Shown: positions 1 to 64,000 of the stretch, piece after piece
How the letters are laid out: the number at the start of each line of letters is the position of its first letter
How positions within the stretch are numbered: the first letter of the stretch is position 1
Assembly (NCBI GenBank): GCA_003242085.1
Contig: QBML01000013.1
Span: 1-64,000, forward strand
Source of the DNA: Pseudanabaena frigida
Lineage (GTDB): Bacteria > Cyanobacteriota > Cyanobacteriia > Pseudanabaenales > Pseudanabaenaceae
Reading direction: 5' to 3'
Length of the DNA stretch: 64,000 bases
Translations under genes and position numbers: made by a program
Notes under the pieces: generated by a model
Database searches by the model: none
Told to the model about the DNA's origin: nothing
What the model saw: the letters and a program-made list of their open reading frames with translations, nothing else

Positions 1-48
1 AAAATAATAATGTTTTATCTATAGCAATGTAAGTTTAGCTTAGGACAT

Positions 49-103
49 AAAACCCAAACAAAGAAAGGCAGCGCTTCGCGCTGCCTTTCTTTGTTTGGGT
101 TTT
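49..103. repeat. Perfect hairpin palindrome, AAAACCC frame
   Basis: A 55-nt near-perfect palindrome: AAAACCC, a variable stem, the loop region GCGCTTCGCGC and the mirrored arm ending GGGTTTT. It belongs to the dispersed hairpin family found throughout the window. It lies downstream of psbK and could act as a terminator. Confidence 0.85.
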
Positions 104-123
104 AAAAACGCAGGCGTTTTTAA

Positions 124-160
124 AACAATCGGGGTAACGTTGCCGTTACCCCGATTGTTT
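124..160. terminator. Hairpin downstream of psbK
   Basis: The inverted repeat ACAATCGGGGTAACG ... CGTTACCCCGATTGT has a 4-nt loop. A smaller hairpin, AAAACGCAGGCGTTTT, precedes it at 105-120. On the minus strand it sits about 100 nt after the psbK stop, consistent with transcription termination. Confidence 0.55.
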
Positions 161-256
161 ATATCGTTTTTCTTTTATAAATGAGTCAGGATAAATGTAC
201 GAGATGTACTAAAAAGTTTTTATAAGTTTTTTATTAAATTAAAACCTACTTAAAAC

Positions 257-394
257 CTATTTGAAACCGACTGCTGCTTGCCATACAAAAGCTAATAGCA
301 AGAAGAAAACAGGAATCACGGGAAGTACGTTTACCAGTGGATCGAAAATTCTATACGCTTCTGGTAACGTTGCGAGTACTAGACAAAATTGCAT
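257..394 (-). CDS. psbK: Photosystem II reaction centre protein PsbK
   Basis: This is a 45-residue ORF on the minus strand, read from the reverse complement. It contains [19 protein letters not shown] followed by [16 protein letters not shown], the highly conserved PsbK core and its single transmembrane helix. PsbK is a small thylakoid subunit at the periphery of the PSII core near CP43, normally made with a short N-terminal leader, here about eight residues before TLPEAY. A strong Shine-Dalgarno (GGAGGT, complement of 404-409) lies about 9 nt before the ATG at 394. A plus-strand ORF over the same bases is a shadow. Hairpins at 124-160 and 49-103 lie downstream and may terminate the transcript. 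Confidence 0.95.
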
Positions 395-536
395 TAAAAA
401 CAGACCTCCTTCAAGAGCTAAGATGAATCTTACCACGTCAAAGAAGACATTCTTTTTCAGAGTTTATTTTGGGCTAGAGTGATTTGTGCAAAAACACCCA
501 CTCTAACCTACTGAATTTTTATCAATAGGTTTATAT

Positions 537-1019
537 ATGGCGATCGCAAAACACAACACGGCGAATTACCTAGCCGTCAATTTTAAAAATCTTTTAAAAA
601 CATTCCAAATTAGCACTTTGTCCCTCCTGCTTTGTCTGCTTACATTTGCCTTTAGCGCTCCTGCTTGGGCAAATATTCAGATACAACTGACTGACCTTAC
701 TTATGAAAAATGTACGGGTGATGCTGGGAAAAATATGGTGCTAGGCGGCGGCATCATGTCAGCGAATTGCTTTATGGTCAAGGGTGTTGCCAATAATGCT
801 TCTGGTAAAGTTGTTTACAATGCCGATGTTTTTGGGCGTATTTATGATGCAAATGGTAATGATGCGATGCCAGAGCGGACTAGATTAGGTGCTGTTGAAG
901 AATTTCCAGTTGGCAAGAGCGATTTTCAAATTATGGTTGGTATTCCTGCAGATCAGCCCGAACCACTCCAGTTAAAGCAATTTAAGGCTTCAGGGTTTGC
1001 TGGCAAAGTAAGACGCTAG
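537..1019 (+). CDS. Secreted conserved hypothetical protein
   Basis: A 160-residue protein with a clear Sec signal peptide: a charged N-terminus, a hydrophobic stretch at roughly residues 25-42 (LSLLLCLLTFAF) and an APAWA-N cleavage site near residue 46. The mature domain of about 115 residues has two cysteines (ECKCTG-like region and NCFMVKG) that could form a disulfide. The segment KGVANNASGKVVYNADVFGRI resembles beta-sandwich extracytoplasmic domains, but I cannot name the family. It is probably periplasmic or lumenal. The ATG follows TTTATAT with only a weak AGG upstream. Confidence 0.7.
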   Translation: MAIAKHNTANYLAVNFKNLLKTFQISTLSLLLCLLTFAFSAPAWANIQIQLTDLTYEKCTGDAGKNMVLGGGIMSANCFMVKGVANNASGKVVYNADVFGRIYDANGNDAMPERTRLGAVEEFPVGKSDFQIMVGIPADQPEPLQLKQFKASGFAGKVRR

Positions 1020-1066
1020 TTAAGGAAATGATTTATAGCAGTAGCCAGTTATGTTAGGACAAAAAC

Positions 1067-1119
1067 AAAACCCAGAAGAGAGTTGCGGCGCTTCGCGCCG
1101 CAACTCTCTTCTGGGTTTT
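1067..1119. repeat. Perfect hairpin palindrome with outer arms
   Basis: The core palindrome AAAACCCAGAAGAGAGTTGC ... GGGTTTT is centred on GGCGCTTCGCGCC. Imperfect outer arms (TATAGCAGTAGCCAG near 1034 and GGCTATAGCTATA near 1136) extend it to about 115 nt. The whole unit, including the outer arms, is closely repeated at 19070-19185, so this is a mobile or duplicated element, not a chance terminator. Confidence 0.85.
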
Positions 1120-1155
1120 ATGTCTTAACTTATTTGGCTATAGCTATATTAAGAG

Positions 1156-1204
1156 GCATCGATCCGCTCAGCCAGCAGTCTACACTGGCTAAGCGGATCG
1201 ATGC
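1156..1204. repeat. Inverted repeat, CCGCTCAGCCA type
   Basis: Two 20-nt arms (GCATCGATCCGCTCAGCCAG and its complement with one mismatch) flank a 9-nt spacer. The flanking CACTGAGCTTGCCGAAGTGTCGAAGCCC is a further repeat-like string. A related palindrome with the same CCGCTCAGCCA core is at 25702-25757. Confidence 0.75.
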
Positions 1205-1374
1205 ACTGAGCTTGCCGAAGTGTCGAAGCCCATACTAATATCAGGATTGCTTGCCATACAGGATGAGACTTGTAGAGCGAAGTTATCAAATTTCATGGCG
1301 CGTTAATATATAGATTGGTCAGTATGGCAAAATCTAAAGTTCAAGTTTAAAGTCCCCCGAATTGATACAAAAAT

Positions 1375-1650
1375 ATGGCTGTTAAAGTTCTAATTCCTAC
1401 TCCACTCCAACAACTAACCAATAACCAAGCAACCGTAGAATGCGCTGGCGCTTCGGTTCAAGAAATAATTGACTCGTTGGAAACCAATTGTCCGGGCATC
1501 AAAGCTCGCATTTGCGACGACAAAGGCAATCTCCGCCGCTTTGTTAATTTTTATGTCAATAGCGAAGATATTCGATTTCTCGAAGGGCCAAATACACCTC
1601 TTAATGATGGCGATGAAGTCAGCATCATCCCCGCGATCGCAGGCGGCTAA
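1375..1650 (+). CDS. MoaD/ThiS-family ubiquitin-like sulfur carrier
   Basis: A 91-residue protein with the beta-grasp layout of MoaD/ThiS and the essential C-terminal Gly-Gly (IIPAIAGG), the site that is adenylated and thiocarboxylated. The internal segment [29 protein letters not shown] is typical of MoaD-like/CysO-like carriers. Cyanobacterial members are often close to threonine synthase and may serve in sulfur transfer to cysteine or other cofactors instead of molybdopterin; no such partner is adjacent here, so its pathway is open. It ends in the bidirectional hairpin at 1656-1691. Confidence 0.85.
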
Positions 1651-1655
1651 TCCCC

Positions 1656-1691
1656 AAAATAAAGGCGGCGCTTTGCACCGCCTTTATTTTT
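1656..1691. terminator. Bidirectional hairpin terminator
   Basis: AAAATAAAGGCGG - loop - CCGCCTTTATTTT lies between the convergent sulfur-carrier gene and the small membrane protein, with A/T tracts on both sides, and can serve both transcripts. The loop CGCTTTGCA matches the hairpin family. Confidence 0.75.
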
Positions 1692-2016
1692 AAATATTAC
1701 TAAGCAGTTCGGTAGCAATGTGAAACATCCAAATAGCCGCCTCTTTTTTGACATCTGGCTCTTTGCTCTTGCCACCCCAATTTTGTAGCCATTTTCCCAA
1801 ACCACCCATCGAGTCACCTAACCATTGTCCAACTTGCGCGAAAATTTGTTGAGGTCCGACCCCAGTTAAAACTTGGATCGTAAAAATAACGGCAACCACA
1901 AGAAAAGCAGTTTTGAAGCTAGCTTTGATTACGCTGAGCAACCACCATAACAGCAGCAGCGATACGATTAATGCGCCGATCACTAGGGGCAAGTTCATAG
2001 AGTTTTTCAATCCCAT
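1690..2016 (-). CDS. Small membrane protein of unknown function
   Basis: A 108-residue protein with two predicted transmembrane helices (roughly residues 8-28, LPLVIGALIVSLLLLWWLL, and 33-52, FKTAFLVVAVIFTIQVL) followed by an amphipathic Gly/Trp-rich segment (WLGDSMGGLGKWLQNWGG) and a polar tail. The family is not recognised with confidence; it resembles small conserved cyanobacterial inner-membrane proteins. Its stop lies in the convergent terminator. The ATG used is the most upstream; an internal Met at residue 7 is an alternative start. Confidence 0.65.
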   Translation of the reverse strand: MGLKNSMNLPLVIGALIVSLLLLWWLLSVIKASFKTAFLVVAVIFTIQVLTGVGPQQIFAQVGQWLGDSMGGLGKWLQNWGGKSKEPDVKKEAAIWMFHIATELLSNI

Positions 2017-2130
2017 CTCAAATGCAAAGATTCTAAGCTCTTATGCAGCTCATCAAAAGAGGGTGCTGCTTAAAAACATTTCGGATTCTATATTAGATTT
2101 TGGCATGATCGTAATCATTACCAAGTTTTC

Positions 2131-2778
2131 ATGATGAGCAAAGACTTGCAACTTTACCAAGTCAAGCTTGATATTGCCGAAATTGAGGTCGATCGCCTCT
2201 GGCAATTTCTGTCAGCCGACGAGCGATCGCGTGCAGATCGGTTCAAACGCGAATATCTCAAGCGTAACTTTGTTGCCGCGAGGGGCAATTTGCGAATCAT
2301 TCTGGCGCAGAAGTTAGGCTGTCAGCCAAATGAGATTCAGTTTAGTTATAGCGATCGCGGCAAGCCCTATATTGAGGGTACGTATTTTAATCTAGCGCAT
2401 TCTCAAGATTTGGCGATTTATGCAGTATGCGGCGATCGCGAGGTGGGGATCGATCTGGAATATATTAATTTTGAATGTGAAGTCGATCGTATTGCTCAAC
2501 GCTACTTTTTGCCTTCAGAGCAAAAAACGATTAAAGATTTAGGCGATCGCAATAAACATGAGCAATATTTAGCTTTTTATCGCGCATGGACTCTGAAGGA
2601 AGCTTACGGAAAAGCTACGGGAAAGGGCATAGCCAATGGACTTGATATTGTGGATGTTGCCTCATTACTGGAGATGCCTAGCTCGACACTCCAAATCGGA
2701 GAATGGACGCTAAAACTAATTAGCTCAGAGCTAGAAATCGATCGCAGCTATGCTGCTGCCTTATGTATTGCCAGTTAA
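2131..2778 (+). CDS. 4'-phosphopantetheinyl transferase, Sfp/HetI type
   Basis: A 215-residue Sfp-superfamily enzyme that transfers the phosphopantetheine arm of CoA to acyl or peptidyl carrier proteins. The diagnostic motifs are present: an N-terminal RGNLRIIL region, FNLAHS, the metal-binding GIDLE, and the FYRAWTLKEAYGKATGKG block carrying the W-x-x-KE-A signature. The length is normal for the group. Cyanobacteria usually have one such enzyme serving fatty acid and secondary metabolism (HetI/Slr0495-like); no PKS/NRPS genes are in this window. Two consecutive ATGs make the start uncertain by one codon, and no clear Shine-Dalgarno is visible. Confidence 0.92.
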   Translation: MMSKDLQLYQVKLDIAEIEVDRLWQFLSADERSRADRFKREYLKRNFVAARGNLRIILAQKLGCQPNEIQFSYSDRGKPYIEGTYFNLAHSQDLAIYAVCGDREVGIDLEYINFECEVDRIAQRYFLPSEQKTIKDLGDRNKHEQYLAFYRAWTLKEAYGKATGKGIANGLDIVDVASLLEMPSSTLQIGEWTLKLISSELEIDRSYAAALCIAS

Positions 2779-2787
2779 GATTGCTAG

Positions 2788-3543
2788 TTAATTTTTGATA
2801 GCTAATCGCAAAATCTTACCCGCCAGCATTGCTGCTCCAAAACCGTTATCAATATTCACTACACCTACGCCTGTTGCACAGGAATTTAGCATGGTTAGCA
2901 GTGGTGCGAGTCCGTTAAAACTAGCACCATAGCCGATACTAGTCGGCACTGCTACGATGGGGCAGTTTGCTAAACCTGCCACTACACTAGCTAGCGCTCC
3001 TTCCATGCCTGCAACCACAATAATTACATCAGCATCAGCGATCGCATCACGATGACTGAGCAAGCGATGAATCCCTGCAACACCAACATCCCAAAGACGT
3101 TTAACCGTAAATCCGCATAATTCACCTGTAATAGCAGCTTCTTCGGCGATCGGGAGATCGGCAGTTCCTGCGGTAACGATCGTAATCGTGCCTTGCTTTT
3201 GCATAGTGGATTCACCAAGACAACAAATTTGGGCGATCGGAAAATATCTCAATCCCCGCAAAGATGGCTGAATTTGCTCGTAAACAACTTCTGATATCTT
3301 CGTTGCCATTACCAAGGGATTTTTGGATTCCATCACCCGCATAATTTGTACGATTTGGTCTGGTGTTTTTCCTAATCCAAAAATTACCTCTGGGAACCCC
3401 GTCCGCAAAGTGCGATGGTGATCGATTTTGGCAAAATCCCCCACAGATTCATAGTGGAGATATTTCAATTCTTCTAAAGCGCTTTCTGGACTAAGCTCCC
3501 CCTTTGCGACTGTTTCTAACAGTTGCTTTAAGTTGTCGTACAT
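2788..3543 (-). CDS. larB: LarB-like, PurE-related carboxylase of nickel-pincer cofactor synthesis
   Basis: A protein of about 250 residues with the LarB N-terminal domain (LLETVAKGELSPESALEEL) and a C-terminal AIR-carboxylase (PurE-like) domain with TAGTADLPIAEEA, RLWDVGVAGIHRLL and the Gly-rich VPTSIGYGASFNG block. LarB carboxylates nicotinic acid adenine dinucleotide in the first step of nickel-pincer nucleotide synthesis. I chose the ATG at 3543; a longer ORF to 3585 only adds 14 atypical residues. LarC, LarE and LarA are not in this window, so the gene is isolated here. It converges with the phosphopantetheinyl transferase gene, with 9 nt between stop codons. Confidence 0.85.
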   Translation of the reverse strand: MYDNLKQLLETVAKGELSPESALEELKYLHYESVGDFAKIDHHRTLRTGFPEVIFGLGKTPDQIVQIMRVMESKNPLVMATKISEVVYEQIQPSLRGLRYFPIAQICCLGESTMQKQGTITIVTAGTADLPIAEEAAITGELCGFTVKRLWDVGVAGIHRLLSHRDAIADADVIIVVAGMEGALASVVAGLANCPIVAVPTSIGYGASFNGLAPLLTMLNSCATGVGVVNIDNGFGAAMLAGKILRLAIKN

Positions 3544-3666
3544 AGAATTTAAGAAATAGAACCTGAAGCAACACACCGATGGCAAGTTACTTCAGATTCT
3601 ATTTTAAGTTTAATTAAGGCAAGTAAACGAATAGGATCGTCATTTAGCCTAGCGATCGCTAGTTTC

Positions 3667-3719
3667 GCCTAAACAAAAACAGGTATCACACTTCGTGTGA
3701 TACCTGTTTTTGTTTAGGC
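3667..3719. repeat. Perfect hairpin palindrome
   Basis: A palindrome with arms GCCTAAACAAAAACAGGTAT and its exact complement around CACACTTCGTGTG. It sits in the divergent gap between larB and the LysR gene and so is not placed as a terminator for either. Confidence 0.85.
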
Positions 3720-3797
3720 TTGTTACCCATGCTACTTTTCCAAAACCCTAGAAGTTGCTTAATGATTTCACACCTAATCAGCGATCGCTAATTTTTC

Positions 3798-4721
3798 ATG
3801 CGTTTGGAACAGTTACAAGCTTTTTTGGCAGTTGTAGAAACAGGAAACTTTCAGCAAGCCGCCCAAAAGTGCGGCGTTAGCCAGTCAACTATTAGCCGAC
3901 AGGTGCAATCTTTAGAAGCAACTGTCGGTCTATTGCTGTTTCACCGTCAAGGCAATGCTAAGTTGACACTCGGCGGCGATCGCTTGTTACCCCATGCTAA
4001 GAAAATTTGTCAGGTATGGGCAATAGCGGAGCAAGAGTTAATAGATTTACAATCTGGGAAGCAAACTGAGCTTTGCGTCGCGGGCATACCATCGGCTTGT
4101 GCTTACCAGTTACCCCCAATATTACAAACTTTTTCAAGAGCCTATCCAAACGTCCAGTTGCGAATAACGACATTAGGGAGCGATCGCGCTCTAAAAGTTC
4201 TCAAAGATGGCTTGATCGATATTGCGATCGTCATGAATAATCCATTTTTGACGGCTAGTTCAGAAATGGTGGTTGAGCCACTCTATGAAGAAAAAATTCA
4301 ACTACTCTTACCCGTACATCATCCGCTAAGTAAAAAAGAAGTTCTAACTTGGAAGGATTTACACAATTGTCCGCAGGCAGTATTTAAGGATGGATATGGA
4401 TTACAGCGAATTGTGCAAGACCAGTTCAATCGGCAAGGGCTTTGTTTAAATGCTGTCCTCGAACTTAACTCTCTCGAAGCTTTTCGTGGTGTTGTTAAAC
4501 AAGGGAGTTTAGTAGCTCTTTTGCCAGAAACATTTTTAGTAGAACTAACTAACGATCCAGATTTAGTAGTCAAGTCGCTAAGCGAACCTACCTTGACTCG
4601 CGAAATAGTGTTAGTGACAACCAGCGATCGCATTCAAATCCCGCCTATTCAATATTTTTGTAAGCTTGCTGCCGAAATGATTCAGCGAGGACAGCCATTA
4701 ATTCTAAAAAATATAATTTGA
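3798..4721 (+). CDS. LysR-family transcriptional regulator
   Basis: A 307-residue LysR-type regulator. The winged helix-turn-helix is at about residues 1-60 (QLQAFLAVVETGNFQQAAQ, then CGVSQSTISRQVQSLE), followed by the linker helix and an effector-binding domain (residues about 90-300, with ELCVAGIP and the second subdomain from VLTWKDL). Such proteins usually bind an upstream divergent promoter and respond to a small metabolite. The divergent neighbour is larB, but the 250-nt gap is filled by a hairpin and no TN11A box was confirmed. The specific regulon cannot be told from sequence; it is not an obvious CmpR/NdhR. Confidence 0.9.
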   Translation: MRLEQLQAFLAVVETGNFQQAAQKCGVSQSTISRQVQSLEATVGLLLFHRQGNAKLTLGGDRLLPHAKKICQVWAIAEQELIDLQSGKQTELCVAGIPSACAYQLPPILQTFSRAYPNVQLRITTLGSDRALKVLKDGLIDIAIVMNNPFLTASSEMVVEPLYEEKIQLLLPVHHPLSKKEVLTWKDLHNCPQAVFKDGYGLQRIVQDQFNRQGLCLNAVLELNSLEAFRGVVKQGSLVALLPETFLVELTNDPDLVVKSLSEPTLTREIVLVTTSDRIQIPPIQYFCKLAAEMIQRGQPLILKNII

Positions 4722-4859
4722 TTGGTTTATGGAGCCGAAGCCTCTTACTTTCACAAGCTATTAAGTTCGCTATAAAATCTTAAAAACAGCTAGATTTTGT
4801 TAGATAGTGAGATAATTCAACCTTTAGCCAACTTTTGCATTAAATTCACCCAGAGAGTA

Positions 4860-5888
4860 ATGAGTAAAGAATTTCGCGAATTTTTGCGTAAAGTTGGTAG
4901 CGGTACACATACCAGCAAAAGCTTGACGCGCCAAGAGGCAGAGACTGCCACGCTTATGATGTTGCAGGGAGTGGCGACTCCCGCTCAGATTGGAGCATTT
5001 ATGATTGCTCATCGGATTAAGCGTCCGACCAGTGAGGAATTAGCAGGGATGCTGGATGCATATAAACTTCTAGGAGCAAAGTTAGCTCCGATCGCCTATG
5101 ATAAAAAAGTCCTCGTGCTGGGATCGCCCTATGATGGGAGATCGAAGACCGCGCCAGTCAGTCCTGCAAGTGCGATTGTCTTGGCGGCGGCGGGTATTCC
5201 AGTGTTGATGCATGGCGGCGATCGGATGCCGACGAAGGAAGGGCTGCCCTTTATCGAAATTTGGCTAGCATTGGGACTAGATTGGCAGGATTTGGCGATC
5301 GCGCAGGTACAACAAAATTTAGAACAGCATCATCTTGGATTTGTCTATTTACCCAAGCATTTTCCCCTCGCCCAAAGTCTCGTTCCCTATCGTGAGCAAA
5401 TTGGTAAGCGCCCCCCCTTCGCCACCCTTGAGCTAATGTGGTCACCCTATGTAGGTAATCAATTCATTGTGTCAGGTTTTGTACATCCACCCACGGAAAC
5501 GAATATTCGTGAAGCTTTTGCAATGCATGGGATTACAGAATTTGCAACTGTTAAGGGCTGGGAGGGTAGTGTAGATTTACCGCGATCGCGCACTGGCATT
5601 ATTGGCATTAATCGCAGCGCGCACTTTGAGCGCTTAACTTTGTCGGCAAGGAACTATGGATTTAGCTCTGAAGATCCTGCGATCGCAGATGCATCCGAAA
5701 TCGCGACGAAAATCGTTTCTGCTCTCAAAGCGGAACCTTCCGAATATCTCAATTCACTATTCTGGAATAGCGGGTTTTATTTATGGCTCTATGGATTGCA
5801 TGGTGAAATTAGCGAGGCGATCGCCCATGCCCAAGAAATTATTAGCAGTGGAGCCGCATTACAGAAATTGCAAGATTTACAAACTTGA
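4860..5888 (+). CDS. Anthranilate phosphoribosyltransferase-like protein (TrpD2/YbiB type)
   Basis: A 342-residue member of the glycosyl transferase family 3/TrpD fold. The N-terminal helical domain (REFLRKVGSGTHTSKSLTRQ, ATPAQIGAFMIAHRIKRPT) and a phosphate-binding-like segment (LVLGSPYDGRSKTAP) are visible. The canonical TrpD GTGGD motif is replaced by GSPYDGR and the anthranilate pocket is not conserved, which suggests a TrpD2/YbiB-type protein, not the tryptophan enzyme. YbiB-type proteins bind nucleic acid (family knowledge). I prefer the ATG at 4860; an upstream TTG at 4797 gives 21 extra unconserved-looking residues. Confidence 0.8.
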   Translation: MSKEFREFLRKVGSGTHTSKSLTRQEAETATLMMLQGVATPAQIGAFMIAHRIKRPTSEELAGMLDAYKLLGAKLAPIAYDKKVLVLGSPYDGRSKTAPVSPASAIVLAAAGIPVLMHGGDRMPTKEGLPFIEIWLALGLDWQDLAIAQVQQNLEQHHLGFVYLPKHFPLAQSLVPYREQIGKRPPFATLELMWSPYVGNQFIVSGFVHPPTETNIREAFAMHGITEFATVKGWEGSVDLPRSRTGIIGINRSAHFERLTLSARNYGFSSEDPAIADASEIATKIVSALKAEPSEYLNSLFWNSGFYLWLYGLHGEISEAIAHAQEIISSGAALQKLQDLQT

Positions 5889-5907
5889 GATAGACAGCCT
5901 TTTGCAA

Positions 5908-5974
5908 ACAAAACCCAAGGAATTTTTTGAAAGTGTTGCTTTGCAACACTTTCAAAAAATTCCTTGGATTTTGT
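5908..5974. repeat. Long perfect hairpin palindrome, copy A
   Basis: AAAACCCAAGGAATTTTTTG ... is mirrored around GTTGCTTTGCAAC, with 29-nt arms starting 20 nt after the TrpD2-like stop. A second small palindrome (ACAGCGCTTTGCGCTGT) follows at 5975-5991. The inner stem is nearly identical to the copy at 7288-7338. Confidence 0.88.
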
Positions 5975-6009
5975 TACAGCGCTTTGCGCTGTGACGATAT
6001 GATAAGTGG

Positions 6010-7134
6010 ATGAATCAATATTTTGCGACTGTGGCGAGAGGCTTAGAAGTTCTTGCAGCACAAGAATTAGAACAACTAGGCGCTCACTCCGTTGAGGCGG
6101 GATTTTGTGGTGTCAGCTTTGAGGGCGATCGACGTTTACTCTATCGTGTTAACCTTTGGGCGCGTTTACCATTCCGCATTTTAATGCATCTCGAACAGTT
6201 TGATTGCCTTGACGCTGACGATCTCTATCAAGGGATTAAAGTGATCGATTGGTCAGAATATTTAACCCCTGAAATGACCTTGGCGGTGAATGCCACAGGC
6301 AAAAACGATCAGCTTAATCACACACATTTCACCGCGCTACAAGTCAAAAATGCGATCGTCGATCAGCAGAAGGATAGATTTGGCGAGCGATCGGATGTGG
6401 ATGTGCAAGAAGCAGATTTGCGAATCGGCGTTCATATTGATGACAATGGCTGCACAGTTAGCCTTGATAGTTCTGGAAATAGTCTGCACCGTCGTGGTTA
6501 TCGTCCTGCCGTGGGCGCGGCTCCACTTAAGGAATCTTTAGCTGCCGCCTTGATTCAGATGTCAGGTTGGCAACCAGACCAGATGTTTTACGATCCTCTC
6601 TGTGGTTCTGGAACTTTGCCCTTAGAAGCAAGCTTAAAAGCTCTGAATATTGCCCCAGGGATGTTTCGCGATCATTTTGGATTTGAGACTTGGCTGGATT
6701 TCGATCAAGATCTGTTAGCCCAATTAATTCAAGAAGCTGATGATAATCGTTTAGATGCATTACCTGTGCCAATCTGGGGTAGCGATCGCAATCCTGAGGT
6801 GGTAGATCAAGCGATCGTCAATGCCAAAAACTGCGGCTTAGCTAACCATGTTTATTTCTCGGCACTAGACCTTGCGGAAGTAGTCGCACCAGCCGATACT
6901 GGAGTTCTATTCTGCAATCCTCCCTATGGAGAAAGGTTAGGAAGGGATAGTGATTTGGGAGCTTTTTATAAGCAATTAGGGAATGTTCTCAAACAGCGCT
7001 TTAAGGGATGGACTGCCTTTGTTTTGAGCGGTAATAAGCAATTATCGCAGACGATTGGGCTAAAGTGCGCCGAACGAACGGCTGTACTTAATGGAGCTTT
7101 ACCCTGTCAGTTAATGAAGTACGAGCTATATTAA
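6010..7134 (+). CDS. THUMP-domain class I RNA methyltransferase (RlmL-N/Trm-G10 type)
   Basis: A 374-residue SAM-dependent methyltransferase. The N-terminal ferredoxin-like and THUMP region (residues about 1-155) includes FATVARGLEVLAAQELEQLG. The Rossmann methyltransferase domain carries motif I (FYDPLCGSGTLPLEA) and motif IV NPPY (LFCNPPYGERLG), typical of guanine N2-methylation. It corresponds to the N-terminal half of E. coli RlmKL (23S rRNA m2G2445) and to the single-domain cyanobacterial homologues; the exact target base is inferred from the family. The start ATG follows TAAGTGG. Confidence 0.9.
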   Translation: MNQYFATVARGLEVLAAQELEQLGAHSVEAGFCGVSFEGDRRLLYRVNLWARLPFRILMHLEQFDCLDADDLYQGIKVIDWSEYLTPEMTLAVNATGKNDQLNHTHFTALQVKNAIVDQQKDRFGERSDVDVQEADLRIGVHIDDNGCTVSLDSSGNSLHRRGYRPAVGAAPLKESLAAALIQMSGWQPDQMFYDPLCGSGTLPLEASLKALNIAPGMFRDHFGFETWLDFDQDLLAQLIQEADDNRLDALPVPIWGSDRNPEVVDQAIVNAKNCGLANHVYFSALDLAEVVAPADTGVLFCNPPYGERLGRDSDLGAFYKQLGNVLKQRFKGWTAFVLSGNKQLSQTIGLKCAERTAVLNGALPCQLMKYELY

Positions 7135-7287
7135 GCTTGATACTAAAGTGTCAAAATCATATTCCGTAGCTGATGAGATAGTTGCGAACAGAGCGATCTC
7201 AGATGCGAAAACTTTTATTTTTGAGGTTAAAGCGGTTTGATTAAGCAATAACGACTAAGTTACAGCGCTTTGCGCTTTCTCAAAACC

Positions 7288-7338
7288 CAAGAAATTTTTT
7301 GAAAGTGTTGCTTTGCAACACTTTCAAAAAATTTCTTG
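7288..7338. repeat. Long hairpin palindrome, copy B
   Basis: CAAGAAATTTTTTGAAAGTG - GTTGCTTTGCAAC core - mirrored arm. It shares its stem almost base for base with the hairpin at 5908-5974, and both are next to an ACAGCGCTTTGCGCT string. It lies in the 251-nt gap before the FAD oxidoreductase gene. Confidence 0.88.
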
Positions 7339-7385
7339 TACTACATAAAGCCTAAACAGGCTGTAATAAAGTTACGATATAGATT

Positions 7386-8999
7386 ATGTTACGAATTACT
7401 GAAATTAAACTTCCACTCGATCATTCTGAAGATGATCTTAAATCTGCAATTCTCAAAAAGCTACAAATAAAGCCAGAAGACTTAATTAGCTATTCAATTT
7501 TTAAACGTAGTTATGATGCGCGAAAGAAGGCAGATATTTATTTAGTTTATATTGTCGATTTAGAAACGACACAAGAGCAGCAACTTCTCGATCGCTTTAA
7601 AAAAGATCCCCATGTGCTGCTGACCCCAGACATGAGTTATCACTATGTAGCGAAAGCTCCTAGCGCTCTAACTACTCGACCAATCGTAATCGGTATGGGG
7701 CCAGCAGGAATGTTTGCTGGACTAATGTTGGCACAAATGGGATTTCGTCCGATTATTTTAGAACGTGGTAAAGCAGTACGCGATCGCACTGCTGACACCT
7801 TTAATTTCTGGAAAAAGAGAGCCGAATTTAATCCTGAATCCAACGCTCAATTTGGAGAAGGTGGTGCTGGCACTTTCTCAGATGGTAAACTCTACAGCCA
7901 AGTCAAAGATCCCCAACACTATGGGCGCAAAGTCATTACCGAATTCGTGAATGCAGGGGCATCTCCCGAAATCCTCTACATTAATAAACCCCATATCGGT
8001 ACATTCAAACTTGTCGGTATTGTCCAAAATATCCGCGCCAAAATCGAATCCCTCGGCGGGGAAATTCGCTTTCAAAGCCGAGTTGAAGACATTGATATTC
8101 AAGACGGTGAAGCAAAAGGAGTTACACTTGCTAATGGGGAATATTTAGCGAGCAATCATATCGTTCTAGCTGTTGGGCACAGCGCTCGCGATACCTTCCA
8201 AATGCTCTACGATCGCGGTGTATATATTGAAGCTAAACCATTCTCTATTGGCTTTAGGATTGAACATCCGCAAGATCTGATCGATCGCGCTAGATTTGGT
8301 GATTATGCAGGACATAAAATCTTAGGTGCTGCGGATTATAAACTCGTTCATCATTGCCAGAATGGTCGCTCTGTCTATAGTTTCTGTATGTGTCCTGGGG
8401 GCTTAGTTGTAGCAGCAACTTCTGAAGTAGGACGTGTAGTGACCAATGGCATGAGCCAATATTCTCGTAATGAACGGAATGCCAATAGCGGTATCGTCGT
8501 CGGTATCAGTCCCGATGACTATCCAGGACATCCCCTTGCAGGTATCGAATTTCAACGTCGTCTCGAATCACATGCCTTTGAACTTGGCGGTGGAACCTAT
8601 GCTGCTCCAGCACAACTTGTTGGGGATTTTTTAGCTAATCGTCCTTCCCAAGCACTGGGTAAAGTGCATCCGTCCTATACTCCAGATGTGCATTTGGGCG
8701 ATCTTAGCTCAAGTTTACCTGACTATGCGATCGCCGCCATTCGCGAAGCATTACCAGTCTTTAACAAACAAATTAAGGGCTTTGCGATGGAAGATGCATT
8801 GTTAACTGGTGTAGAAACGCGCACTTCTTCGCCAATCAGGATTAAACGCAATGAAAAATATCAAAGTTTAAATACAGAGGGGTTTTTCCCAACTGGTGAA
8901 GGTGCAGGTTACGCAGGAGGCATTTTATCAGCAGGTATTGATGGAATTAAAGTAGCAGAAGCTGTCGCCTTAAGCATTTTGAATCATAATGTTCGCTAA
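7386..8999 (+). CDS. FAD-dependent oxidoreductase (COG2509-type dehydrogenase)
   Basis: A 537-residue flavoprotein. After an 80-residue N-terminal alpha/beta domain (ITEIKLPLDHSEDDLKSAI), the dinucleotide-binding motif VIGMGPAGMFAGLMLAQMG starts near residue 101, followed by the FAD-linked GEGGAGTFSDGKL and the conserved C-terminal FFPTGEGAGYAGGILSAG that closes the FAD site. This matches the uncharacterised FAD-dependent dehydrogenases of COG2509, widespread in bacteria and plastids with no agreed substrate. It is followed by two hairpins and converges on glnN. Confidence 0.85.
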   Translation: MLRITEIKLPLDHSEDDLKSAILKKLQIKPEDLISYSIFKRSYDARKKADIYLVYIVDLETTQEQQLLDRFKKDPHVLLTPDMSYHYVAKAPSALTTRPIVIGMGPAGMFAGLMLAQMGFRPIILERGKAVRDRTADTFNFWKKRAEFNPESNAQFGEGGAGTFSDGKLYSQVKDPQHYGRKVITEFVNAGASPEILYINKPHIGTFKLVGIVQNIRAKIESLGGEIRFQSRVEDIDIQDGEAKGVTLANGEYLASNHIVLAVGHSARDTFQMLYDRGVYIEAKPFSIGFRIEHPQDLIDRARFGDYAGHKILGAADYKLVHHCQNGRSVYSFCMCPGGLVVAATSEVGRVVTNGMSQYSRNERNANSGIVVGISPDDYPGHPLAGIEFQRRLESHAFELGGGTYAAPAQLVGDFLANRPSQALGKVHPSYTPDVHLGDLSSSLPDYAIAAIREALPVFNKQIKGFAMEDALLTGVETRTSSPIRIKRNEKYQSLNTEGFFPTGEGAGYAGGILSAGIDGIKVAEAVALSILNHNVR

Positions 9000-9018
9000 T
9001 TCTATAGCTGTCGTCAAC

Positions 9019-9063
9019 CCAAGAAAAGAAGGGCTGCGCTGCGCGCAGCCCTTCTTTTCTTGG
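9019..9063. repeat. Perfect hairpin palindrome
   Basis: CCAAGAAAAGAAGGGCTGCG and its complement flank a TGC loop, 20 nt after the oxidoreductase stop. It probably also serves as a terminator. Confidence 0.85.
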
Positions 9064-9080
9064 ATTTGGATAATGAAATT

Positions 9081-9125
9081 AATCCCATAAAAAAGTGGCG
9101 CTTTGCGCCACTTTTTTATGGGATT
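9081..9125. terminator. Hairpin between convergent genes
   Basis: AATCCCATAAAAAAGTGGCG - CTTTG - mirrored arm, ending just before the glnN stop (9138). On the minus strand it is immediately downstream of glnN with a T-rich 3' arm, as expected for its terminator. It is the second of two adjacent family hairpins in this 138-nt gap. Confidence 0.7.
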
Positions 9126-9137
9126 AAAAAATAGAGG

Positions 9138-11309
9138 TTACTTAATAAACAGCATCTCTTGGTATGTGGGCAATGGCCACAAATCATCAGCCACTTCACC
9201 TTCCAACGCATCCACATAGGTGCGAGTAGTATCCATCAGAGGACGTACGGTGCCAGAAAGGAACTGCATATGCTCTTCAGAAGAAGCAAAATCATGCTTA
9301 CTTAATGCAGCACTGAGCTTACTAACTGAATCCATCATCGATTTGGTAAGAGAAGCAACCTTCTCAATACTTTCTTTATCAAAATCAACGCCGACTTCCT
9401 TCAAGCTGAGAGAAGTATTAGACAGATCGGCAAGATAACGAGTTGCCGCAGGATAAATCAAAGTTTTAACCATACTGATGACCAACTTAGCTTCAACCTC
9501 AATCGAGAGAATGTACTGCTCAGAGTAGGTTTCAAAGCGGCTAGCCAACTCAACAGGAGTTAAAACTCCTTCTCTGCTAAACAATTCTTCAATGTAAGAT
9601 TCTTTGAGCACAGGCAAGGCATCAGGAGTAGCACGAAGGTTTGCTAAGCCGCGTTCAACTGCGAGTTTATGCCATTCTTCAGAGTAGCCGTTACCATTGA
9701 AAATTACTGCGCCATGAAGTTCCATTACTTCTTTGAGAACTGTAGTAATCGCAGCATTCAAGTCAGCACCCTTAGCCATTGCTCCTTCAAGCTTCTCAGC
9801 CATCCAGTCGAGAGATTCAGCAAGGATGGTATTCATAGCGACGAGAGGACCAGCTACGGATTGATTAGAACCCACAGCACGGAACTCAAAACGATTGCCA
9901 GTGAAAGCGAAAGGTGAAGTACGGTTGCGATCGCCTGGATCTTTTGGCAAGATTGGCAAGGTGTCAACGCCAATATTCATCGAACCTTTTGCCGATGAAC
10001 TCTTCAGGTCGCCTTGAAGAATTTGCTCGAATACATCCTCAAGTTGCGAACCTAGATACATCGAGATAATCGCAGGAGGAGCTTCATTAGCACCTAAGCG
10101 GTGATCGTTGCCAGCAGTTGCAACTACTGCTCGAAGCAGAGGTCCATATTTATGAACCCCACGAATGACCGCACCACAGAAAACCAAGAATTGAGCATTG
10201 GAGTGAGGTGTATCACCAGGATCGAGCAAGTTACCTTGAGTAGAGTTGCCAACTGACCAGTTAACATGCTTACCAGAACCATTAATACCTGCAAATGGTT
10301 TTTCATGGAGTAAACAAATAAAACCATGCTTCTTCGCAGTGAAACGAAGGATTGTCATGATCATTTGTTGGTGATCGGTAGCTACGTTAGCAGCTTCAAA
10401 AAATGGTGCGATTTCAAATTGTCCAGGGGCAACTTCGTTGTGGCGAGTTTTGGCAGGAATGCCAAGGCGATACAAACGCTCTTCCACATCTTGCATGAAG
10501 ACTTGCACGCGCTCAGGGATTGCGCCAAAGTAATGGTCGTCAAACTGTTGACCCTTAGCAGATGGCTTACCAAACAAGGTGCGACCTGTTAGCAAAAGGT
10601 CTGGGCGAGAATTAGCAAAATTAGCGTCTACCAAGAAATATTCTTGTTCAGCACCACAGCTAGAGTTGAGAGGAGCAACTTCTTTCTCACCCAAAAGTTT
10701 TAAGACTTTGGTGGCAGCTTTGTTCATTGCTGCATTCGATCGCAACAATGGAGTCTTCTTGTCTAGAGCTTCACCTGTCCAAGACACGAAAACTGTAGGA
10801 ATACAGAGGGTAGAACCATTGTCAGTTTCCATGATATAAGCAGGACTAGTTACATCCCAAGCTGTATATCCACGTGCTTCAAAGGTAGAACGGATTCCAC
10901 CGTTGGGGAATGAAGAACCATCGGGTTCACCTTGTACCAAGACTTTACCAGCAAATTCGGTGATTACCGATCCATCGCCCTGAACTGAGATAAAGCCGTC
11001 ATGCTTTTCGGCGGTAATGTTGGTCAAAGGATAAAAGACGTGGGCGTAGTACAATGCACCTTTGGAAATTGCCCAATCTTTCATTGCTAATGCGATCGCG
11101 TCAGCTACTGAGCTATCAAGAGTTTCACCAGTTAGAATCGTTTTCTTGATCGATTTAAAGACTGCCTTAGGAAGACATTCTTGCATCTTGCTCAGAGTAA
11201 ACACATCGGTCGCCCACATTTCTTCCAAGCGCTTTGGTGCTTTTTTTGGCAGTGGTTCGCGATTGGTGATCTGATAAATGGCTTGAATGCGCGACTCGTT
11301 TCCGCTCAT
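9138..11309 (-). CDS. glnN: Glutamine synthetase type III
   Basis: A 723-residue GSIII, which makes glutamine from glutamate, ammonia and ATP. It is much longer than GSI (about 470) and has the GSIII hallmarks: a long N-terminal region ([15 protein letters not shown]), [28 protein letters not shown], the ammonia/ATP-site stretches [19 protein letters not shown] and [14 protein letters not shown], and [20 protein letters not shown]. In some cyanobacteria, including a studied Pseudanabaena strain, GlnN is the only glutamine synthetase and is under NtcA control (recalled knowledge). No glnA is in this window. The promoter region is described separately. Confidence 0.97.
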
Positions 11310-11343
11310 GATTATTTTTAAGGAGTATTTTTGAATTTAGCCA

Positions 11344-11385
11344 ATCATACTCAAGGTAGATTTATCAAATGGGTAAAAAAGATAC
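11344..11385 (-). promoter_or_regulatory. NtcA-type promoter of glnN, near-consensus
   Basis: On the minus strand there is GGTA-N7-TACC (11373-11385 for GTA..TAC), then 23 nt, then TATGAT (11349-11344). The NtcA-activated layout is GTA-N8-TAC, 22-24 nt, TA-N3-T. The spacing to the -10 fits well but the box itself is one base short, so this is a candidate only. The -10 lies about 35 nt before the glnN start codon. Confidence 0.5.
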
Positions 11386-11540
11386 CAAATTGATTGCACT
11401 TAATTGGTATTTAGACGTAAAAAGTAAGGAATCATATAAAATCTTTGTTTATTTTGTTTATTTTTCATCAATCGCTTTGACCTTAGGGCGATCGCTTATA
11501 ATTGCAGCTAGATAGCTAAGATACTTTTGAGGTGATTCCG

Positions 11541-12251
11541 ATGCTACAAATCGATCTCAAACATCTGCCCACCAGCGACGAATTACCTGATTCCGATGAT
11601 ACGCCTGTGGATAACGAAGACCAGAATTTTTTACCGAATTTACTATTATTTTTATTGGAATATATTTGGAAAAGTCGCGATGATTGGTACTTTGGTGTCG
11701 ATATGGGGATCTATCACACCACTGGCGTAAATCCGAGAGTGCCAGTAATTCCCGATGGATTTTTGAGCTTAGGTGTGGAGCGTCGTAAAAATAGTGGATC
11801 GCGTAGTAGCTATGTGATGTGGGAAGAGGACTATACGCCACCGATTTTGACTTTAGAAGTTGTATCTCACAACTATGGTGATGAGTATGAAAAGAAATTA
11901 GAGATTTATCGCAAATTAGGTATCAAATACTATGTGATTTACAATCCTAAGTTCTGGCGAAGAGATGGACATTTGCCCTTTGAGGTTTATAAATTAGTTG
12001 ATGGCGATTACCAATTACAGATTGGTGAGCCATTGTGGATGTCAGAGATCGGGTTAGGAATTGGACGCGCTGTATTGCCAAATGATCGATTTAGCCGTGA
12101 AGTTCTGAGCTGGTTCGATCGAAAGGGCAATCGCTATCTCACAACCGAAGAGCAGGCTGATATAGAGCGCCAACGGGCAAATATTGCACAAGAACAAGTT
12201 GATTTGTTATTGGCAAAGTTGCGATCGCTTGGTATTGATAATCAAGAATAG
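11541..12251 (+). CDS. Uma2-family (DUF820) putative endonuclease
   Basis: A 236-residue Uma2 protein of the PD-(D/E)XK nuclease superfamily, greatly expanded in cyanobacteria. Seen are the conserved PVIPDGFLSLGVERR, the LTLEVVS strand with the acidic residue, YEKKLEIYRKLGIKYYVIYNP (the E-x-K and Y-x-x-LGI-Y segment) and a C-terminal coiled helix (ADIERQRANIAQEQVDLLLAKLRSLGID). I start at the ATG at 11541, with GAGGTGA just upstream; the GTG at 11532 is part of that ribosome-binding region. The biological role of the family is unknown. A truncated relative is at 25820-26017. Confidence 0.85.
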   Translation: MLQIDLKHLPTSDELPDSDDTPVDNEDQNFLPNLLLFLLEYIWKSRDDWYFGVDMGIYHTTGVNPRVPVIPDGFLSLGVERRKNSGSRSSYVMWEEDYTPPILTLEVVSHNYGDEYEKKLEIYRKLGIKYYVIYNPKFWRRDGHLPFEVYKLVDGDYQLQIGEPLWMSEIGLGIGRAVLPNDRFSREVLSWFDRKGNRYLTTEEQADIERQRANIAQEQVDLLLAKLRSLGIDNQE

Positions 12252-12345
12252 GATATTTAGATAAAAACTACTATTCATCTCAATCTAGAAAAATTACATT
12301 CCCTTTACTGTATGGTTGTTTCTCAAATCATGCACTAGATAAATT

Positions 12346-13992
12346 ATGAATGCGATCGCTATTGATTTTGGTAGCAGTAACACCGTGATTGCACGATGGA
12401 ATATCGCTACCAACCAACCTGAAACTTTAAATTTTGACAGTCTTAATCGTCCCGCACCTTTAAATACGCTTGTGCCATCGCTGGTATATGTGCAGAATGC
12501 TCAAGAGGAAATTGTTGAAATCGGTCAGCGGGTTATCGATATCGGTAAAGATCGCGCTCAGCCAAGATTATTCAATCAAATTAAGCGGCGGCTAGTCGCC
12601 AATGTTAGGTATGTTCCTAAACTAGATGGAGTTAAAGTTACTCCTGAATGGGTGGGTAGTCAGTTTTTGCGCGAACTATCCCAAAAACTGCGATCGCAAC
12701 AGTTTTTTCCATCAGAAATAATTTTGACTGCGCCCGTGCAATCCTATGAAAAATATTTGCGTTGGCTAGAGGAATCTAGCGCAGAGATATTTACGCCAAA
12801 TTTGCCGACATTGCCAATGCCGCGCATAAGGATTCTTGATGAACCAACGGCTGCGGCTCTCGGTTATGAAGCGATCGCCCCAAGTATATTGGTGTTAGTT
12901 ATCGATTTTGGTGGGGGCACATTAGATTTGGCATTGGTGCGGCTACCTAAAAGTGAAAATATAGCCAAGTGGGGAGACCAAATCGGTGTAAATCGAAGTG
13001 AATGGTCAGAACACAAGGCGGAGGCAATCGCAAAGACAGGTTATACGATTGGTGGTGAAGATATCGATCAATGGTTAGTCCAAGATTATCTAGAAAGCCG
13101 TAAAGAGAATCTGGATGCAAATACAGAAAATGTAGATATAGCTAATAATCTCAGTATTCTTCAGTTTCTAATGGAACGCATCAAAATCAAACTTTCGGAA
13201 ACAAAAACTGCATCGGAAATATTTTTTGATCTGACCTTGCAATCAGCAATCGAGATTACCTATACCCGTCAACAGTTAGAGCATTTACTAGAGCGTAAAG
13301 GATTTTATCGAGTCTTGCAATCAGCGATCGATGAGTTAATCAATCGCTCTTTTAATAAAGGAATTCTCAAAGGTGATATTAAACATATTCTCTTAGTTGG
13401 AGGTTGCACATTAATTCCTTCCGTGCGTTCCTTTATTGAGAACTATTTTAAAATGGGGAAGGTATATAGTCATAAACCGTTTGAAGCGATCGCGCATGGT
13501 GCGTTGATGCTTAGCCAAGGAGCAAGCGTTCAAGACTATCTGTTCCATTCCTATGCAATTCGTTATTGGGATCGTACTTCAGAGCAATGGAAATATCAGC
13601 CTCTATTTAAACGCGGACAAATCTATCCCACACGCCATCCTGTAGAGTTGTTACTCAGAGCATCTCAACCAAATCAAGCTGAAATCGCGCTCACAATTGG
13701 CGAACTGGAAAGCCGTCCTAATGGTGCAGCCGAGGTGATCTTTGATGGCGATCGCATTGTCATGCAGTTCGGGCAAAAAGCGAAAGAGACCTTCCAGCCT
13801 TTACAAGCCGATGCCAATGGTGAAGGTATGCCGCAGGCGATCGCCATGCTCGATCCTCTCGGTCAACCCGACTGCGATCGGCTCAAGGTTTTATTTAGCA
13901 TTAGTGAAAAGCGCGAGTTACTAGTAACAGCGATCGATCTGGTCGCACATCGTAAATTGCTAACCGATTATCCTGTTGCCAAATTGCAATAA
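12346..13992 (+). CDS. Hsp70/DnaK-family ATPase, non-canonical
   Basis: A 548-residue protein with the actin/Hsp70 ATPase fold: phosphate-1 AIDFGSSNTVIARW near the N-terminus, ILDEPTAAALGYEA, phosphate-2 VIDFGGGTLDLALV and the adenosine motif HILLVGGCTLIPSVRSFI. The C-terminal about 150 residues are shorter and divergent from the DnaK substrate-binding domain and lack its lid, so canonical DnaK chaperone function is unlikely. No DnaJ or GrpE partner is adjacent. The stop codon lies inside the hairpin at 13987-14025. Confidence 0.85.
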   Translation: MNAIAIDFGSSNTVIARWNIATNQPETLNFDSLNRPAPLNTLVPSLVYVQNAQEEIVEIGQRVIDIGKDRAQPRLFNQIKRRLVANVRYVPKLDGVKVTPEWVGSQFLRELSQKLRSQQFFPSEIILTAPVQSYEKYLRWLEESSAEIFTPNLPTLPMPRIRILDEPTAAALGYEAIAPSILVLVIDFGGGTLDLALVRLPKSENIAKWGDQIGVNRSEWSEHKAEAIAKTGYTIGGEDIDQWLVQDYLESRKENLDANTENVDIANNLSILQFLMERIKIKLSETKTASEIFFDLTLQSAIEITYTRQQLEHLLERKGFYRVLQSAIDELINRSFNKGILKGDIKHILLVGGCTLIPSVRSFIENYFKMGKVYSHKPFEAIAHGALMLSQGASVQDYLFHSYAIRYWDRTSEQWKYQPLFKRGQIYPTRHPVELLLRASQPNQAEIALTIGELESRPNGAAEVIFDGDRIVMQFGQKAKETFQPLQADANGEGMPQAIAMLDPLGQPDCDRLKVLFSISEKRELLVTAIDLVAHRKLLTDYPVAKLQ

Positions 13993-14025
13993 ATGAAGAA
14001 CTGCTCCGCAGTTCTTCATTTATTG
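13987..14025. terminator. Hairpin spanning the Hsp70-like stop codon
   Basis: CAATAAATGAAGAACTGC and its exact complement around a TCC loop region, with the TAA stop in the left arm. It lies between convergent genes and can terminate both. Confidence 0.75.
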
Positions 14026-14039
14026 CTAATCATTTATTG

Positions 14040-14723
14040 CTAAAGTGCTAACTCTAATAAAAAGCCAACACGACTGTCATAGATTAAAGGCGATCGCCGC
14101 CATTCGATTTTGGTACCCAAGCGCAAACTCTTGGTAATTGCATAACTAGTCGAGAGCACTGTCGTACTCATTTCTAGATTGCTATTAGGAGAAGTGAAAG
14201 TATGACTTAACCGCAGATCGGAACTATGAGGTGATAAAACTAAAATCCCCTGTAATCCTAGATCTAATCCCGAAATTTGCGGACGATCTAATTGATTAAA
14301 TTGACGATAGCCGACGATTGGCGAAATATTCCAGTAAGAACCGAGTGGCAAAACGTAGTAACGAATATTTGCCAGAAGCTCACTTTCACGACCACTAAAC
14401 TCAGACTGATAGCTACCGCTAATCGTCAGAGGCGATCGCCCCACAAATAAATCTTCTACGCCACCCTCAACACCAAATGAGTTATTGCGCGATGTAATGC
14501 CAACTCTCAACCTTGTATCAAAACTAGGCAGGTTGTAAATATCCTCTAAAAGATCGGGCGGCTTCTCCAGCCATCGCTGAAGAACAGGGCTACTTTCTAT
14601 CACTTGGCGATCAATCTCTAGATCGTTGGCACGTCGAGACATTTTGATATCATCACCATAGGCTGCGCTACTAATGCTTAGGTAAGAAATTGTAGCTATA
14701 GCGATCGCCCAGTTTCGAGTCAT
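14040..14723 (-). CDS. Exported protein, probable outer-membrane beta-barrel
   Basis: A protein of about 227 residues with a signal peptide (TRNWAIAIATISYLSISSAAYG). The mature part has alternating hydrophobic/aromatic strands (RLRVGITSRNNSFGVEGG, LLANIRYYVLPLGSYWNISP, SLRLGTKIEWRRSPLIYDS) and ends in a strand, RVGFLLELAL, as outer-membrane barrels often do, although the terminal residue is Leu, not Phe. The family is not identified. The start was taken as the ATG at 14723; the upstream TTG at 14759 would add 12 residues before the signal sequence. Confidence 0.6.
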   Translation of the reverse strand: MTRNWAIAIATISYLSISSAAYGDDIKMSRRANDLEIDRQVIESSPVLQRWLEKPPDLLEDIYNLPSFDTRLRVGITSRNNSFGVEGGVEDLFVGRSPLTISGSYQSEFSGRESELLANIRYYVLPLGSYWNISPIVGYRQFNQLDRPQISGLDLGLQGILVLSPHSSDLRLSHTFTSPNSNLEMSTTVLSTSYAITKSLRLGTKIEWRRSPLIYDSRVGFLLELAL

Positions 14724-14877
14724 AAATTTTGAGATGGATTGCCAGAGGTTAGGTAACAAGGGATCGTACTTACATAATTATGCATTACGAGTAGATCTTC
14801 TCGTACTCAACCCCTAGATACAATCCGTCGATTATCCTGTTTTTTGCGTGGCAGCAGTTATCGTTGTTTAACCAAAT

Positions 14878-14916
14878 AAAACTTAAAGGCAGCGCTTCGC
14901 GCTGCCTTTAAGTTTT
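14878..14916. repeat. Perfect hairpin palindrome
   Basis: AAAACTTAAAGGCAGCGC - TTC - GCGCTGCCTTTAAGTTTT, followed by GGGTTTT. It lies in the divergent gap 54 nt before the BtuR-like gene. Its inner stem (GGCAGCGCTTCGCGCTGCC) is the same as in the hairpin at 49-103. Confidence 0.85.
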
Positions 14917-14969
14917 GGGTTTTCGATATAATCACAGTGAATGAGAAATGAAAGAGCTTAGATAAAAAC

Positions 14970-16103
14970 ATGGCAGCGATAGGCATCATGACCGCACAGG
15001 TGCGTCCCGAACGTGAGATCGGACAAATCCATGTTTATGACGGAACTGGCAAAGGCAAATCACAGGCAGCATTGGGCGTGGTGCTGCGATCGCTTGGCTT
15101 AGGCATGTCTGACACATCACACTTTGGCACCAGAATTTTATTATTGCGATTTCTCAAGGGTGCTGAGCGCGAATATTCTGAAGATGCTGCCATTTCCGCT
15201 TTACAGCAAGGATTTCCCCACTTAATCGATCATGTGCGCACTGGTCGCTCTGAATTTTTTGATGCCGAACATGTTACACCCTTCGATCGCCAAGAAGCTG
15301 AACGCGGTTGGGCGATCGCCAAAGGAGCTATGGCTTCGGGACTTTATTCAGTAGTAGTTTTAGATGAAATCAATCCCGTTCTCGATCTAGGGTTAATCCC
15401 AGTTGATCGCGTTGTTAAAGATTTAAAACATAAACCACCCCATCTGGAAGTCATCTGCACAGGGCGCGGCGCACCTCAAGCATTAATTGATATTGCTGAC
15501 CTACACTCGGAAATGCGATCGCACGATGATGCCCATGCTGAGAAATATGATGTGACGGGAATTGAAATTTATACGGGTGCGGGTAAAGGTAAAAGTACTT
15601 CGGCTTTGGGAAGATCTCTAAAAGCGATCGGTACTGGCATCAGTCGCGATTTATCGCATCGCGTACTAATCATGCAGTGGCTCAAAGGTGGAGCAGGCTA
15701 TACCGAAGATGCAGCGATCGCCGCCCTTAAACGTGGCTATCCCCATGTCATCGATCATCAGCGCTGTGGACGCGACGCGATCGTCTGGCGCGGTCAACAA
15801 CAGGAAATGGACTGCATCGAAGCGCAACGCGGCTGGGAAATCGCTCAAGCAGCGATCGCTTCAGGACTTTATAAAACCATCATTTTGGATGAACTCAATC
15901 CTACTGTCGATCTGGATTTACTTCCTGTCGAGCCGATCTGCCAAGCCTTACTCAAGAAGTCTCGCGATACCGAAGTAATCATTACTGGAAGATGTCTGAA
16001 TCAACCCGCCTATTTTGACCTCGCCTCCGTGCATTCAGAAATGGTATGCCATAAACATTACGCTGAGAAAGGAGTAGATCTCAAACGCGGCGTAGATTTT
16101 TGA
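14970..16103 (+). CDS. Tandem-duplicated BtuR/CobO-type P-loop protein (corrinoid adenosyltransferase family)
   Basis: A 377-residue protein made of two homologous halves, each like a CobO/BtuR corrinoid adenosyltransferase (normally about 190 residues). Half 1 carries HVYDGTGKGKSQAALG and VVVLDEINPVLDLGLIPVD; half 2 carries EIYTGAGKGKSTSALG and TIILDELNPTVDLDLLPVE. Each half also has a conserved RGWxIAxxAxASGLY block. CobO/BtuR attach the adenosyl group to Co(I) corrinoid in the last steps of B12 synthesis. Whether both halves are catalytic is unknown; the second P-loop has the usual KST, the first KSQ. It lies 13 kb from the cobalamin locus. Confidence 0.82.
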   Translation: MAAIGIMTAQVRPEREIGQIHVYDGTGKGKSQAALGVVLRSLGLGMSDTSHFGTRILLLRFLKGAEREYSEDAAISALQQGFPHLIDHVRTGRSEFFDAEHVTPFDRQEAERGWAIAKGAMASGLYSVVVLDEINPVLDLGLIPVDRVVKDLKHKPPHLEVICTGRGAPQALIDIADLHSEMRSHDDAHAEKYDVTGIEIYTGAGKGKSTSALGRSLKAIGTGISRDLSHRVLIMQWLKGGAGYTEDAAIAALKRGYPHVIDHQRCGRDAIVWRGQQQEMDCIEAQRGWEIAQAAIASGLYKTIILDELNPTVDLDLLPVEPICQALLKKSRDTEVIITGRCLNQPAYFDLASVHSEMVCHKHYAEKGVDLKRGVDF

Positions 16104-16106
16104 TCG

Positions 16107-16147
16107 TCATAAAGAAAAGGAGCGCAAAGCGCTCCTTTTCTTTATGA
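16107..16147. terminator. Bidirectional hairpin between convergent genes
   Basis: TCATAAAGAAAAGGAGCGC - AAA - GCGCTCCTTTTCTTTATGA begins 3 nt after the BtuR-like stop and overlaps the stop of the tyrosine-kinase gene on the other strand. Confidence 0.8.
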
Positions 16148-18358
16148 TTTAGAACTCTCAATAGCTGTTACTGTTGGTTCGGGTTCTTCTTCTTCAGTTT
16201 CTGTGGGATTCAGGTAATACTGATCGTAATATCCATAGTGATATTCACTATCAGAAGTACCAATCATATTGATTAACAAACCAGAAACATTTGCCCTTGC
16301 TGACGATAAGACTTCTAAGGCACGTGAAATTCCACTTCTTGTAGAACGATTAATTGCAGCCACAAGAATGAATGTATCAACTTTAGAAGTTAAGCACTGA
16401 GCATCGGTTATACCAATCACTGGGGGCGTATCGACCAAGACATAGTCATACTCTTGTCGCCATTCTTGCAAAAGTGCTGTCATTTTGGCTGACTCTAGCA
16501 ATAACATCGGATTGGGAGGAATGGAACCCGATGTCAAAACATGAAGGTTGCCCTTATCATCAGCTACCTGAATCAGATCTTGCCAAGGACTAGGGGTTGC
16601 TAACGCAGTAGATAAGCCAACTTTATTACTAAGTTTCGTCAATTTATGAACTGTTGGCTTCCGCATATCAGCGTCAACTAAAAGGACTTTATACCCCAAA
16701 GCCGCTAAAATTGTGGCGAGGTTGTAAGTCAATGTACTTTTACCCTCAGACGGTACTGATGAAGTGAAGGCAATCACCTTCATCATATTGTCTGTACCTA
16801 GATAACGTAAATTTAGAGCTAACGAACTCAAAGCCTCTTTAAATGCGTAGTAGCTACTAGTCGGCAAAATTCCATGACTTATCATTGCGCTTAAAGAAGC
16901 AACTTCAGTCATAGGAATCGATGCAAGTAAGGGAATATCAATAATTTCCCTAACCTCTTCCACCTCACGAATGCGTTGATCTAGTCGATTTAAGATTAGA
17001 GCGGATGATATCCCTAATACCAATCCGAAAAAAGCTCCAGCAATTAAACCTTTTTCAATATCAGGGGATGATGGTCTAGTAGGAATCAGGGGCGGCTCTA
17101 AAACTTTCCATGATGAAATCTCTTGCGCTTCAGAAATCCTTAATTCTTCTAATTTTTCGGTGAGCTTATTGTAAGTTGAAGTGTCTAGAGCCAATTGTCG
17201 CTGGATCTCTACATATCTTTGCTGAATCTGGGGAATTTTTGAAAAGGCGCTGGAAACCTCAGCCTGAGCATTTCTAATACTTTCTAATTGTGCTTGACTT
17301 ACAGCAAGAGTTGTCTGTGCTTCAAATAACTGAGTTGCCAGATTTTGTTGGATGGTGCTATTGGGCTCATTGGTGAGATTAACATTACCACCTCTGACGC
17401 CAACTACTGACTGAGCGCGAGTCTCAAGGAGTTTATAGAGTTCATCGCGTCGATCCTTAAGCGCTTGAACATTAGGATGATCTTCTCGAAATCGAGTGCG
17501 TTCTAAGAAATAGCTAGTTTCAACATCTTGGAATTGTTTAACCAGAGATTGATAGGGAATGTCTTGTTGCAAAATCGCCCCACCGATCGCGGCATCTGGA
17601 GATTTGCCAACTTGACGACTAAGTGCTTTATATTGCTGTTGAACCTGAGCAATTTGAATTTGCAATTCCTGAGCCTTGACTTCTAAAGCCTCGCGCATTT
17701 TGTAAACCGACGCGGCATAGGTTTCAGGATCGACAATGTTATAAGTTTTACGGAATTGCGTAACTGCTAAAGCGGACTTATCAAGCTGCTGCTTAACTTG
17801 AGGAAGCTTATCTTGAATAAACTTAATAGCCGTACTAGATTTAGTGCGCCGATCGCTCAAACTATATTCGACGTAAGTTTGCGAAAGTGCGTTCAAAACT
17901 TCCCTAGCGCGTTTGGGGTCGCTGTCCGTATAAGTGAGGCGCAAAATCAGTGCATCTTTTTCAGGACGGATCTCTAACCCACCCATAATCGTTCCAGCAT
18001 CGATTTCTTTATAGGTATTAGCTGAAGGCGATTGCCGCATCTTTGAAACTGCCACTTCGATTAAAGGGCGACTTCTAAGAATGCCAATTTCAGTGCCGAG
18101 GTTAATAAGTGAAGCGCTAGGTAACCCAGGAACTTGAATGTCAGATACGGCGATCGTGGAGTTGTTGATCAGCAGGGAGGCATTTGAGCGATACTGAGGC
18201 GTTCTGGAAAAAGTGTAATAAGCATTTCCAGCAAAAACTGTGACAGATACGGCTGCGACGACTATCCATCGTTTGCGTAAGACCCGAAAAAATTTGGCAA
18301 GTTTAAACGAATCATCGACGTACTTGCCTGTAGAGATAGCTTTAGGATATTCACTCAT
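16142..18358 (-). CDS. Polysaccharide co-polymerase / BY-kinase (Wzc-type)
   Basis: A 738-residue tyrosine autokinase controlling chain length and export of extracellular polysaccharide. The N-terminal Wzz domain is flanked by TM1 (about residues 31-50, WIVVAAVSVTVFAGNAYYTF) and TM2 (near residue 450, GLIAGAFFGLVLGISSALIL), with long coiled-coil helices between. The C-terminal kinase has Walker A SSVPSEGKSTL, Walker A' LLVDADMRKP and Walker B YVLVDTPPV. The Tyr-rich autophosphorylation tail is YHYGYYDQYY, about 22 residues from the end. The gene stands alone, without the glycosyltransferase cluster such kinases often accompany. Confidence 0.94.
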   Translation of the reverse strand: MSEYPKAISTGKYVDDSFKLAKFFRVLRKRWIVVAAVSVTVFAGNAYYTFSRTPQYRSNASLLINNSTIAVSDIQVPGLPSASLINLGTEIGILRSRPLIEVAVSKMRQSPSANTYKEIDAGTIMGGLEIRPEKDALILRLTYTDSDPKRAREVLNALSQTYVEYSLSDRRTKSSTAIKFIQDKLPQVKQQLDKSALAVTQFRKTYNIVDPETYAASVYKMREALEVKAQELQIQIAQVQQQYKALSRQVGKSPDAAIGGAILQQDIPYQSLVKQFQDVETSYFLERTRFREDHPNVQALKDRRDELYKLLETRAQSVVGVRGGNVNLTNEPNSTIQQNLATQLFEAQTTLAVSQAQLESIRNAQAEVSSAFSKIPQIQQRYVEIQRQLALDTSTYNKLTEKLEELRISEAQEISSWKVLEPPLIPTRPSSPDIEKGLIAGAFFGLVLGISSALILNRLDQRIREVEEVREIIDIPLLASIPMTEVASLSAMISHGILPTSSYYAFKEALSSLALNLRYLGTDNMMKVIAFTSSVPSEGKSTLTYNLATILAALGYKVLLVDADMRKPTVHKLTKLSNKVGLSTALATPSPWQDLIQVADDKGNLHVLTSGSIPPNPMLLLESAKMTALLQEWRQEYDYVLVDTPPVIGITDAQCLTSKVDTFILVAAINRSTRSGISRALEVLSSARANVSGLLINMIGTSDSEYHYGYYDQYYLNPTETEEEEPEPTVTAIESSKS

Positions 18359-18536
18359 CGTTTTACTTTTACCTAATTTGCTTTAATCGTCACAGGCTTA
18401 ACAGGTAATCTTTATATCAAAAACGAGAGAATATATCAAATTAAAGATTTGAATAATTATGAACTTTCGGAGTTGCTAACTATAATTAATAAGTAGTGAG
18501 CAAATTGTATCCCAAACCCATAGAATTTCTGCCCGA

Positions 18537-19058
18537 ATGCCTGCAACAATCCCTACAATATATTCCACCTTGCTCTTAACAATCCTGTTATTTTTAGGGC
18601 TAATTTCTTTTTTACGTGGCTCGATTCGCGATCGGACAACAGATGCTCTTTTTTCTGTGGACAAGTTCACTGACGATCGCCTATTAATGCAAGTCCGCGA
18701 TCATTTTAAACAGAGAACATATCGAGTAGTTGAGCTCGATCCAGAAAGGGATATCGCAATTTTGTCAGGTCAAGTCAAGCCAAGCCTCTTTTTGGCGATT
18801 TTCCTGTCAATATTAGCGGCAATAGGTTTGATATGTCTGGGACTAGTTTTAGGTATTTTAATTCCAGACTTAGACAATCTCTGGTTGTGGCTTACGTTTG
18901 TATCGCCGATCGCTGGTGTATTTTATTGGCGCGGTGTGCCCCGCGAACATCGAGTGAGTTTGCAACTTTTACCAGATTCTAAACTTAAAGTACGCGCCCA
19001 CAAGGACGAAATTGCTGAATTGCAGAGAGCTTTAAATCTAGAAAAAATTGAAAGCTAA
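18537..19058 (+). CDS. Cofactor assembly of complex C subunit B (CCB2/CCB4-like)
   Basis: A 173-residue membrane protein with three hydrophobic segments: about residues 9-26 (YSTLLLTILLFLGLISFL), a middle helix FLAIFLSILAAIGLICLGLV and LWLWLTFVSPIAGVFYW. The segments SVDKFTDDRLLMQVRDHF and ERDIAILSGQVKPSLFLAIF match my recollection of the CCB2/CCB4-type proteins that attach haem ci to cytochrome b6 of the b6f complex. It is divergent from the Wzc-type gene. The identification is from motif memory, not alignment. Confidence 0.65.
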   Translation: MPATIPTIYSTLLLTILLFLGLISFLRGSIRDRTTDALFSVDKFTDDRLLMQVRDHFKQRTYRVVELDPERDIAILSGQVKPSLFLAIFLSILAAIGLICLGLVLGILIPDLDNLWLWLTFVSPIAGVFYWRGVPREHRVSLQLLPDSKLKVRAHKDEIAELQRALNLEKIES

Positions 19059-19443
19059 ACGTGTGATTTAGAGCAGTAGCCAGTGTTAGGGCAAACCAAA
19101 AACCCAAAAGAGAGTTGCGGTGCGAAGCACCGCAACTCTCTTTTGGGTTTTATATCCTAACTGAAATGGCTATGGTTATATTAGTAAATCTCGTTATAAA
19201 ACTGAAACCAGTCTTGTTATGATATTGACCGAAAGAGGAGAGGCAGCGCTTTGCGCCACCTCTCCTCTTTAATATCAAGAGGCGATCGCTAAATAACTAA
19301 TTTGATGGGAGTAAGTAATGAAAACAATAAAATTAGTTTTGATTAAACATTGATTAATCGCATTACTGGGGCTTTACAAATAAAATTGCTGTTATTTTTT
19401 ATAATAGGATTTAGATAGCTTTACAAAAATTTATTGGTACTTC
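19059..19443. other. Gene-free gap with two hairpin repeats
   Basis: This 385-nt gap holds the 115-nt element (hairpin core 19099-19151) and a second, imperfect hairpin (19224-19268: GAAAGAGGAGAGGCAGCGCT with mismatched right arm). The AT-rich 150 nt before lysA probably contain its promoter. No coding ORF was seen. Confidence 0.6.
19099..19151. repeat. Hairpin palindrome, second copy of the 115-nt element
   Basis: AAAACCCAAAAGAGAGTTGC ... GGGTTTT around GGTGCGAAGCACC. The outer sequences (GCAGTAGCCAGTGTTAGGGC on the left, ATCCTAACTGAAATGGCTAT on the right) match those around 1067-1119. The loop here reads GCGAAGC where the other copy reads CTTCG, i.e. the core is inverted relative to its flanks. 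Confidence 0.85.
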
Positions 19444-20856
19444 ATGACTACTGCTTTATCAAAGCCAAAACAAGAAACTGTTTCGGTAAATTCGACGAAT
19501 TCACCTCAAATTAACGCTGCCAGCTTAGATAGCTTATCTCCGAATCAGCAACTATTACCTTTAACTGCGCTTGTTAATTCTCACGATCGCCTAGAAATTG
19601 GTGGTTGTGATGTCGTGGATTTAGTGCAGCAATATGGATCTCCACTTTATATTCTGGATGAAGTTAGTCTCAGAACAGCTTGCCAGCAATATCGTGATGC
19701 GTTTGCTAAGCATTACCAAGGACAATCACAGGTCTTATATGCATCTAAAGCTTGGAGTTGTCTTGCTGTTTGCGCGATCGTTGGCTCCGAAGGGCTAGGC
19801 ATTGACGTAGTTTCAGCAGGAGAAATCCTGACAGCTCTGCGCGCAGGAGTTTCCCCAAGCCTGATTTATTTTCATGGAAATAATAAATCCTTAGAAGAAC
19901 TTACCTATGCACTAGAGTCAGGTTGCACGGTTGTAGTTGACAACTGGCATGAGTTAAAAACTTTGGAAAGCCTTGCTCTTGAGCAGACATCTAAACCTCG
20001 CATTATGCTGCGTTTGACACCAGGAATTGAATGTCATACCCATGAATACATTCAAACTGGGCATATTGACAGTAAGTTTGGCTTCGATCCTAATGAAATC
20101 GATGCAGTATTTGCATTTCTATCAAAATCAAGCCTCAATTGCGTTGGCATCCACGCTCATATTGGTTCGCAGATTTTTGAATTGCAGCCTCACCAAGATA
20201 TTGGTGGTGTGATGGTGCAGTGGTTCAAGCTTGCGGGCGAAAAGTATGGCTTGAAGTTTTCTGAGCTAAATATTGGCGGCGGTTTGGGAATTCGCTATGT
20301 TGAGTCTGACGATCCACCTAGTATTGAAGAATGGGTTAAAACTGTTAGTGCTGGTGTGACTGATGCCTTTGTTGCTGAAGGTTTAGCCCTGCCAAAATTA
20401 CTTTGTGAACCTGGGCGATCGCTGATTGGTTCGACCTGCGTGACTGCCTATACAATTGGTGGTAGCAAAACTGTTCCTGATATTCGTACGTACATTACGG
20501 TTGATGGTGGTATGTCAGACAATCCTCGTCCAATCACCTATCAGTCCAAGTATCGTGCTGTAGTCGCTAATCACATGAGCGCTTCTTTGTCGCAAACTGT
20601 GACGATCGCGGGTAAACATTGCGAATCAGGTGATATTTTAATCAAAGATATTCAATTGCCTGTGACTAATCCAGGCGATATTTTAGTTGTATTTGGAACG
20701 GGCGCATACAATTACAGCATGGCATCTAATTACAATCGATTGCCCAAGGCGGCAGCTGTGGTTGTAGAAGGTGGCGAATCTAGTTTGATCGTCAAACGGG
20801 AAACTCGTGAGGATCTATTGCGTCAAGATTGTTTGCCTGAGAGACTACGCCAATAG
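19444..20856 (+). CDS. lysA: Diaminopimelate decarboxylase
   Basis: A 470-residue PLP enzyme that converts meso-diaminopimelate to lysine, the last step of lysine synthesis. The PLP lysine is in VLYASKAWS, and GIHAHIGSQI, NIGGGLGIRY, CEPGRSLIG and DGGMSDNPRP are all characteristic. About 50 residues of low-complexity N-terminus precede the barrel domain (start of the fold at LEIGGCDVVDLVQQYGSPLYI). It is the first gene of a lysA-cdaA-uppS cluster; the next gene starts 45 nt after its stop. Confidence 0.96.
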   Translation: MTTALSKPKQETVSVNSTNSPQINAASLDSLSPNQQLLPLTALVNSHDRLEIGGCDVVDLVQQYGSPLYILDEVSLRTACQQYRDAFAKHYQGQSQVLYASKAWSCLAVCAIVGSEGLGIDVVSAGEILTALRAGVSPSLIYFHGNNKSLEELTYALESGCTVVVDNWHELKTLESLALEQTSKPRIMLRLTPGIECHTHEYIQTGHIDSKFGFDPNEIDAVFAFLSKSSLNCVGIHAHIGSQIFELQPHQDIGGVMVQWFKLAGEKYGLKFSELNIGGGLGIRYVESDDPPSIEEWVKTVSAGVTDAFVAEGLALPKLLCEPGRSLIGSTCVTAYTIGGSKTVPDIRTYITVDGGMSDNPRPITYQSKYRAVVANHMSASLSQTVTIAGKHCESGDILIKDIQLPVTNPGDILVVFGTGAYNYSMASNYNRLPKAAAVVVEGGESSLIVKRETREDLLRQDCLPERLRQ

Positions 20857-20901
20857 TCAGGCAAGTAGTTGTTTTTTTAGTAGTGAATGAGAGGGCTATG
20901 A

Positions 20902-21792
20902 ATGCAGTGGTTTGTCAATATCAACTCAGTTGCATTCATTATGAGGGCGATCGATATCCTTGCATTATTGGGGTTGATCTACCTCATGTTGTCTCTCAGC
21001 AACGATCGACGCACTCTATTGATGGTGCGCGGGATCATCTTTTTGCTAATCTCTAGTGTGATTAGCGATCGCCTAGGTTTACGATTGCTCAATTTTGTTC
21101 TTGATAAATTATTAATTGGCTCGGCTGTAGCAATGGCGGTAATTTTGCAGCCAGAGCTACGCCGATTTCTCGAACGCCTTGGACGCGGCGATTTGCTTTC
21201 CCTATTTCAAACCACAACTAGCCGGCGGGCAACCGTTGAGACTGACTCAGTAATTGAAGAGATTATTGAGGCGACGATCGAACTATCTCAAAATCGAACG
21301 GGCGCTCTGATGATTATTGAGACTGGCGAACCAATTGATGACCGTGATTTTTCTGTGCCAGGTGTCAAACTTAACGCTTTATTATCGAAAGAACTATTGC
21401 ATACAATTTTTCAAACTTCGACGCTTCTGCATGATGGAGCGATCCTAATTCGTGAAGATCGCATTTTGGCGGCTGGAGTAATTTTACCGATTTCCGAACG
21501 AGCAGCCTCGCGAGAAATTGGGACACGGCACCGCGCGGCAATGGGAATTACGGATCGGGTTAGAAATTGTTTTTGTATTGTAGTTTCTGAAGAGACAGGT
21601 TCGATCGCGATCGCGGAAAATGGCATCTTAGATCGTCCAATTACCAGTAGTAGGTTACGGGAAATATTAGAAACTAAACTGGGTAATTATCGTCCGACTC
21701 CTTTAGGAAGAACAGTACCAAGGTTTAACTGGCTCTGGTCGGGTTTAAATCTCAAAAATATGGTAAGTCGAAAATCCTCAGAAAAGAAATGA
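20902..21792 (+). CDS. cdaA: Membrane diadenylate cyclase (c-di-AMP synthase)
   Basis: A 296-residue CdaA-type protein that condenses two ATP into the second messenger c-di-AMP at the cytoplasmic membrane. Three N-terminal helices ([46 protein letters not shown]) precede the DAC domain with the catalytic LHDGAILI and GTRHRAAMG motifs. Its last four bases overlap the uppS start (ATGA), so the two are translationally coupled. c-di-AMP is linked to osmotic, potassium and day-night control in cyanobacteria (established), and its coupling to lysA and uppS places it beside cell-wall precursor supply. Confidence 0.96.
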
Positions 21793-22532
21793 CTGCTAAG
21801 CTATTACAAACTTTGCCAACAGACCTAGATCGACATCGCTTGCCTAAACACGTCGCCGTAATTATGGACGGTAATGGACGTTGGGCAAAGCAAAAGGGAA
21901 TGCCAAGAATTGCTGGACATCGGCAGGGTGTAGATGCCCTCAAAGACTTATTGCGTTGCTGCAAAGATTGGGGAATTGCCGCGCTCACTGTTTACGCTTT
22001 TTCAACTGAAAATTGGAGTCGTCCAGCCCAAGAAGTTGATTTTTTGATGGTTCTGTTTGAGAGGATGTTGCGCCGCGAATTGGAGGAAATGTGTCGCGAA
22101 GGAGTTCGCATTTCTTTCGTTGGCGATCTTGACTCTCTATCTAAGTCCTTACGATCGGAAATCGAGCGATCGCAAGCTGCCACGGCGAACAATCAAGCAA
22201 TTCACTTTACAGTTGCGATTAACTATGGCAGTCGCCGCGAAATTGTAAGAGTCTGTCGTCAAATTGCAGAAGCCGCTCAATCTGGAGAAATTAAGCCTGA
22301 AAATATTGATGAAAATCTGTTTGAACAGCATCTCTATACCGCAGGAACCCATAACCCCGATCTGCTAATTCGCACTAGTGGCGAAATGCGCTTGAGTAAT
22401 TTTTTACTGTGGCAAATGGCATATACAGAAATGTATTTCACGCATACGCTCTGGCCAGATTTCAATCGCAGTGAATTTCATCTAGCGTTGATTGATTATC
22501 AAGAACGCGATCGCCGCTTTGGCAAGGTATAA
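21789..22532 (+). CDS. uppS: Isoprenyl transferase (undecaprenyl diphosphate synthase)
   Basis: A 247-residue cis-prenyltransferase that builds the C55 lipid carrier for peptidoglycan and O-glycans. It has the signature [20 protein letters not shown] with the catalytic Asp, [19 protein letters not shown] and the C-terminal [17 protein letters not shown]. The length is typical. It is co-translated with cdaA (4-base overlap) and ends in the hairpin at 22531-22557. Confidence 0.97.
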
Positions 22533-22557
22533 AAAAAGGCGCTTTGCGCCTTTTTTT
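22531..22557. terminator. Bidirectional intrinsic terminator
   Basis: AAAAAAAGGCGC - TTT - GCGCCTTTTTTT overlaps the uppS stop on one side and the HPP-family stop on the other. Classical short GC stem with a T tract in both directions. Confidence 0.9.
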
Positions 22558-23113
22558 ACAGCCAATGTTTAGGATAAGTGCGCTCTTCTGCCAGATTATT
22601 AAAAATAACTGCACAAACCACCAAAATAATTGAGCCTTCTAAAGTTGGAGTGACCAGAAATTGCCAATTAGGTTTGGTCATCATTACTACGAGGGCAACT
22701 GCTCCCGATGGCGGATGTAATGTGTGAGTAAGTTGCATGGTAGCAATTACTGTGGCTACGGCTAATCCCATAGTCCAAGGTGAAGAACCAAAAGTATTGA
22801 GAATCGTCAAGGCGATGACCGCCGCTAAAATATTTCCCCCGACAACATTACGCGGCTGAGCAAAAGGGCTATCGGGGATACCAAAGATCAAAACGCTGGT
22901 AGCGCCGAAGGGAGCCATAATCAAAGGCGAGTTAGTGATTGTAGTTAGATAGGCAGTGATACCGATCGCGCAACAACTACCAAACCAACTCCAAAAAACA
23001 TGTTTGTGATGAGGTCTTGCAATTGGACAGGTTAGGGGACAAGCTTTCCATCTGCCAAAGAGTTTAAACCAGTAGTTTTGCAATTTCGATCGCGCTTTTC
23101 GGAAATCCAACAT
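22556..23113 (-). CDS. HPP-family membrane protein
   Basis: A 185-residue protein with four hydrophobic helices and the HPP family signature LHPPSGAVALVVMM, plus APFGATSVLIFGIPDSPFAQPRNVVGGN. HPP proteins of chloroplasts and some cyanobacteria have been linked to nitrite transport (family knowledge). The start is the ATG at 23113. It converges with uppS; the flv gene lies upstream on the same strand with its own terminator. Confidence 0.9.
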   Translation of the reverse strand: MLDFRKARSKLQNYWFKLFGRWKACPLTCPIARPHHKHVFWSWFGSCCAIGITAYLTTITNSPLIMAPFGATSVLIFGIPDSPFAQPRNVVGGNILAAVIALTILNTFGSSPWTMGLAVATVIATMQLTHTLHPPSGAVALVVMMTKPNWQFLVTPTLEGSIILVVCAVIFNNLAEERTYPKHWL

Positions 23114-23236
23114 GAATAAAAAATTAGGAGTAGAATGTCAAAAGCCTATGACATTTTACTCCTAACGATGAGAGTTTGGTGTTTGAAATGTATCTAAATT
23201 TACAGATATTATAACCCTTGCTGTTTGCGAATCCCT

Positions 23237-23264
23237 AAAACAGGAAGCTTCTCTTCCTGTTTTT
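23237..23264 (-). terminator. Terminator of the flavodiiron gene
   Basis: AAAACAGGAAG - CTTCT - CTTCCTGTTTT immediately follows and overlaps the flv stop (23263-23265) on the minus strand. Confidence 0.7.
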
Positions 23265-25011
23265 AATAATGATTGCCAATTTTGCGGTGGTGGGCAGCGG
23301 TAAGCGCTTCGGGTTTAGAAACTCGTCCTTCTTCAGCGATCGCATAGATCACCCAATGATCGCTACATTCCATCCGACTAAGCACTTCACATTCCATAAA
23401 GGCAAGAGCATCAGTGAGAATTGGTGCGCCATATTTTGAGATTTGAGTCTTTACGCCTTCAAAGCGATCTGCCCCTGGTGCAAATCGTTTGAGAAAATGC
23501 TGCATCAATTTCGAGTAATTGCCATCTTCGAGTACGTTCAAGACAAAGCGATCTCCCACTTGCATAAATGATTCGATTGCTCGATCCTTAGCTACAGCAA
23601 CCGTAAAACCGAGGGGCTTAAAACTCGCTTGAGCAACCCAAGAAGCTAACATTGCACTGCGTGCGCCACCTTTAGCGGCTGAGATGATATACAAACCACC
23701 TGCTAAACGTCCTAGCGCCTTATCGAGATCGGCATCGATCGCTTTTAGTTGTTTGATGTTTTGCTTGCGAGTCAGCAACTGCCCCAAGTCAGTACCCGCC
23801 TCATCACAGGTTTGATAAGTTGCTTCGTTAGGATTTTCGCGTACCTTGATAGCAGGAAAAGCCGTGACCACACCCAGATCCTTAAACCTGTTATTGAGCA
23901 AATCAATCGATGAGTCTTGATCGCCGTGAGGCTCGTACAAGCCAATTACTTGCTTTTCGCTAGCCGCCGCCAGAATTGCGCCGATCGCCGTTTCCACATG
24001 ACTATTTGATGCTGGTGGTGTGCAAACAACTAAACCTGACGCATGGGCGACTAATTCACGTAATTCCTGTAGGTCGATCGCTTTGAGATCTGCCATTTCT
24101 ATAGCAACACCAGTTTTAGCAATCCCACGGGCGATCGCTTGTGATAGGCGATCGCAATAGCCATAGTCGGACACATAGCAAACTACGACATTAGTTTCGC
24201 CCTTAGTTTGCTCTTGGCTCCATCGGCGGTAATTTTCGGTTAGTTCTTTGACGTTATAGCGCAACAAGGGACCATGTCCATTGGCGACAATTTCAGCCTG
24301 TGGTAAGTCGTCCATCCGCTTCATTGCCGATATTACCGATCGAGCATTGGGAGCCATCAGGCATTCGTAGTAAAAGCGATAGTCGGGTGTAATTCTCTTT
24401 AAATCTTCATCGTATGTGGCATCACTGCAATAATGCATTCCAAAAATATCGCAGGTATATAAGATCGATGTGCCAAGGTCAAAAGTCATCATCGTGTCTG
24501 GCCAGTGTAGATTCGGCGCATTCACAAACTGCAAAATATGACCATTGCCCAAGTCAACTCGATCGCCATTTTTGACAACTTGTTGCTTAAAAGGTCGATT
24601 GATTAGCTCGCCGAGAAATTGCAGTGCTACTTTTGTTGCCACCACCGTGACATTGGGGGCTAATTCTAATATTTCCTTTACTAAGCCGCTATGGTCTGGC
24701 TCCGTATGGCTAATTACTAAATAATCAATCTGCGCGGGATCGATCTGCTCTTTGAGTGTCTTGAGATATAGTTCGCGGAACTTGGCGTGGGATGTATCGA
24801 CTAGCGCTAGTTTTTCGCCGCGAATAATATAGGAGTTATAGGTTGTACCGTTTTGTAGTCCAAACTCGATATCAAAGCGATCTCGATCCCAATCCAGCGA
24901 TCGGATTGTTGTGGTGTCCGCCGCAATTTCGGCAACTTGGATGGTTAGTCGGCGCTCAGATACTTTCTCCGCCACTTTTTTAGTAGAAGGAATCTCAATA
25001 GCAGCTACCAC
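23263..25011 (-). CDS. flv3: Flavodiiron protein, Flv3-like (diflavin flavoprotein)
   Basis: A 582-residue class C flavodiiron protein: N-terminal beta-lactamase-like diiron domain, flavodoxin domain (from about residue 272, VVVCYVSDYGYCDRL) and C-terminal flavin reductase domain (about residue 420 on, GGLYIISAAKGGARSAMLAS). The diiron ligands are the canonical set (HTEPDHSG, then NLHWPDTM and TCDIFGMH), which fits Flv3/Flv4 and not Flv1/Flv2, where they are replaced. Such proteins reduce oxygen to water with photosynthetic electrons, usually as Flv1/Flv3 or Flv2/Flv4 heteromers; no partner is nearby. It starts at GTG (25011) with GGGAG 10 nt upstream. Assignment to Flv3 over Flv4 is tentative. 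Confidence 0.9.
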   Translation of the reverse strand: MVAAIEIPSTKKVAEKVSERRLTIQVAEIAADTTTIRSLDWDRDRFDIEFGLQNGTTYNSYIIRGEKLALVDTSHAKFRELYLKTLKEQIDPAQIDYLVISHTEPDHSGLVKEILELAPNVTVVATKVALQFLGELINRPFKQQVVKNGDRVDLGNGHILQFVNAPNLHWPDTMMTFDLGTSILYTCDIFGMHYCSDATYDEDLKRITPDYRFYYECLMAPNARSVISAMKRMDDLPQAEIVANGHGPLLRYNVKELTENYRRWSQEQTKGETNVVVCYVSDYGYCDRLSQAIARGIAKTGVAIEMADLKAIDLQELRELVAHASGLVVCTPPASNSHVETAIGAILAAASEKQVIGLYEPHGDQDSSIDLLNNRFKDLGVVTAFPAIKVRENPNEATYQTCDEAGTDLGQLLTRKQNIKQLKAIDADLDKALGRLAGGLYIISAAKGGARSAMLASWVAQASFKPLGFTVAVAKDRAIESFMQVGDRFVLNVLEDGNYSKLMQHFLKRFAPGADRFEGVKTQISKYGAPILTDALAFMECEVLSRMECSDHWVIYAIAEEGRVSKPEALTAAHHRKIGNHY

Positions 25012-25181
25012 AATTTTGTCTCCCTATCTCATTTTCATCTCTCTCCAGTTTAATGCTTACTTTTCGACAAGTCCAATTGAATGTACTAATTGATACTATA
25101 AGTAGCTAACCAAGACCTAAAAATTAGGTGCAGCTAAAACATCGCCACCTAATTTCTGGGTTATAACCTCAATCCCTCACT

Positions 25182-25676
25182 ATGTCAGATCTTTACGTTT
25201 CATGGGACGAATATCACGCCAGCATCGAGAAATTGGCAGCCCAAATCTATCAGTCCCAGTGGGAATTTGATCAAATTCTCTGTCTTGCAAGGGGAGGATT
25301 ACGAATTGGCGATGTGCTTTCACGGATTTACGACAAACCCCTTGCGATACTCTCAACTTCTTCCTATGGCGGGAAAGATTTTCAGGAGCGGGGAAACTTG
25401 ACGATCGCTAGTAATATCACGATGACTACGGCGACACTGGGCAAAAGGATTTTGCTAGTTGACGATTTAGTCGATTCGGGGGTGACTCTGGCGCGGATTC
25501 TCGAATGGCTAACTCAACATGATGAACATGAAATTACGGAAGTGCGATCGGCGGTTTTGTGGTTTAAGGCTTGTTCGGTGGCTAAGCCCGATTATTATGT
25601 GGACTTCTTAGCAGACAATCCTTGGATTCATCAGCCCTTTGAGAAATATGAAAAGCTAAATCCTAGCGAACTATAG
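25182..25676 (+). CDS. Purine-type phosphoribosyltransferase
   Basis: A 164-residue type I phosphoribosyltransferase. The PRPP-binding loop is RILLVDDLVDSGVTLARIL, with the adjacent acidic pair, and an earlier phosphate loop ILCLARGGLRIGDVLS. It resembles Gpt/xanthine-hypoxanthine salvage enzymes; the base specificity cannot be fixed. The first ATG at 25182 starts MSDLYVSWDEYH. It is divergent from the flavodiiron gene across 170 nt. Confidence 0.85.
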   Translation: MSDLYVSWDEYHASIEKLAAQIYQSQWEFDQILCLARGGLRIGDVLSRIYDKPLAILSTSSYGGKDFQERGNLTIASNITMTTATLGKRILLVDDLVDSGVTLARILEWLTQHDEHEITEVRSAVLWFKACSVAKPDYYVDFLADNPWIHQPFEKYEKLNPSEL

Positions 25677-25701
25677 CGTTTTTCAAGTAAGCGAGGTACG
25701 G

Positions 25702-25757
25702 GGCTTCGGTTCCGCTCAGCCAACGGTCGTCTAAGCTGGCTGAGCGGAACCGAAGCC
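25702..25757. repeat. Perfect inverted repeat, CCGCTCAGCCA type
   Basis: Two 21-nt perfect arms (GGCTTCGGTTCCGCTCAGCC+A) with a 14-nt spacer. It shares the core CCGCTCAGCCA with the inverted repeat at 1156-1204, and defines a second dispersed palindrome family distinct from the AAAACCC hairpins. Confidence 0.85.
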
Positions 25758-25819
25758 TCTCTCATAGAAGTCATTGACATTGACAGAGACAGGGCGATCG
25801 CTTAATCAAAATCCCGACT

Positions 25820-26017
25820 ATGACAAATTGGGTAAGTCCACTTTTAGGGATTCGCTTTGATTGGGTAAAAGGAGAAGAGTTAGTCCTATTGCGTCCTGAT
25901 GGGCAAAGATTTCTTTCGTCAGTGGAGTTAGATCGCCGTCTCCAAATAGCTGAGCAAAGGGCAAATCGCCTAGCCGATCGCTTGCGCGCTATAGGTATCA
26001 ATCCTGATAGCGAATGA
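25820..26017 (+). pseudogene. Remnant of a Uma2-family gene (C-terminal part only)
   Basis: A 65-residue ORF reading LLGIRFDWVKGEELVLLRPD followed by a helix rich in AEQRANRLADRLRAIGINPD. This is the usual C-terminal end of Uma2 (DUF820) proteins; the PD-(D/E)XK core that should precede it is absent, and the inverted repeat at 25702-25757 lies where it would begin. Most likely a decayed fragment, although translation as a short peptide from the ATG at 25820 is possible. Confidence 0.6.
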
Positions 26018-26028
26018 GAACTGTAGGA

Positions 26029-26092
26029 GCTTTGCATTTGCGCCACAATATCCGAACTCCTCACAAAAAATCTCTGTACGCAAATGCAAAGC
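26029..26092. repeat. Inverted repeat after the Uma2 remnant
   Basis: GCTTTGCATTTGCG (26029-26042) and its exact complement (26079-26092) are separated by 36 nt. It may be a terminator-like structure or part of another small repeat; no homologue was noticed elsewhere in the window. Confidence 0.55.
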
Positions 26093-26249
26093 CCTCTTCG
26101 CTCCCATAGATAAATTGTATCTGCGTTATGTGGTGTTTATAGATTGTGGTGGAATGCGTGAATAGTGGTGGGAATGCTGCGCCCTAGGATAATATTTCTA
26201 AAATTGGGATAAAAATATACAATTGTCAGGCAGTCGCAACGGTGATGTT

Positions 26250-28907
26250 ATGGCTTCGCGGTTTTATTCGTTGATGTTTGTGGCTCTGACTGGAATTTTG
26301 GGCATAGTGTCGCCGCCTGATTTGGCTTTGATGACGGCGCAAGCGCAAACGACACAAGACAGTACAGCAGAGGCAGATCGGCTGATTGATCAAGGGAATC
26401 AGCAATATAGCATTAGCCAGTTTGTTGTCGCATTGCAGTCATATCAACAAGCCTTGATTATCTATAGGGAAATCAAAGATCGTCGCGGCGAGGTAAATGC
26501 GTTGAGAAATCTGGGAAACGCAAACTATGCCCTCGACAAATATGACAAAGATATCGAGTTCCAAATGCAAAGCTTAGCGATTGCCCAAGAAATCAAAGAC
26601 CGTTTCGGTGAGGCAAAAGCACTGGGAAATCTTGGAATCGCTTACTATGCCCTCGGCAAATATGACAAAGCGATGGAGTTCCAAATGCAAAGCTTAGAAA
26701 TCGCGCGGGAAATCAAAGATCGTCTCGGTGAAGAACAGTCACTAGGAAGTTTGGGAAATGCCTATTATGTTCTAGGTAAATATGACAATGCGATTGACTA
26801 TTATCTAAAAGTGTTAGAAATCGCGCGGGAAATTAAAGATCGTCTCGGTGAAGGAAATGCACTGGGAAACTTAGGTCTTGCTTATAATTCTTTAGGCAAA
26901 TACGGCAAAGCCATTGAGCATTATCTACAAAGATTAGCAATTACTAAAGAAATCAAAGATTACTACGGTGAGGCATGGTCACTTAGAAGTCTGGGTATCA
27001 CTTACTCTGATCTCGGCAAATATGGTAAAGCGATTGAGTTCCAACTCAAAAGCTTAGCGATCTCCCAAGAAATCAAAGATCGCAGTGGTGAAGGAAATTC
27101 GCTAGGAAACCTAGCTATTGCTTACGATTCTCTCGGTAAATATGACAAATCGATTGAGTTCCAACTGCAAAGCTTAGAAATCTCACGGGAAATCAAGGAT
27201 CGTCGCGGCGAGGCGAATTCTTTGAGACATCTGGGAAACTCTTACTATTCTCTCGGCAAATATGATAAATCGATTGAGTTCCAACTCAAAAGCTTAGCGA
27301 TTTCAAGAGAAATCAGAGATCTCAGTGGTGAAATGTATGGTCTTAATAATTTAGGTGATGCATATGGTGAGATAGATCGAGATCGAGAAGCGATGATTTC
27401 ATATCAGCAAGCATTAACTATTGCTATAGATATAGATGATCGCAATTTAGAAGGCTATGCTTTCGCAAATCTAGGAGAAGTATTATCCAAAGCCAAACGC
27501 CCCGAACTGGCGATTCTCTTTTACAAACAATCGATAAACGTCCGCGAAGCGATCCGCAAAGACATCCGCAAACTCGATAAAGACATCCAAAAATCCTATT
27601 TATCCACAGTCGAATATACCTATCGCAACCTTGCCGATCTACTGATCAAGCAAGACCGAGTAATTGAAGCATTACAAATCCTTGACCTGCTCAAAGTCCA
27701 AGAACTCGAAGACTATCTCAAAAACATCAAAGGCAGCAACAGATCCGCTCAAGGTGTCCTACTTTTAGCACCAGAGAAAGCGCTTAGCGATAAGCTGTTA
27801 GGGATAAGCTTTGACAATAGCAAGGAAATCAATAGCCAACTTGCCACTCAGATTCAGCTAATTCCCAAATCAGAAATTAACAAAGTCCCTGAATACCTGC
27901 AAAAAATTCCACAGGGAAGCGTGCTTATTTATCCATTAATTCTTAGCGACAGACTAGAAATCATCCTCTTTTCACCAAATACTTTACCAATTCATCGCAC
28001 CGTTAAAATCTCCAAAGACAAACTCGAATCCTTAATTGTTGAATACAGAGTAGAACTCCGTGATTCTACCTCAGAAGATATTAAAGAATCCTCTAAAGCA
28101 CTCTATGATGTTCTGCTTAAACCCATTGAAACTGAACTTGTTACTGCTAAAGCCGATGCAATCCTCTATGCTCCTGATGGCATATTACGCTATGTCCCCC
28201 TTGCCGCCCTCTATGACGGCAAACAATGGCTAATCGAAAAATATCGAATTAGCAATCTAATTTCCTATAGTCTTTTTGACTTCTCAATTAAGCCCAAATC
28301 TAAACCCAATATCCTCGCGGGAGCATTTGGTGGCAAAGCAGGGGAGAAAAAGTATGGACAATTTGGGTTACCCGCCACGCTTACAGAAGTACAGGCGATC
28401 GCTAATTCATTCCAAAACTCAGTTACCTTAATCGAAGAAGGGTTTAGTCGCCAAGCTGTAGAATCCCAATTTAAAGATCACAATATTCTCCATCTTGCTA
28501 CTCATGCTGAGTTTAATAATGGTGTACCTGACAAATCCTTCATCATTTTTGGTAATGGTGACAAAATCCGTTTGAATGAAATCAGTGATTGGCAAATTCC
28601 TAATGTGGACTTGATCGTTCTTAGTGCTTGTCAGACAGGCACAGGCACACTCGGAAATGGGGTAGAGATTTTAGGTTTTGGCTATCAAGTTCAGAAAGCA
28701 GGTGCTAAAAATGCGATCGCCTCACTCTGGAAGGTTAATGATGTTGGCACAGGAGCGCTCATGGCAGCATTTTACAGTGAACTTCAAAAAGGCGATGTCA
28801 CTGCGGCGGAAGCATTACGCAGAGCACAAATTTCTTTGATTAAATCAGGTAATTATAAACATCCTTATTTCTGGTCGGCTTTTTTTGCGATCGGTAATGG
28901 CTTTTAG
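26250..28907 (+). CDS. TPR-CHAT protein (caspase-like peptidase domain)
   Basis: About 885 residues. A signal-like N-terminus (FYSLMFVALTGILGIVSPPD) is followed by roughly ten tetratricopeptide repeats of exactly 40 residues (about residues 45-440), of which seven are near-identical (IKDRxGExxxLGNLGxAY then SLGKYDKAIEFQ). The C-terminal CHAT domain carries the caspase-like dyad: His in ILHLATHAEF (near 747) and Cys in VLSACQTGTG (near 793). CHAT proteases act in bacterial programmed death, including craspase-type systems, but most cyanobacterial TPR-CHAT proteins are uncharacterised. I start at the ATG at 26250; the TTG at 26223 is an alternative. The 120-bp DNA periodicity suggests recent repeat amplification. 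Confidence 0.88.
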   Translation: MASRFYSLMFVALTGILGIVSPPDLALMTAQAQTTQDSTAEADRLIDQGNQQYSISQFVVALQSYQQALIIYREIKDRRGEVNALRNLGNANYALDKYDKDIEFQMQSLAIAQEIKDRFGEAKALGNLGIAYYALGKYDKAMEFQMQSLEIAREIKDRLGEEQSLGSLGNAYYVLGKYDNAIDYYLKVLEIAREIKDRLGEGNALGNLGLAYNSLGKYGKAIEHYLQRLAITKEIKDYYGEAWSLRSLGITYSDLGKYGKAIEFQLKSLAISQEIKDRSGEGNSLGNLAIAYDSLGKYDKSIEFQLQSLEISREIKDRRGEANSLRHLGNSYYSLGKYDKSIEFQLKSLAISREIRDLSGEMYGLNNLGDAYGEIDRDREAMISYQQALTIAIDIDDRNLEGYAFANLGEVLSKAKRPELAILFYKQSINVREAIRKDIRKLDKDIQKSYLSTVEYTYRNLADLLIKQDRVIEALQILDLLKVQELEDYLKNIKGSNRSAQGVLLLAPEKALSDKLLGISFDNSKEINSQLATQIQLIPKSEINKVPEYLQKIPQGSVLIYPLILSDRLEIILFSPNTLPIHRTVKISKDKLESLIVEYRVELRDSTSEDIKESSKALYDVLLKPIETELVTAKADAILYAPDGILRYVPLAALYDGKQWLIEKYRISNLISYSLFDFSIKPKSKPNILAGAFGGKAGEKKYGQFGLPATLTEVQAIANSFQNSVTLIEEGFSRQAVESQFKDHNILHLATHAEFNNGVPDKSFIIFGNGDKIRLNEISDWQIPNVDLIVLSACQTGTGTLGNGVEILGFGYQVQKAGAKNAIASLWKVNDVGTGALMAAFYSELQKGDVTAAEALRRAQISLIKSGNYKHPYFWSAFFAIGNGF

Positions 28908-28925
28908 ATTGTCTTCAGTATTTTT

Positions 28926-30350
28926 CTAATCATAATTACGAGGGGTATAAACTCTTAAGCGATCGCCTATTTTCAAAGTCCTAGTCTTACTAGAGCCAAT
29001 AATAATAACCGTTTGCATATCCGCAAGGTCGGGAGATAATTCCGCAAGAGTAATCACTCGTACATTTTCGCCTTTACGACCCATTTTGTGACCTAAAACT
29101 ACGGGTGTATCAGGCGATCGCCACTTTAACAAAATCTCTTTAGCGGCTGGGAGTTGCCATTTGCGCTGTGTGGAAATGGGGTTATAAATCGCGATTACAA
29201 AATCAGCTTGAGCGACAGCAGCCAACCTTTGCTCGATAATTTCCCAAGGTTTGAGAATATCTGAGAGCGAAATTGTGCAGAAATCATGTCCAATCGGTGC
29301 GCCGATCGCAGCAGCAGCAGCTTGGACTGCGGAAATGCCAGGAGCAACGTGAATATCGATATCGTTCCATTTAGGATTATCTCGATCTAAAACTTCAAAG
29401 ACTGCGGAAGCCATGCCATAGATACCAGCATCACCCGATGAAACGATCGCTACGGATTTACCACCCATCGCTAGTTCCAAAGCGTGACGAGCGCGATCGA
29501 GTTCCACTCGATTATCAGAAGCATGGACGATCTTTCCCTTTGTAAATTCTTTTACTAGGTTCACATAGGTTTTGTAACCGACAAAATCTGTAGCATCTTC
29601 CAAAATTGCTTTGACTTCAGGAGACATCCACTTAGACGCTCCTGGTCCTGTACCGATAATCGAGACTTTGCCAATGTTATTTAGATTTGAGCTAGAAATC
29701 GCTTGATAGACAAGATAATTGGAACTTAGTTTAGAGGCGATCGCCTCTGGTTCTAATTCACTAGATACAACTTCAATCCTATGACTTGCATCATCAGCAA
29801 AGGGAAGATTACTATCGCTCAACCAACCTGCCTCATCAAGTGCATCACCGATGAGTTTGACGGTTGCTCCAGCCAATAAGTCTGCTAAGAAAGTCTTTGC
29901 TTGTTCGTCATCATTGAGCAATCGATAGCCAGAGGGAGGCGCTAAGAGCGAAGTCTGAAACCGTAGCTCTCCTGTGGTGGTAATTGCAGGTCGGATTTGG
30001 AGTGCTTTGCTAATTGACCAAGCGATCTCATTAGCTCCATTCAATCCACCTAATAGGGGAACAACAGCACTACCATCTTCAGCGATCGCAATTACGGGTG
30101 GTTCGGCACGTTTATCTGAAAGTAAAGGTGCTAGCGATCGGATTAAGATTCCTGCGGCGCAGATACCAATAATCGGGTGACCTTGGCTAAATAAATCGCT
30201 GATAGTTTCGCTGAATTTATCGTATTGGCGATCGGCGGTTTGGGTGCGCGATGCTAATCCATAAATCGTGGCATTGGGAATTACCGTTTGGATTTGTCGA
30301 GCGATCGCAATACTCTTTTCTCCTAAGATAATGATGGCAGGTGGTTTCAT
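28926..30350 (-). CDS. cobJ: CbiG-CobJ fusion (precorrin-3B C17-methyltransferase)
   Basis: About 474 residues. The N-terminal about 220 are CbiG-like (GICAAGILIRSLAPLL, VVPLLGGLNGANEIAW), the domain that opens the delta-lactone and removes the C2 unit as acetaldehyde in the anaerobic route. From about residue 230 it is a SAM-dependent CobJ/CbiH methyltransferase (VSIIGTGPGASKWMSPE, IVSSGDAGIYGMASAVFEV, VVLGHKMGRKGENV), which methylates C17 and contracts the ring. I chose the ATG at 30350; a GTG at 30359 overlaps the cobI stop as TAGTG. Last gene of the riboswitch operon. It coexists with an oxygen-type CobG upstream. Confidence 0.93.
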   Translation of the reverse strand: MKPPAIIILGEKSIAIARQIQTVIPNATIYGLASRTQTADRQYDKFSETISDLFSQGHPIIGICAAGILIRSLAPLLSDKRAEPPVIAIAEDGSAVVPLLGGLNGANEIAWSISKALQIRPAITTTGELRFQTSLLAPPSGYRLLNDDEQAKTFLADLLAGATVKLIGDALDEAGWLSDSNLPFADDASHRIEVVSSELEPEAIASKLSSNYLVYQAISSSNLNNIGKVSIIGTGPGASKWMSPEVKAILEDATDFVGYKTYVNLVKEFTKGKIVHASDNRVELDRARHALELAMGGKSVAIVSSGDAGIYGMASAVFEVLDRDNPKWNDIDIHVAPGISAVQAAAAAIGAPIGHDFCTISLSDILKPWEIIEQRLAAVAQADFVIAIYNPISTQRKWQLPAAKEILLKWRSPDTPVVLGHKMGRKGENVRVITLAELSPDLADMQTVIIIGSSKTRTLKIGDRLRVYTPRNYD

Positions 30351-30358
30351 GAGATACA

Positions 30359-31090
30359 CTACTGCGGATCAGTTTGACTGGGAATCATCACAATCGCCCA
30401 ATAGGGAACATTATCGGGATCGACTTCAGCGATGGGCTTAATTACTTGATTTGGTAAAGTTGCTCTTTCGATATACAAGGCGCGTTCAAAGAGATTCAAT
30501 TCTTCTAAAACAGCCTTTAGTTTGGCGAAGTGTCTACCGAGTTTAATAATTACGGCGGCATCGGCAACCGCTAGGCGATCGCGCAAAATATCAGCTTCCA
30601 AAGTTGCAGGCATAATGCTCAAGACATCATTACGGAAAGTCAGAGGCGCACCCAGCATCGCCGCGCTGGCAAAGGTGGAAGATATTCCAGGGATGACTTC
30701 CGTATGAAAGCGATCGGACAAACGCTTGAAAATATACATAAATGAGCCGTACAGCATCGGATCGCCTTCGCAAAGCACGGCAACATCTCGACCTGCCTCT
30801 AAATGTTCGGCGATCTTTTCAGCGCCAATATCGTAATAGGGTTGCGATGAACGTTCCACGCTAAAGGGAAGTGGCATCGGCACTTCGATCTGTTCGGGAC
30901 GGATAAAATCAGCGACGATCGCCCTAGCAAAGACCTTACCATTTTCCATCGTCGGGTAAGCAATCACAGGCACCGAGGTTAAAATACGATGCGCCTTGAT
31001 CGTCAATAGCTCTGGATCGCCTGGTCCAATGCCCAGTCCATATAAATTTCCTTTTCTGACTTCATTCTCAACTGGTTCAACTGGGTTCAT
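30359..31090 (-). CDS. cobI: Precorrin-2 C20-methyltransferase
   Basis: A 243-residue SAM methyltransferase of the CobA/CysG superfamily. GLGIGPGDPELLTIKA is the N-terminal signature, and VLCEGDPMLYGSFMYIF and VIPGISSTFASAAMLGAP are the SAM-binding loops. It adds the C20 methyl group to precorrin-2 (or the cobalt form). Its ATG overlaps the cobH stop by 4 bases, and its stop touches cobJ, so it is translationally coupled on both sides. Confidence 0.96.
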   Translation of the reverse strand: MNPVEPVENEVRKGNLYGLGIGPGDPELLTIKAHRILTSVPVIAYPTMENGKVFARAIVADFIRPEQIEVPMPLPFSVERSSQPYYDIGAEKIAEHLEAGRDVAVLCEGDPMLYGSFMYIFKRLSDRFHTEVIPGISSTFASAAMLGAPLTFRNDVLSIMPATLEADILRDRLAVADAAVIIKLGRHFAKLKAVLEELNLFERALYIERATLPNQVIKPIAEVDPDNVPYWAIVMIPSQTDPQ

Positions 31091-31716
31091 AGCTCATTCT
31101 CCATCGCTAAGGCATTCAAGGCGGCGGCGCACATCGCGCTTCCCCCACGCCGACCGTGAATGGTCAAAAAGGGGACACCACGACTATTTTCCGCTAATGC
31201 TGCTTTTGACTCGATCGCACCGACAAAACCAACAGGAAATCCTAGTATAACGGCTGGTTTGAGCAAACCTTGATCAAGTAATTCTAAAAGCCGAAATAGC
31301 GCCGTGGGCGCGTTACCGATCGCTACAATCGATCCCGCAATATGCGATCGCCAAAGTTCCATTGCCGCCGCCGATCGCGTATTGCCGATTTGTTTAGCTA
31401 GGTCGGGAACTTCAGGTTCATTGAGGGTGCAAATTACAGCATTATTCGCTGGTAAGCGCTTACGAGTGACACCATTCGCAACCATCTGCGCGTCACAGAG
31501 AATATTCGCGCCATTTCTTAATGCTTCTCTACCGATTTTAACTACATCTTCAGAATAGGCGAGATCGTTAACAATATCGGTCATCCCACAGGAATGAATG
31601 AGGCGCACCGCAACCACTTCTAAATCCTGTGGCAAGATCGCTAAGTTTGCCTCAGCGCGAATCGTAGCAAAGGATTTGCGATAGATTTCATTGCCATCAC
31701 GAATGTAATCAAGCAT
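31087..31716 (-). CDS. cobH: Precorrin-8X methylmutase
   Basis: A 209-residue CobH/CbiC protein that moves the C11 methyl to C12 to give hydrogenobyrinate/cobyrinate. The catalytic histidine lies in VRLIHSCGMTDI, and AILGFPVGFVGAIESK and the Arg-Gly-rich tail HGRRGGSAMCAAALNAL are conserved. The start ATG at 31716 overlaps the end of cobG by 8 nt. Confidence 0.96.
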   Translation of the reverse strand: MLDYIRDGNEIYRKSFATIRAEANLAILPQDLEVVAVRLIHSCGMTDIVNDLAYSEDVVKIGREALRNGANILCDAQMVANGVTRKRLPANNAVICTLNEPEVPDLAKQIGNTRSAAAMELWRSHIAGSIVAIGNAPTALFRLLELLDQGLLKPAVILGFPVGFVGAIESKAALAENSRGVPFLTIHGRRGGSAMCAAALNALAMENEL

Positions 31717-33286
31717 GGTCGATCGCTTCCCTTAATTCTTGCAAATTGCATTGATTCACAAATTCACGAAAACTCTGTTCGGGATTTTGGCGTTGGTTTT
31801 GATAGATATTTAGCAAGCGTTCCATTAATTGAGGTAACTCATGTGCAGTATATTCCGCATAAAGTTCTCTTCCAAAATCAACTTCACCATCACCAACATA
31901 AATTTTGTAAGTTTCTGATGCTTGTCCCACTATCGCAATATCGCTTGCATGGTGCTGAGCGCAGGATTTATCACAACCTGAAAAATGCAAATTAATCGGA
32001 TAATCTAGTTGAATGCATTTTTCTAAGTATGAGGCGATCGCTTTTGCATCGGCTTGCGTATCTGTCAATGCTGACTTACATCCTTTATAACCAGAACAAG
32101 CAGCGATCGCCGCATAGGGATGATGAGCCGAAATATGCAATCCTAAATTTAAGATTTCCTGCGTTACCTGCTCAAGATCCGCCTCCGCAATATCCGTAAT
32201 CAGCAAATTTTGCCAAGGGGTTAACCGCAAAGCCCCACCACCATATTGTTTAGCAAGACTTGCTAATCCTGCGAGTTGCTGCGAAGTTAATCTTCCCAAT
32301 GGAACAACCACACCAATATAGAAAAGCCCTGATTGTTTTTGAGGATGAATACCTATGTGTTGAAAAGACGCTCTCTCTAAGCGGGAACTTATTGCTTCGT
32401 TTAGAGATGTGATCCCCCTGCCTTCGGCATCCCCCTTAAAAAGGGAGACTTTGTTTTTATTGTTATTGTTTAAATCATCCAAAGCCCCCCTTTCTAAGGG
32501 GGGTAGGGGGGATCTTAGTTTCTCTTTAACTAAGGCAAGATACTTTTCAACACCCCAATCATGTAGTAATTCTCTTAATCTCGGAGGACGCGATCGCGAA
32601 TGGGTTTTCTGCTCTAGCTTTTGCTGCGTATATTGTCGATAAACTTCTGTTAGCGCTGCAAGAACTTCTAAGACTTGGGTTTGAGGAATTAACACCCCAA
32701 CTGGTACTGGCGAATCGCCGCGATCGCCTAATCCTAAATGCAAATCAAAATAAATCTCGCCATTAATTTCAGTAGCTACTAAACAAATATCATTGGGGCG
32801 ATCGGTAACTCTAATCGTTTCACCACCATCAAAGCAAATACTGAATTTATTAGAAAGAATCACTAATTCAGGATGCTGTAATAGATAGAAATTCCATGCC
32901 TTAACCAATGGAATTGTGTTGATTTTGGCGTGGGCATCAATCCCTGCGCTGGGACTAGCCATCATATTCCTCAAACCGTCCATACTTTCGGCACTAGAGG
33001 CTAAGCCATAATCCTGAAAATCTAGCAGCACTTCTTCAGGCAAAGCTCGATCGGTGCGGATTTGCAGATTCGCCCGATTGGTAATTTGGATTTCGCCATT
33101 ACCAAATTGATTAACGACCTGTAGAAGAACTTCGCATTGTGTGGAGGTAATTAATCCCGCAGGTAAACGGATACGAGAAAGAATGCCGTCTTGGGCTGTG
33201 GCGGCATTAAAGAGACTGGGACAAATAGCTGTAGTAGATTGCAATTGAGAAAATTCCAAAAAATTGATCGCATTGTAAAGGCGCAA
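31709..33286 (-). CDS. cobG: Precorrin-3B synthase, sulfite-reductase-like (with in-frame repeat insert)
   Basis: A protein of up to 525 residues, related to sulfite/nitrite reductases, that hydroxylates precorrin-3A with oxygen to precorrin-3B. The [4Fe-4S]/sirohaem cysteines are intact: CSGYKGC and, later, GCDKSCAQHH. Residues about 257-293 (LPPLERGALDDLNNNNKNK and following) are encoded by a C/G-rich repeat insert. The start is uncertain: the ORF opens at a TTG inside the hairpin at 33271-33301, there is no in-frame ATG before the conserved CPSLFNAATAQDGILS, and TTG codons at 33259 or 33244 are alternatives. Confidence 0.88.
   Translation of the reverse strand: MRLYNAINFLEFSQLQSTTAICPSLFNAATAQDGILSRIRLPAGLITSTQCEVLLQVVNQFGNGEIQITNRANLQIRTDRALPEEVLLDFQDYGLASSAESMDGLRNMMASPSAGIDAHAKINTIPLVKAWNFYLLQHPELVILSNKFSICFDGGETIRVTDRPNDICLVATEINGEIYFDLHLGLGDRGDSPVPVGVLIPQTQVLEVLAALTEVYRQYTQQKLEQKTHSRSRPPRLRELLHDWGVEKYLALVKEKLRSPLPPLERGALDDLNNNNKNKVSLFKGDAEGRGITSLNEAISSRLERASFQHIGIHPQKQSGLFYIGVVVPLGRLTSQQLAGLASLAKQYGGGALRLTPWQNLLITDIAEADLEQVTQEILNLGLHISAHHPYAAIAACSGYKGCKSALTDTQADAKAIASYLEKCIQLDYPINLHFSGCDKSCAQHHASDIAIVGQASETYKIYVGDGEVDFGRELYAEYTAHELPQLMERLLNIYQNQRQNPEQSFREFVNQCNLQELREAIDHA
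32405..32515. repeat. C/G-rich repeat inserted in-frame in cobG
   Basis: The plus strand reads GATCCCCCTGCCTTCGGCAT, CCCCCTTAAAAAGGGAG, a spacer and CCCCCCTTTCTAAGGGGGG, TAGGGGGGATC. This is the same type of element as in cobN. It keeps the cobG frame open and encodes RSPLPPLERG and NKVSLFKGDAEG-like peptides. Confidence 0.8.
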
Positions 33287-33301
33287 CGCGCCTTCACAAT
33301 G
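33271..33301. repeat. Small hairpin at the cobW-cobG junction
   Basis: CATTGTAAAGGCGCAACGCG CCTTCACAATG, one mismatch in the stem. It lies in the 16-nt cobW-cobG gap and covers the presumed cobG start region, so it could influence cobG translation. Confidence 0.7.
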
Positions 33302-33302
33302 T

Positions 33303-34343
33303 CTATAAACTTAGCGCCGCTTCAATTTGCGATCGCTCTAACCCTTGACCGATAAATACCAAGCGCGTTTGGCGAGTTTCACCACTAGCCCACAGGCGAT
33401 CGTAAGATGTTTCGAGGCGATCGCCTACGCCTTGTAACACCATTCGCATTGGCTTGTTGGGTACATTCACAAAGCCCTTAATCCGATAGATTTCTTGATC
33501 GGCGATCGCTTGTTTCAGCGATGTGAGTAGCTGAGCAGGCTCAAAGCTTTGCTCGGTCACAATATTAATCGAATTAATATCATCATCATGCTCGTGTTCT
33601 TCTTCATGATCGTGATGGCTTGGACGCGAATCTAAATTATCCTCAACCGCCGCATTAAAGCCCAAAAGAATATCTGAGCTGATTTTGCCTTCATCACAAG
33701 CAATAACCTTAACACCCTCGCGCAATTCTTGCTTAAGCCATGAATGGACTTTGTTTTGAGCGTCAGCATCGACCAAATCAGTTTTAGTTAATAAAACCAA
33801 ATCTGCACAGGCTAACTGATCTTCAAATAGTTCTTCAATCGGAGTCTCATGATCGAGATTGGGATCTTCCTGACGCTGAGCATTTAAAGCATCAAGATCG
33901 CCTACCAATTTACCGCTAGCAACTGCGTCGCAATCAACAACAGCAATCACACCATCAACTGTCGCACCGTTGCGAATTTCTTGCCAACGGAAGGCTTGGA
34001 TTAAGGGTTTGGGTAATGCTAAACCAGAGGTTTCGATGAGAATGCAATCAATGCGATCTCGCCTTTTCAGAAGTTCCTGCATTGTCGGCAAAAATTCCTC
34101 TTGCACTGTGCAGCAAAGACAACCATTGGTTAATTCCACGATATTCGGCGTGATTTCTTTACCATCTTCATCGCACACGCGACAAGAACGCAGCAAATCG
34201 CCATCAATGCCGATCTCGCCGAATTCATTTACTAGTACGGCAATGCGCTTGCCTTGATTATTTTGTAACTGTTGGCGAATGAGCGTAGTTTTACCACTGC
34301 CCAAAAAGCCAGTAATCACAGTTACAGGTATTTTCGCTGCCAT
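33303..34343 (-). CDS. cobW: CobW-family GTPase / metal chaperone
   Basis: A 346-residue G3E GTPase. The P-loop is VTGFLGSGKTTLIRQQL, the metal-binding motif is ELTNGCLCCTV (CxCC), and the guanine-specificity motif is LTKTDLVD. A histidine/acid-rich linker (SHHDHEEEHEHDDD, about residues 247-261) precedes the CobW C-terminal domain. CobW is thought to deliver cobalt to the CobN chelatase; cyanobacterial relatives may handle zinc. Being second in the riboswitch operon, after hupE and before cobG, favours the cobalt role. Confidence 0.95.
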   Translation of the reverse strand: MAAKIPVTVITGFLGSGKTTLIRQQLQNNQGKRIAVLVNEFGEIGIDGDLLRSCRVCDEDGKEITPNIVELTNGCLCCTVQEEFLPTMQELLKRRDRIDCILIETSGLALPKPLIQAFRWQEIRNGATVDGVIAVVDCDAVASGKLVGDLDALNAQRQEDPNLDHETPIEELFEDQLACADLVLLTKTDLVDADAQNKVHSWLKQELREGVKVIACDEGKISSDILLGFNAAVEDNLDSRPSHHDHEEEHEHDDDINSINIVTEQSFEPAQLLTSLKQAIADQEIYRIKGFVNVPNKPMRMVLQGVGDRLETSYDRLWASGETRQTRLVFIGQGLERSQIEAALSL

Positions 34344-34385
34344 AATTTTCTCTAAAATTTTTTAAAAGCCCATATCGTAGAAATC

Positions 34386-34423
34386 GCGAAGTAGAGGCAA
34401 TTCATGAATTGCCCCTACTTCGC
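34386..34423. repeat. Palindrome in the hupE-cobW gap
   Basis: GCGAAGTAGAGGCAATTCAT and its complement (one mismatch), centred on ATTCATGAAT. It lies within the operon, between hupE and cobW, and could attenuate or stabilise the downstream message. Confidence 0.65.
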
Positions 34424-34431
34424 AAAACAAT

Positions 34432-35106
34432 CTAACCCTTAGGCACTGGGAGAATCAAAGAAGAAAGATTAGAGGCGAAAAATGCAGCACCAATACCACA
34501 GATTACTAAACCTGCTGACTTGAGGTTAGGCGATACTTGAGAAAAATCACCCTTGAGGACTTTCTGACCGACAAAGAAAGCAACACTCGAAATCACTAAC
34601 TGGATCGTGGTAAAGCCAACTAAATAAGCAACTAAAGCGGTAGTTTGTGCGCCAAAGATCGCTTCACCGTAGGCATAACCATGAAATAGTCCTGCTACTG
34701 CCGACAGAGCAACCATGACTAATACGTTGGGGCTGTTCTTTGCTGCCAACAAAATCCCAAATAGCAAAATTGAGCCTGAAACAATAAGTTCAACCACTGG
34801 GAGCGATACGCCTAGCAAGTGAATTCCCGTGCCGAGCATTGCCGACAAAACGAAGGACAAGGGGATGAAAATACCTTGGGGCTTAAGCGCTGCAAATAAA
34901 CCAACGGTAACGATAAAGGCAAGGTGATCGACACCGATCACGGGGTGCGCCAAACCTGACAGAAAGCCTTCAAAAAAGTTGCTTGGTGTTTTGCCACCCA
35001 TTGCGTGGTGTGCTGATGCGGGGCTAGCAAAGACTAAAAAGCTAAATGCAAAAGCGATCGCTAATGCTTTAGATTGAATTGAAGCGAAAATTTTAGACAA
35101 ATTCAT
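34432..35106 (-). CDS. hupE: HupE/UreJ-family metal (cobalt/nickel) transporter
   Basis: A 224-residue membrane protein: a cleavable N-terminal signal (FASPASAHH), then six or so helices, with the HupE signature HPVIGVDHLAFIVTVG and a Gly/His-rich GLFHGYAYGEAIFG. HupE proteins import Ni or Co. It directly follows a cobalamin riboswitch and leads the corrinoid operon, which indicates cobalt as the substrate (inference supported by known B12-regulated cyanobacterial hupE genes). Confidence 0.92.
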   Translation of the reverse strand: MNLSKIFASIQSKALAIAFAFSFLVFASPASAHHAMGGKTPSNFFEGFLSGLAHPVIGVDHLAFIVTVGLFAALKPQGIFIPLSFVLSAMLGTGIHLLGVSLPVVELIVSGSILLFGILLAAKNSPNVLVMVALSAVAGLFHGYAYGEAIFGAQTTALVAYLVGFTTIQLVISSVAFFVGQKVLKGDFSQVSPNLKSAGLVICGIGAAFFASNLSSLILPVPKG

Positions 35107-35138
35107 ACTCTGTAACTCGCAGATATGGACAAATTAAA

Positions 35139-35344
35139 CTAGTTCTAGCGGGCATCCTGACTTTAAGCACTTAAATTTATTTTTCTTTAAAGGCTCTTAC
35201 AGTTGCGTTACAGCGTTGGACTTTCACCAAACTTTCCCCATTTGCATTTTGTGTCTTTGAAAAGAATTTTGAGCTTAGAAGCTTAGAACCAAGTCATAGA
35301 AACAATTACATTTGTTAACGGCTGTTCCCCGTTAAAACTAGAAC
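35139..35344 (-). ncRNA. Cobalamin (AdoCbl) riboswitch
   Basis: On the minus strand the leader contains GGGGAAAGTTTGGTGAAAGTCC, then GCTG, ACGCAACTGTAAGAG, and AGTCAGGATGCCCGC (the B12 box), in the canonical order and spacing. Closing stem P1 pairs CTAGAAC (35338-35344) with GTTCTAG (35142-35148). It ends 33 nt before hupE and should switch the whole hupE-cobJ operon off when cobalamin is plentiful, probably at translation because no terminator is evident in the short gap. Confidence 0.92.
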
Positions 35345-35412
35345 AGTCTTTGACTTTACAATAATTTGACTGCCTTGAGAAAAAATACTTAATAGATTTA
35401 CAAATTGTGCCG

Positions 35413-36633
35413 ATGACCAGTGAAAAATGGCTAAAGATTATTGGTATTGGTGAAGATGGTTTAGTGGGGCTAAGTACCGCTGCGCGATCGCTAATTGATC
35501 ATACCGAAATATTAGTAGGGGGCGATCGCCATTTAGCAATGTTGCCAGAATTGCCAGAAGATCGACGATCGCGCATAGTTTGGAAATCGCCTATTGAGTC
35601 AACCATCCAGCAAATTATTAATTTGCGCGGTAAGTCTGTCTGTGTCCTAGCCAGTGGCGATCCCCTTTGGTTTGGAATTGGCACAACTTTATTAAAGAGA
35701 ATTCCTATTGAGGAAATTGCAATTATTCCCTCATCTTCTACTTTTAGCTTGATTTGTGCGCGATTAGGATGGTCATTGAATGAAGTGGAAACCCTGAGCC
35801 TATGCGGTCGTCCTGCTTCGCTTTTACAGTCTTATATCTATCCAAATGCTAAACTACTAATTCTGAGTTCAGGAAAAGAAACGCCGCAGATTGTGGCAAA
35901 GATTTTATGCGATCGCCATTTCAGCAATAGCAAAATTACGGTCTTAGAACATCTCAACGGAACTAAAGAACGTATTATTTCTACTGTAGCTAATCAATAT
36001 CAAAGCGTTCCTGAATTTGCCGATCTTAATGCGATCGCTGTGGAATGTATTCCCAATCCTGAAGCAACAATTCACTCACGAATGGTAGGACTTCCCGATG
36101 ATGCTTTTTGTCATGATGGACAATTAACTAAACGCGAAGTTAGAGCGATTACTCTCTCTACCCTTGCACCCTATGCTGGTGAATTACTTTGGGATGTGGG
36201 GGCTGGTTGCGGTTCCATTGGCATTGAATGGATGCGAACTCATCCTCGGTGTCAAGCGATCGCCATCGAAAAGTTCCGCACCCATTTCATCGCTGAAAAT
36301 GCGATCGCCCTTGGTACTCCCAATCTAAAAATCATCGAAGGCAAAGCCCCTGAAGTTCTGCAAGGTTTACCCACGCCTGACGCGATTTTTATTGGTGGTG
36401 GTGCGACTGTCCCAGATTTATTTGAGACTTGCTGGGAAAATTTGCGATCGCAGGGGCGATTAGTAGCTAACGTCGTCACCCTAGAAGGAGAGCAAAAATT
36501 ATTTCAATGGCAGCAAAAATATGGCGGTACGCTTACGCAAATCTCGATCAGTCGTGCCGAGGCGATCGGTTCTTTTCTAGGCTGGAAACCAATGCGACCT
36601 GTTACGCAATGGCAAGTAATAAAACCATTTTAA
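35413..36633 (+). CDS. cobL: Precorrin-6Y C5,15-methyltransferase (CbiE-CbiT fusion)
   Basis: About 406 residues. The N-terminal CbiE domain (LKIIGIGEDGLVGLSTAA, VCVLASGDPLWFGIGTTL) methylates C5/C15, and the C-terminal CbiT domain (from about residue 230, LWDVGAGCGSIGIEWMR, AIFIGGGATVPDL) methylates and decarboxylates C12. Start: ATG at 35413 with an in-frame GTG two codons upstream. It is transcribed divergently from the riboswitch operon and so escapes that riboswitch. Its stop lies in the hairpin at 36621-36667. Confidence 0.95.
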   Translation: MTSEKWLKIIGIGEDGLVGLSTAARSLIDHTEILVGGDRHLAMLPELPEDRRSRIVWKSPIESTIQQIINLRGKSVCVLASGDPLWFGIGTTLLKRIPIEEIAIIPSSSTFSLICARLGWSLNEVETLSLCGRPASLLQSYIYPNAKLLILSSGKETPQIVAKILCDRHFSNSKITVLEHLNGTKERIISTVANQYQSVPEFADLNAIAVECIPNPEATIHSRMVGLPDDAFCHDGQLTKREVRAITLSTLAPYAGELLWDVGAGCGSIGIEWMRTHPRCQAIAIEKFRTHFIAENAIALGTPNLKIIEGKAPEVLQGLPTPDAIFIGGGATVPDLFETCWENLRSQGRLVANVVTLEGEQKLFQWQQKYGGTLTQISISRAEAIGSFLGWKPMRPVTQWQVIKPF

Positions 36634-36667
36634 AAATGTTGCTTCGCTACACTTTTAAAATGGTTTT
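36621..36667. terminator. Hairpin between convergent cobL and cobK
   Basis: AAAACCATTTTAAAAATGTT - GCTTCGC - ACACTTTTAAAATGGTTTT, a slightly imperfect member of the hairpin family covering both stop codons. Confidence 0.75.
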
Positions 36668-37410
36668 TATCGGGAGTTTAACCAAGCGATCGCCTCTTCA
36701 ATGCTTGACACCTTTTCGCCTTCAGGCATCGCAGGACGTTGCACCATCACAATGGGAATTCCTAATTCTCGTGCGGCGATAATCTTGGCATAGGTGGCAT
36801 CACCACCGCTATTTTTACTCACGATCGCCTCAATCTGAAATTCGCGCAGTAGTTCCCGTTCCTGTTCTAAGTTAAATGGCCCCCGATCTAGCAAGACCTT
36901 GCTATTAGGAAGTTCGATGTCAGGTGGATCGATGGAGCGCATTAAATACCAAGTATCTGGGTAGGTTTGCGATCGCTGCAAAAATGGTTCTAGTTGCTGT
37001 CTACCCGATGTAATAAATACACGATTTATAGATTCAGAAATTGCTTGAGCAGCAGCTTCTACAGTTTCTACTTCGATCCAATTGTCACCAGAGAGCTTTT
37101 CCCATTGTGGACGGACGAGCATGAGGTGAGGGATTTGGGCAGTCTGAGAAGCGATCGCGCCGTTCATCGTAATTTGTCCCGCGCAAGGATGGGTGGCATC
37201 GATTAAGAAATCAATAGCATTTTCTTGTAAATATCTCGCTAATCCTTCTGCGCCACCAAATCCACCAATGCGAACCTGTCCAACTAGGGCGGATGGCTTT
37301 TTGGTGCGCCCAGCGAGGGAGCTAATTACTTCTATTTCAGGGATGCTGGCAAGTTTGGTGGCAAGTTTCACAGCATCACCAGTGCCGCCTAAAATAAGAA
37401 CTTTTTTCAT
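36667..37410 (-). CDS. cobK: Precorrin-6A reductase
   Basis: A 247-residue CobK/CbiJ NAD(P)H enzyme that reduces the macrocycle of precorrin-6A. The N-terminal dinucleotide fold is VLILGGTGDAVKLATKLA, and FLIDATHPCAGQITMNG, RVFITSGRQQLEPFL and the C-terminal VSKNSGGDATYAKIIAAREL are conserved. It converges with cobL. It is the last corrinoid gene before the accessory island. Confidence 0.94.
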   Translation of the reverse strand: MKKVLILGGTGDAVKLATKLASIPEIEVISSLAGRTKKPSALVGQVRIGGFGGAEGLARYLQENAIDFLIDATHPCAGQITMNGAIASQTAQIPHLMLVRPQWEKLSGDNWIEVETVEAAAQAISESINRVFITSGRQQLEPFLQRSQTYPDTWYLMRSIDPPDIELPNSKVLLDRGPFNLEQERELLREFQIEAIVSKNSGGDATYAKIIAARELGIPIVMVQRPAMPEGEKVSSIEEAIAWLNSR

Positions 37411-37446
37411 GACTAAAAATATTGGAAAATTTACCTATGCTGTTTA

Positions 37447-37860
37447 TTATGAAGGATAAAGTTTCTGCAATATTAAAGCTTGCCTGATCATTAGACGCTT
37501 TGGCTCATTGAGCTTCAATAAAAATATCGTGGTTCTTGCAATAGTGGTTTTCCCTAAAATATTGCCTTGATCAATTTGAAAATGTTCATTCCATTTGTGC
37601 AATCGAGGGTTAAATAGAACTGTAATTTGTTTGGTAATTGGATCGATACTGGTTAAATCTGAGCCTTTATATCGATTACATGGCAGGCAAGCCAGCACTA
37701 AATTTTCTTCTGTCGATAAGCCACCATGCTTGACTGCTGTCGCGTGGTCTACTTCATGGCTATAAATGGAGAAATCTTGATGGATTAGGCAGTATTCGCA
37801 TTTCCCACCTGCGCGATCAGTTACTAATTGTCTAAGCTGACTGGAAATGTAGGAGGTCAT
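37447..37860 (-). CDS. HNH endonuclease
   Basis: A 137-residue HNH nuclease with two zinc-knuckle cysteine pairs (CEYC and CLPCNRYKG) around the HNH core YSHEVDHATAVKHGG and STEENLVLAC. It begins 4 bases inside the end of the preceding gene (ATGA-type overlap), so the pair is translationally coupled. The DNA target is unknown. Paired architectures of this kind recur in cyanobacteria (recollection), but I know of no assigned function. Confidence 0.88.
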   Translation of the reverse strand: MTSYISSQLRQLVTDRAGGKCEYCLIHQDFSIYSHEVDHATAVKHGGLSTEENLVLACLPCNRYKGSDLTSIDPITKQITVLFNPRLHKWNEHFQIDQGNILGKTTIARTTIFLLKLNEPKRLMIRQALILQKLYPS

Positions 37861-38273
37861 GCTGAATGCGAAATACTGGAGTTTTTAGTTTGTATTGCGG
37901 TGTAGGATCGAATTTTTAGCATGGTCATTAAAACATCAAGCTGTTCGTAGAGATTAAGTTCAGCTATTTCAGAGGGTAGCAGATTTGAATCTCGGTTCTT
38001 TTGTAGAAGTTTCTGTAGGCGAGTTTGCGATCGCTCGGAAACTTTAAAGTTAGCAATCTGTTCGGATGTGGGACGATTTACTAAAAAGTCAAGAATTTCT
38101 AGATAGGTTGGGAAGTCTGTAGGTAAAGGATTACTAACTAATTCGGTGCTAGATGTAGATTCGTTGAGGAGTGAGGTGTTAATTAGACGCGCAAAGATTT
38201 CTGAGATTTGATTTTGATATGGGGCTAGCCTTTGGGCTAATTCGTCTGGAATGTCAATGGTTAGCTGTGCCAT
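37857..38273 (-). CDS. Conserved hypothetical protein with RHH-like N-terminus
   Basis: A 138-residue protein. It opens with a strand-helix segment, AQLTIDIPDELAQRLAPYQN, that looks like a ribbon-helix-helix antitoxin N-terminus, followed by a helical domain (FPTYLEILDFLVNRPTSEQI) and a C-terminal LNLYEQLDVLMTMLKIRSY. It is translationally coupled to the downstream HNH nuclease. It may be an antitoxin-like or accessory partner of that nuclease (inference); no catalytic motif is seen. Confidence 0.7.
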   Translation of the reverse strand: MAQLTIDIPDELAQRLAPYQNQISEIFARLINTSLLNESTSSTELVSNPLPTDFPTYLEILDFLVNRPTSEQIANFKVSERSQTRLQKLLQKNRDSNLLPSEIAELNLYEQLDVLMTMLKIRSYTAIQTKNSSISHSA

Positions 38274-38474
38274 TTGTTTAGAGTGTTTTGGGTTGCAATT
38301 GTTACATTATAGGCAAATGTTTGGATGGGGCGATCGCCTAAATCCACCATCACGAATTAGCAAGGTGATCGCCTCAAAGTAACCAAAGATCGTAAATTTA
38401 TCTCTACTAATGCTGATATCAGCCGTGAATTAAGCTAATGTAGATACAATATAGATACATTGACGGTGATTTTT

Positions 38475-38717
38475 ATGACTGCCGCGATCGCTAAGTGGGG
38501 TAATAGTTTAGCAGTACGCATTCCTCAAGCTATAGCTGAACAGGTGCAAATTCAAGCAGGAAGCGAAATCAGTATTGATATTATTGATGGCAAGATTGTT
38601 TTGACACCTCATCGGCGTAAAAAATATACTCTAGATGAATTACTTGATGAGATGACCTCCGAGCATCTCCATACAGAAATTTCTACGGGTGTTTCTGTTG
38701 GTAATGAAGCATGGTAA
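38475..38717 (+). CDS. MazE-type antitoxin (AbrB/SpoVT fold)
   Basis: An 80-residue antitoxin: AAIAKWGNSLAVRIPQAIAE is the classic swapped-hairpin DNA-binding N-terminus, followed by VLTPHRRKKYTLDELLDEM and an acidic toxin-neutralising tail ending VGNEAW. ATG at 38475 preferred over the upstream TTG. It overlaps the following mazF-type toxin by 7 nt, the standard arrangement. It closely resembles the antitoxin at 42071-42325 (YTLDELL / YSLDELL, VGNE). Confidence 0.92.
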   Translation: MTAAIAKWGNSLAVRIPQAIAEQVQIQAGSEISIDIIDGKIVLTPHRRKKYTLDELLDEMTSEHLHTEISTGVSVGNEAW

Positions 38718-39046
38718 AGCCATACATTCCAGATCGTGGTGATATTGTTTGGCTAGATTTCGATCCACAGGCTGGGCATGAACAATCTGGTCATCGTCCT
38801 GCTTTTGTAATTTCGCCGATCGCCTATAACCAAAGGTCAAATTTAGCTCTGCTTTGTCCGATTACTTCTAAAACTAAGGGATGGAAGTTTGAGGTTCTAC
38901 TCACGGATACCAAGACTAAGGGAGTGATTCTTGCCGATCAGATTAAGAGTTTAGATTGGCAAGTGAGAAGGATTGATTTTATTGAGAAGGCTTCTGTAAG
39001 TATTATTGATGAAGTTATCGGCAAAATTGAGGCGTTATTAACCTAG
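38711..39046 (+). CDS. MazF-family mRNA interferase toxin
   Basis: A 111-residue PemK/MazF toxin, a sequence-specific endoribonuclease. IPDRGDIVWLDFDPQAGHEQ, SGHRPAFVISP and LCPITSK are the conserved strands; the catalytic Arg/Thr region is in HRPAFV and PITSKT. It is the second gene of module TA1 and is followed after 13 nt by the OLD-like ATPase gene on the same strand. Confidence 0.93.
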   Translation: MVKPYIPDRGDIVWLDFDPQAGHEQSGHRPAFVISPIAYNQRSNLALLCPITSKTKGWKFEVLLTDTKTKGVILADQIKSLDWQVRRIDFIEKASVSIIDEVIGKIEALLT

Positions 39047-39059
39047 CACTTAAAAAAAT

Positions 39060-40985
39060 ATGGAAGATAAAATCAGATACAAAGAAATACTTTTACCTTC
39101 TGAAGAGCCATTCTTAAATTATTCAGTTGGTGAATCTAAATCACTTGCTCCACTATCCTTAGTAAATATTTTCATAGGCTCAAATAATTGTGGAAAAAGC
39201 CGACTACTTCGTTCACTATTTTCTATTAATGATTTTCAATACAATACAAACCATTATAGCTACAAAGATCTTTATTCTCTGCTAGCAGAGCTAAGTATGG
39301 AGTGTAGACAAGCTTTTCATTCTGGTATTTCAGAAGTTGGAGGGATAAGCCTAGAATACATAATTGAAGTATTACCCTCAAATTTAGATAATTATATAGA
39401 TGGGAAAAGTCCAATATATAAAACGATAGAGACAATCATAGAGAAACTAGTACTTATTGATAGTCATACTGCAACTATTAATTATATGCATTTTTCAGAT
39501 TCTAGTATTCCTCCTTTAGCAAAAACAGTTTCTGATAGTATTAAAAAGTCCGCTAAAAAATTCAAGCAAAAATTTAATGATTTAAATATCAACCAAAATC
39601 TGGAGAATGAGAAACATTATTACTTACCTATACTTCGAGGGATGCGTCCTTTAGATGTTGACGATCAACATCTAAATTTTTATGGAGAAAGAACAAAGTG
39701 GGACTATTTTAGAAGTAGTGATTCTCTCACTGACAAGATGCAAATATTTACAGGACTTGAGCTATATCAAAGTCTTAAAGAAAAACTACTTGGTGAACCA
39801 GAAGAGAGGCTACTAGTTAGAAAATTTGAAGATTTTTTGTCAGCTAATTTCTTTGAAAGTAAACCAGTTACATTAATACCAAAAGAGAAAAGCCCCAAGG
39901 TAGTCCACATTAAAATTGGTAATGAGCCTCAATATCCTATTTATCAACTAGGTGATGGCTTACAAAATCTAATTATCTGTACATTTAATATTTTTACAGA
40001 AAAAGAAAGGTGTCTTTTCTTTATAGAAGAGCCTGATATGTTTATGCATCCATCATTGCAAAGATCATTCTTAGAAGTGTTATCAGAATATGATCAGCAT
40101 CAATATTTCATCACTTCACATTCCAATCATTTTCTAGATATGACAATTGATTTTGACAATATCTCAGTATTCCATTTCTCTAAACACGAAGATACTCAGC
40201 CACAGTTTCATATTCGCCCATCCTCACCACGCGATAGACAAATACTACTTGACTTAGGAGTAAGAAATTCATCCGTATTTATTACCAACGCAACAATTTG
40301 GGTTGAAGGTAAAACAGATCGTCTGTATCTCAAAGCTTACATGAAGAAATATATTGATGAGTTAAAGAATAGTGACCATGAAAAGCACAGTGAGCTAATT
40401 AAACTCAAAGAAGACTACCATTACTCATTTGTAGAATATCAAGGCGCAAATTTAACCCATTGGAGTTTCGACCCAGATGAAAAAGAAACAAAAGAGATTA
40501 AAGCTAGTTATGTTTGCGCCCATGCTTTTCTTATCGCCGATGGTGATGTAGCCACAAAAGGCGATCGTAAGCAAGTGTATACCGACATGCTAGGTGATAG
40601 ATTTTATCTTCTAGAAGTAAAAGAAATTGAAAATCTTATACCTGTTGAAATACTTCGGAAAGTAGTCGCTGAAAAGTTTAAAGAGTACGAAGGCAACATT
40701 GAGCATATCAATTATGAAGACTATGCAAAACTTGATACTCCTATTGGTAAATATCTCGATAGTCTATTGAAAGCGATACCAGAAGGGAAAACTGTTTTTG
40801 CGGCAATCAACAAATCAAAGATAAAAAGTGAGGGATCTGGAACAATCAAGTCTAAAGGTACATTCTGTGATGATGCAATCAAATTTATGCAAAATCTTGA
40901 ATGTGAATGGGCTTTGAATGATGATCTTAAAGCTATTTGCGAGAAAATTTTTAACCATATAATCACTCAAAACAATAACTCATAA
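39060..40985 (+). CDS. OLD-like AAA ATPase with TOPRIM nuclease domain
   Basis: A 641-residue protein. The N-terminal ABC-type ATPase has Walker A FIGSNNCGKSRLL (residues about 40-47), Walker B with catalytic Glu CLFFIEEPDMFMHP (near 320) and H-loop YFITSHSNHFLD. The C-terminal TOPRIM domain has the metal-binding Glu in WVEGKTDRLYLKA (near 415) and ADGD (near 493). This is the architecture of OLD-family nucleases, many of which act in phage defence (class 1 OLD, GajA, AriA). No UvrD-like or AriB partner is adjacent, so it looks stand-alone. The gene is AT-rich, lacks any GCGATCGC site over 1.9 kb, and is probably acquired. Confidence 0.85.
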   Translation: MEDKIRYKEILLPSEEPFLNYSVGESKSLAPLSLVNIFIGSNNCGKSRLLRSLFSINDFQYNTNHYSYKDLYSLLAELSMECRQAFHSGISEVGGISLEYIIEVLPSNLDNYIDGKSPIYKTIETIIEKLVLIDSHTATINYMHFSDSSIPPLAKTVSDSIKKSAKKFKQKFNDLNINQNLENEKHYYLPILRGMRPLDVDDQHLNFYGERTKWDYFRSSDSLTDKMQIFTGLELYQSLKEKLLGEPEERLLVRKFEDFLSANFFESKPVTLIPKEKSPKVVHIKIGNEPQYPIYQLGDGLQNLIICTFNIFTEKERCLFFIEEPDMFMHPSLQRSFLEVLSEYDQHQYFITSHSNHFLDMTIDFDNISVFHFSKHEDTQPQFHIRPSSPRDRQILLDLGVRNSSVFITNATIWVEGKTDRLYLKAYMKKYIDELKNSDHEKHSELIKLKEDYHYSFVEYQGANLTHWSFDPDEKETKEIKASYVCAHAFLIADGDVATKGDRKQVYTDMLGDRFYLLEVKEIENLIPVEILRKVVAEKFKEYEGNIEHINYEDYAKLDTPIGKYLDSLLKAIPEGKTVFAAINKSKIKSEGSGTIKSKGTFCDDAIKFMQNLECEWALNDDLKAICEKIFNHIITQNNNS

Positions 40986-41029
40986 AACTAGATAATTGTC
41001 TGCTATACAAAATCAAAGGAGTATGATCA

Positions 41030-41284
41030 ATGACAACAATTACTAAAGAATCTCTCAAGCAAGAGTTAGACCACTTCAATGATGAACAACTAAAACAAGT
41101 TGCAGATTTTATTGCATTTATCAAATTTCAGACCAAATTTACGCACCAGAAAACGGATGTTAACCAGTTTGCTAACCTCTACCAAGAATTTGCTCAAGAA
41201 GATCGAGAATTAGCTGAAGCAGGGATTTCTGAATATGCGGAACTCTTGAATAGTGAGGACAAAAATGAAAGTGGAACGTGGTGA
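41030..41284 (+). CDS. Probable antitoxin of a MazF-type module
   Basis: An 84-residue, acidic, mostly helical protein (SLKQELDHFNDEQLKQVADF, then AEAGISEYAELLNSEDKNES). It has no AbrB fold and differs from the other two antitoxins. Its end overlaps the MazF/PemK gene by 20 nt, so the antitoxin role is inferred from position and size; it resembles DUF2281-like antitoxins. GGAG lies 8 nt upstream of the ATG. Confidence 0.75.
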   Translation: MTTITKESLKQELDHFNDEQLKQVADFIAFIKFQTKFTHQKTDVNQFANLYQEFAQEDRELAEAGISEYAELLNSEDKNESGTW

Positions 41285-41615
41285 AATATGGTTAGCCAAT
41301 CTCGACCCCACCAAAGGCTCAGAACAAGCTGGCACTCGTCCGATTATCATCTTTCAAGAAAATACAATCTCTAAATTCACCAGCACGATTATCACAATTC
41401 CCCTCACAACTAATTTGCGGCGTGCAGCTTTACCAAGCTGTTTACTGATTTCTAGTGGTCAAGGCGGGTTAAACCAAGACTCAGTTGCACTTTGTCATCA
41501 ACTTCGCGTACTTGACAAAACTCGCTTGATTAAAAGATTAGGGCAGCTAGACATAAACGTAATTGCCGAGTTAGAAAGAACTGTCCTATTTACTCTTGGA
41601 TATCAAACGCCATGA
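41265..41615 (+). CDS. MazF/PemK-family toxin
   Basis: A 116-residue mRNA interferase with VERGEIWLANLDPTKGSEQA, GTRPIIIFQ and TIPLTTNLRRAALPSC. ATG at 41265 is chosen over the GTG at 41253 because it aligns with the family start. It overlaps its antitoxin. C-terminal LDINVIAELERTVLFTLGY is typical of the DNA-Arg/GTR subgroup. Confidence 0.93.
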   Translation: MKVERGEIWLANLDPTKGSEQAGTRPIIIFQENTISKFTSTIITIPLTTNLRRAALPSCLLISSGQGGLNQDSVALCHQLRVLDKTRLIKRLGQLDINVIAELERTVLFTLGYQTP

Positions 41616-41735
41616 TATTCCATGGTATCTATGTGAAGGAGATAGACCATACATTGCAAAAATCTTTAGACATTGATTAGGATAATTAATTTTATGATCG
41701 CGATCGCACCTTTAGCATTATTCGCGATCGCAAAA

Positions 41736-42074
41736 TTACTGAGAGCTAAATAGAGTAACAATTTTAGCCAACACATCATCAACGATCTCATCTGGCACAC
41801 TCTCCAACTTTCGAGCCTTACGAGCAGATAAATCAATAGGACGAGGTTGATCGCAACGAACTACACCTTTAGTGAGGGTTCCAGCAGAAGCTAGAGAAAC
41901 AGCAAAACCTGCGGTTCTCGCAAAATTCCCACCCGATGTAATTGGGACAACTATAGGAACTTTGGTTAAAGCATTGAATTTATCGGGAGAGACAATCAAA
42001 ACTGGTCTAGTACCCTGTTGTTCATGCCCTTCAGTTGGATCAAGCGAAACAAGATAAATATCACCACGTTTCAC
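41736..42074 (-). CDS. MazF-family toxin
   Basis: A 112-residue MazF homologue (KRGDIYLVSLDPTEGHEQQG, TRPVLIVSP, VPITSGGNFARTAGFAVSL, GVVRCDQPRPIDL). It overlaps its upstream MazE-type antitoxin by 4 nt and is third of the island's toxin modules, on the opposite strand to the other two and immediately downstream of cobN. Confidence 0.94.
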   Translation of the reverse strand: MKRGDIYLVSLDPTEGHEQQGTRPVLIVSPDKFNALTKVPIVVPITSGGNFARTAGFAVSLASAGTLTKGVVRCDQPRPIDLSARKARKLESVPDEIVDDVLAKIVTLFSSQ

Positions 42075-42325
42075 AGTTCATTCCCCACAGGTTTCACATC
42101 TAGCCAAACACAATCATCTTCCGTTATCGGAGAATTCGGATTGCACTGCGCCAAAAGCTCATCCAGTGAATATTGTGGTTTCGGTTGAGGTTCAATAATC
42201 AATCTGCCATTGTCAACAGTAACCCCCACAGTTGTACCTGATTGTAGGTTCAAAATTTCGAGAACGGCTGGGGGAATCGCTAACATGATCGAGCCACCGA
42301 CCTTACGAAGATTTGTGGTGTGCAT
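42071..42325 (-). CDS. MazE-type antitoxin (AbrB fold)
   Basis: An 84-residue protein with the AbrB/SpoVT N-terminus TTNLRKVGGSIMLAIPPAVL and a C-terminal KPQYSLDELLAQ plus acidic tail. I use the ATG at 42325; the longer ORF adds a hydrophobic 20-residue leader that does not fit the family. Only 56 nt separate it from the cobN stop, so read-through from cobN is possible. Confidence 0.92.
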   Translation of the reverse strand: MHTTNLRKVGGSIMLAIPPAVLEILNLQSGTTVGVTVDNGRLIIEPQPKPQYSLDELLAQCNPNSPITEDDCVWLDVKPVGNEL

Positions 42326-42381
42326 AATTTTTCTTGTAGTTATACTTAAATATAACATTAGTAAAAAACTTAGCTTTATCA

Positions 42382-45300
42382 TCAACTTGTTTGCGATTCG
42401 ATCGCACCTTCGGCATCATTAGCGATCGCCTTTAGGCGATCCAACATATCCGCAGTCACATCTTGCCACATCCCACGCTGATTCGCTTCTAGCAAGCGTT
42501 CCGACATATCACGCAACGCCCAAGGATTGCTAGACTTAATAAAATTCTGGACTTCAGGATTAAAGATATATGCCTCCGCAACGCCCTCATACATGAAGTC
42601 CGAAACGCAGTTAGTCGTAGCATCATAGGCAAATAGATAATCAAGCGTTGCCGACATCTCAAAAGCCCCTTTATAACCGTGACGCATCGCTCCCGATATC
42701 CATTTGGGATTGACGACACGCGATCGATAGACTCGCGCAATCTCTTCACTCAATTTACGAACCTTGGGCTGAGCCATCCGTGAATTATCCCCAAAATATA
42801 CCTCTGGAGCATTGCCAGATACGGAAGCGATCGCTGCCGTCATCCCGCCCTGAAACTGATAATAATCATCGGAATCGAGAATGTCATGCTCGCGATTATC
42901 CTGATTTTGTAGTACGATTTGCATATTCCCGAGGCGTTGGTTAAATGCTTCAGGCGCAGATTTACCCTCAGACTTGCTGGTGTAGGCGTAGGCGCTCCAA
43001 TTGATATAGGCACGGGCTAGATCCTGCTCACTCTCCCAGTTTTGCGACTCGATTAAACCTTGCAAACCTGCACCATAGGCGCTTGGCTTTGAGCCAAATA
43101 CCCGATAACGCGATCGCTCTTGCGCCTGTTTTAAAGTTAATCCTGATTCTTGCCAATGTGCTGATTCTTCTTGGACTTTTGCCGCTAAGGGATTCTGATC
43201 GGCAGGTTCATCAAGATTTGCCACAGCATTCACCGCACTATCAAATAAATCGATCAAGTTTGGAAATGCATCTCTAAAGAATCCCGAAATCCGCAAGGTC
43301 ACATCGACACGGGGACGACCTAAGATTGATAAAGGCAAAATCTCAAAATCAATCACGCGCCGAGATACGCCATCCCAAACAGGTTGCACGCCAAGCAGAG
43401 CAAGAGCTTCGGCTAAGTCATCGCCACCAGTTCGCATTGTCGAAGTTCCCCAAATCGATAGCCCCAAAGTTTGCGGATATTCACCATGTTCTTGAGTGTA
43501 AGTTTCAATCAACACGTCCGCAGCCTTGCGCCCAATATCCCAAGCCGTTTCCGTCGGCACAGCGCGAATATCCACAGAATAGAAATTGCGTCCAGTGGGC
43601 AGTACTTCGGGTCTGCCCCTAGTTGGCGCACCTGATGCACCACTAGGCACATATTCCCCATTGAGTCCACGCAGGAGATTAGTAATTTCTTGCTTGGTTT
43701 TGTAGAGAGATGGCAAAAGGCGATCGCAAATCCATATTAGTTCAGTCGCAATCTCGCCCCCCTTTGCAAGGGGGATAGGGGGGATCTCTTCAATTTTTAA
43801 ATCTCTAAAAGATCCCCCTAAATCCCCCTTATAAAGGGGGACTTCAGACTGGTTACTAGCATAAATCTCTTTGATTGGAATCTCGCCCCCCTTTGCAAGG
43901 GGGGTAGGAGGGATCTCTTCAAGAATCTGTGCCACCAACTCCGCCGCATATTCCTCTATAACTTCAACCGCATCCCCAATAATCCGACAATTCGCTAAGC
44001 GTGGATGCGAATTTAATGGAAGTAATTCACCTAAATCCGCAGTCAATGGATCGAAATCTAGCTGCCAATCCTGCGCGATCGCTCTAGTTAACCCCATCCG
44101 ATTAGCCGTAGGATTACGGGCGATCGCTACCACCAAATCCCTTAACTGCCGACCCTCTGGACATTGCCCGAAAATATGTAAACCATCACGAATTTGCGCT
44201 TCCTTAATTTCGCAGAGATAACCATCGGCTGTTGTGAGAATTGTATTCAGCGAATCCTCTAAACGATCTAGGGAAATCCCTAAGTCTTGATGGAGATTTT
44301 CCTGTTTGATTAACTCGATCAGGCGATCGCGAATCATCCCTAAACGTGACGGATCGAGAGTTTCCGCTTCGTAATATTCATCGATCAAGCCTTCCAACTG
44401 CTGCAAACCACCATACAACTCGGCGCGAGTCATCGGCGGCGTAAGGTGATCGATGATTACAGCTTGCGATCGCCTTTTTGCCTGTGAACCTTCCCCAGGG
44501 TCATTCACAATAAAGGGATAGAAATGGGGCATCGCGCCAAAGGCGGCTTCAGGATAGCAATTTTCCGACAGAGCCACACTTTTTCCAGGGAGCCATTCGA
44601 GGTTGCCATGCTTGCCGATATGGGCGATCGCATGGGCGGTAAACTTGTGGCGCACCCAATGATAGAAAGCCATATAGTCATGGGTCGGTTCTAAATCTGG
44701 CGCATGATAGTTGAGCGTAGGATCGAGGTCATAACCCCGTGATGGTTGAATCCCGACAAAAATATTGCCAAATTGCATACCAGCGATCGCAAATTCTGTT
44801 TCACATTTTGGCTGATTCCATCTTGTCTGAATTCCATTTTGGACGGGTTCGGGCAAATTCTGGAAATAGCTTTGATAATCTTCTAAGGATAACGATTGAT
44901 ATACCTGACGCACCCCAAAGGATTCGAGATCGTTGGTTACACCTGTCGTTAATAACTTCATCAGTCCGTCACTAGTTTCAGGGATTTCTCCAACGCTATA
45001 GCCCGAACTTCGCAAAGCTTTGAGAATCTCCAAACAACTCGCTGGCGTATCTAAACCGACACCATTAGCTAATCTGCCATCACGATTGGGATAGTTAGCC
45101 AGAATCAATGCAATCTTGCGATCGCCCACATCGGTATGCTTTAGTTGCACCCATTTCACCGCCAGATTCGCCACAAAATTAATCCGCGATCGCACGGGTT
45201 CATAGGTCAATACTTCCGTTTGCAAGGCGAGATTCTGCCCCTGCATGGCTTTAAAAGAAACTGCCCTCGTAATAATCCTGCCATCGACTTCAGGCAAGAC

Positions 45301-46332
45301 CACATTCATCGCCATATCGCGAGGATTTAGCCCCTGTGTACCATTTGCCCAAGTTTTCTTCAGTCCACCACTAAAAATCACCTGAAACACAGGCACATTT
45401 AAAGCTTCCCAAAGATCAACTTGAGGTGTATCCGTTTTTAAACTTGCCAAAGAGAAGCTAGTCGTATTTAAAATTACATCTACTTTCTGCTCAGATTCAG
45501 GCAAGCAATAGCGAATTAATTCTGCCTGCACGTCAGGTTCCTTTAAGGATGAAACATAAATGGGGACAGGCGTAAGATTACGCTCAGCTAAAGCTTTACA
45601 CAAAGCTGCGATCGCCCCTGTATTACCCGACAAATAATGAGCGCGATAAAAAAGAATCGCCACTCGCCCCAGCCCCCCCTCAATCTCCCTTAAAAAGGAG
45701 GAAGCATTTTCTTCTCCCCCCTTTCTCAAGGGGGGCTGGGGGGGATCAACCTCTAAAACGGAGACAGAAGATTGAGGCGAGATCGCTTCATAGATCCCAA
45801 TCCGAGGCACTGATTGCGGAAGTTCGTATTCCGATTCAATATCTAAAAATTCTTTCGCAATAAACTTCAATAAATTCTGATAATTACTAGCCCCTGCTTC
45901 GATGAAATATTGCCAAGCCTGATTCACCAAAGTTAGCGTCGTTGTAGAATGGCTAGTTAAGCTCGGATCAGGACGCTCATCTCCTGGCAATACGATCAAT
46001 ACTGCGCCAGTATTTGCCACAGTTTCCTTAACGACTTCTAATCCATAGCTCCAGTAAGACTGTCCCCCAATTAATCTGACAATAATTACCTTGGCACTTC
46101 CTAATACCTCTTCGGCATAGGTATCGATCGCTATCTGTTGCAGTAATTGCAATATATTCACTACCCGAATCTGCGGAAAATCCTCAGGTAATTTAGCAGT
46201 AGCGGCGGCTAGGGTTTGGATATCAGTATCGGCAGCAGTAATGATCACGATGGGCGCAGGTTGCTGCTCAACAAAAATTACGCTGTCGGTGGACTGGTTC
46301 CAGCCCCCTGATATAGTAGCAATACGGTGCAT
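42382..46332 (-). CDS. cobN: Cobaltochelatase subunit CobN (with in-frame repeat inserts)
   Basis: A 1316-residue CobN/magnesium-chelatase H-family protein that inserts Co(II) into hydrogenobyrinate diamide in the aerobic pathway, with AAA+ partners that are not in this window. Conserved blocks include HIGKHGNLEWLPGKSVALS, IVNDPGEGSQAKRRSQAVII, WGTSTMRTGGDDLAEALALL, GRPRVDVTLRISGFFRDAFPN-type segment and VVNPKWISGAMRHGYKGA. Two regions, residues about 190-222 and about 803-864, are encoded by C/G-rich repeat elements (PPQPPLRKGGEE; EIPPTPLAKGGEI, EVPLYKGDLGGSF, EIPPIPLAKGGEI). They lie between conserved blocks and keep the frame. cobN is divergent from cobB. Confidence 0.96.
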   Translation of the reverse strand: MHRIATISGGWNQSTDSVIFVEQQPAPIVIITAADTDIQTLAAATAKLPEDFPQIRVVNILQLLQQIAIDTYAEEVLGSAKVIIVRLIGGQSYWSYGLEVVKETVANTGAVLIVLPGDERPDPSLTSHSTTTLTLVNQAWQYFIEAGASNYQNLLKFIAKEFLDIESEYELPQSVPRIGIYEAISPQSSVSVLEVDPPQPPLRKGGEENASSFLREIEGGLGRVAILFYRAHYLSGNTGAIAALCKALAERNLTPVPIYVSSLKEPDVQAELIRYCLPESEQKVDVILNTTSFSLASLKTDTPQVDLWEALNVPVFQVIFSGGLKKTWANGTQGLNPRDMAMNVVLPEVDGRIITRAVSFKAMQGQNLALQTEVLTYEPVRSRINFVANLAVKWVQLKHTDVGDRKIALILANYPNRDGRLANGVGLDTPASCLEILKALRSSGYSVGEIPETSDGLMKLLTTGVTNDLESFGVRQVYQSLSLEDYQSYFQNLPEPVQNGIQTRWNQPKCETEFAIAGMQFGNIFVGIQPSRGYDLDPTLNYHAPDLEPTHDYMAFYHWVRHKFTAHAIAHIGKHGNLEWLPGKSVALSENCYPEAAFGAMPHFYPFIVNDPGEGSQAKRRSQAVIIDHLTPPMTRAELYGGLQQLEGLIDEYYEAETLDPSRLGMIRDRLIELIKQENLHQDLGISLDRLEDSLNTILTTADGYLCEIKEAQIRDGLHIFGQCPEGRQLRDLVVAIARNPTANRMGLTRAIAQDWQLDFDPLTADLGELLPLNSHPRLANCRIIGDAVEVIEEYAAELVAQILEEIPPTPLAKGGEIPIKEIYASNQSEVPLYKGDLGGSFRDLKIEEIPPIPLAKGGEIATELIWICDRLLPSLYKTKQEITNLLRGLNGEYVPSGASGAPTRGRPEVLPTGRNFYSVDIRAVPTETAWDIGRKAADVLIETYTQEHGEYPQTLGLSIWGTSTMRTGGDDLAEALALLGVQPVWDGVSRRVIDFEILPLSILGRPRVDVTLRISGFFRDAFPNLIDLFDSAVNAVANLDEPADQNPLAAKVQEESAHWQESGLTLKQAQERSRYRVFGSKPSAYGAGLQGLIESQNWESEQDLARAYINWSAYAYTSKSEGKSAPEAFNQRLGNMQIVLQNQDNREHDILDSDDYYQFQGGMTAAIASVSGNAPEVYFGDNSRMAQPKVRKLSEEIARVYRSRVVNPKWISGAMRHGYKGAFEMSATLDYLFAYDATTNCVSDFMYEGVAEAYIFNPEVQNFIKSSNPWALRDMSERLLEANQRGMWQDVTADMLDRLKAIANDAEGAIESQTS
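43740..43925. repeat. Triple C/G-rich repeat inside cobN
   Basis: Three units of the form CCCCCCTTTGCAAGGGGG-TAGGGGGGATCTCTTC or its relative AAGATCCCCCTAAATCCCCC TTATAAAGGGGGACTT. Two units are near identical direct copies (from about 43758 and about 43891), and the middle one is inverted. Coding is open throughout. Confidence 0.85.
45664..45753. repeat. C/G-rich repeat inside cobN, N-terminal region
   Basis: GCCCCCCCTCAATCTCCCTT AAAAAGGAGG, a short spacer, then CCCCCCTTTCTCAAGGGGGG CTGGGGGGGATC. It encodes DPPQPPLRKGGEEN and REIEGGLGRV, an extra loop in CobN. Confidence 0.8.
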
Positions 46333-46364
46333 TAGTTATTGGATTCGGCTAGGAAAATTAGGCA

Positions 46365-47747
46365 ATGGCAATTATTATCGCAGGTGAACGTAGTGGTGTG
46401 GGGAAAACTACAGTGACTTTGGCGCTATTAGCAGCTCTGAAGGCGCGATCGCAATCCGATCAAGTGCAATCCTTTAAAGTTGGACCCGATTACATCGATC
46501 CGATGTTCCATGCCTATATCACAGGGCTACCCTGTCGCAATCTCGATCCCGTCTTAACCTCTGAAGACTATGTGCGATCGTGCTTTGCTAAACATTCCCA
46601 AAATGCTGCATATTCCCTGATTGAAGGAGTAATGGGGCTATTCGATGGTGCGACAGGAAAGGATGACACCGCAAGTACTGCCCATATCGCAAGATTACTA
46701 AATGTACCAGTAGTATTAATCCTCAATTGCGCCAGTACATCACGATCTGTTGCCGCGATCGCTCACGGATATCGCACCTTCGATCCGCGCATTCAGATTG
46801 CAGGCGTAGTTCTCAATCGCGTAGGTAGTGATCGCCATTTAGAACTATTAACTCAAGCCCTAGAACCTTTAAATCTACCAATTCTCGGCGTTCTCCGTCG
46901 TCAAGATAATATCGCCATTCCCGATCGCCATTTAGGACTCATCCCCATCGCCGAAATGTCCGATCTCGATGGGATTATCGAGCGATTGGCTCATCTAGGT
47001 GAAACTTGCTTTGATTGGGAGAAGTTATTACCATTGATGGGAGATCCTCACCCCAACCACTCTTCCGTAGAAGCGGAGGCTCGCTTCCTACTTCCCTCTC
47101 CCATAGGGAGAGCAGGTGAAGGCAAAATTCGTATTGCGATCGCCCAAGATCGCGCCTTCAGTTTTTATTATGCCGACAACCTTGATTTATTCAGAGAAAT
47201 GGGAGCCGAATTAGTTCCTTGGAGTCCAATTAGCGATCGCACCTTACCTGAACGTATCCAAGGCTTATACTTTGGTGGTGGCTTTCCAGAAGTATTTGCG
47301 GCAGAATTAGCGGAAAATAAAAATGCAAGAGAAGCAGTTCACAAGGCTATTACTTCAGGTATGCCCACCTATGCCGAATGTGGCGGCTTAATGTACCTGT
47401 GCGATCGCATTGTGGATTTTGAAGATAAATCTTTCCCGATGGTAAATATTTTTCCAACAGCCGCCAAAATGGGAAAGCGGCTCACCTTGGGCTATCGACA
47501 AGCGATCGCCTTGCAAGATAGTCCTTTGGTAAACAAAGGAGATCGGGTTTGGGGACATGAATTTCATCGCTCATCTTTAACAGAGTCATGCGATCGCCCC
47601 TTATATTCTCTGCAAGGCTATGAATCGCATTTGCAATATCCATCAGAAGGCTGGCAAAGGTATCAAGTTCATGCATCCTATACACATCTCCATTTCGGTG
47701 CACAAAGTCATCTCTTACAGAGATTTTTGTCAACTTGCCACCTCTAA
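46365..47747 (+). CDS. cobB: Cobyrinate a,c-diamide synthase (CobB/CbiA)
   Basis: A 460-residue two-domain glutamine amidotransferase that amidates the a and c side chains of (hydrogeno)cobyrinate. The ATP domain has AGERSGVGKTTVTLALLAAL, KVGPDYIDPMFH and EGVMGLFDG; the class-I-like glutaminase has FGGGFPEVFAAELAEN, the nucleophile Cys in TYAECGGLMYLCD and WGHEFHRS. Residues about 227-253 (NHSSVEAEARFLLPSPIGRA) are encoded by a repeat-like insert joining the two domains. It is divergent from cobN with a 32-nt gap, so promoters must overlap coding sequence. Confidence 0.95.
   Translation: MAIIIAGERSGVGKTTVTLALLAALKARSQSDQVQSFKVGPDYIDPMFHAYITGLPCRNLDPVLTSEDYVRSCFAKHSQNAAYSLIEGVMGLFDGATGKDDTASTAHIARLLNVPVVLILNCASTSRSVAAIAHGYRTFDPRIQIAGVVLNRVGSDRHLELLTQALEPLNLPILGVLRRQDNIAIPDRHLGLIPIAEMSDLDGIIERLAHLGETCFDWEKLLPLMGDPHPNHSSVEAEARFLLPSPIGRAGEGKIRIAIAQDRAFSFYYADNLDLFREMGAELVPWSPISDRTLPERIQGLYFGGGFPEVFAAELAENKNAREAVHKAITSGMPTYAECGGLMYLCDRIVDFEDKSFPMVNIFPTAAKMGKRLTLGYRQAIALQDSPLVNKGDRVWGHEFHRSSLTESCDRPLYSLQGYESHLQYPSEGWQRYQVHASYTHLHFGAQSHLLQRFLSTCHL
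47049..47120. repeat. Repeat-like insert in the cobB linker
   Basis: CCTCACCCCAACCACTCTTC ... CTTCCCTCTCCCATAGGGAGAGCAGG, containing the small palindrome CTCTCCCATAGGGAGAG. It encodes a linker absent from ordinary CobB proteins; it differs in sequence from the C/G repeats of cobN and cobG. Confidence 0.6.
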
Positions 47748-47748
47748 T

Positions 47749-48591
47749 TTAAATTACATCGGCAAACGTTCTTTCCATTTTCCTGAAATACCAAATGCCA
47801 CTCCAAAGTAATAAAAAGACTAGAGCTAATGATAGAAAGAAACCCGATAGATGCAGAGTCGCCTTGCCACCGAGAATCGCCCATCTAAATCCATCAATTA
47901 CACCTACCATTGGATTTAATGAATATATCAAGCGCCATTCTTCTGGAACGATGTTACTACTAAAACCCACTGGAGAGACATACAGCCCAAATTGGATAAT
48001 AAAAGGTACCACAAACCGAAAATCTCGATATTGAACTGTGAGAGCTGCTAACCATAGCCCAACGCCCATCGAAGCTGCACAAGAAATCAAGATAAAAATA
48101 GGCAGTGTCAAAATACGCCAATCAGGGACAAAGTTATACCAAATCATTAACCCTAATAGAATCATTCCTGAAATCAAAAAGTCTACAAAACTAACGATTA
48201 CTGCACTTGTCGGAACAATCAATCTAGGAAAGTACACTTTAGAAATCAAATTGGCATTGCCGATCAAGCTATTACTGCATTCACTTAAGGCATTAGAGAA
48301 AAACTGCCAAGGCAGCATACCAGCAAAGACTAGGATTGGATAAGGGACTCCTTGCGATGGCAATTTAGCAAGTTGACCGAAAACCACAGTAAACACAATC
48401 ATTGTCAAAAACGGTCTAATTAAAGCCCAAGTAATCCCGATCGCAGTTTGTTTATAGCGCACCAAAATATCGCGCCAAGCCAAGAAATAAAACAGTTCTC
48501 GATAACGCCATAAATCTTTCCAATATTGGCTCTCTGTCCTTCCAGCTTCGATTATTAGTTCTTTTTGTGAAGAGGATTTTGGAGTACCCAT
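47749..48591 (-). CDS. ABC-2 type polysaccharide export permease (Wzm-like)
   Basis: About 280 residues with six transmembrane helices and the ABC-2 signature region (RYRELFYFLAWRDILVRYKQ, TAIGITWALIRPF, VYFPRLIVPTSAVIVSFVDF, LNPMVGVIDGFRWAILG). This fits permeases that export O-antigen or teichoic-acid-like glycans. ATG at 48591 chosen; the TTG at 48609 adds six residues. The usual Wzt ATPase partner is not adjacent: the neighbour upstream is a full-length half-transporter. It converges with cobB with a 1-nt gap. Confidence 0.9.
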   Translation of the reverse strand: MGTPKSSSQKELIIEAGRTESQYWKDLWRYRELFYFLAWRDILVRYKQTAIGITWALIRPFLTMIVFTVVFGQLAKLPSQGVPYPILVFAGMLPWQFFSNALSECSNSLIGNANLISKVYFPRLIVPTSAVIVSFVDFLISGMILLGLMIWYNFVPDWRILTLPIFILISCAASMGVGLWLAALTVQYRDFRFVVPFIIQFGLYVSPVGFSSNIVPEEWRLIYSLNPMVGVIDGFRWAILGGKATLHLSGFFLSLALVFLLLWSGIWYFRKMERTFADVI

Positions 48592-48624
48592 AAAATTTAA
48601 ATCTATCAAGTATTGAGTAATTTA

Positions 48625-48657
48625 GAGGAAAGGCGGTGCTTCGCACCGCCTTTCCTC
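48625..48657. terminator. Hairpin between two ABC transporter genes
   Basis: GAGGAAAGGCGGTGC - TTC - GCACCGCCTTTCCTC, family hairpin placed between the exporter gene at 48675-50528 and the permease gene downstream on the minus strand. Confidence 0.75.
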
Positions 48658-48674
48658 GTATCTAGATCGTGTTT

Positions 48675-50528
48675 TTAGGAATCTATCTCCACAGAAGAAT
48701 TCTGCATCTGATGATATTTCCACAAAGCTCCCTTTCTCTCAATTAGTTCCTGATATGAGCCTTGCTCGACGATTCGTCCTTTTTCGAGAACTACTACTTT
48801 ATCAGCCCGAACTATCGTTGAAAGACGATGGGCGATCGCAATTACAGTACATCCTTTAGATAGTTGATCGAGCGACTCTTGAATCAGTCTCTCAGTAACA
48901 GAATCAAGCGCACTTGTCGCCTCATCTAAAATCAAAATATCTGGTTTGCGCAGTAACGCACGCGCGATCGCAATTCTTTGACATTGCCCGCCAGATAAGC
49001 GCACGCCGCGATCGCCAAGTACCGTGTCAAAACCTTTTGGCATATCTAAAATAAATTCGAAAGCATTGGCTTGCTTAGCCGCTTCGATCAACAAATCTTC
49101 AGAAACATTTTCTACCCCATAGGCAATGTTATAGCGTACTGAAGCATTGAAAATAAATGTATTTTGGCTGACAATAGCCATCTTTCTTCTCAAGGAGCTA
49201 ATCCTAAGCTCCTTCAAATCAACTCCATCAATAAAAACAACTCCATGGGTAGGATCGTATAATCTTGGCACCAAATCAGCTAGGGTCGTTTTACCAGCTC
49301 CAGAAGTACCTACTAAAGCAGTAGTTTGACCGCGCTTAATTGACAAATTAATGTCATGCAATACAGGCTTATCCAGAGCATCATAACTAAAGTCAACGGC
49401 AAAGAAATCAATCGAATTCTTGAGGCTGGTAAACTCTAAATCACCATCTTTGAGATAAACTTTGTCTTCCGTACTTAAAACCTCTTTAATCTTGGCAATC
49501 GATCCTCCATAGCTTCCTATTTCAACTCTTAATCCATTTACCTGTTCAACTAAAGGCATCATCCTAAATAGAATGAACATAAATGTAAGAAGCGAAGCTG
49601 GTTGCAACTGACCACTCACCACAAAGATGTTATAGGCAGTAACAATCACACAGATTAAAATCGTTGTGGAAATTGCTTCAGCTAGTGGACGTATCAGATC
49701 GACTGCTTTATTCAGTTTAAATAATGCTTTTTTAACTTTTTCAGAAATGCTGTAGAAGCGAGTTCTCTCAAAATTTTGGGTGGAAGATGTCTGAATTGTT
49801 CGCATTGCGCTAATTAATTCAATACCAGTAGATGTAAAATCAGCGCCAGCCTGTGAAACTGGGAAACTTGCCTCTCTTACCCTTATCACAAAGCTGGATA
49901 TCATTACGGACAGCATTGTAAAAAGTCCTAGAGATACAATTGATAGCTGCCAAGATATCAAAAACATGGCAACGATATAAACAATTAGAGTCGATCCTCT
50001 AATGGCAAAGGCTGAAGCAGCACCAAAGCCTCTTTGAATAGTTGCAATCTCATTATTTAGAGAGTTGACTAAATCTCCCGATCTCGTCTGAGAATAGTAA
50101 CTGAGACTAAGACTAATCAACTGCTCAAACATGGACTTCCGCATTCGGTCGGCAAAGGATGCGTCAGTTAGTTTGGCGTAAACTGGACCTAAATAGGCAA
50201 AAGTCGATCTCAACCAGGCTAAAAGAACGACTAGAAAGCCAAGCCGAGAAAGACGATCGCTTATGTTAGATTTTGAGCCAAATATCCATACATTTAACCA
50301 ATCAATTCCTAAATTGATGGATGTTTTTTCAGGACTAGTTAAAACTTGTAGGAACGAATTGATTACAGCTAGCGCTGCACCTTCAAAAATTGCTCCTAAA
50401 AAGGAGAATATGATCGCAAGAACTGCTATGCCCCAAAAATATTTAAACTCTCGCAGAAAAACATAATTTTCTTTCCAAAAATAAGTAACCTTTATTAGGC
50501 TTTGAAAAGACGTGAAGACTTTCTGCAT
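48675..50528 (-). CDS. ABC exporter, fused permease-ATPase (MsbA/HepA-like)
   Basis: A 617-residue type IV ABC half-transporter. Six transmembrane helices cover about residues 25-340; the ATPase has Walker A ALVGTSGAGKTTLADLVPRL, the signature RLSGGQCQRIAIARALL, Walker B PDILILDEATSALD and H-loop IAIAHRL. Members export lipids or glycolipid precursors; the cyanobacterial HepA subgroup is tied to envelope polysaccharide/glycolipid. Function here is inferred from the adjacent Wzm-like gene. The N-terminal extension (KVFTSFQSLIKVTYFWKENY) is longer than in MsbA. Confidence 0.9.
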   Translation of the reverse strand: MQKVFTSFQSLIKVTYFWKENYVFLREFKYFWGIAVLAIIFSFLGAIFEGAALAVINSFLQVLTSPEKTSINLGIDWLNVWIFGSKSNISDRLSRLGFLVVLLAWLRSTFAYLGPVYAKLTDASFADRMRKSMFEQLISLSLSYYSQTRSGDLVNSLNNEIATIQRGFGAASAFAIRGSTLIVYIVAMFLISWQLSIVSLGLFTMLSVMISSFVIRVREASFPVSQAGADFTSTGIELISAMRTIQTSSTQNFERTRFYSISEKVKKALFKLNKAVDLIRPLAEAISTTILICVIVTAYNIFVVSGQLQPASLLTFMFILFRMMPLVEQVNGLRVEIGSYGGSIAKIKEVLSTEDKVYLKDGDLEFTSLKNSIDFFAVDFSYDALDKPVLHDINLSIKRGQTTALVGTSGAGKTTLADLVPRLYDPTHGVVFIDGVDLKELRISSLRRKMAIVSQNTFIFNASVRYNIAYGVENVSEDLLIEAAKQANAFEFILDMPKGFDTVLGDRGVRLSGGQCQRIAIARALLRKPDILILDEATSALDSVTERLIQESLDQLSKGCTVIAIAHRLSTIVRADKVVVLEKGRIVEQGSYQELIERKGALWKYHQMQNSSVEIDS

Positions 50529-50555
50529 ATGATGTTACTCAAGAAAAATAAATTC

Positions 50556-51560
50556 TTAAAACTGGCGTAGAAAACGCAAGTCACTTGTAAACAGACGGCG
50601 AATATCATCTATTTTATGTAAAACCATAGCAACTCGATCTACTCCGAATCCCCAAGCAAATCCCGTAACTACTTCGGGATCGTATCCAACAGCTTTAAAT
50701 ACATTGGGATCGACCATACCACAACCACCAAGTTCCAACCATCGTCCATTCCACATCACATCGACTTCGGCAGATGGCTCAGTAAAAGGGAAATAACTGG
50801 GACGAAAGCGAATCGGGCATTCTCCTAGCAATTCTTCAACAAAGGTTTTGACTGTTCCCTTTAAATCTCCGAAGGTCAGTCCTTCTTCAACAGCTAAAAG
50901 CTCGATCTGATGAAAAATTGGTGAATGAGTGGCATCAATGTCATCTTTTCGATATACACGACCAGGGCAAGCAATCCGCAATGGTGGTTCGTTTTCTTCC
51001 ATATAGCGAATTTGCACTGAAGAGGTCTGCGATCGCAATAGCTTTCCATCACTGAGATACAAGGTGTCAGCCATATCGCGAGCAGGATGATCTGCTGGAG
51101 TATTCAGAGCCTCGAAATTGTAATAATCGGTTTCAATCTCAGGTCCTTGAGCGACTGTGAAACCCATTCCCACCAAAATATCCAACATTCGATCGATCGT
51201 GCTTTGGATGGGGTGCATTCTACCTTGATGCGATCGCAATATTCCTGGCATTGTCACATCAAGAGTTTCTAATTCTAATTGCCTAGTAATTACTTCTTGC
51301 TGGATTGATACTTTTCGCTCTTCTAGTTGAGTTTGTAATGCTTGCTTAACCTGATTAGCGATCGCACCAACTTGAGGGCGTTCGTCAACTGATAGTTTAC
51401 CCATAGCCCCAAGAATTTGCGAAAGAGTCCCCTTCTTACCCAAGTACTCGACCCTTAGATGCTCTAATTCTTCAGGAGTTTGCACATCTCCAACTGATTT
51501 TTTTGCGATTTCTGCAAGAGATTGCAATTGAGCTGTTAAACTCTCTAAGTCCGTTGCCAT
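50556..51560 (-). CDS. pheS: Phenylalanine--tRNA ligase alpha subunit
   Basis: A 334-residue class II aminoacyl-tRNA synthetase subunit. The N-terminal coiled coil (about residues 1-90, [16 protein letters not shown]) precedes the catalytic domain with [66 protein letters not shown] and [17 protein letters not shown] at 51560, preceded by a TTG in frame. pheT is not in this window. Confidence 0.97.
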
Positions 51561-51618
51561 CAACGTTTTCCGTTTATTTATGAAGAATTTTCTGTCCTAA
51601 CTTTAGCATCTAAAAGCC

Positions 51619-51659
51619 AAAATAACAAAAGCCTCGCTATGCGAGGCTTTTGTTATTTT
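51619..51659. terminator. Terminator hairpin after the LysM-M23 gene
   Basis: AAAATAACAAAAGCCTCGC - TAT - GCGAGGCTTTTGTTATTTT. It lies just downstream of the minus-strand LysM-M23 gene (stop at 51671). Confidence 0.85.
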
Positions 51660-51670
51660 AATTGACAAGT

Positions 51671-54235
51671 CTATCTCTTAGCGCTAGCTAAGAAAGCCAT
51701 CGGATCGATCGCACTGCCTCCATTAGGACGAATCTCAAAGTGGAGGTGAGGACCAGTACTAAATCCAGTACTACCCATTGCCGCAATCGACTGCCCTTGA
51801 CCCACACTCTGACCTTCCTTTACGAAAATCTCATTGAGGTGACCATAACGGGTAATCGTGCCGTCGGGATGACGAATATCAATCATATTACCGTAACCGC
51901 CATCACTCCAGCCTGCATAATCCACAACTCCTGTTGCGGCTGCTAGAACTGGTGTTCCTATCGGAGCAGCAATGTCAATACCTTGGTGAACTCGACCCCA
52001 ACGCCATCCAAATCCAGAAGTCAAAACACCATCAGCTGGCCAGATAAAGCCTGTTGATAATCCATAATCTTGAACATCTGGTAGGTAGGCACTAGCGGTT
52101 AACTGCGGTAACTGCGGAGTCACACCTGAGCGATCGCCAGGATTTGCGATCGCGCTACGATTTGCGTCAAAACTGCGATCGGGATTTGGTGCCCCATTTA
52201 AGTTTGCTGCTGCAATTCTAGTTGCCTCTAGCTTACGAGCTTCTTCAGCTTTACGGGCAGCTTCTTTAATTTCAGCATCGCGAACCTTAGAATTCAGACG
52301 ATCTACTTCAGACTCCAAGCGTTTAACTTCCAAAGAAGTCATTCTTGACTCAGAATCGGGTAATAAAGCTACCTGATTCGGTTTGCTATTGATAGCTGTT
52401 TGTAGTTCTACAGACTCAGTAGCAGGAATTTTAGGTGCAAGGTTTGCACTTAACTTGGCAGGAATTTGTACATTTGGCTCTGAGGCGGGCTGAGAAACCG
52501 AGGATATAGGCTGAGAGTTCGGACTAATATTTTGCTCGATCGCTCTAATCGCAGGAATAGATGGCGCTAATACCGCAGCTACAGGAGCAGATTTAACATT
52601 TGGCTCTGCTACTGGTTGATTTTGCACTTCAGCAGGCGTACTACGTAAGCTTACGCGCTGCTCAGAAACAAGAGCCGTGGGAATTTGAGGAATTGACAGC
52701 GCCGTAGCTAGTTTTACTGAAAGCTGCACCCTAGGCTCAGCTACTGGCTGCGAAGAATTTGCCTCAATTGGAGCTGTGCGCGTTGTGCTGTACTGCTCGG
52801 AAGCACTCACCGAAGGAATTGACGGTGTAGCGATCGACCTAGCAGGCAAATTTAGAGCAGTTGAAGACATTGCAGAGTTTTTCTTCAGATTACTGCCACC
52901 TAACTCGTTGAACAATTGATCGGGTGCAAATGGGAATAGTGCAACCGCAACTTTAAGAGCTGGTTCGCTTGCTACAGGTAGACTCGGTTGAATAGCATTA
53001 GCTTTCGCTTGCAAACTAGCTGATTGCTCTTGGGCAGGAACAGTTGGCAAATTAGCGGTTTCTGTTCCAGCTAGCTGGAGAAGTCCATTCCAAGGAGATA
53101 CCCTGTTAGCTACTGCAATCTTGGTCGCTTGTGTGTTAGCTAAAATTATTGGAGTCGCTGCAACAACTCGCACTTGCTGTCCAGCTTCCTTAGTGGCTAC
53201 AGAAGACGGATTAATGGCACTACTGCCATTAACTGTTAGTGCTAGTTCGCTCACAGGAGCAGATATATCTTTAGTTGGTTTTTCATTGGAAGAGGCAATT
53301 GTCTGAACAACAGGCAAATTACGCTCTTGTGGGAGTTTTAGTTCTTGATTTAACTCTAACCACTGAGGATTTTCTAATGTATTCGCCTCAATGATTGATT
53401 TTTGGGTAATACCATAACGACGCGCAATTGTCTCAATGGTGTCACCATTCTGAACCTTATAAGAGGCATATTTAGGCTGTTTAGAGATTGTATTCTCGGC
53501 AACATTAGCTCTAGAACCTGTACTTGCCAAAGTAGCTACTGCCTTCTTACCCTCAAGCTCCTGTAAGCGCTGAGTGAGTCTTTCCTTTTCAGCAAGTAGT
53601 TGTCTTTTAACGTGACCCTCTTTAACCTGCATTAATGTTGTAACGTTGCCAGGTATGACAAGAGGCTGGTCAATCGCCAAAAAATCTCCTGAAGTCAGCG
53701 ATGTAACCTTAATGATTTCGCTCTTAGGAACGTTGTAATAGTTAGAAATTGCTTCAAGCGTATCGCCTGGCTTAACCTTATGCACTAAGCCATTCACAGG
53801 TGGGATCATTAACTTCATCCCAGGCTGTAGATCGGTATTAGCACTTATGCCATTTGAAGCGGCGATCGCTGCTGCGTCAACTTGATAAACTTGAGTTAAT
53901 TTCCATAAGGTTTCATCTTCACGAACCTCATGGATAATTACGCCTTGTGCAGTATCCCATGCACCCGAAGCGATCGCAGTACGAGCCATTTCATACTTGC
54001 GATCTTGGTTTTGTGCCATCACATCAGTTAATGTTCGTGACGATGCCGCAACAGGCGTAGCTTTAAGACTGTTATTGACTGACTGCTGGTTAACCAATAC
54101 CCCCACGGTTCCTGCAGAAAGGGCAAACCCTAGCACTGCGAGAGAACGACGTACCTTCAAAGAGGATACTTTCTCGCCTAATGCCAGGGAAACATTAGTC
54201 GTTAAATCCTCGTCTTTGGAAGATATCTTTTTCAA
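51671..54235 (-). CDS. LysM and M23 peptidase domain envelope protein
   Basis: An 854-residue protein. A single N-terminal membrane segment (VRRSLAVLGFALSAGTVGVLV, residues about 29-49) is followed by three LysM domains (about 105-150, 153-197, 257-303; e.g. HKVKPGDTLEAISNYYNVPK), a long Pro/Ala/Ser-rich linker (about 320-640), a Lys/Glu-rich coiled coil (SLEVKRLESEVDRLNSKVRD) and a C-terminal M23 domain (about 735-850) with HQGIDIAAPIGTPVLAA, RYGHLNEIFV and GPHLHFEIRPNG. Zinc ligands H-x6-D and HxH are present, so it is probably an active murein hydrolase or an EnvC/NlpD-like regulator of division amidases. The linker contains degenerate tandem repeats. Confidence 0.93.
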   Translation of the reverse strand: MKKISSKDEDLTTNVSLALGEKVSSLKVRRSLAVLGFALSAGTVGVLVNQQSVNNSLKATPVAASSRTLTDVMAQNQDRKYEMARTAIASGAWDTAQGVIIHEVREDETLWKLTQVYQVDAAAIAASNGISANTDLQPGMKLMIPPVNGLVHKVKPGDTLEAISNYYNVPKSEIIKVTSLTSGDFLAIDQPLVIPGNVTTLMQVKEGHVKRQLLAEKERLTQRLQELEGKKAVATLASTGSRANVAENTISKQPKYASYKVQNGDTIETIARRYGITQKSIIEANTLENPQWLELNQELKLPQERNLPVVQTIASSNEKPTKDISAPVSELALTVNGSSAINPSSVATKEAGQQVRVVAATPIILANTQATKIAVANRVSPWNGLLQLAGTETANLPTVPAQEQSASLQAKANAIQPSLPVASEPALKVAVALFPFAPDQLFNELGGSNLKKNSAMSSTALNLPARSIATPSIPSVSASEQYSTTRTAPIEANSSQPVAEPRVQLSVKLATALSIPQIPTALVSEQRVSLRSTPAEVQNQPVAEPNVKSAPVAAVLAPSIPAIRAIEQNISPNSQPISSVSQPASEPNVQIPAKLSANLAPKIPATESVELQTAINSKPNQVALLPDSESRMTSLEVKRLESEVDRLNSKVRDAEIKEAARKAEEARKLEATRIAAANLNGAPNPDRSFDANRSAIANPGDRSGVTPQLPQLTASAYLPDVQDYGLSTGFIWPADGVLTSGFGWRWGRVHQGIDIAAPIGTPVLAAATGVVDYAGWSDGGYGNMIDIRHPDGTITRYGHLNEIFVKEGQSVGQGQSIAAMGSTGFSTGPHLHFEIRPNGGSAIDPMAFLASAKR

Positions 54236-55406
54236 AAAACTGCCTCCTCTAAACTAGCTCCGCTCCTAATAAATCAAGTGTGAGAACAAGACGAACTGTA
54301 TGGGTGAACTTATGTAAAAACAATAAATCACTCATTCGGTAAGGAGCAATTACGAGTCTTAAGTTACCTCGATCTTTTCCTTAAAACAAGTTCATAACGA
54401 ACAGAAAAAAATGCTCTTTCATGCATTCAATTCAATAAATTTACCAAGTGCATATTTTAGAGTACTTTGTCAACAACCGATTCGGTAAAATAACTGGGCA
54501 AAATCCATAAAAGCTTAGCTGGAGTAGATCTCTACCAAAAGATAGTTTTTTCTTGAATAAATTAGCTCTAGCTGCTGATGAATTTGAGTCTATGAGTTAA
54601 TTTCGCTCGATTTAAATTTTTAAGATATACCTGATTTTTAAATGTATAAAGAGTTCTCATTGCAGGTTTTTATAGAGACTAACTCTTAATTGCTCTATTT
54701 TAATCTTATTTGCTGCGTTTTTCGCAGCCAATCATAATTTCAATATATGTAACCTTTTTTTAACAATTTACATTAAAAAAATTCTTGATTCTTTCGATAG
54801 TCCTATAAAGCAAAGACTTAAGCGAGGCATTTACATGTGAATTACTCGTATCTTCTTATCGGATGCAATCGCTCAGAATAATTTCACAACTCAATGATGA
54901 TGCTTCCCAAAAACACGTGTTAAACAATATAAATTTGGCTACATTTCATCGCTAAAGCAGCTTAACCCGAATTGTTGCTAAATAGTGATGAATTTTGGTG
55001 TTTTCAGTATCCTGCTCGATTAAAAAACCAAGTAGTTTTTGATATAACTCCATCTTGGAAGCAATTTCACCAAAAATTGTCTACATAGTAATGATAATTG
55101 CTGCAAATACGTATACATAATTACACTAAGTGCATCAATGGCTTAAAATTACTTTAAAAATGCCTTAAGAAATGACATTCAGAGATAGCGAATTTCAGCA
55201 TAACTAAGGTACAAATCTTTGCCCTGTCTTTAGCAAGGGTAGATTTTTAATGTACTTAAATTTGCTTACAAAACGTTATGAGGCTAGTTGGTAGATCTGG
55301 AGTTTTAAGATGTACGGTGTTTTATGCTAATCATCCTAAATTCTGAAATACTGGCATTTTTAGCGATATTGGCTAATTTAAAGACTTTTTTAGGAACAGA
55401 AGATCT
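54236..55406. other. 1.17-kb gene-free AT-rich region
   Basis: No ORF over about 20 codons with coding character was found on either strand, no GCGATCGC site occurs, and no member of the hairpin families is present, unlike every other large gap. It separates the divergent LysM-M23 and GH57 genes, so it must hold both promoters, but its length is well beyond that need. A small RNA, long leaders or a decayed gene are possible; nothing was recognised. Confidence 0.6.
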
Positions 55407-57005
55407 ATGAGCATTGGATATCTCGCGCTGGTCTTACACGCTCACTTGCCTTACGTCCGCCATCCTGAAAGCGACTATGTACTTGAAGAAGAATGGCTGT
55501 ACGAAGCAATCACCGAGACCTATATTCCCCTGATCAAAGTCTATGAGGGACTCAGGCGAGATGGCATTAATTTCAAAATAACTATGAGTATGACACCACC
55601 ATTGGTGTCTATGTTGCGAGATCCTCTACTTCAAGAGCGTTATGACAAACATCTTAGCCAGTTACAACAACTAGTTGAGCTTGAGGTAATTCGTAATGAG
55701 CATCATGGTCATCTCAAGTATCTTGCTGAATACTATGTCAAAGAATTTGCGGAAACTCGCGAACTTTGGGAAAGGTACGATGGCGATCTTGTAGCTGCAT
55801 TTAAGCAATTTCAAGATACAAACAATCTAGAAATTATCACTTGTGGTGCAACTCACGGTTATTTACCGTTGATGAAAATGTACCCAGAAGCAGTATGGGC
55901 ACAACTTGAAGTTGCAGTAGAGCATTATACGCAAGAGTTTGGACGCGCTCCAAATGGAATTTGGTTACCTGAATGTGCTTATTATGATGGCTTAGAGCGA
56001 TTGTTGGCAGATGTCGGATTGCGCTATTTTTTAACCGATGGGCATGGCGTTTTATATGGTCAACCACGTCCTCGATTTGGGACATATGCACCTGTATTTA
56101 CAGAAACTGGTGTAGCTGCATTTGCCCGCGATCACGAATCATCTCAGCAAGTCTGGTCGTCAAAAGTCGGCTACCCTGGCGATCCTGTTTATCGTGAGTT
56201 TTACAAGGATCTAGGATGGGAAGCTGATTATGAGTATATCAAACCATTTATCATGCCTAATGGTCAGCGTAAGAATACTGGCATTAAATATCACCGTATT
56301 ACAGGGCGTGATTTTGGGCTAGACGCAAAGCAACTTTACGATCCCTATTGGGCTAAAGAAAAGGCGGCTGAAAATGCTACTAACTTCATGCAAAATCGTG
56401 AAAGTCAAGTTAGATATCTCCACGACATGATGGGTCGCCCTCCTCTTGTAGTGTCACCCTATGATGCGGAATTATTTGGCCACTGGTGGTACGAAGGTCC
56501 TTGGTTTATTGATTTTTTGATTCGTAAATCTCATTACGATCAAACTACTTATGAGATGACTCATCTTGCTGATTATCTCCGTGGCAATCCTACCCAACAG
56601 GTATCACGCCCTGCTCAATCAAGTTGGGGTTACAAAGGTTTCCATGAATACTGGCTAAATGAGACAAATTCTTGGGTTTATCAGCATTTGCATAAAGGGG
56701 CGGAGCGCATGATTCATTTGTCTTACCGTGAACCTGTCGATGAGCTAGAGTGGCGAGCCTTGAATCAAGCAGCTCGCGAGTTGCTTTTAGCTCAGTCGTC
56801 TGATTGGGCATTCATTATGCGAACTGGCACGATGGTTCCATATGCGATTAGAAGGACGCGATCGCATTTAATGCGTTTGGAGAAGTTATTTGAAGATATA
56901 GAGTCTGGCAAAATTGATGCAGGTTGGCTAGAGAAAGTAGAGTATATGGATAATATATTTCCTGACATTAACTACAGGACTTATCGACCACTTACAGCTA
57001 GTTAA
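55407..57005 (+). CDS. GH57 1,4-alpha-glucan branching enzyme
   Basis: A 532-residue glycoside hydrolase family 57 protein, which forms alpha-1,6 branches in glycogen. The N-terminus LALVLHAHLPYVRHPESDYV is the GH57 motif 1; the nucleophile Glu is in WLPECAYYDGLE (near 188) and the acid Asp in VVSPYDAELFGHWWYEGP (near 353), followed by the C-terminal helical domain (SSWGYKGFHEYWLNE). The length and motifs match the branching enzymes of Thermus and Thermococcus, not amylopullulanase. No GlgC/GlgA neighbours are present. Confidence 0.93.
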   Translation: MSIGYLALVLHAHLPYVRHPESDYVLEEEWLYEAITETYIPLIKVYEGLRRDGINFKITMSMTPPLVSMLRDPLLQERYDKHLSQLQQLVELEVIRNEHHGHLKYLAEYYVKEFAETRELWERYDGDLVAAFKQFQDTNNLEIITCGATHGYLPLMKMYPEAVWAQLEVAVEHYTQEFGRAPNGIWLPECAYYDGLERLLADVGLRYFLTDGHGVLYGQPRPRFGTYAPVFTETGVAAFARDHESSQQVWSSKVGYPGDPVYREFYKDLGWEADYEYIKPFIMPNGQRKNTGIKYHRITGRDFGLDAKQLYDPYWAKEKAAENATNFMQNRESQVRYLHDMMGRPPLVVSPYDAELFGHWWYEGPWFIDFLIRKSHYDQTTYEMTHLADYLRGNPTQQVSRPAQSSWGYKGFHEYWLNETNSWVYQHLHKGAERMIHLSYREPVDELEWRALNQAARELLLAQSSDWAFIMRTGTMVPYAIRRTRSHLMRLEKLFEDIESGKIDAGWLEKVEYMDNIFPDINYRTYRPLTAS

Positions 57006-57305
57006 ATTACCCGAACACAACTCCCAAATAAGATCGCTGGTGCAATACTCCACCGATCTTATAGCAATGCAAGAGATAGCTAGGAAAAATCAAAACCCAA
57101 ATAAATAGAGCAGGTGCTTCGCACCTGCTCTATTTATTTGGGTTTTATGTCCAAAACTTGCATTGCAATGAAAGAAAAGAATTACAGCTACAAGTTTTCT
57201 TTACATTTATTTAACAAAACTTTAGTAACATATACTACCATTTCCATAGTCATATGTTATGGTGAGCATATATAAATAGTATGTAATTTACTTAGGGTAT
57301 TAGTT
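57006..57305. other. Gap with hairpin element before a small ORF
   Basis: The first half contains the hairpin element (57060-57170 including outer arms). The second half, about 57180-57300, is AT-rich and includes GGAAATGG-type and TATACTACC strings likely to include the promoter of the 51-residue ORF. No other gene was seen. Confidence 0.5.
57092..57146. repeat. Perfect hairpin palindrome with outer arms
   Basis: AAAACCCAAATAAATAGAGC ... GGGTTTT around GGTGCTTCGCACC. Outer arms GCAATGCAAG (57064-57073) and CTTGCATTGC (57158-57167) are exactly complementary. It lies after the GH57 stop. Confidence 0.88.
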
Positions 57306-57461
57306 ATGAATATTGGTCAAAGAAAAGCTGAAGCTGCCGCAAATCACAAAGCAAACCTATCGGCTTCAGTTAAGCGTCGTATCGAAGTTGCTCGCTCTAA
57401 TAATGATACTAACTTGCTGAATATCCTCGAACAAGAAATGAAGCAATTAGGCTTAGGCTAA
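57306..57461 (+). CDS. Small basic protein of unknown function
   Basis: A 51-residue ORF too short for routine detection: NIGQRKAEAAANHKANLSAS then a helix rich in Arg/Lys/Glu (VKRRIEVARSNNDTNLLNIL) and a C-terminal EQEMKQLGLG. It is all-helical in appearance and resembles small cyanobacterial proteins of about 50-60 residues with unknown role. Support: clean ORF with an in-frame ATG, an own AT-rich upstream region and a strong terminator at 57530-57558. Confidence 0.6.
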   Translation: MNIGQRKAEAAANHKANLSASVKRRIEVARSNNDTNLLNILEQEMKQLGLG

Positions 57462-57529
57462 CTTTTTGGGTAGTAGCTAAAAAGTGAAGAAGGAACGCAA
57501 AGTTAACACAAGGTTCTATTCTCATTAAT

Positions 57530-57558
57530 AAAAAAGCATCGCCATGCGATGCTTTTTT
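57530..57558. terminator. Bidirectional intrinsic terminator
   Basis: AAAAAAGCATCG - CCATG - CGATGCTTTTTT separates the small ORF from the convergent tldD stop at 57561. Confidence 0.88.
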
Positions 57559-57560
57559 GT

Positions 57561-59003
57561 TTAGGTAGCACCGCCAAAAACTTCAATATTTTCAAATAAA
57601 CAGACAGGTGAAGCATGTCCCACCCGAATTACTTGGTTGGGTTCGCCTTTGCCGCAGAAGGGAGAGCCATATGCTTCGACAGTTTGCTGATTGCCTACTT
57701 TAGTGAGACTATTCCAGAACTGGTTCGTAATACTGCGATAGTTAGGATTACGAAGCGTTTTTGTTAGCTTTCCATTTTCGATAAGTCTGGCATATTCGCA
57801 GCCAAACTGAAACTTGTTACGGTAGTCATCAATCGACCACGATCGATTTGATTGCATATATACACCGCGTTCAATATTGGCAATCATACTCTCGTATGAA
57901 TGTATTCCTGCCTCAAGATTAATGTTTGCCATGCGATCGATCGCAGGTCGGTTCCATGAAGTAGCCCTAGCATTCGCGACTCCGTCAATACCCGAGCGCG
58001 TTTGACTTTCGGAGCTGCCTAAACCTCGTAGTAGCTTTCCTTCTTTAATCAAGTATTCTTTTGTCGCAGGAATGCCCGCATCATCAAAGGCATAACTAGC
58101 AAATTCGCCTGAATTAGTAGGATCGAAGGTGACATTCATCAGTGGAGATCCGTACTGCATTTTGCCAAAATCTTCAAGTTTAACAAAACTACCTCCAGCA
58201 TAGTTTCGTTCGTCACCGAGGATACGATCGATCTCTAAAGGATGTCCGATGCTTTCGTGGATTTGCAGCAGCATTTGATCTGGTGCGAGAACTAATGCAG
58301 TAGTTTCAGTCGGACATTCTGCGGCAGAGAGTAGTTCTACTGCTTGCTCGCCGATGATTTGTGCCCTTTGTAAAATTGAACTGCGATCGAATACTTCCAT
58401 TCCTACTTGATTACAACGAGCAAGTTGACCATTATCACCTCGTCGCTGTACGATCGCGCCATCTTGGGCTGTAGCGGCATAATCCGTAGCGATCGCTAGA
58501 AATTTTTGATGTATATCAGATCCATTACTGCTAGTAAAGTTCGTTTCAATTTCGGTGATTACGGCATAGGCACTAGTTTTTACGATTTTATCGGATACCT
58601 TTAACGTATTGCAGATCTCAATTAATAATTCATTCATTTCTTTCGGAGTAATCGCATCCGATGGTTTTAGAAATGGAGATAAGTATTGCCCGATTGCTTT
58701 TGGTCTTTGGGCGATCGTGAAGTGATGCACTGCCCATTGCGCCGAATTTTTTGCTTGCAGATAGGCTTTTTCGGCAGTGCGTTGCATATTTACTAAATCG
58801 AGATGATTGGTACTGGCATAGCCAAACTGACCATCGGCTAATACTTCGATCATCACACCGTGGGATGAGCTGCGCCCGTTGGACTGAGGATAGCAATCCC
58901 GAACGTAACGGGTAGTATTAAATTCTCGAACTTCGCGCAAGCCAATCCATTCTGCAAAGGGTAAATCTATAAGAGATAAAGCAGATTTTAAGTCAAATTG
59001 CAT
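57561..59003 (-). CDS. tldD: TldD-family metallopeptidase
   Basis: A 480-residue TldD/PmbA protein. The zinc site HESIGH and the following GDERNYAGGSFVKL identify the TldD-type catalytic subunit; PmbA lacks the HExxxH. In the E. coli heterodimer TldD-TldE cleaves unfolded peptides and matures microcin B17 and controls CcdA. No pmbA gene is adjacent. C-terminal RGVYMQSNRSWSIDDYRNKF is family typical. The start ATG at 59003 is followed upstream by the hairpin at 59015-59053. Confidence 0.9.
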   Translation of the reverse strand: MQFDLKSALSLIDLPFAEWIGLREVREFNTTRYVRDCYPQSNGRSSSHGVMIEVLADGQFGYASTNHLDLVNMQRTAEKAYLQAKNSAQWAVHHFTIAQRPKAIGQYLSPFLKPSDAITPKEMNELLIEICNTLKVSDKIVKTSAYAVITEIETNFTSSNGSDIHQKFLAIATDYAATAQDGAIVQRRGDNGQLARCNQVGMEVFDRSSILQRAQIIGEQAVELLSAAECPTETTALVLAPDQMLLQIHESIGHPLEIDRILGDERNYAGGSFVKLEDFGKMQYGSPLMNVTFDPTNSGEFASYAFDDAGIPATKEYLIKEGKLLRGLGSSESQTRSGIDGVANARATSWNRPAIDRMANINLEAGIHSYESMIANIERGVYMQSNRSWSIDDYRNKFQFGCEYARLIENGKLTKTLRNPNYRSITNQFWNSLTKVGNQQTVEAYGSPFCGKGEPNQVIRVGHASPVCLFENIEVFGGAT

Positions 59004-59014
59004 CAGTACAATCC

Positions 59015-59053
59015 ATAAAGTAAAAGGGACGCTTCGCGTCCCTTTTACTTTAT
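59015..59053. repeat. Perfect hairpin palindrome
   Basis: ATAAAGTAAAAGGGACGC - TTC - GCGTCCCTTTTACTTTAT. It lies between tRNA-Gly and tldD on the minus strand; it could terminate the tRNA transcript just before tldD. Confidence 0.85.
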
Positions 59054-59060
59054 CAACTTA

Positions 59061-59132
59061 AGCGGGTGATGGGATTCGAACCCACGACATTCTCCTTGGC
59101 AAGGAGATGCTCTACCACTGAGCCACACCCGC
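59061..59132 (-). tRNA. tRNA-Gly (GCC anticodon)
   Basis: Read on the minus strand: 7-bp acceptor stem GCGGGTG / CACCCGC with discriminator T, D-arm GCTCAGTGGTAGAGC, anticodon stem CTCCT-TGCCAAG-AGGAG region with GCC, and T-loop GGGTTCGAATCCC. 72 nt; the CCA end is not encoded (TAA follows). Gly(GCC) reads GGC/GGU codons. Confidence 0.97.
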
Positions 59133-59223
59133 ATTTTGCGACCACTTGCGTTTAGCGCTTTACTAATATGACAAACATAGTTGTAAATGTCAACTGTTTT
59201 TTTGAAGTATTAGCAATTCTATG

Positions 59224-59278
59224 AAACCGATTTAGTTGTTTTCAGCGCCTACAGCGCTGAAAACAACTAAATCGGTTT
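59224..59278. repeat. Perfect hairpin palindrome
   Basis: AAACCGATTTAGTTGTTTTC AGCGC - CTACA - mirrored arm, 25-bp stem with no mismatch. It sits between the tRNA and the flavin reductase gene. Confidence 0.85.
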
Positions 59279-59350
59279 TTGAAAACCGACTTTTATAATT
59301 AGAATTGCTGTGGAAACATTAGAAGGCTCCCTATATGAGCATTCTAATGT

Positions 59351-59839
59351 TTAGTATTTAAAGCCATTTTTGCGGGTATGGATCGCAGGTTCGCCTTCTC
59401 GGAGGCGATCGCCTGAGGATATAGTCGCCAAAATGACGACGTGATCGCCAGCATCAAGGCTACCAGTGACAGTCGCATCAAGATAGGCGATCGCATCAAT
59501 TAAATAGGGTTGACCACTGGGAGCTGTTGCCGTCTCAATACCATCAAAAGGATCGGCATCGGGCGCAAAGCCCTTAGCAAAATGTCCGATGATTTTGCCT
59601 TGCCCTTTTTCCGCAATATTAATTACAACTGGGCTACCCACTGACAGAAAAGACTCAATTGGTCTACCTTTGCCAACAATAATGGTTACAGAGGGCGGAT
59701 TGAAGCCAGCTTGTTGTACCCATGAGGCGAGCATGGCGGCTGATTTGCCATTTTGTTGCGATGTGACAATAAACAGCCCGCTAGGAATAGCGCCGATCGC
59801 GGCTCCTAGTTGTTCATTTTGAGAAATAGTGTCGGTCAT
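59351..59839 (-). CDS. Stand-alone flavin reductase-like protein
   Basis: A 162-residue flavin reductase (FMN-binding split-barrel) protein. It aligns by eye along its length with the C-terminal domain of the flavodiiron protein at 23263-25011: SGLFIVTSQQNGKSAAMLAS here versus GGLYIISAAKGGARSAMLAS there, then SWVQQAGF/SWVAQASF, IESFL/IESFM and FAPDADPFDG/FAPGADRFEG. It probably uses NAD(P)H to reduce FMN, possibly for an unknown partner. Its location next to tRNA gives no further hint. Confidence 0.85.
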   Translation of the reverse strand: MTDTISQNEQLGAAIGAIPSGLFIVTSQQNGKSAAMLASWVQQAGFNPPSVTIIVGKGRPIESFLSVGSPVVINIAEKGQGKIIGHFAKGFAPDADPFDGIETATAPSGQPYLIDAIAYLDATVTGSLDAGDHVVILATISSGDRLREGEPAIHTRKNGFKY

Positions 59840-59916
59840 TATCTAGCAAATTAATAGGAAACTTTTTTAGCTTACAAGTTCAGAGGAGCGCAAATGAAAT
59901 ATCCCCAACAACATTT

Positions 59917-59943
59917 AAGGATGCTGGCTTAGCCAACATCCTT
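59917..59943 (-). terminator. Hairpin after the 44-residue membrane protein
   Basis: AAGGATGCTGGC / GCCAACATCCTT inverted repeat, 30 nt beyond the stop of the small minus-strand ORF at 59973. Confidence 0.5.
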
Positions 59944-59972
59944 GAAATTACAATACCAAACATTAGAGAATA

Positions 59973-60107
59973 CTAGACGTAAGCAGTCTGGAAGCCCCAC
60001 CAGAGTAGGAATCCGATCGAACTTAAAACAACAACGCTAGAAAGCACTATTGATAAAGGGCTATCGGCATTTTCAAACTTCATGATGCCGCGATTAAAAT
60101 CTGACAT
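59973..60107 (-). CDS. Single-pass small membrane protein
   Basis: A 44-residue ORF on the minus strand: SDFNRGIMKFENADSPLSIV followed by a transmembrane helix LSSVVVLSSIGFLLWWGFQ and a short TAYV tail. The size, N-terminal polar segment and one helix with a WW-G end resemble low-molecular-weight thylakoid subunits, but I cannot match it to a known Psb, Psa, Pet or Ndh protein. It has a hairpin terminator downstream and no competing ORF. Confidence 0.6.
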   Translation of the reverse strand: MSDFNRGIMKFENADSPLSIVLSSVVVLSSIGFLLWWGFQTAYV

Positions 60108-60237
60108 ATAAGCAAAACCTAATTAGATGATTTAGATTACTTAAGCAAAACAATCTATTTATATCCCAAATCTGATTGCGATCGCTTGAAAGTAACAAAA
60201 TTTTTGGGAATCTGCACTCTAAGATAGTAATTTACCT

Positions 60238-60651
60238 ATGTCTGACTGGCTTCGCATTTTTTGGTTACCATCCAAACCAATTACAAAAGTCAAAGAATTA
60301 CCGCAAGATGCTGGTGTTTACTACATCACCGCTCTGTGGATTGTATTGTATGTTGGGAAAGCTAAAAATTTACGCAATCGTTGGAAAACAGCACATCATC
60401 GATATCAGCAATTCAAACTCTTACATCCATTTGGAAGGTTGCATTACAGGGTTTTATCCCTTAAGCAGCTAGATGCTTACGAAAAATTGGAAATTGCCAG
60501 ATTACGTCCAACTTGGAATCAAACTACTAGACCGAGCTTTTGGGATTTACTAGGTTTATTTTTAGCTGTGTGGGGACGTGTTATTGTCTATGTCTTGCTG
60601 CTATCACTAGCGATCGCTGCACTTATTTATTTGCTACTACAATCACCATAG
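60238..60651 (+). CDS. GIY-YIG domain protein with C-terminal membrane helix
   Basis: A 137-residue protein. The GIY-YIG nuclease core is visible: DAGVYYIT (GVYYI for GIY), LYVGKAKNLRNRWKTAHHR (YVG for YIG with the catalytic Arg), then the Glu-bearing AYEKLEIARLRPTWN. It ends in a strongly hydrophobic helix at about residues 105-134 (VWGRVIVYVLLLSLAIAALI), which would tether the nuclease domain to a membrane. Function unknown; membrane-bound GIY-YIG proteins are unusual. Confidence 0.82.
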   Translation: MSDWLRIFWLPSKPITKVKELPQDAGVYYITALWIVLYVGKAKNLRNRWKTAHHRYQQFKLLHPFGRLHYRVLSLKQLDAYEKLEIARLRPTWNQTTRPSFWDLLGLFLAVWGRVIVYVLLLSLAIAALIYLLLQSP

Positions 60652-60726
60652 TTAAAAAAATAAAAAAGCTCTCTTCCTATCCTAACATTGTATAAAAAAG
60701 TTGTTTTGGGTTTTCCTAAAGGGCTA

Positions 60727-61476
60727 ATGTTGCAAACACAGAAATCTCTGAAAAGCCGATTTAGGGCTATTTGGACGAGTATTCTACTCACCGCGCCGCC
60801 ACAATTTTCAACTCGTTTAGAATCATTAATTGAATCAGTTGTCGATGATTCGATTAGTAGTCTAGAACTGACAGATAAATTGGAGTTATCCATAGTTGCG
60901 ATCGCTATTGGAGCATATTGGCATCAAGACTTACAGGAAGTGCGATCGCGCGTATTAGCACTACAGTCTCGTAGTGCTGCCGACATTGAAGAATTAGTAT
61001 TGGCTTACGCGATCGCCTATGGGTGTCGTCAAGAATTTCAACCGCAATTATTTATTAATCAGGTTTGTCATGACTTTAGTAAGAGGAGAGCACTCAGTCG
61101 TGATTTAGAATCTCAAACTCGTTGTTTAGATCGATTGCAACTTGCTCAAAAATTAGTTGATGAAGGTGCGAGTACGATCGCTGCTCACCAGCTGGATCCT
61201 AAATTAGACGATCGATTGTCAGATGCGATCGCGAGCAGTTTGTACTATTTGCTAAGTACGCCTCACAGTTGGAGCTTAATTACCAACCGTGCCCAAAAGC
61301 ATAATCTGCGAATCGCCATCCAGTCAGGGGCAATGGCTGCTGCGTATCTAGGTGAAGTCGGCGAACCAATCAATTTAGACGCCAAAAATTATGAAATTGT
61401 AAAAACAGGAGCATTGCTAGGCGATAAACTATGGGCTATCTGGGCTGGAGTTTATGATAGTAATTGCAGCAGGTAA
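60727..61476 (+). CDS. ADP-ribosylglycohydrolase-like protein (tentative)
   Basis: A protein of about 249 residues, all-helical in appearance. AIAIGAYWHQDLQEVRSRVL, ADIEELVLAYAIAYGCRQ and MAAAYLGEVGEPINL resemble the helical core of ADP-ribosylglycohydrolase family proteins as found in cyanobacteria, but the typical metal-binding Asp clusters are not evident, so it may be a degenerate or merely similar protein. ATG at 60727 chosen; a TTG at 60688 would add 13 residues. Confidence 0.45.
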   Translation: MLQTQKSLKSRFRAIWTSILLTAPPQFSTRLESLIESVVDDSISSLELTDKLELSIVAIAIGAYWHQDLQEVRSRVLALQSRSAADIEELVLAYAIAYGCRQEFQPQLFINQVCHDFSKRRALSRDLESQTRCLDRLQLAQKLVDEGASTIAAHQLDPKLDDRLSDAIASSLYYLLSTPHSWSLITNRAQKHNLRIAIQSGAMAAAYLGEVGEPINLDAKNYEIVKTGALLGDKLWAIWAGVYDSNCSR

Positions 61477-61547
61477 ATGAGGTTTTCAGCCGCCTCTACA
61501 ACCTCTGGGTCTGCTAAATTAGATAATTAATCAAGGGAGATTGATAT

Positions 61548-61733
61548 ATGCCACAACTGATTGGAATTTTAGTACTAGCCGCCTATATATTCGGCGCTGT
61601 GAAATTTTTGATTGGATTCCGTCGTACGGATTTTGAGGGCAATCAAATCGGTCTGGCACTACTATGGCCAGTACTATTCGTAATGAACGGCAACTATCGC
61701 AAAAACTTCTTTAAAGCACTTAAAGGCTCCTAA
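61548..61733 (+). CDS. Small membrane protein coupled to the permease gene
   Basis: A 61-residue protein with two hydrophobic segments (PQLIGILVLAAYIFGAVKFL and IGLALLWPVLFVM) and a basic C-terminus. A GGGAG Shine-Dalgarno lies 9 nt upstream of the ATG. Its stop overlaps the dppC-like ATG (TAATG), so the two are co-translated. Not a recognised family; perhaps an accessory subunit of the transporter or simply a neighbour. Confidence 0.7.
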   Translation: MPQLIGILVLAAYIFGAVKFLIGFRRTDFEGNQIGLALLWPVLFVMNGNYRKNFFKALKGS

Positions 61734-62761
61734 TGACTTGGTGGAAAAGACTCAGAGCCAATCCTCTCGCTTGGATTGGAATTACAATATTGACAATTTT
61801 TTACGCGGCGGCTCTACTTGCTGACTTCGTCACACCTTACGGTGTCAACGAACAAATAAAAAATGGTGCTTTACTCCCGCCCACGCAAATATATTGGCAA
61901 GATCGGCAGGGGCAATTCATTGGTGCTCACGTTTATCCCACCTCCCAAGGCAAAGTCGATCTCGAAACAGGCGATCGCGCCCTCATAGTTGATTTCACAA
62001 AACCATCACAAATTCAGCTTTTTCACGGTGGACATTTGTTTAGAACCACCAGCCAAGGAAAGCTCAACCTGCTAGGAACTGATGAACAAGGGCGGGATCA
62101 GTTAACTCGACTACTACATGGCGGAAGAATTAGTTTACTCATAGGCTTTATTGGTACGACTATTTCCTATGTAATTGGTTGCATTGTAGGCGGTATTTCT
62201 GGCTATATTGGCGGTTGGCTTGATGTGATTTTGATGCGCTTTGTCGAAATCCTGATGTCAGTTCCCTCAATATACTTATTAGTAGCATTAGCTGCAATTT
62301 TGCCGCCACAAATCAGCAATACTCAACGATTCGCGTTAATCATTGCGATTATTTCTTTTGTATCATGGGCAGGACTAGCAAGAATTATCAGAGGGCAAGT
62401 ATTGTCCATCAAACAGCAAACTTTTATCCTAGCGGCTCGCGCATCGGGAGCAAGCCCGTTGCGGATTATTGTGAATCATGTATTACCCCAGACCATCACC
62501 TTCATTATTATTTCGGCAACCCTAGATATCCCCCGATTTATTGTTGTAGAAGCCGTCTTAAGCCTTGTTGGGCTCGGAATTCAGCCTCCAGATCCTTCAT
62601 GGGGTAATATGCTATCTTTGTCTACTAACGCATCTATTGTGATCCTTCAACCTTGGTTAGTGTGGGCTCCTGCGCTAGCAATTGTGTTGACGGTGCTATC
62701 ATTTAATCTCTTAGGTGATAGTTTGCGTGATGCCCTTGACCCAAAAAACATTAGGCAATAA
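61733..62761 (+). CDS. Peptide/nickel ABC transporter permease (DppC/OppC-like)
   Basis: A 342-residue inner-membrane permease. An N-terminal helix (IGITILTIFYAAALLADFVT) is followed by a periplasmic segment with the family string LLGTDEQGRDQLTRLLHGGR, then the binding-protein-dependent transport core with the EAA loop (FILAARASGASPLRIIVNHV) and GIQPPDPSWGNMLSLS. Cognate DppB, ATPase and binding protein are not adjacent here, as often in cyanobacteria where these genes are scattered. The periplasmic insert (about residues 40-100) is longer than in E. coli DppC. Confidence 0.92.
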   Translation: MTWWKRLRANPLAWIGITILTIFYAAALLADFVTPYGVNEQIKNGALLPPTQIYWQDRQGQFIGAHVYPTSQGKVDLETGDRALIVDFTKPSQIQLFHGGHLFRTTSQGKLNLLGTDEQGRDQLTRLLHGGRISLLIGFIGTTISYVIGCIVGGISGYIGGWLDVILMRFVEILMSVPSIYLLVALAAILPPQISNTQRFALIIAIISFVSWAGLARIIRGQVLSIKQQTFILAARASGASPLRIIVNHVLPQTITFIIISATLDIPRFIVVEAVLSLVGLGIQPPDPSWGNMLSLSTNASIVILQPWLVWAPALAIVLTVLSFNLLGDSLRDALDPKNIRQ

Positions 62762-63038
62762 GCTTTAGGCAGTTTGCCCTAGGAAGTTTAAGGTTTAAAA
62801 AAACGATGGGAAATAGTGGCTTTGGTGTCAGTTTTTTATGCAATAACTTTTAGAATGATTTCAGATGGTAGCAGCCGAAGAATCTCCAAAAAGTCTTAAA
62901 ATATGTCTCTAAAATGCTCATGCAATTAGGTAGTATGAGATGTGGATCTAGACTATTTTGTATTTTCTATGACGGGTTTTTGCTCTTTCGTCATGTCAAT
63001 CTGAAAGTTAGCATCAGCAAAATAGGAGTATATTTAGC

Positions 63039-64000
63039 GTGCAGTACTTAGCGGAACTTCAAAAAACTCAAGCAGCTTTTGGATTAGGTGGTAACTCGTC
63101 TGTCCGTCTACTAGCACGTAATACGGGTGAAAATGTTTGGCAGCCGATTACTAACGAACAAGTATTGCCAATTCAAGATTCGAGTATGGCAAAAGACTTT
63201 AAAGACGGTCAGTTGTTAATTGCTGAAGTAACGGGTAGCAACCAAGTCCAAAGCATTCAAGATGCCACCAAAAAAATCGTCAATCTTTTGCAAGCTTACT
63301 CGCGATCGCAGGATAAGTACAAATCTGCTGAAGAAGAAGTCGAGCAATGGAAGCAGTCTCTTAATTTTCAAAGCCAAGAGCTACATCGTCGCGAGCAAGA
63401 ATTAGAACAAAAAGAAGTAGAACTAGAGCACCTTGATGCAAGACGGCAGGAAATTGAGGAGTTAGAAGGAAAGTTTGCGAAGGAACGCGATGAAATTGAG
63501 CAGTTGCGCAAAAATATTGAATTAGAGCGCGGTCAATTTGAAGCTAAGGCAGCAGCCTTAACTTCAGAGCAAGCCGATCACCTTAAAACTCTGATCCAAC
63601 AGCTGTCGACAAGTTTTACGAATCCAGATGCCCTCAGAGATAGGATTTATAGCGCACTCGATCTAATTAATAAGCGTCAAGAAGTATTGACAAAATTTTG
63701 GCAAAATTTGGATGGACTCAAAAACGAAGCTGAAAAGCAAAAGGGAATCTTAAGCAAATCAACAGAAGAGCTTAACAATCGCAAAAATCAATGGCAGCAA
63801 ACTCAAACTGCTCTAGCAGATGCGCAGGCTGAGTTGAAAGCTCAACGTGGCATTCTGAAATTGCAAGAGAACAATATGGCAATGTCCAGAGTGCAACTTG
63901 AGGCACAGATCGATCTTTACGAGCAAACCTCTAATGCGATCGAGTCATTTGGTGGTCCAGGTAGCATGGAGGTGCTTAGTCCAGAAGAAGAAAGTCGTTT
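63039..64000 (+). CDS. hmpF: HmpF-like pilus motility protein, 5' part
   Basis: The gene runs off the window; 320 codons are visible without a stop. It begins at GTG with AGGAG 11 nt upstream. N-terminal QYLAELQKTQAAFGLGGNSS and VRLLARNTGENVWQPI match the conserved HmpF start, followed by very long coiled coils (LNFQSQELHRREQELEQKEV and onwards). HmpF is a cyanobacteria-specific coiled-coil protein that couples chemoreceptor or phototaxis input to polar type IV pili in motile filaments. The reading frame was translated by eye. Confidence 0.85.
   Translation, partial: MQYLAELQKTQAAFGLGGNSSVRLLARNTGENVWQPITNEQVLPIQDSSMAKDFKDGQLLIAEVTGSNQVQSIQDATKKIVNLLQAYSRSQDKYKSAEEEVEQWKQSLNFQSQELHRREQELEQKEVELEHLDARRQEIEELEGKFAKERDEIEQLRKNIELERGQFEAKAAALTSEQADHLKTLIQQLSTSFTNPDALRDRIYSALDLINKRQEVLTKFWQNLDGLKNEAEKQKGILSKSTEELNNRKNQWQQTQTALADAQAELKAQRGILKLQENNMAMSRVQLEAQIDLYEQTSNAIESFGGPGSMEVLSPEEESR

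Follow-up and report, generated by a model that had tools for sequence, protein, structure and literature searches.

The cobaltochelatase subunit gene cobN of Pseudanabaena frigida carries in-frame copies of a dispersed palindromic repeat in two linkers of its product, and in a set of 20 CobNs from Pseudanabaena each of the two linkers is a hot spot of variation. These inserts probably derive from a REPIN-like, non-autonomous palindrome, which is tolerated in linkers provided that the net insertion is a multiple of three, and has later been remodelled in place. The window, as used below, is the whole stretch of DNA analysed, 64,000 nucleotides in length, and its relevant features are as follows.

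42382-46332, minus strand: cobN, a single open frame of 1316 aa encoding the cobaltochelatase subunit and carrying both insert regions
43757-43786, minus strand, GATC-first: C-linker half-unit, first in window order, predicted peptide EIPPIPLAKGGEI
43811-43842, plus strand, inverted relative to the other two: C-linker half-unit, second in window order, predicted peptide EVPLYKGDLGGSF
43886-43915, minus strand: C-linker half-unit, third in window order, predicted peptide EIPPTPLAKGGEI
43750-43793, minus strand: 44-nt direct repeat in cobN, with its partner at 43879-43922, a spacing of 129 nt and 95% identity
~45673-45747, minus strand: N-linker full element of two inverted half-units, one worn, predicted peptide DPPQPPLRKGGEENASSFLREIEGGLG
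32411-32514, minus strand: full element, in frame, in a sulfite-reductase-like gene (31712-33286), between the NIR_SIR match, which ends at residue 258, and the NIR_SIR_ferr match, which starts at 314

The Pfam model CobN-Mg_chel matches the cobN of the window at 1409.9 bits. Read in gene order, the predicted C-linker peptides run EIPPTPLAKGGEI, EVPLYKGDLGGSF, EIPPIPLAKGGEI, and the portion at 43811-43915 has the layout of one inverted pair of half-units. Half-unit positions and strands bear out the preliminary description of this triple region as two direct copies and one inverted, while its total of four repeat units in the gene gives way to five half-units, three in the C-linker and two, one of them worn, in the N-linker. 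The insert that it placed near the N-terminus is present (predicted translation DPPQPPLRKGGEE), but is a complete element of two hairpins whose second half is worn, rather than a single unit. Both linkers are shorter in CobN chains from solved structures than in Pseudanabaena CobN. Modelling the structure of residues 120-1316 gave a poor result (mean pLDDT 51.4), from which no conclusion was drawn, and Rfam returned microRNA hairpins alone for window positions 43600-46000, all under gathering scores.

The half-unit of this cyanobacterial repeat family consists of a GATCCCCC tag followed by a CCCCCTTnnnAAGGGGG hairpin (C5TT-nnn-AAG5). A full element comprises two tagged hairpins in inverted order, spanning 74-106 bp, while some sites hold a single half-unit. 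The repeat takes the form of a bare core, of a core within a terminal-inverted-repeat MITE of ~139 bp, and of plasmid copies, with nine cyanobacterial plasmid records carrying it; intergenic copies had no match among phage records. The MITE, which has GAAACCATTTAAGAATT ends, encloses the palindrome at eight of the 21 intergenic sites of the P. frigida genome, and its end sequence goes unmatched at all nine in-gene sites, where the core is bare. No target-site duplication was readable; a clean empty site was not found, and many element-free alleles hold something else. A literature search, in which subscription journals were thinly covered, found no description of this element. Elhai and colleagues reportedly described small, nested dispersed repeats in Nostoc (cyanobacteria).

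The exact hairpin has 42 copies in the 5.39-Mb P. frigida genome against none for a reversed-pattern control, and among 244 genomes from the phylum 59 carry the tagged hairpin, all belonging to one class by a manual tally of the table. With these counts it is hardly tenable that the linkers are ordinary low-complexity or slippage-made sequence involving no dispersed repeat, even though the CobN linkers are rich in Pro, Gly and Lys and vary in length.

Thirty repeat sites were counted in the P. frigida genome, nine in genes and 21 intergenic, making the repeat rarer in genes than random positions, of which 1552 of 2700 (57%) are genic. These sites are pattern-found, with more diverged copies missed (L022 3699-3779, for example, lies outside the 30); three of them (L008, L218 and L222, all intergenic) are partial or doubtful, and a weak match at C11:261430 was left out. 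In other genomes 8 of 29 repeat clusters are genic, against 682 of 1288 random positions, a comparison made over 28 usable loci, L114 and L125 of the 30 phylum loci being too short. The nine in-gene sites lie in eight genes and use three forward codon phases, and every one of them reads through. No split Pfam domain was found across 14 same-strand neighbour pairs flanking intergenic sites, a set that omits the L017 same-strand pair, opposite-strand pairs and the doubtful sites L218 and L222; one neighbour is without a Pfam match, and in one pair both members match Radical_SAM, with model parts that overlap and are not complementary. Within this scope, with the in-gene sites open and these 14 pairs showing no split domain, there is no sign that the repeat mostly disrupts frames elsewhere.

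The repeat is nevertheless not specially built to code. It had been proposed that the same DNA stays open on either strand and that the repeat is shaped to be coding-compatible; the former holds for some units and not for all. Of six frames, 5, 2 and 5 are open in the three units of the C-linker, taken in window order, and 5 and 3 in the intact and worn halves of the N-linker element. A six-frame stop check gave means of 3.60 open frames for 15 in-gene half-elements and 3.84 for 38 intergenic ones; composition shuffles averaged 4.38 and 4.37, and random 30-mers taken from the window 3.66. The pattern also took mis-registered in-gene stretches (window 32473 and 45672; L026 8640 and 8857), which were retained in the counts. 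Coding-compatible design is rejected on these counts, the half-elements being less open than shuffles and similar to ordinary DNA, with in-gene copies no more open than intergenic ones. Together with the under-representation of elements in genes, this makes it very improbable that the repeat was selected as a coding cassette which fits any frame or orientation and supplies useful linker peptides. Such selection would suit the use of both orientations and several frames in real genes, and also the GH94 gene, in which the half-unit peptide occurs alone in 12 of 24 aligned genomes and in which, in G010 and G019, the predicted PPTPLVK is kept despite hairpin DNA partly eroded by synonymous changes. 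The insert pN/pS of 0.36-0.43, being below 1, would also suit such selection, but lies far above the whole-gene value of 0.086.

Of the 26 genus genomes, 20 supplied CobN linker DNA; G006, G009 and G015 are without a full-length cobN on one contig, G275, G276 and G277 entered later searches only, and seven outgroup CobNs were aligned outside the counts. The inserted units are strain-variable and not a segment of all CobNs. Fourteen of the 20 have the N-linker element, ten in one orientation and four inverted at the same site, and natural alleles with the element in either orientation remain open; in the other six it is absent, eroded or replaced. Compared with the G014 element, the inverted alleles (G018, G010, G007 and G020) match at 92-95% inverted and 75-78% direct, and the remaining nine at 84-100% direct and 67-83% inverted, G000, G008 and G016 having the narrowest margins, of 7-8 points. 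The C-linker contains from one to five half-units, or a full element, or a different palindrome; relatives have alleles of 1, 3 and 5 half-units, and that of G012 has two 132-nt units identical at 124 of 132 positions.

Allele turnover similar to that of cobN is seen in the sulfite-reductase-like gene of the window (here named CobG-like), in NFACT and in GH94, and different palindrome families occupy one linker in all three, as they do in CobN. The alignments used 25 of the 26 genomes for CobG-like, 24 for NFACT, 23 for RluA-type and 24 for GH94; stops flagged in some CobG-like matches lie within ~10 residues of the matched-span ends in the seven genomes checked. Inserts in the CobG-like, hydantoinase/oxoprolinase and GH94 genes sit between Pfam domains, and that of the RluA-type gene immediately ahead of one. 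Since the inserts of NFACT and one STAND gene fall within Pfam models, and the place of that in a second STAND gene is unsettled, not all inserts are in shown interdomain linkers.

The route by which these alleles arose can be read in several ways. Mostly horizontal exchange of cobN segments among strains, with insertion and inversion rare and old, is possible if on the unlikely side. On the CobN tree, states with half-units, with full elements and with other families lie scattered, and linker-allele exchange between strains can therefore mimic repeated local events. Near sisters, however, differ in unit number, orientation and family, similar turnover affects another four genes, of which three lie on other contigs in P. 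frigida, and events that generate the alleles would still be required. The opposite N-linker orientations could alternatively represent independent insertions of an active GAGA-loop element into a preferred target, with no flipping, which we regard as unlikely. The loop has exact matches at 19 places across the 26 genus genomes, and 13 of these lie in cobN. G001 and G022 have GAGA-loop elements elsewhere, a 22-nt flank (TCTGTCTnCGTTT..GGTT, read by eye) adjoins some intergenic elements, on one side or the other, and the exact loop pattern is present in just two of the inverted alleles, G010 and G020, the other two, G007 and G018, showing one mismatch. Against this, the sisters G008 and G018 (support 1.0) share a common upstream flank yet carry opposite elements, and in nine genomes every exact loop match is in cobN, four of these having a one-mismatch match elsewhere as well.

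Remodelling in place has its own difficulty. Because the tags flip together with the hairpins, the exchange points must lie in the ~8-bp GATCCCCC ends, which are short for ordinary homologous recombination, and this counts against it. Linkers of conserved cyanobacterial enzymes might serve as dedicated exchange sites, with whole palindromic elements cut out and put back at their GATCCCCC ends, in either orientation, and with families swapped, a suggestion that we consider decidedly doubtful. According to the favoured explanation of a tolerated and later remodelled palindrome, a non-autonomous cyanobacterial element would insert and its in-gene copies would survive where the net length is a multiple of three and the linker is tolerant, and any open frame that received them would give a peptide rich in Pro, Gly and Lys. 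The linker would remain unstable thereafter: whole elements may invert, half-units may expand and contract as a 129/132-nt tandem unit, pieces may be deleted, and other palindrome families may replace the element. Tolerance of variable length in both linkers presumably preserves CobN function. The repeat family, its copy number, its in-frame reading, the two orientations at a single site, the varying number of tandem units and the different families sharing a site are shown; we infer a trans-acting mobiliser, the direction of these changes, the neutrality of the peptide and the route of remodelling.

For the mobiliser, 32 Y1-transposase loci of the P. frigida genome and the genus were examined, being those of 52 listed matches that had a locus. 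None has the repeat within ~1.5 kb, while two other repeat families, as a positive control, flank five and four of them; with no cognate RAYT at these loci, the repeat is not classed as a REPIN.

The closest known systems are Rickettsia palindromic elements (RPE) and intragenic REPs. RPEs are described as short palindromes in frame within unrelated protein genes (PMC10969869, PMC3733652). By this description, RPE sequences being outside the comparison, the Pseudanabaena repeat resembles them in its in-frame insertion into unrelated coding genes, and differs in being genic at only 9 of 30 sites, in host phylum and in motif; same-site inversion and the presence of other families at the same linker are not established as a contrast with RPE. 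Intragenic REPs are noted to encode 20 to 30 aa as dimers or groups, and GTAG-tagged REPs to be known in Anabaena, Nostoc and Cyanothece (PMC3733652); REPINs are outlined elsewhere as REP doublets (PMC3116915). Tag plus hairpin, inverted pairs, high copy number and a mainly extragenic location (21 of 30 sites) are shared with REP/REPIN, whereas the tag is of GATC type (GATCCCCC) and not GTAG or CGTC, cyanobacterial REPs having been compared by described tag alone, and unlike RAYT-mobilised REPINs the repeat flanks none of the Y1 loci examined. ERIC sequences, too, are reported within genes (PMC10969869, PMC2759123). Terminal inverted repeats around the palindrome recall a MITE at the eight intergenic sites alone, in contrast to the bare core of the in-gene copies.

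In-frame palindromes were already known in Rickettsia and some REP families. The 20 related genomes add an allele series at two CobN linkers, spanning a single element found either way round, half-units numbering from one to five, and palindrome families unrelated to each other. Together with similar turnover in several other genes, it provides a natural system in which mobile DNA becomes protein linker, and cautions that a stretch of this kind in a cyanobacterial protein can be repeat DNA rather than conserved function. If the exchange-site reading were true, protein linkers would evolve through DNA-level cassette replacement.

The half-unit of the GATCCCC repeat consists of a GATCCCCC tag, about 4 variable bases (more in some copies) and a CCCCC(C)TT-nnn-AA(G)GGGGG hairpin, while the full element, 74-106 bp long, is composed of two inverted half-units with GATC at each outer end. 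The exact hairpin has 42 matches in the 5.39-Mb own genome versus 0 for a backwards-read control pattern. Across the phylum, the tagged half-unit pattern is present in 59 of 244 genomes, by hand count of the table in 59 of 117 same-class rows (which include the own genome and the same genus, as grouped by the genome search) and in 0 of 127 rows outside the class. An intergenic copy matches nine plasmid records, all cyanobacterial, at up to 14 places on one, and no phage record. A 145-bp unit containing the element was also seen in a tandem array (locus L016 1058-1379, G000:C13:26659-26978), and neighbouring element-peptide matches occur in long open frames at G022:C1:4811976-4812557 (four, 1464 aa) and G012:C32:54712-54999 (three, 1353 aa).

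In the window, G+C-rich hairpins lie in two stretches of cobN, whose nearest named relatives (87-92% identity) are mostly Pseudanabaena, with a few under other names, e.g. Phormidium tenue FACHB-1050.

Repeat-bearing features of the window around cobN
42382-46332, minus strand: cobN, single open frame, 1316 aa
43757-43915: C-linker of cobN, three half-units, one of them inverted relative to the two direct ones
about 45673-45747: N-linker of cobN, inverted pair, second half worn
46365-47747: CbiA/CobB-like gene beside cobN, with a linker at about 47040-47123 between its CbiA and GATase_3 domains

The C-linker holds the triple insert of the preliminary description; the second insert claimed near the N-terminus is present, but as a partly worn pair instead of a single copy. 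Both fall at gaps or breaks in the alignment to solved CobN chains. By eye, a 22-nt flank, TCTGTCTnCGTTTynnGGTT, stands beside several elements (loci L003, L013 and L022, and window 45748-45775), on either side relative to their orientation, and is possibly a target or a piece of a bigger unit. The CbiA/CobB-like linker reads GDPHPNHSSVEAEARFLLPSPIGRAGEG and contains an in-frame CCCTCTCCC-type palindrome, and a pattern made for this linker has matches in 5 of 29 sources tried; three window genes that we take for B12-pathway genes (cobN, the CobG-like and the CbiA/CobB-like gene) therefore have repeat-like linkers. Two ORFs on opposite strands at 41253-42385 are presumably PemK/MazF-type, and a further ORF upstream of one presumably AbrB/MazE-like.

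Comparison of 20 Pseudanabaena CobNs identifies both linkers as hot spots for repeats. At the N-linker, 14 have the GATCCCC element, two (G002 and G003) a CCCTCTCC-type palindrome and one (G017) an eroded stretch; the other three (G012, G019 and G021) show no recognised repeat there. At the C-linker, 7 have GATCCCC half-units, 3 the full element and 8 a CCCTCTCC-type palindrome, and G011 and G019 each have a G+C palindrome of yet another kind. C-linker alleles have one, three or five half-units, or two plus an eroded third (G022), and two 132-nt units of the five-unit allele (G012) are identical at 124/132. Elsewhere, strains also differ at the CobG-like, NFACT and GH94 linkers, where some have GATCCCC pieces and others a CCCTCTCC-type repeat or none that is recognised, and the RluA-type site holds the element, its fragments or nothing recognised.

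The N-linker element occurs in both orientations. Against that of genome G014, four (G018, G010, G007, G020) match at 92-95% inverted versus 75-78% direct, and the other nine at 84-100% direct versus 67-83% inverted, by a margin of just 7-8 points in G000, G008 and G016. The tags flip along with the hairpins, and the inverted unit is therefore the entire GATC-to-GATC element. Such opposite orientations could arise through independent insertions or through inversion in place. The N-linker loop pattern has 19 exact matches among 26 genus genomes: 13 lie in cobN, G001 and G022 together have four outside it, and G276 and G277 account for the last two (placement not assigned). Of the four inverted alleles, two match the pattern only when one mismatch is allowed; the sisters G008 and G018 have opposite orientations beside the same upstream flank. 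In-place inversion is considered more likely than independent insertion. Because the CobN tree is patchy, strain-to-strain exchange may also contribute to the linker patchwork.

In the own genome, 9 of 30 sites (3 of the 30 being partial or doubtful) are genic, defined here as inside an open frame of at least 200 aa, versus 1552 of 2700 random positions; in other genomes 8 of 29 element clusters are genic versus 682 of 1288 random positions (the phylum scan returned 30 loci, none from the own genome, 28 judgeable). The nine are spread over eight genes: cobN (twice), the CobG-like sulfite-reductase-like gene of the window, two STAND/WD40 genes, an RluA-type pseudouridine synthase, a GH94 enzyme, a hydantoinase/oxoprolinase and NFACT. 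The insert lies between Pfam domains in the CobG-like, GH94 and hydantoinase genes, just before the Pfam domain in the RluA-type gene, and within a Pfam model in NFACT and in the one STAND gene of the two whose insert could be placed.

The suggestion that the repeat is shaped for coding did not hold. Of the six frames, 15 in-gene half-elements keep 3.60 open on average and 38 intergenic ones 3.84, versus 4.38 and 4.37 in composition shuffles and 3.66 in 30-mers taken at random from the window, from which it follows that the repeat is not shaped to code. All three forward codon phases are used by in-gene copies, the RSP..PL.KGG phase in 6 of 10 forward half-units, which is the outcome expected if the repeat inserts without regard to frame and selection then keeps the copies that read open. 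In 24 aligned genomes, the GH94 site holds the half-unit peptide alone in 12, a longer GATCCCC element in 5, a CCCTCTCC-type repeat in 6 and both kinds in 1. In G010 and G019, PPTPLVK is kept while the hairpin DNA has eroded, partly via synonymous changes, and pN/pS of the insert is 0.43 (12 genomes), or 0.36 when two divergent ones are left out, with 0.086 for the whole gene; this weak constraint, read from few changes, is at most a hint of domestication.

With regard to mobility, Y1 transposase genes number three in the own genome, with more in the genus, and the GATCCCC repeat was near none of them at 32 loci (of 52 matches listed). The comparison is able to detect repeat-transposase links, since GGGGCGAGCACG-type repeats occur at 5 of these loci and GTAGGGTGCGTTA-type at 4. 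Y1/RAYT-type genes lie near GGGGCGAGCACGGGGGC repeats at L029, L196, L203, L204 and L205 and GTAGGGTGCGTTA repeats at L030, L200, L208 and L209, forming candidate REP/RAYT pairs; the CobN C-linker of G011 holds a repeat resembling the GGGGCGAGCACGGGGGC type. A MITE of about 139 bp with GAAACCATTTAAGAATT terminal inverted repeats encloses 8 of 21 intergenic sites, its end pattern having 36 matches versus 16 in the control at up to 2 mismatches and none at genic sites. Own-genome copies, of 104-142 bp (e.g. L284 1501-1639, L288, L296), comprise eight with a recognised GATCCCC core and two with an eroded one; at L309 the end pair lacks the core.

Same-site inversion and differing repeat families at one linker were not found in the consulted passages of PMC3733652 and PMC10969869, or in the other literature searched, where subscription titles are thinly represented. 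Intragenic REPs and RPE (PMC3733652) and, in review, in-frame RPE and intragenic MITEs (PMC10969869) are already described, and in-gene palindromes as a phenomenon therefore belong to a known kind, on which the GATCCCC case is a new variation.
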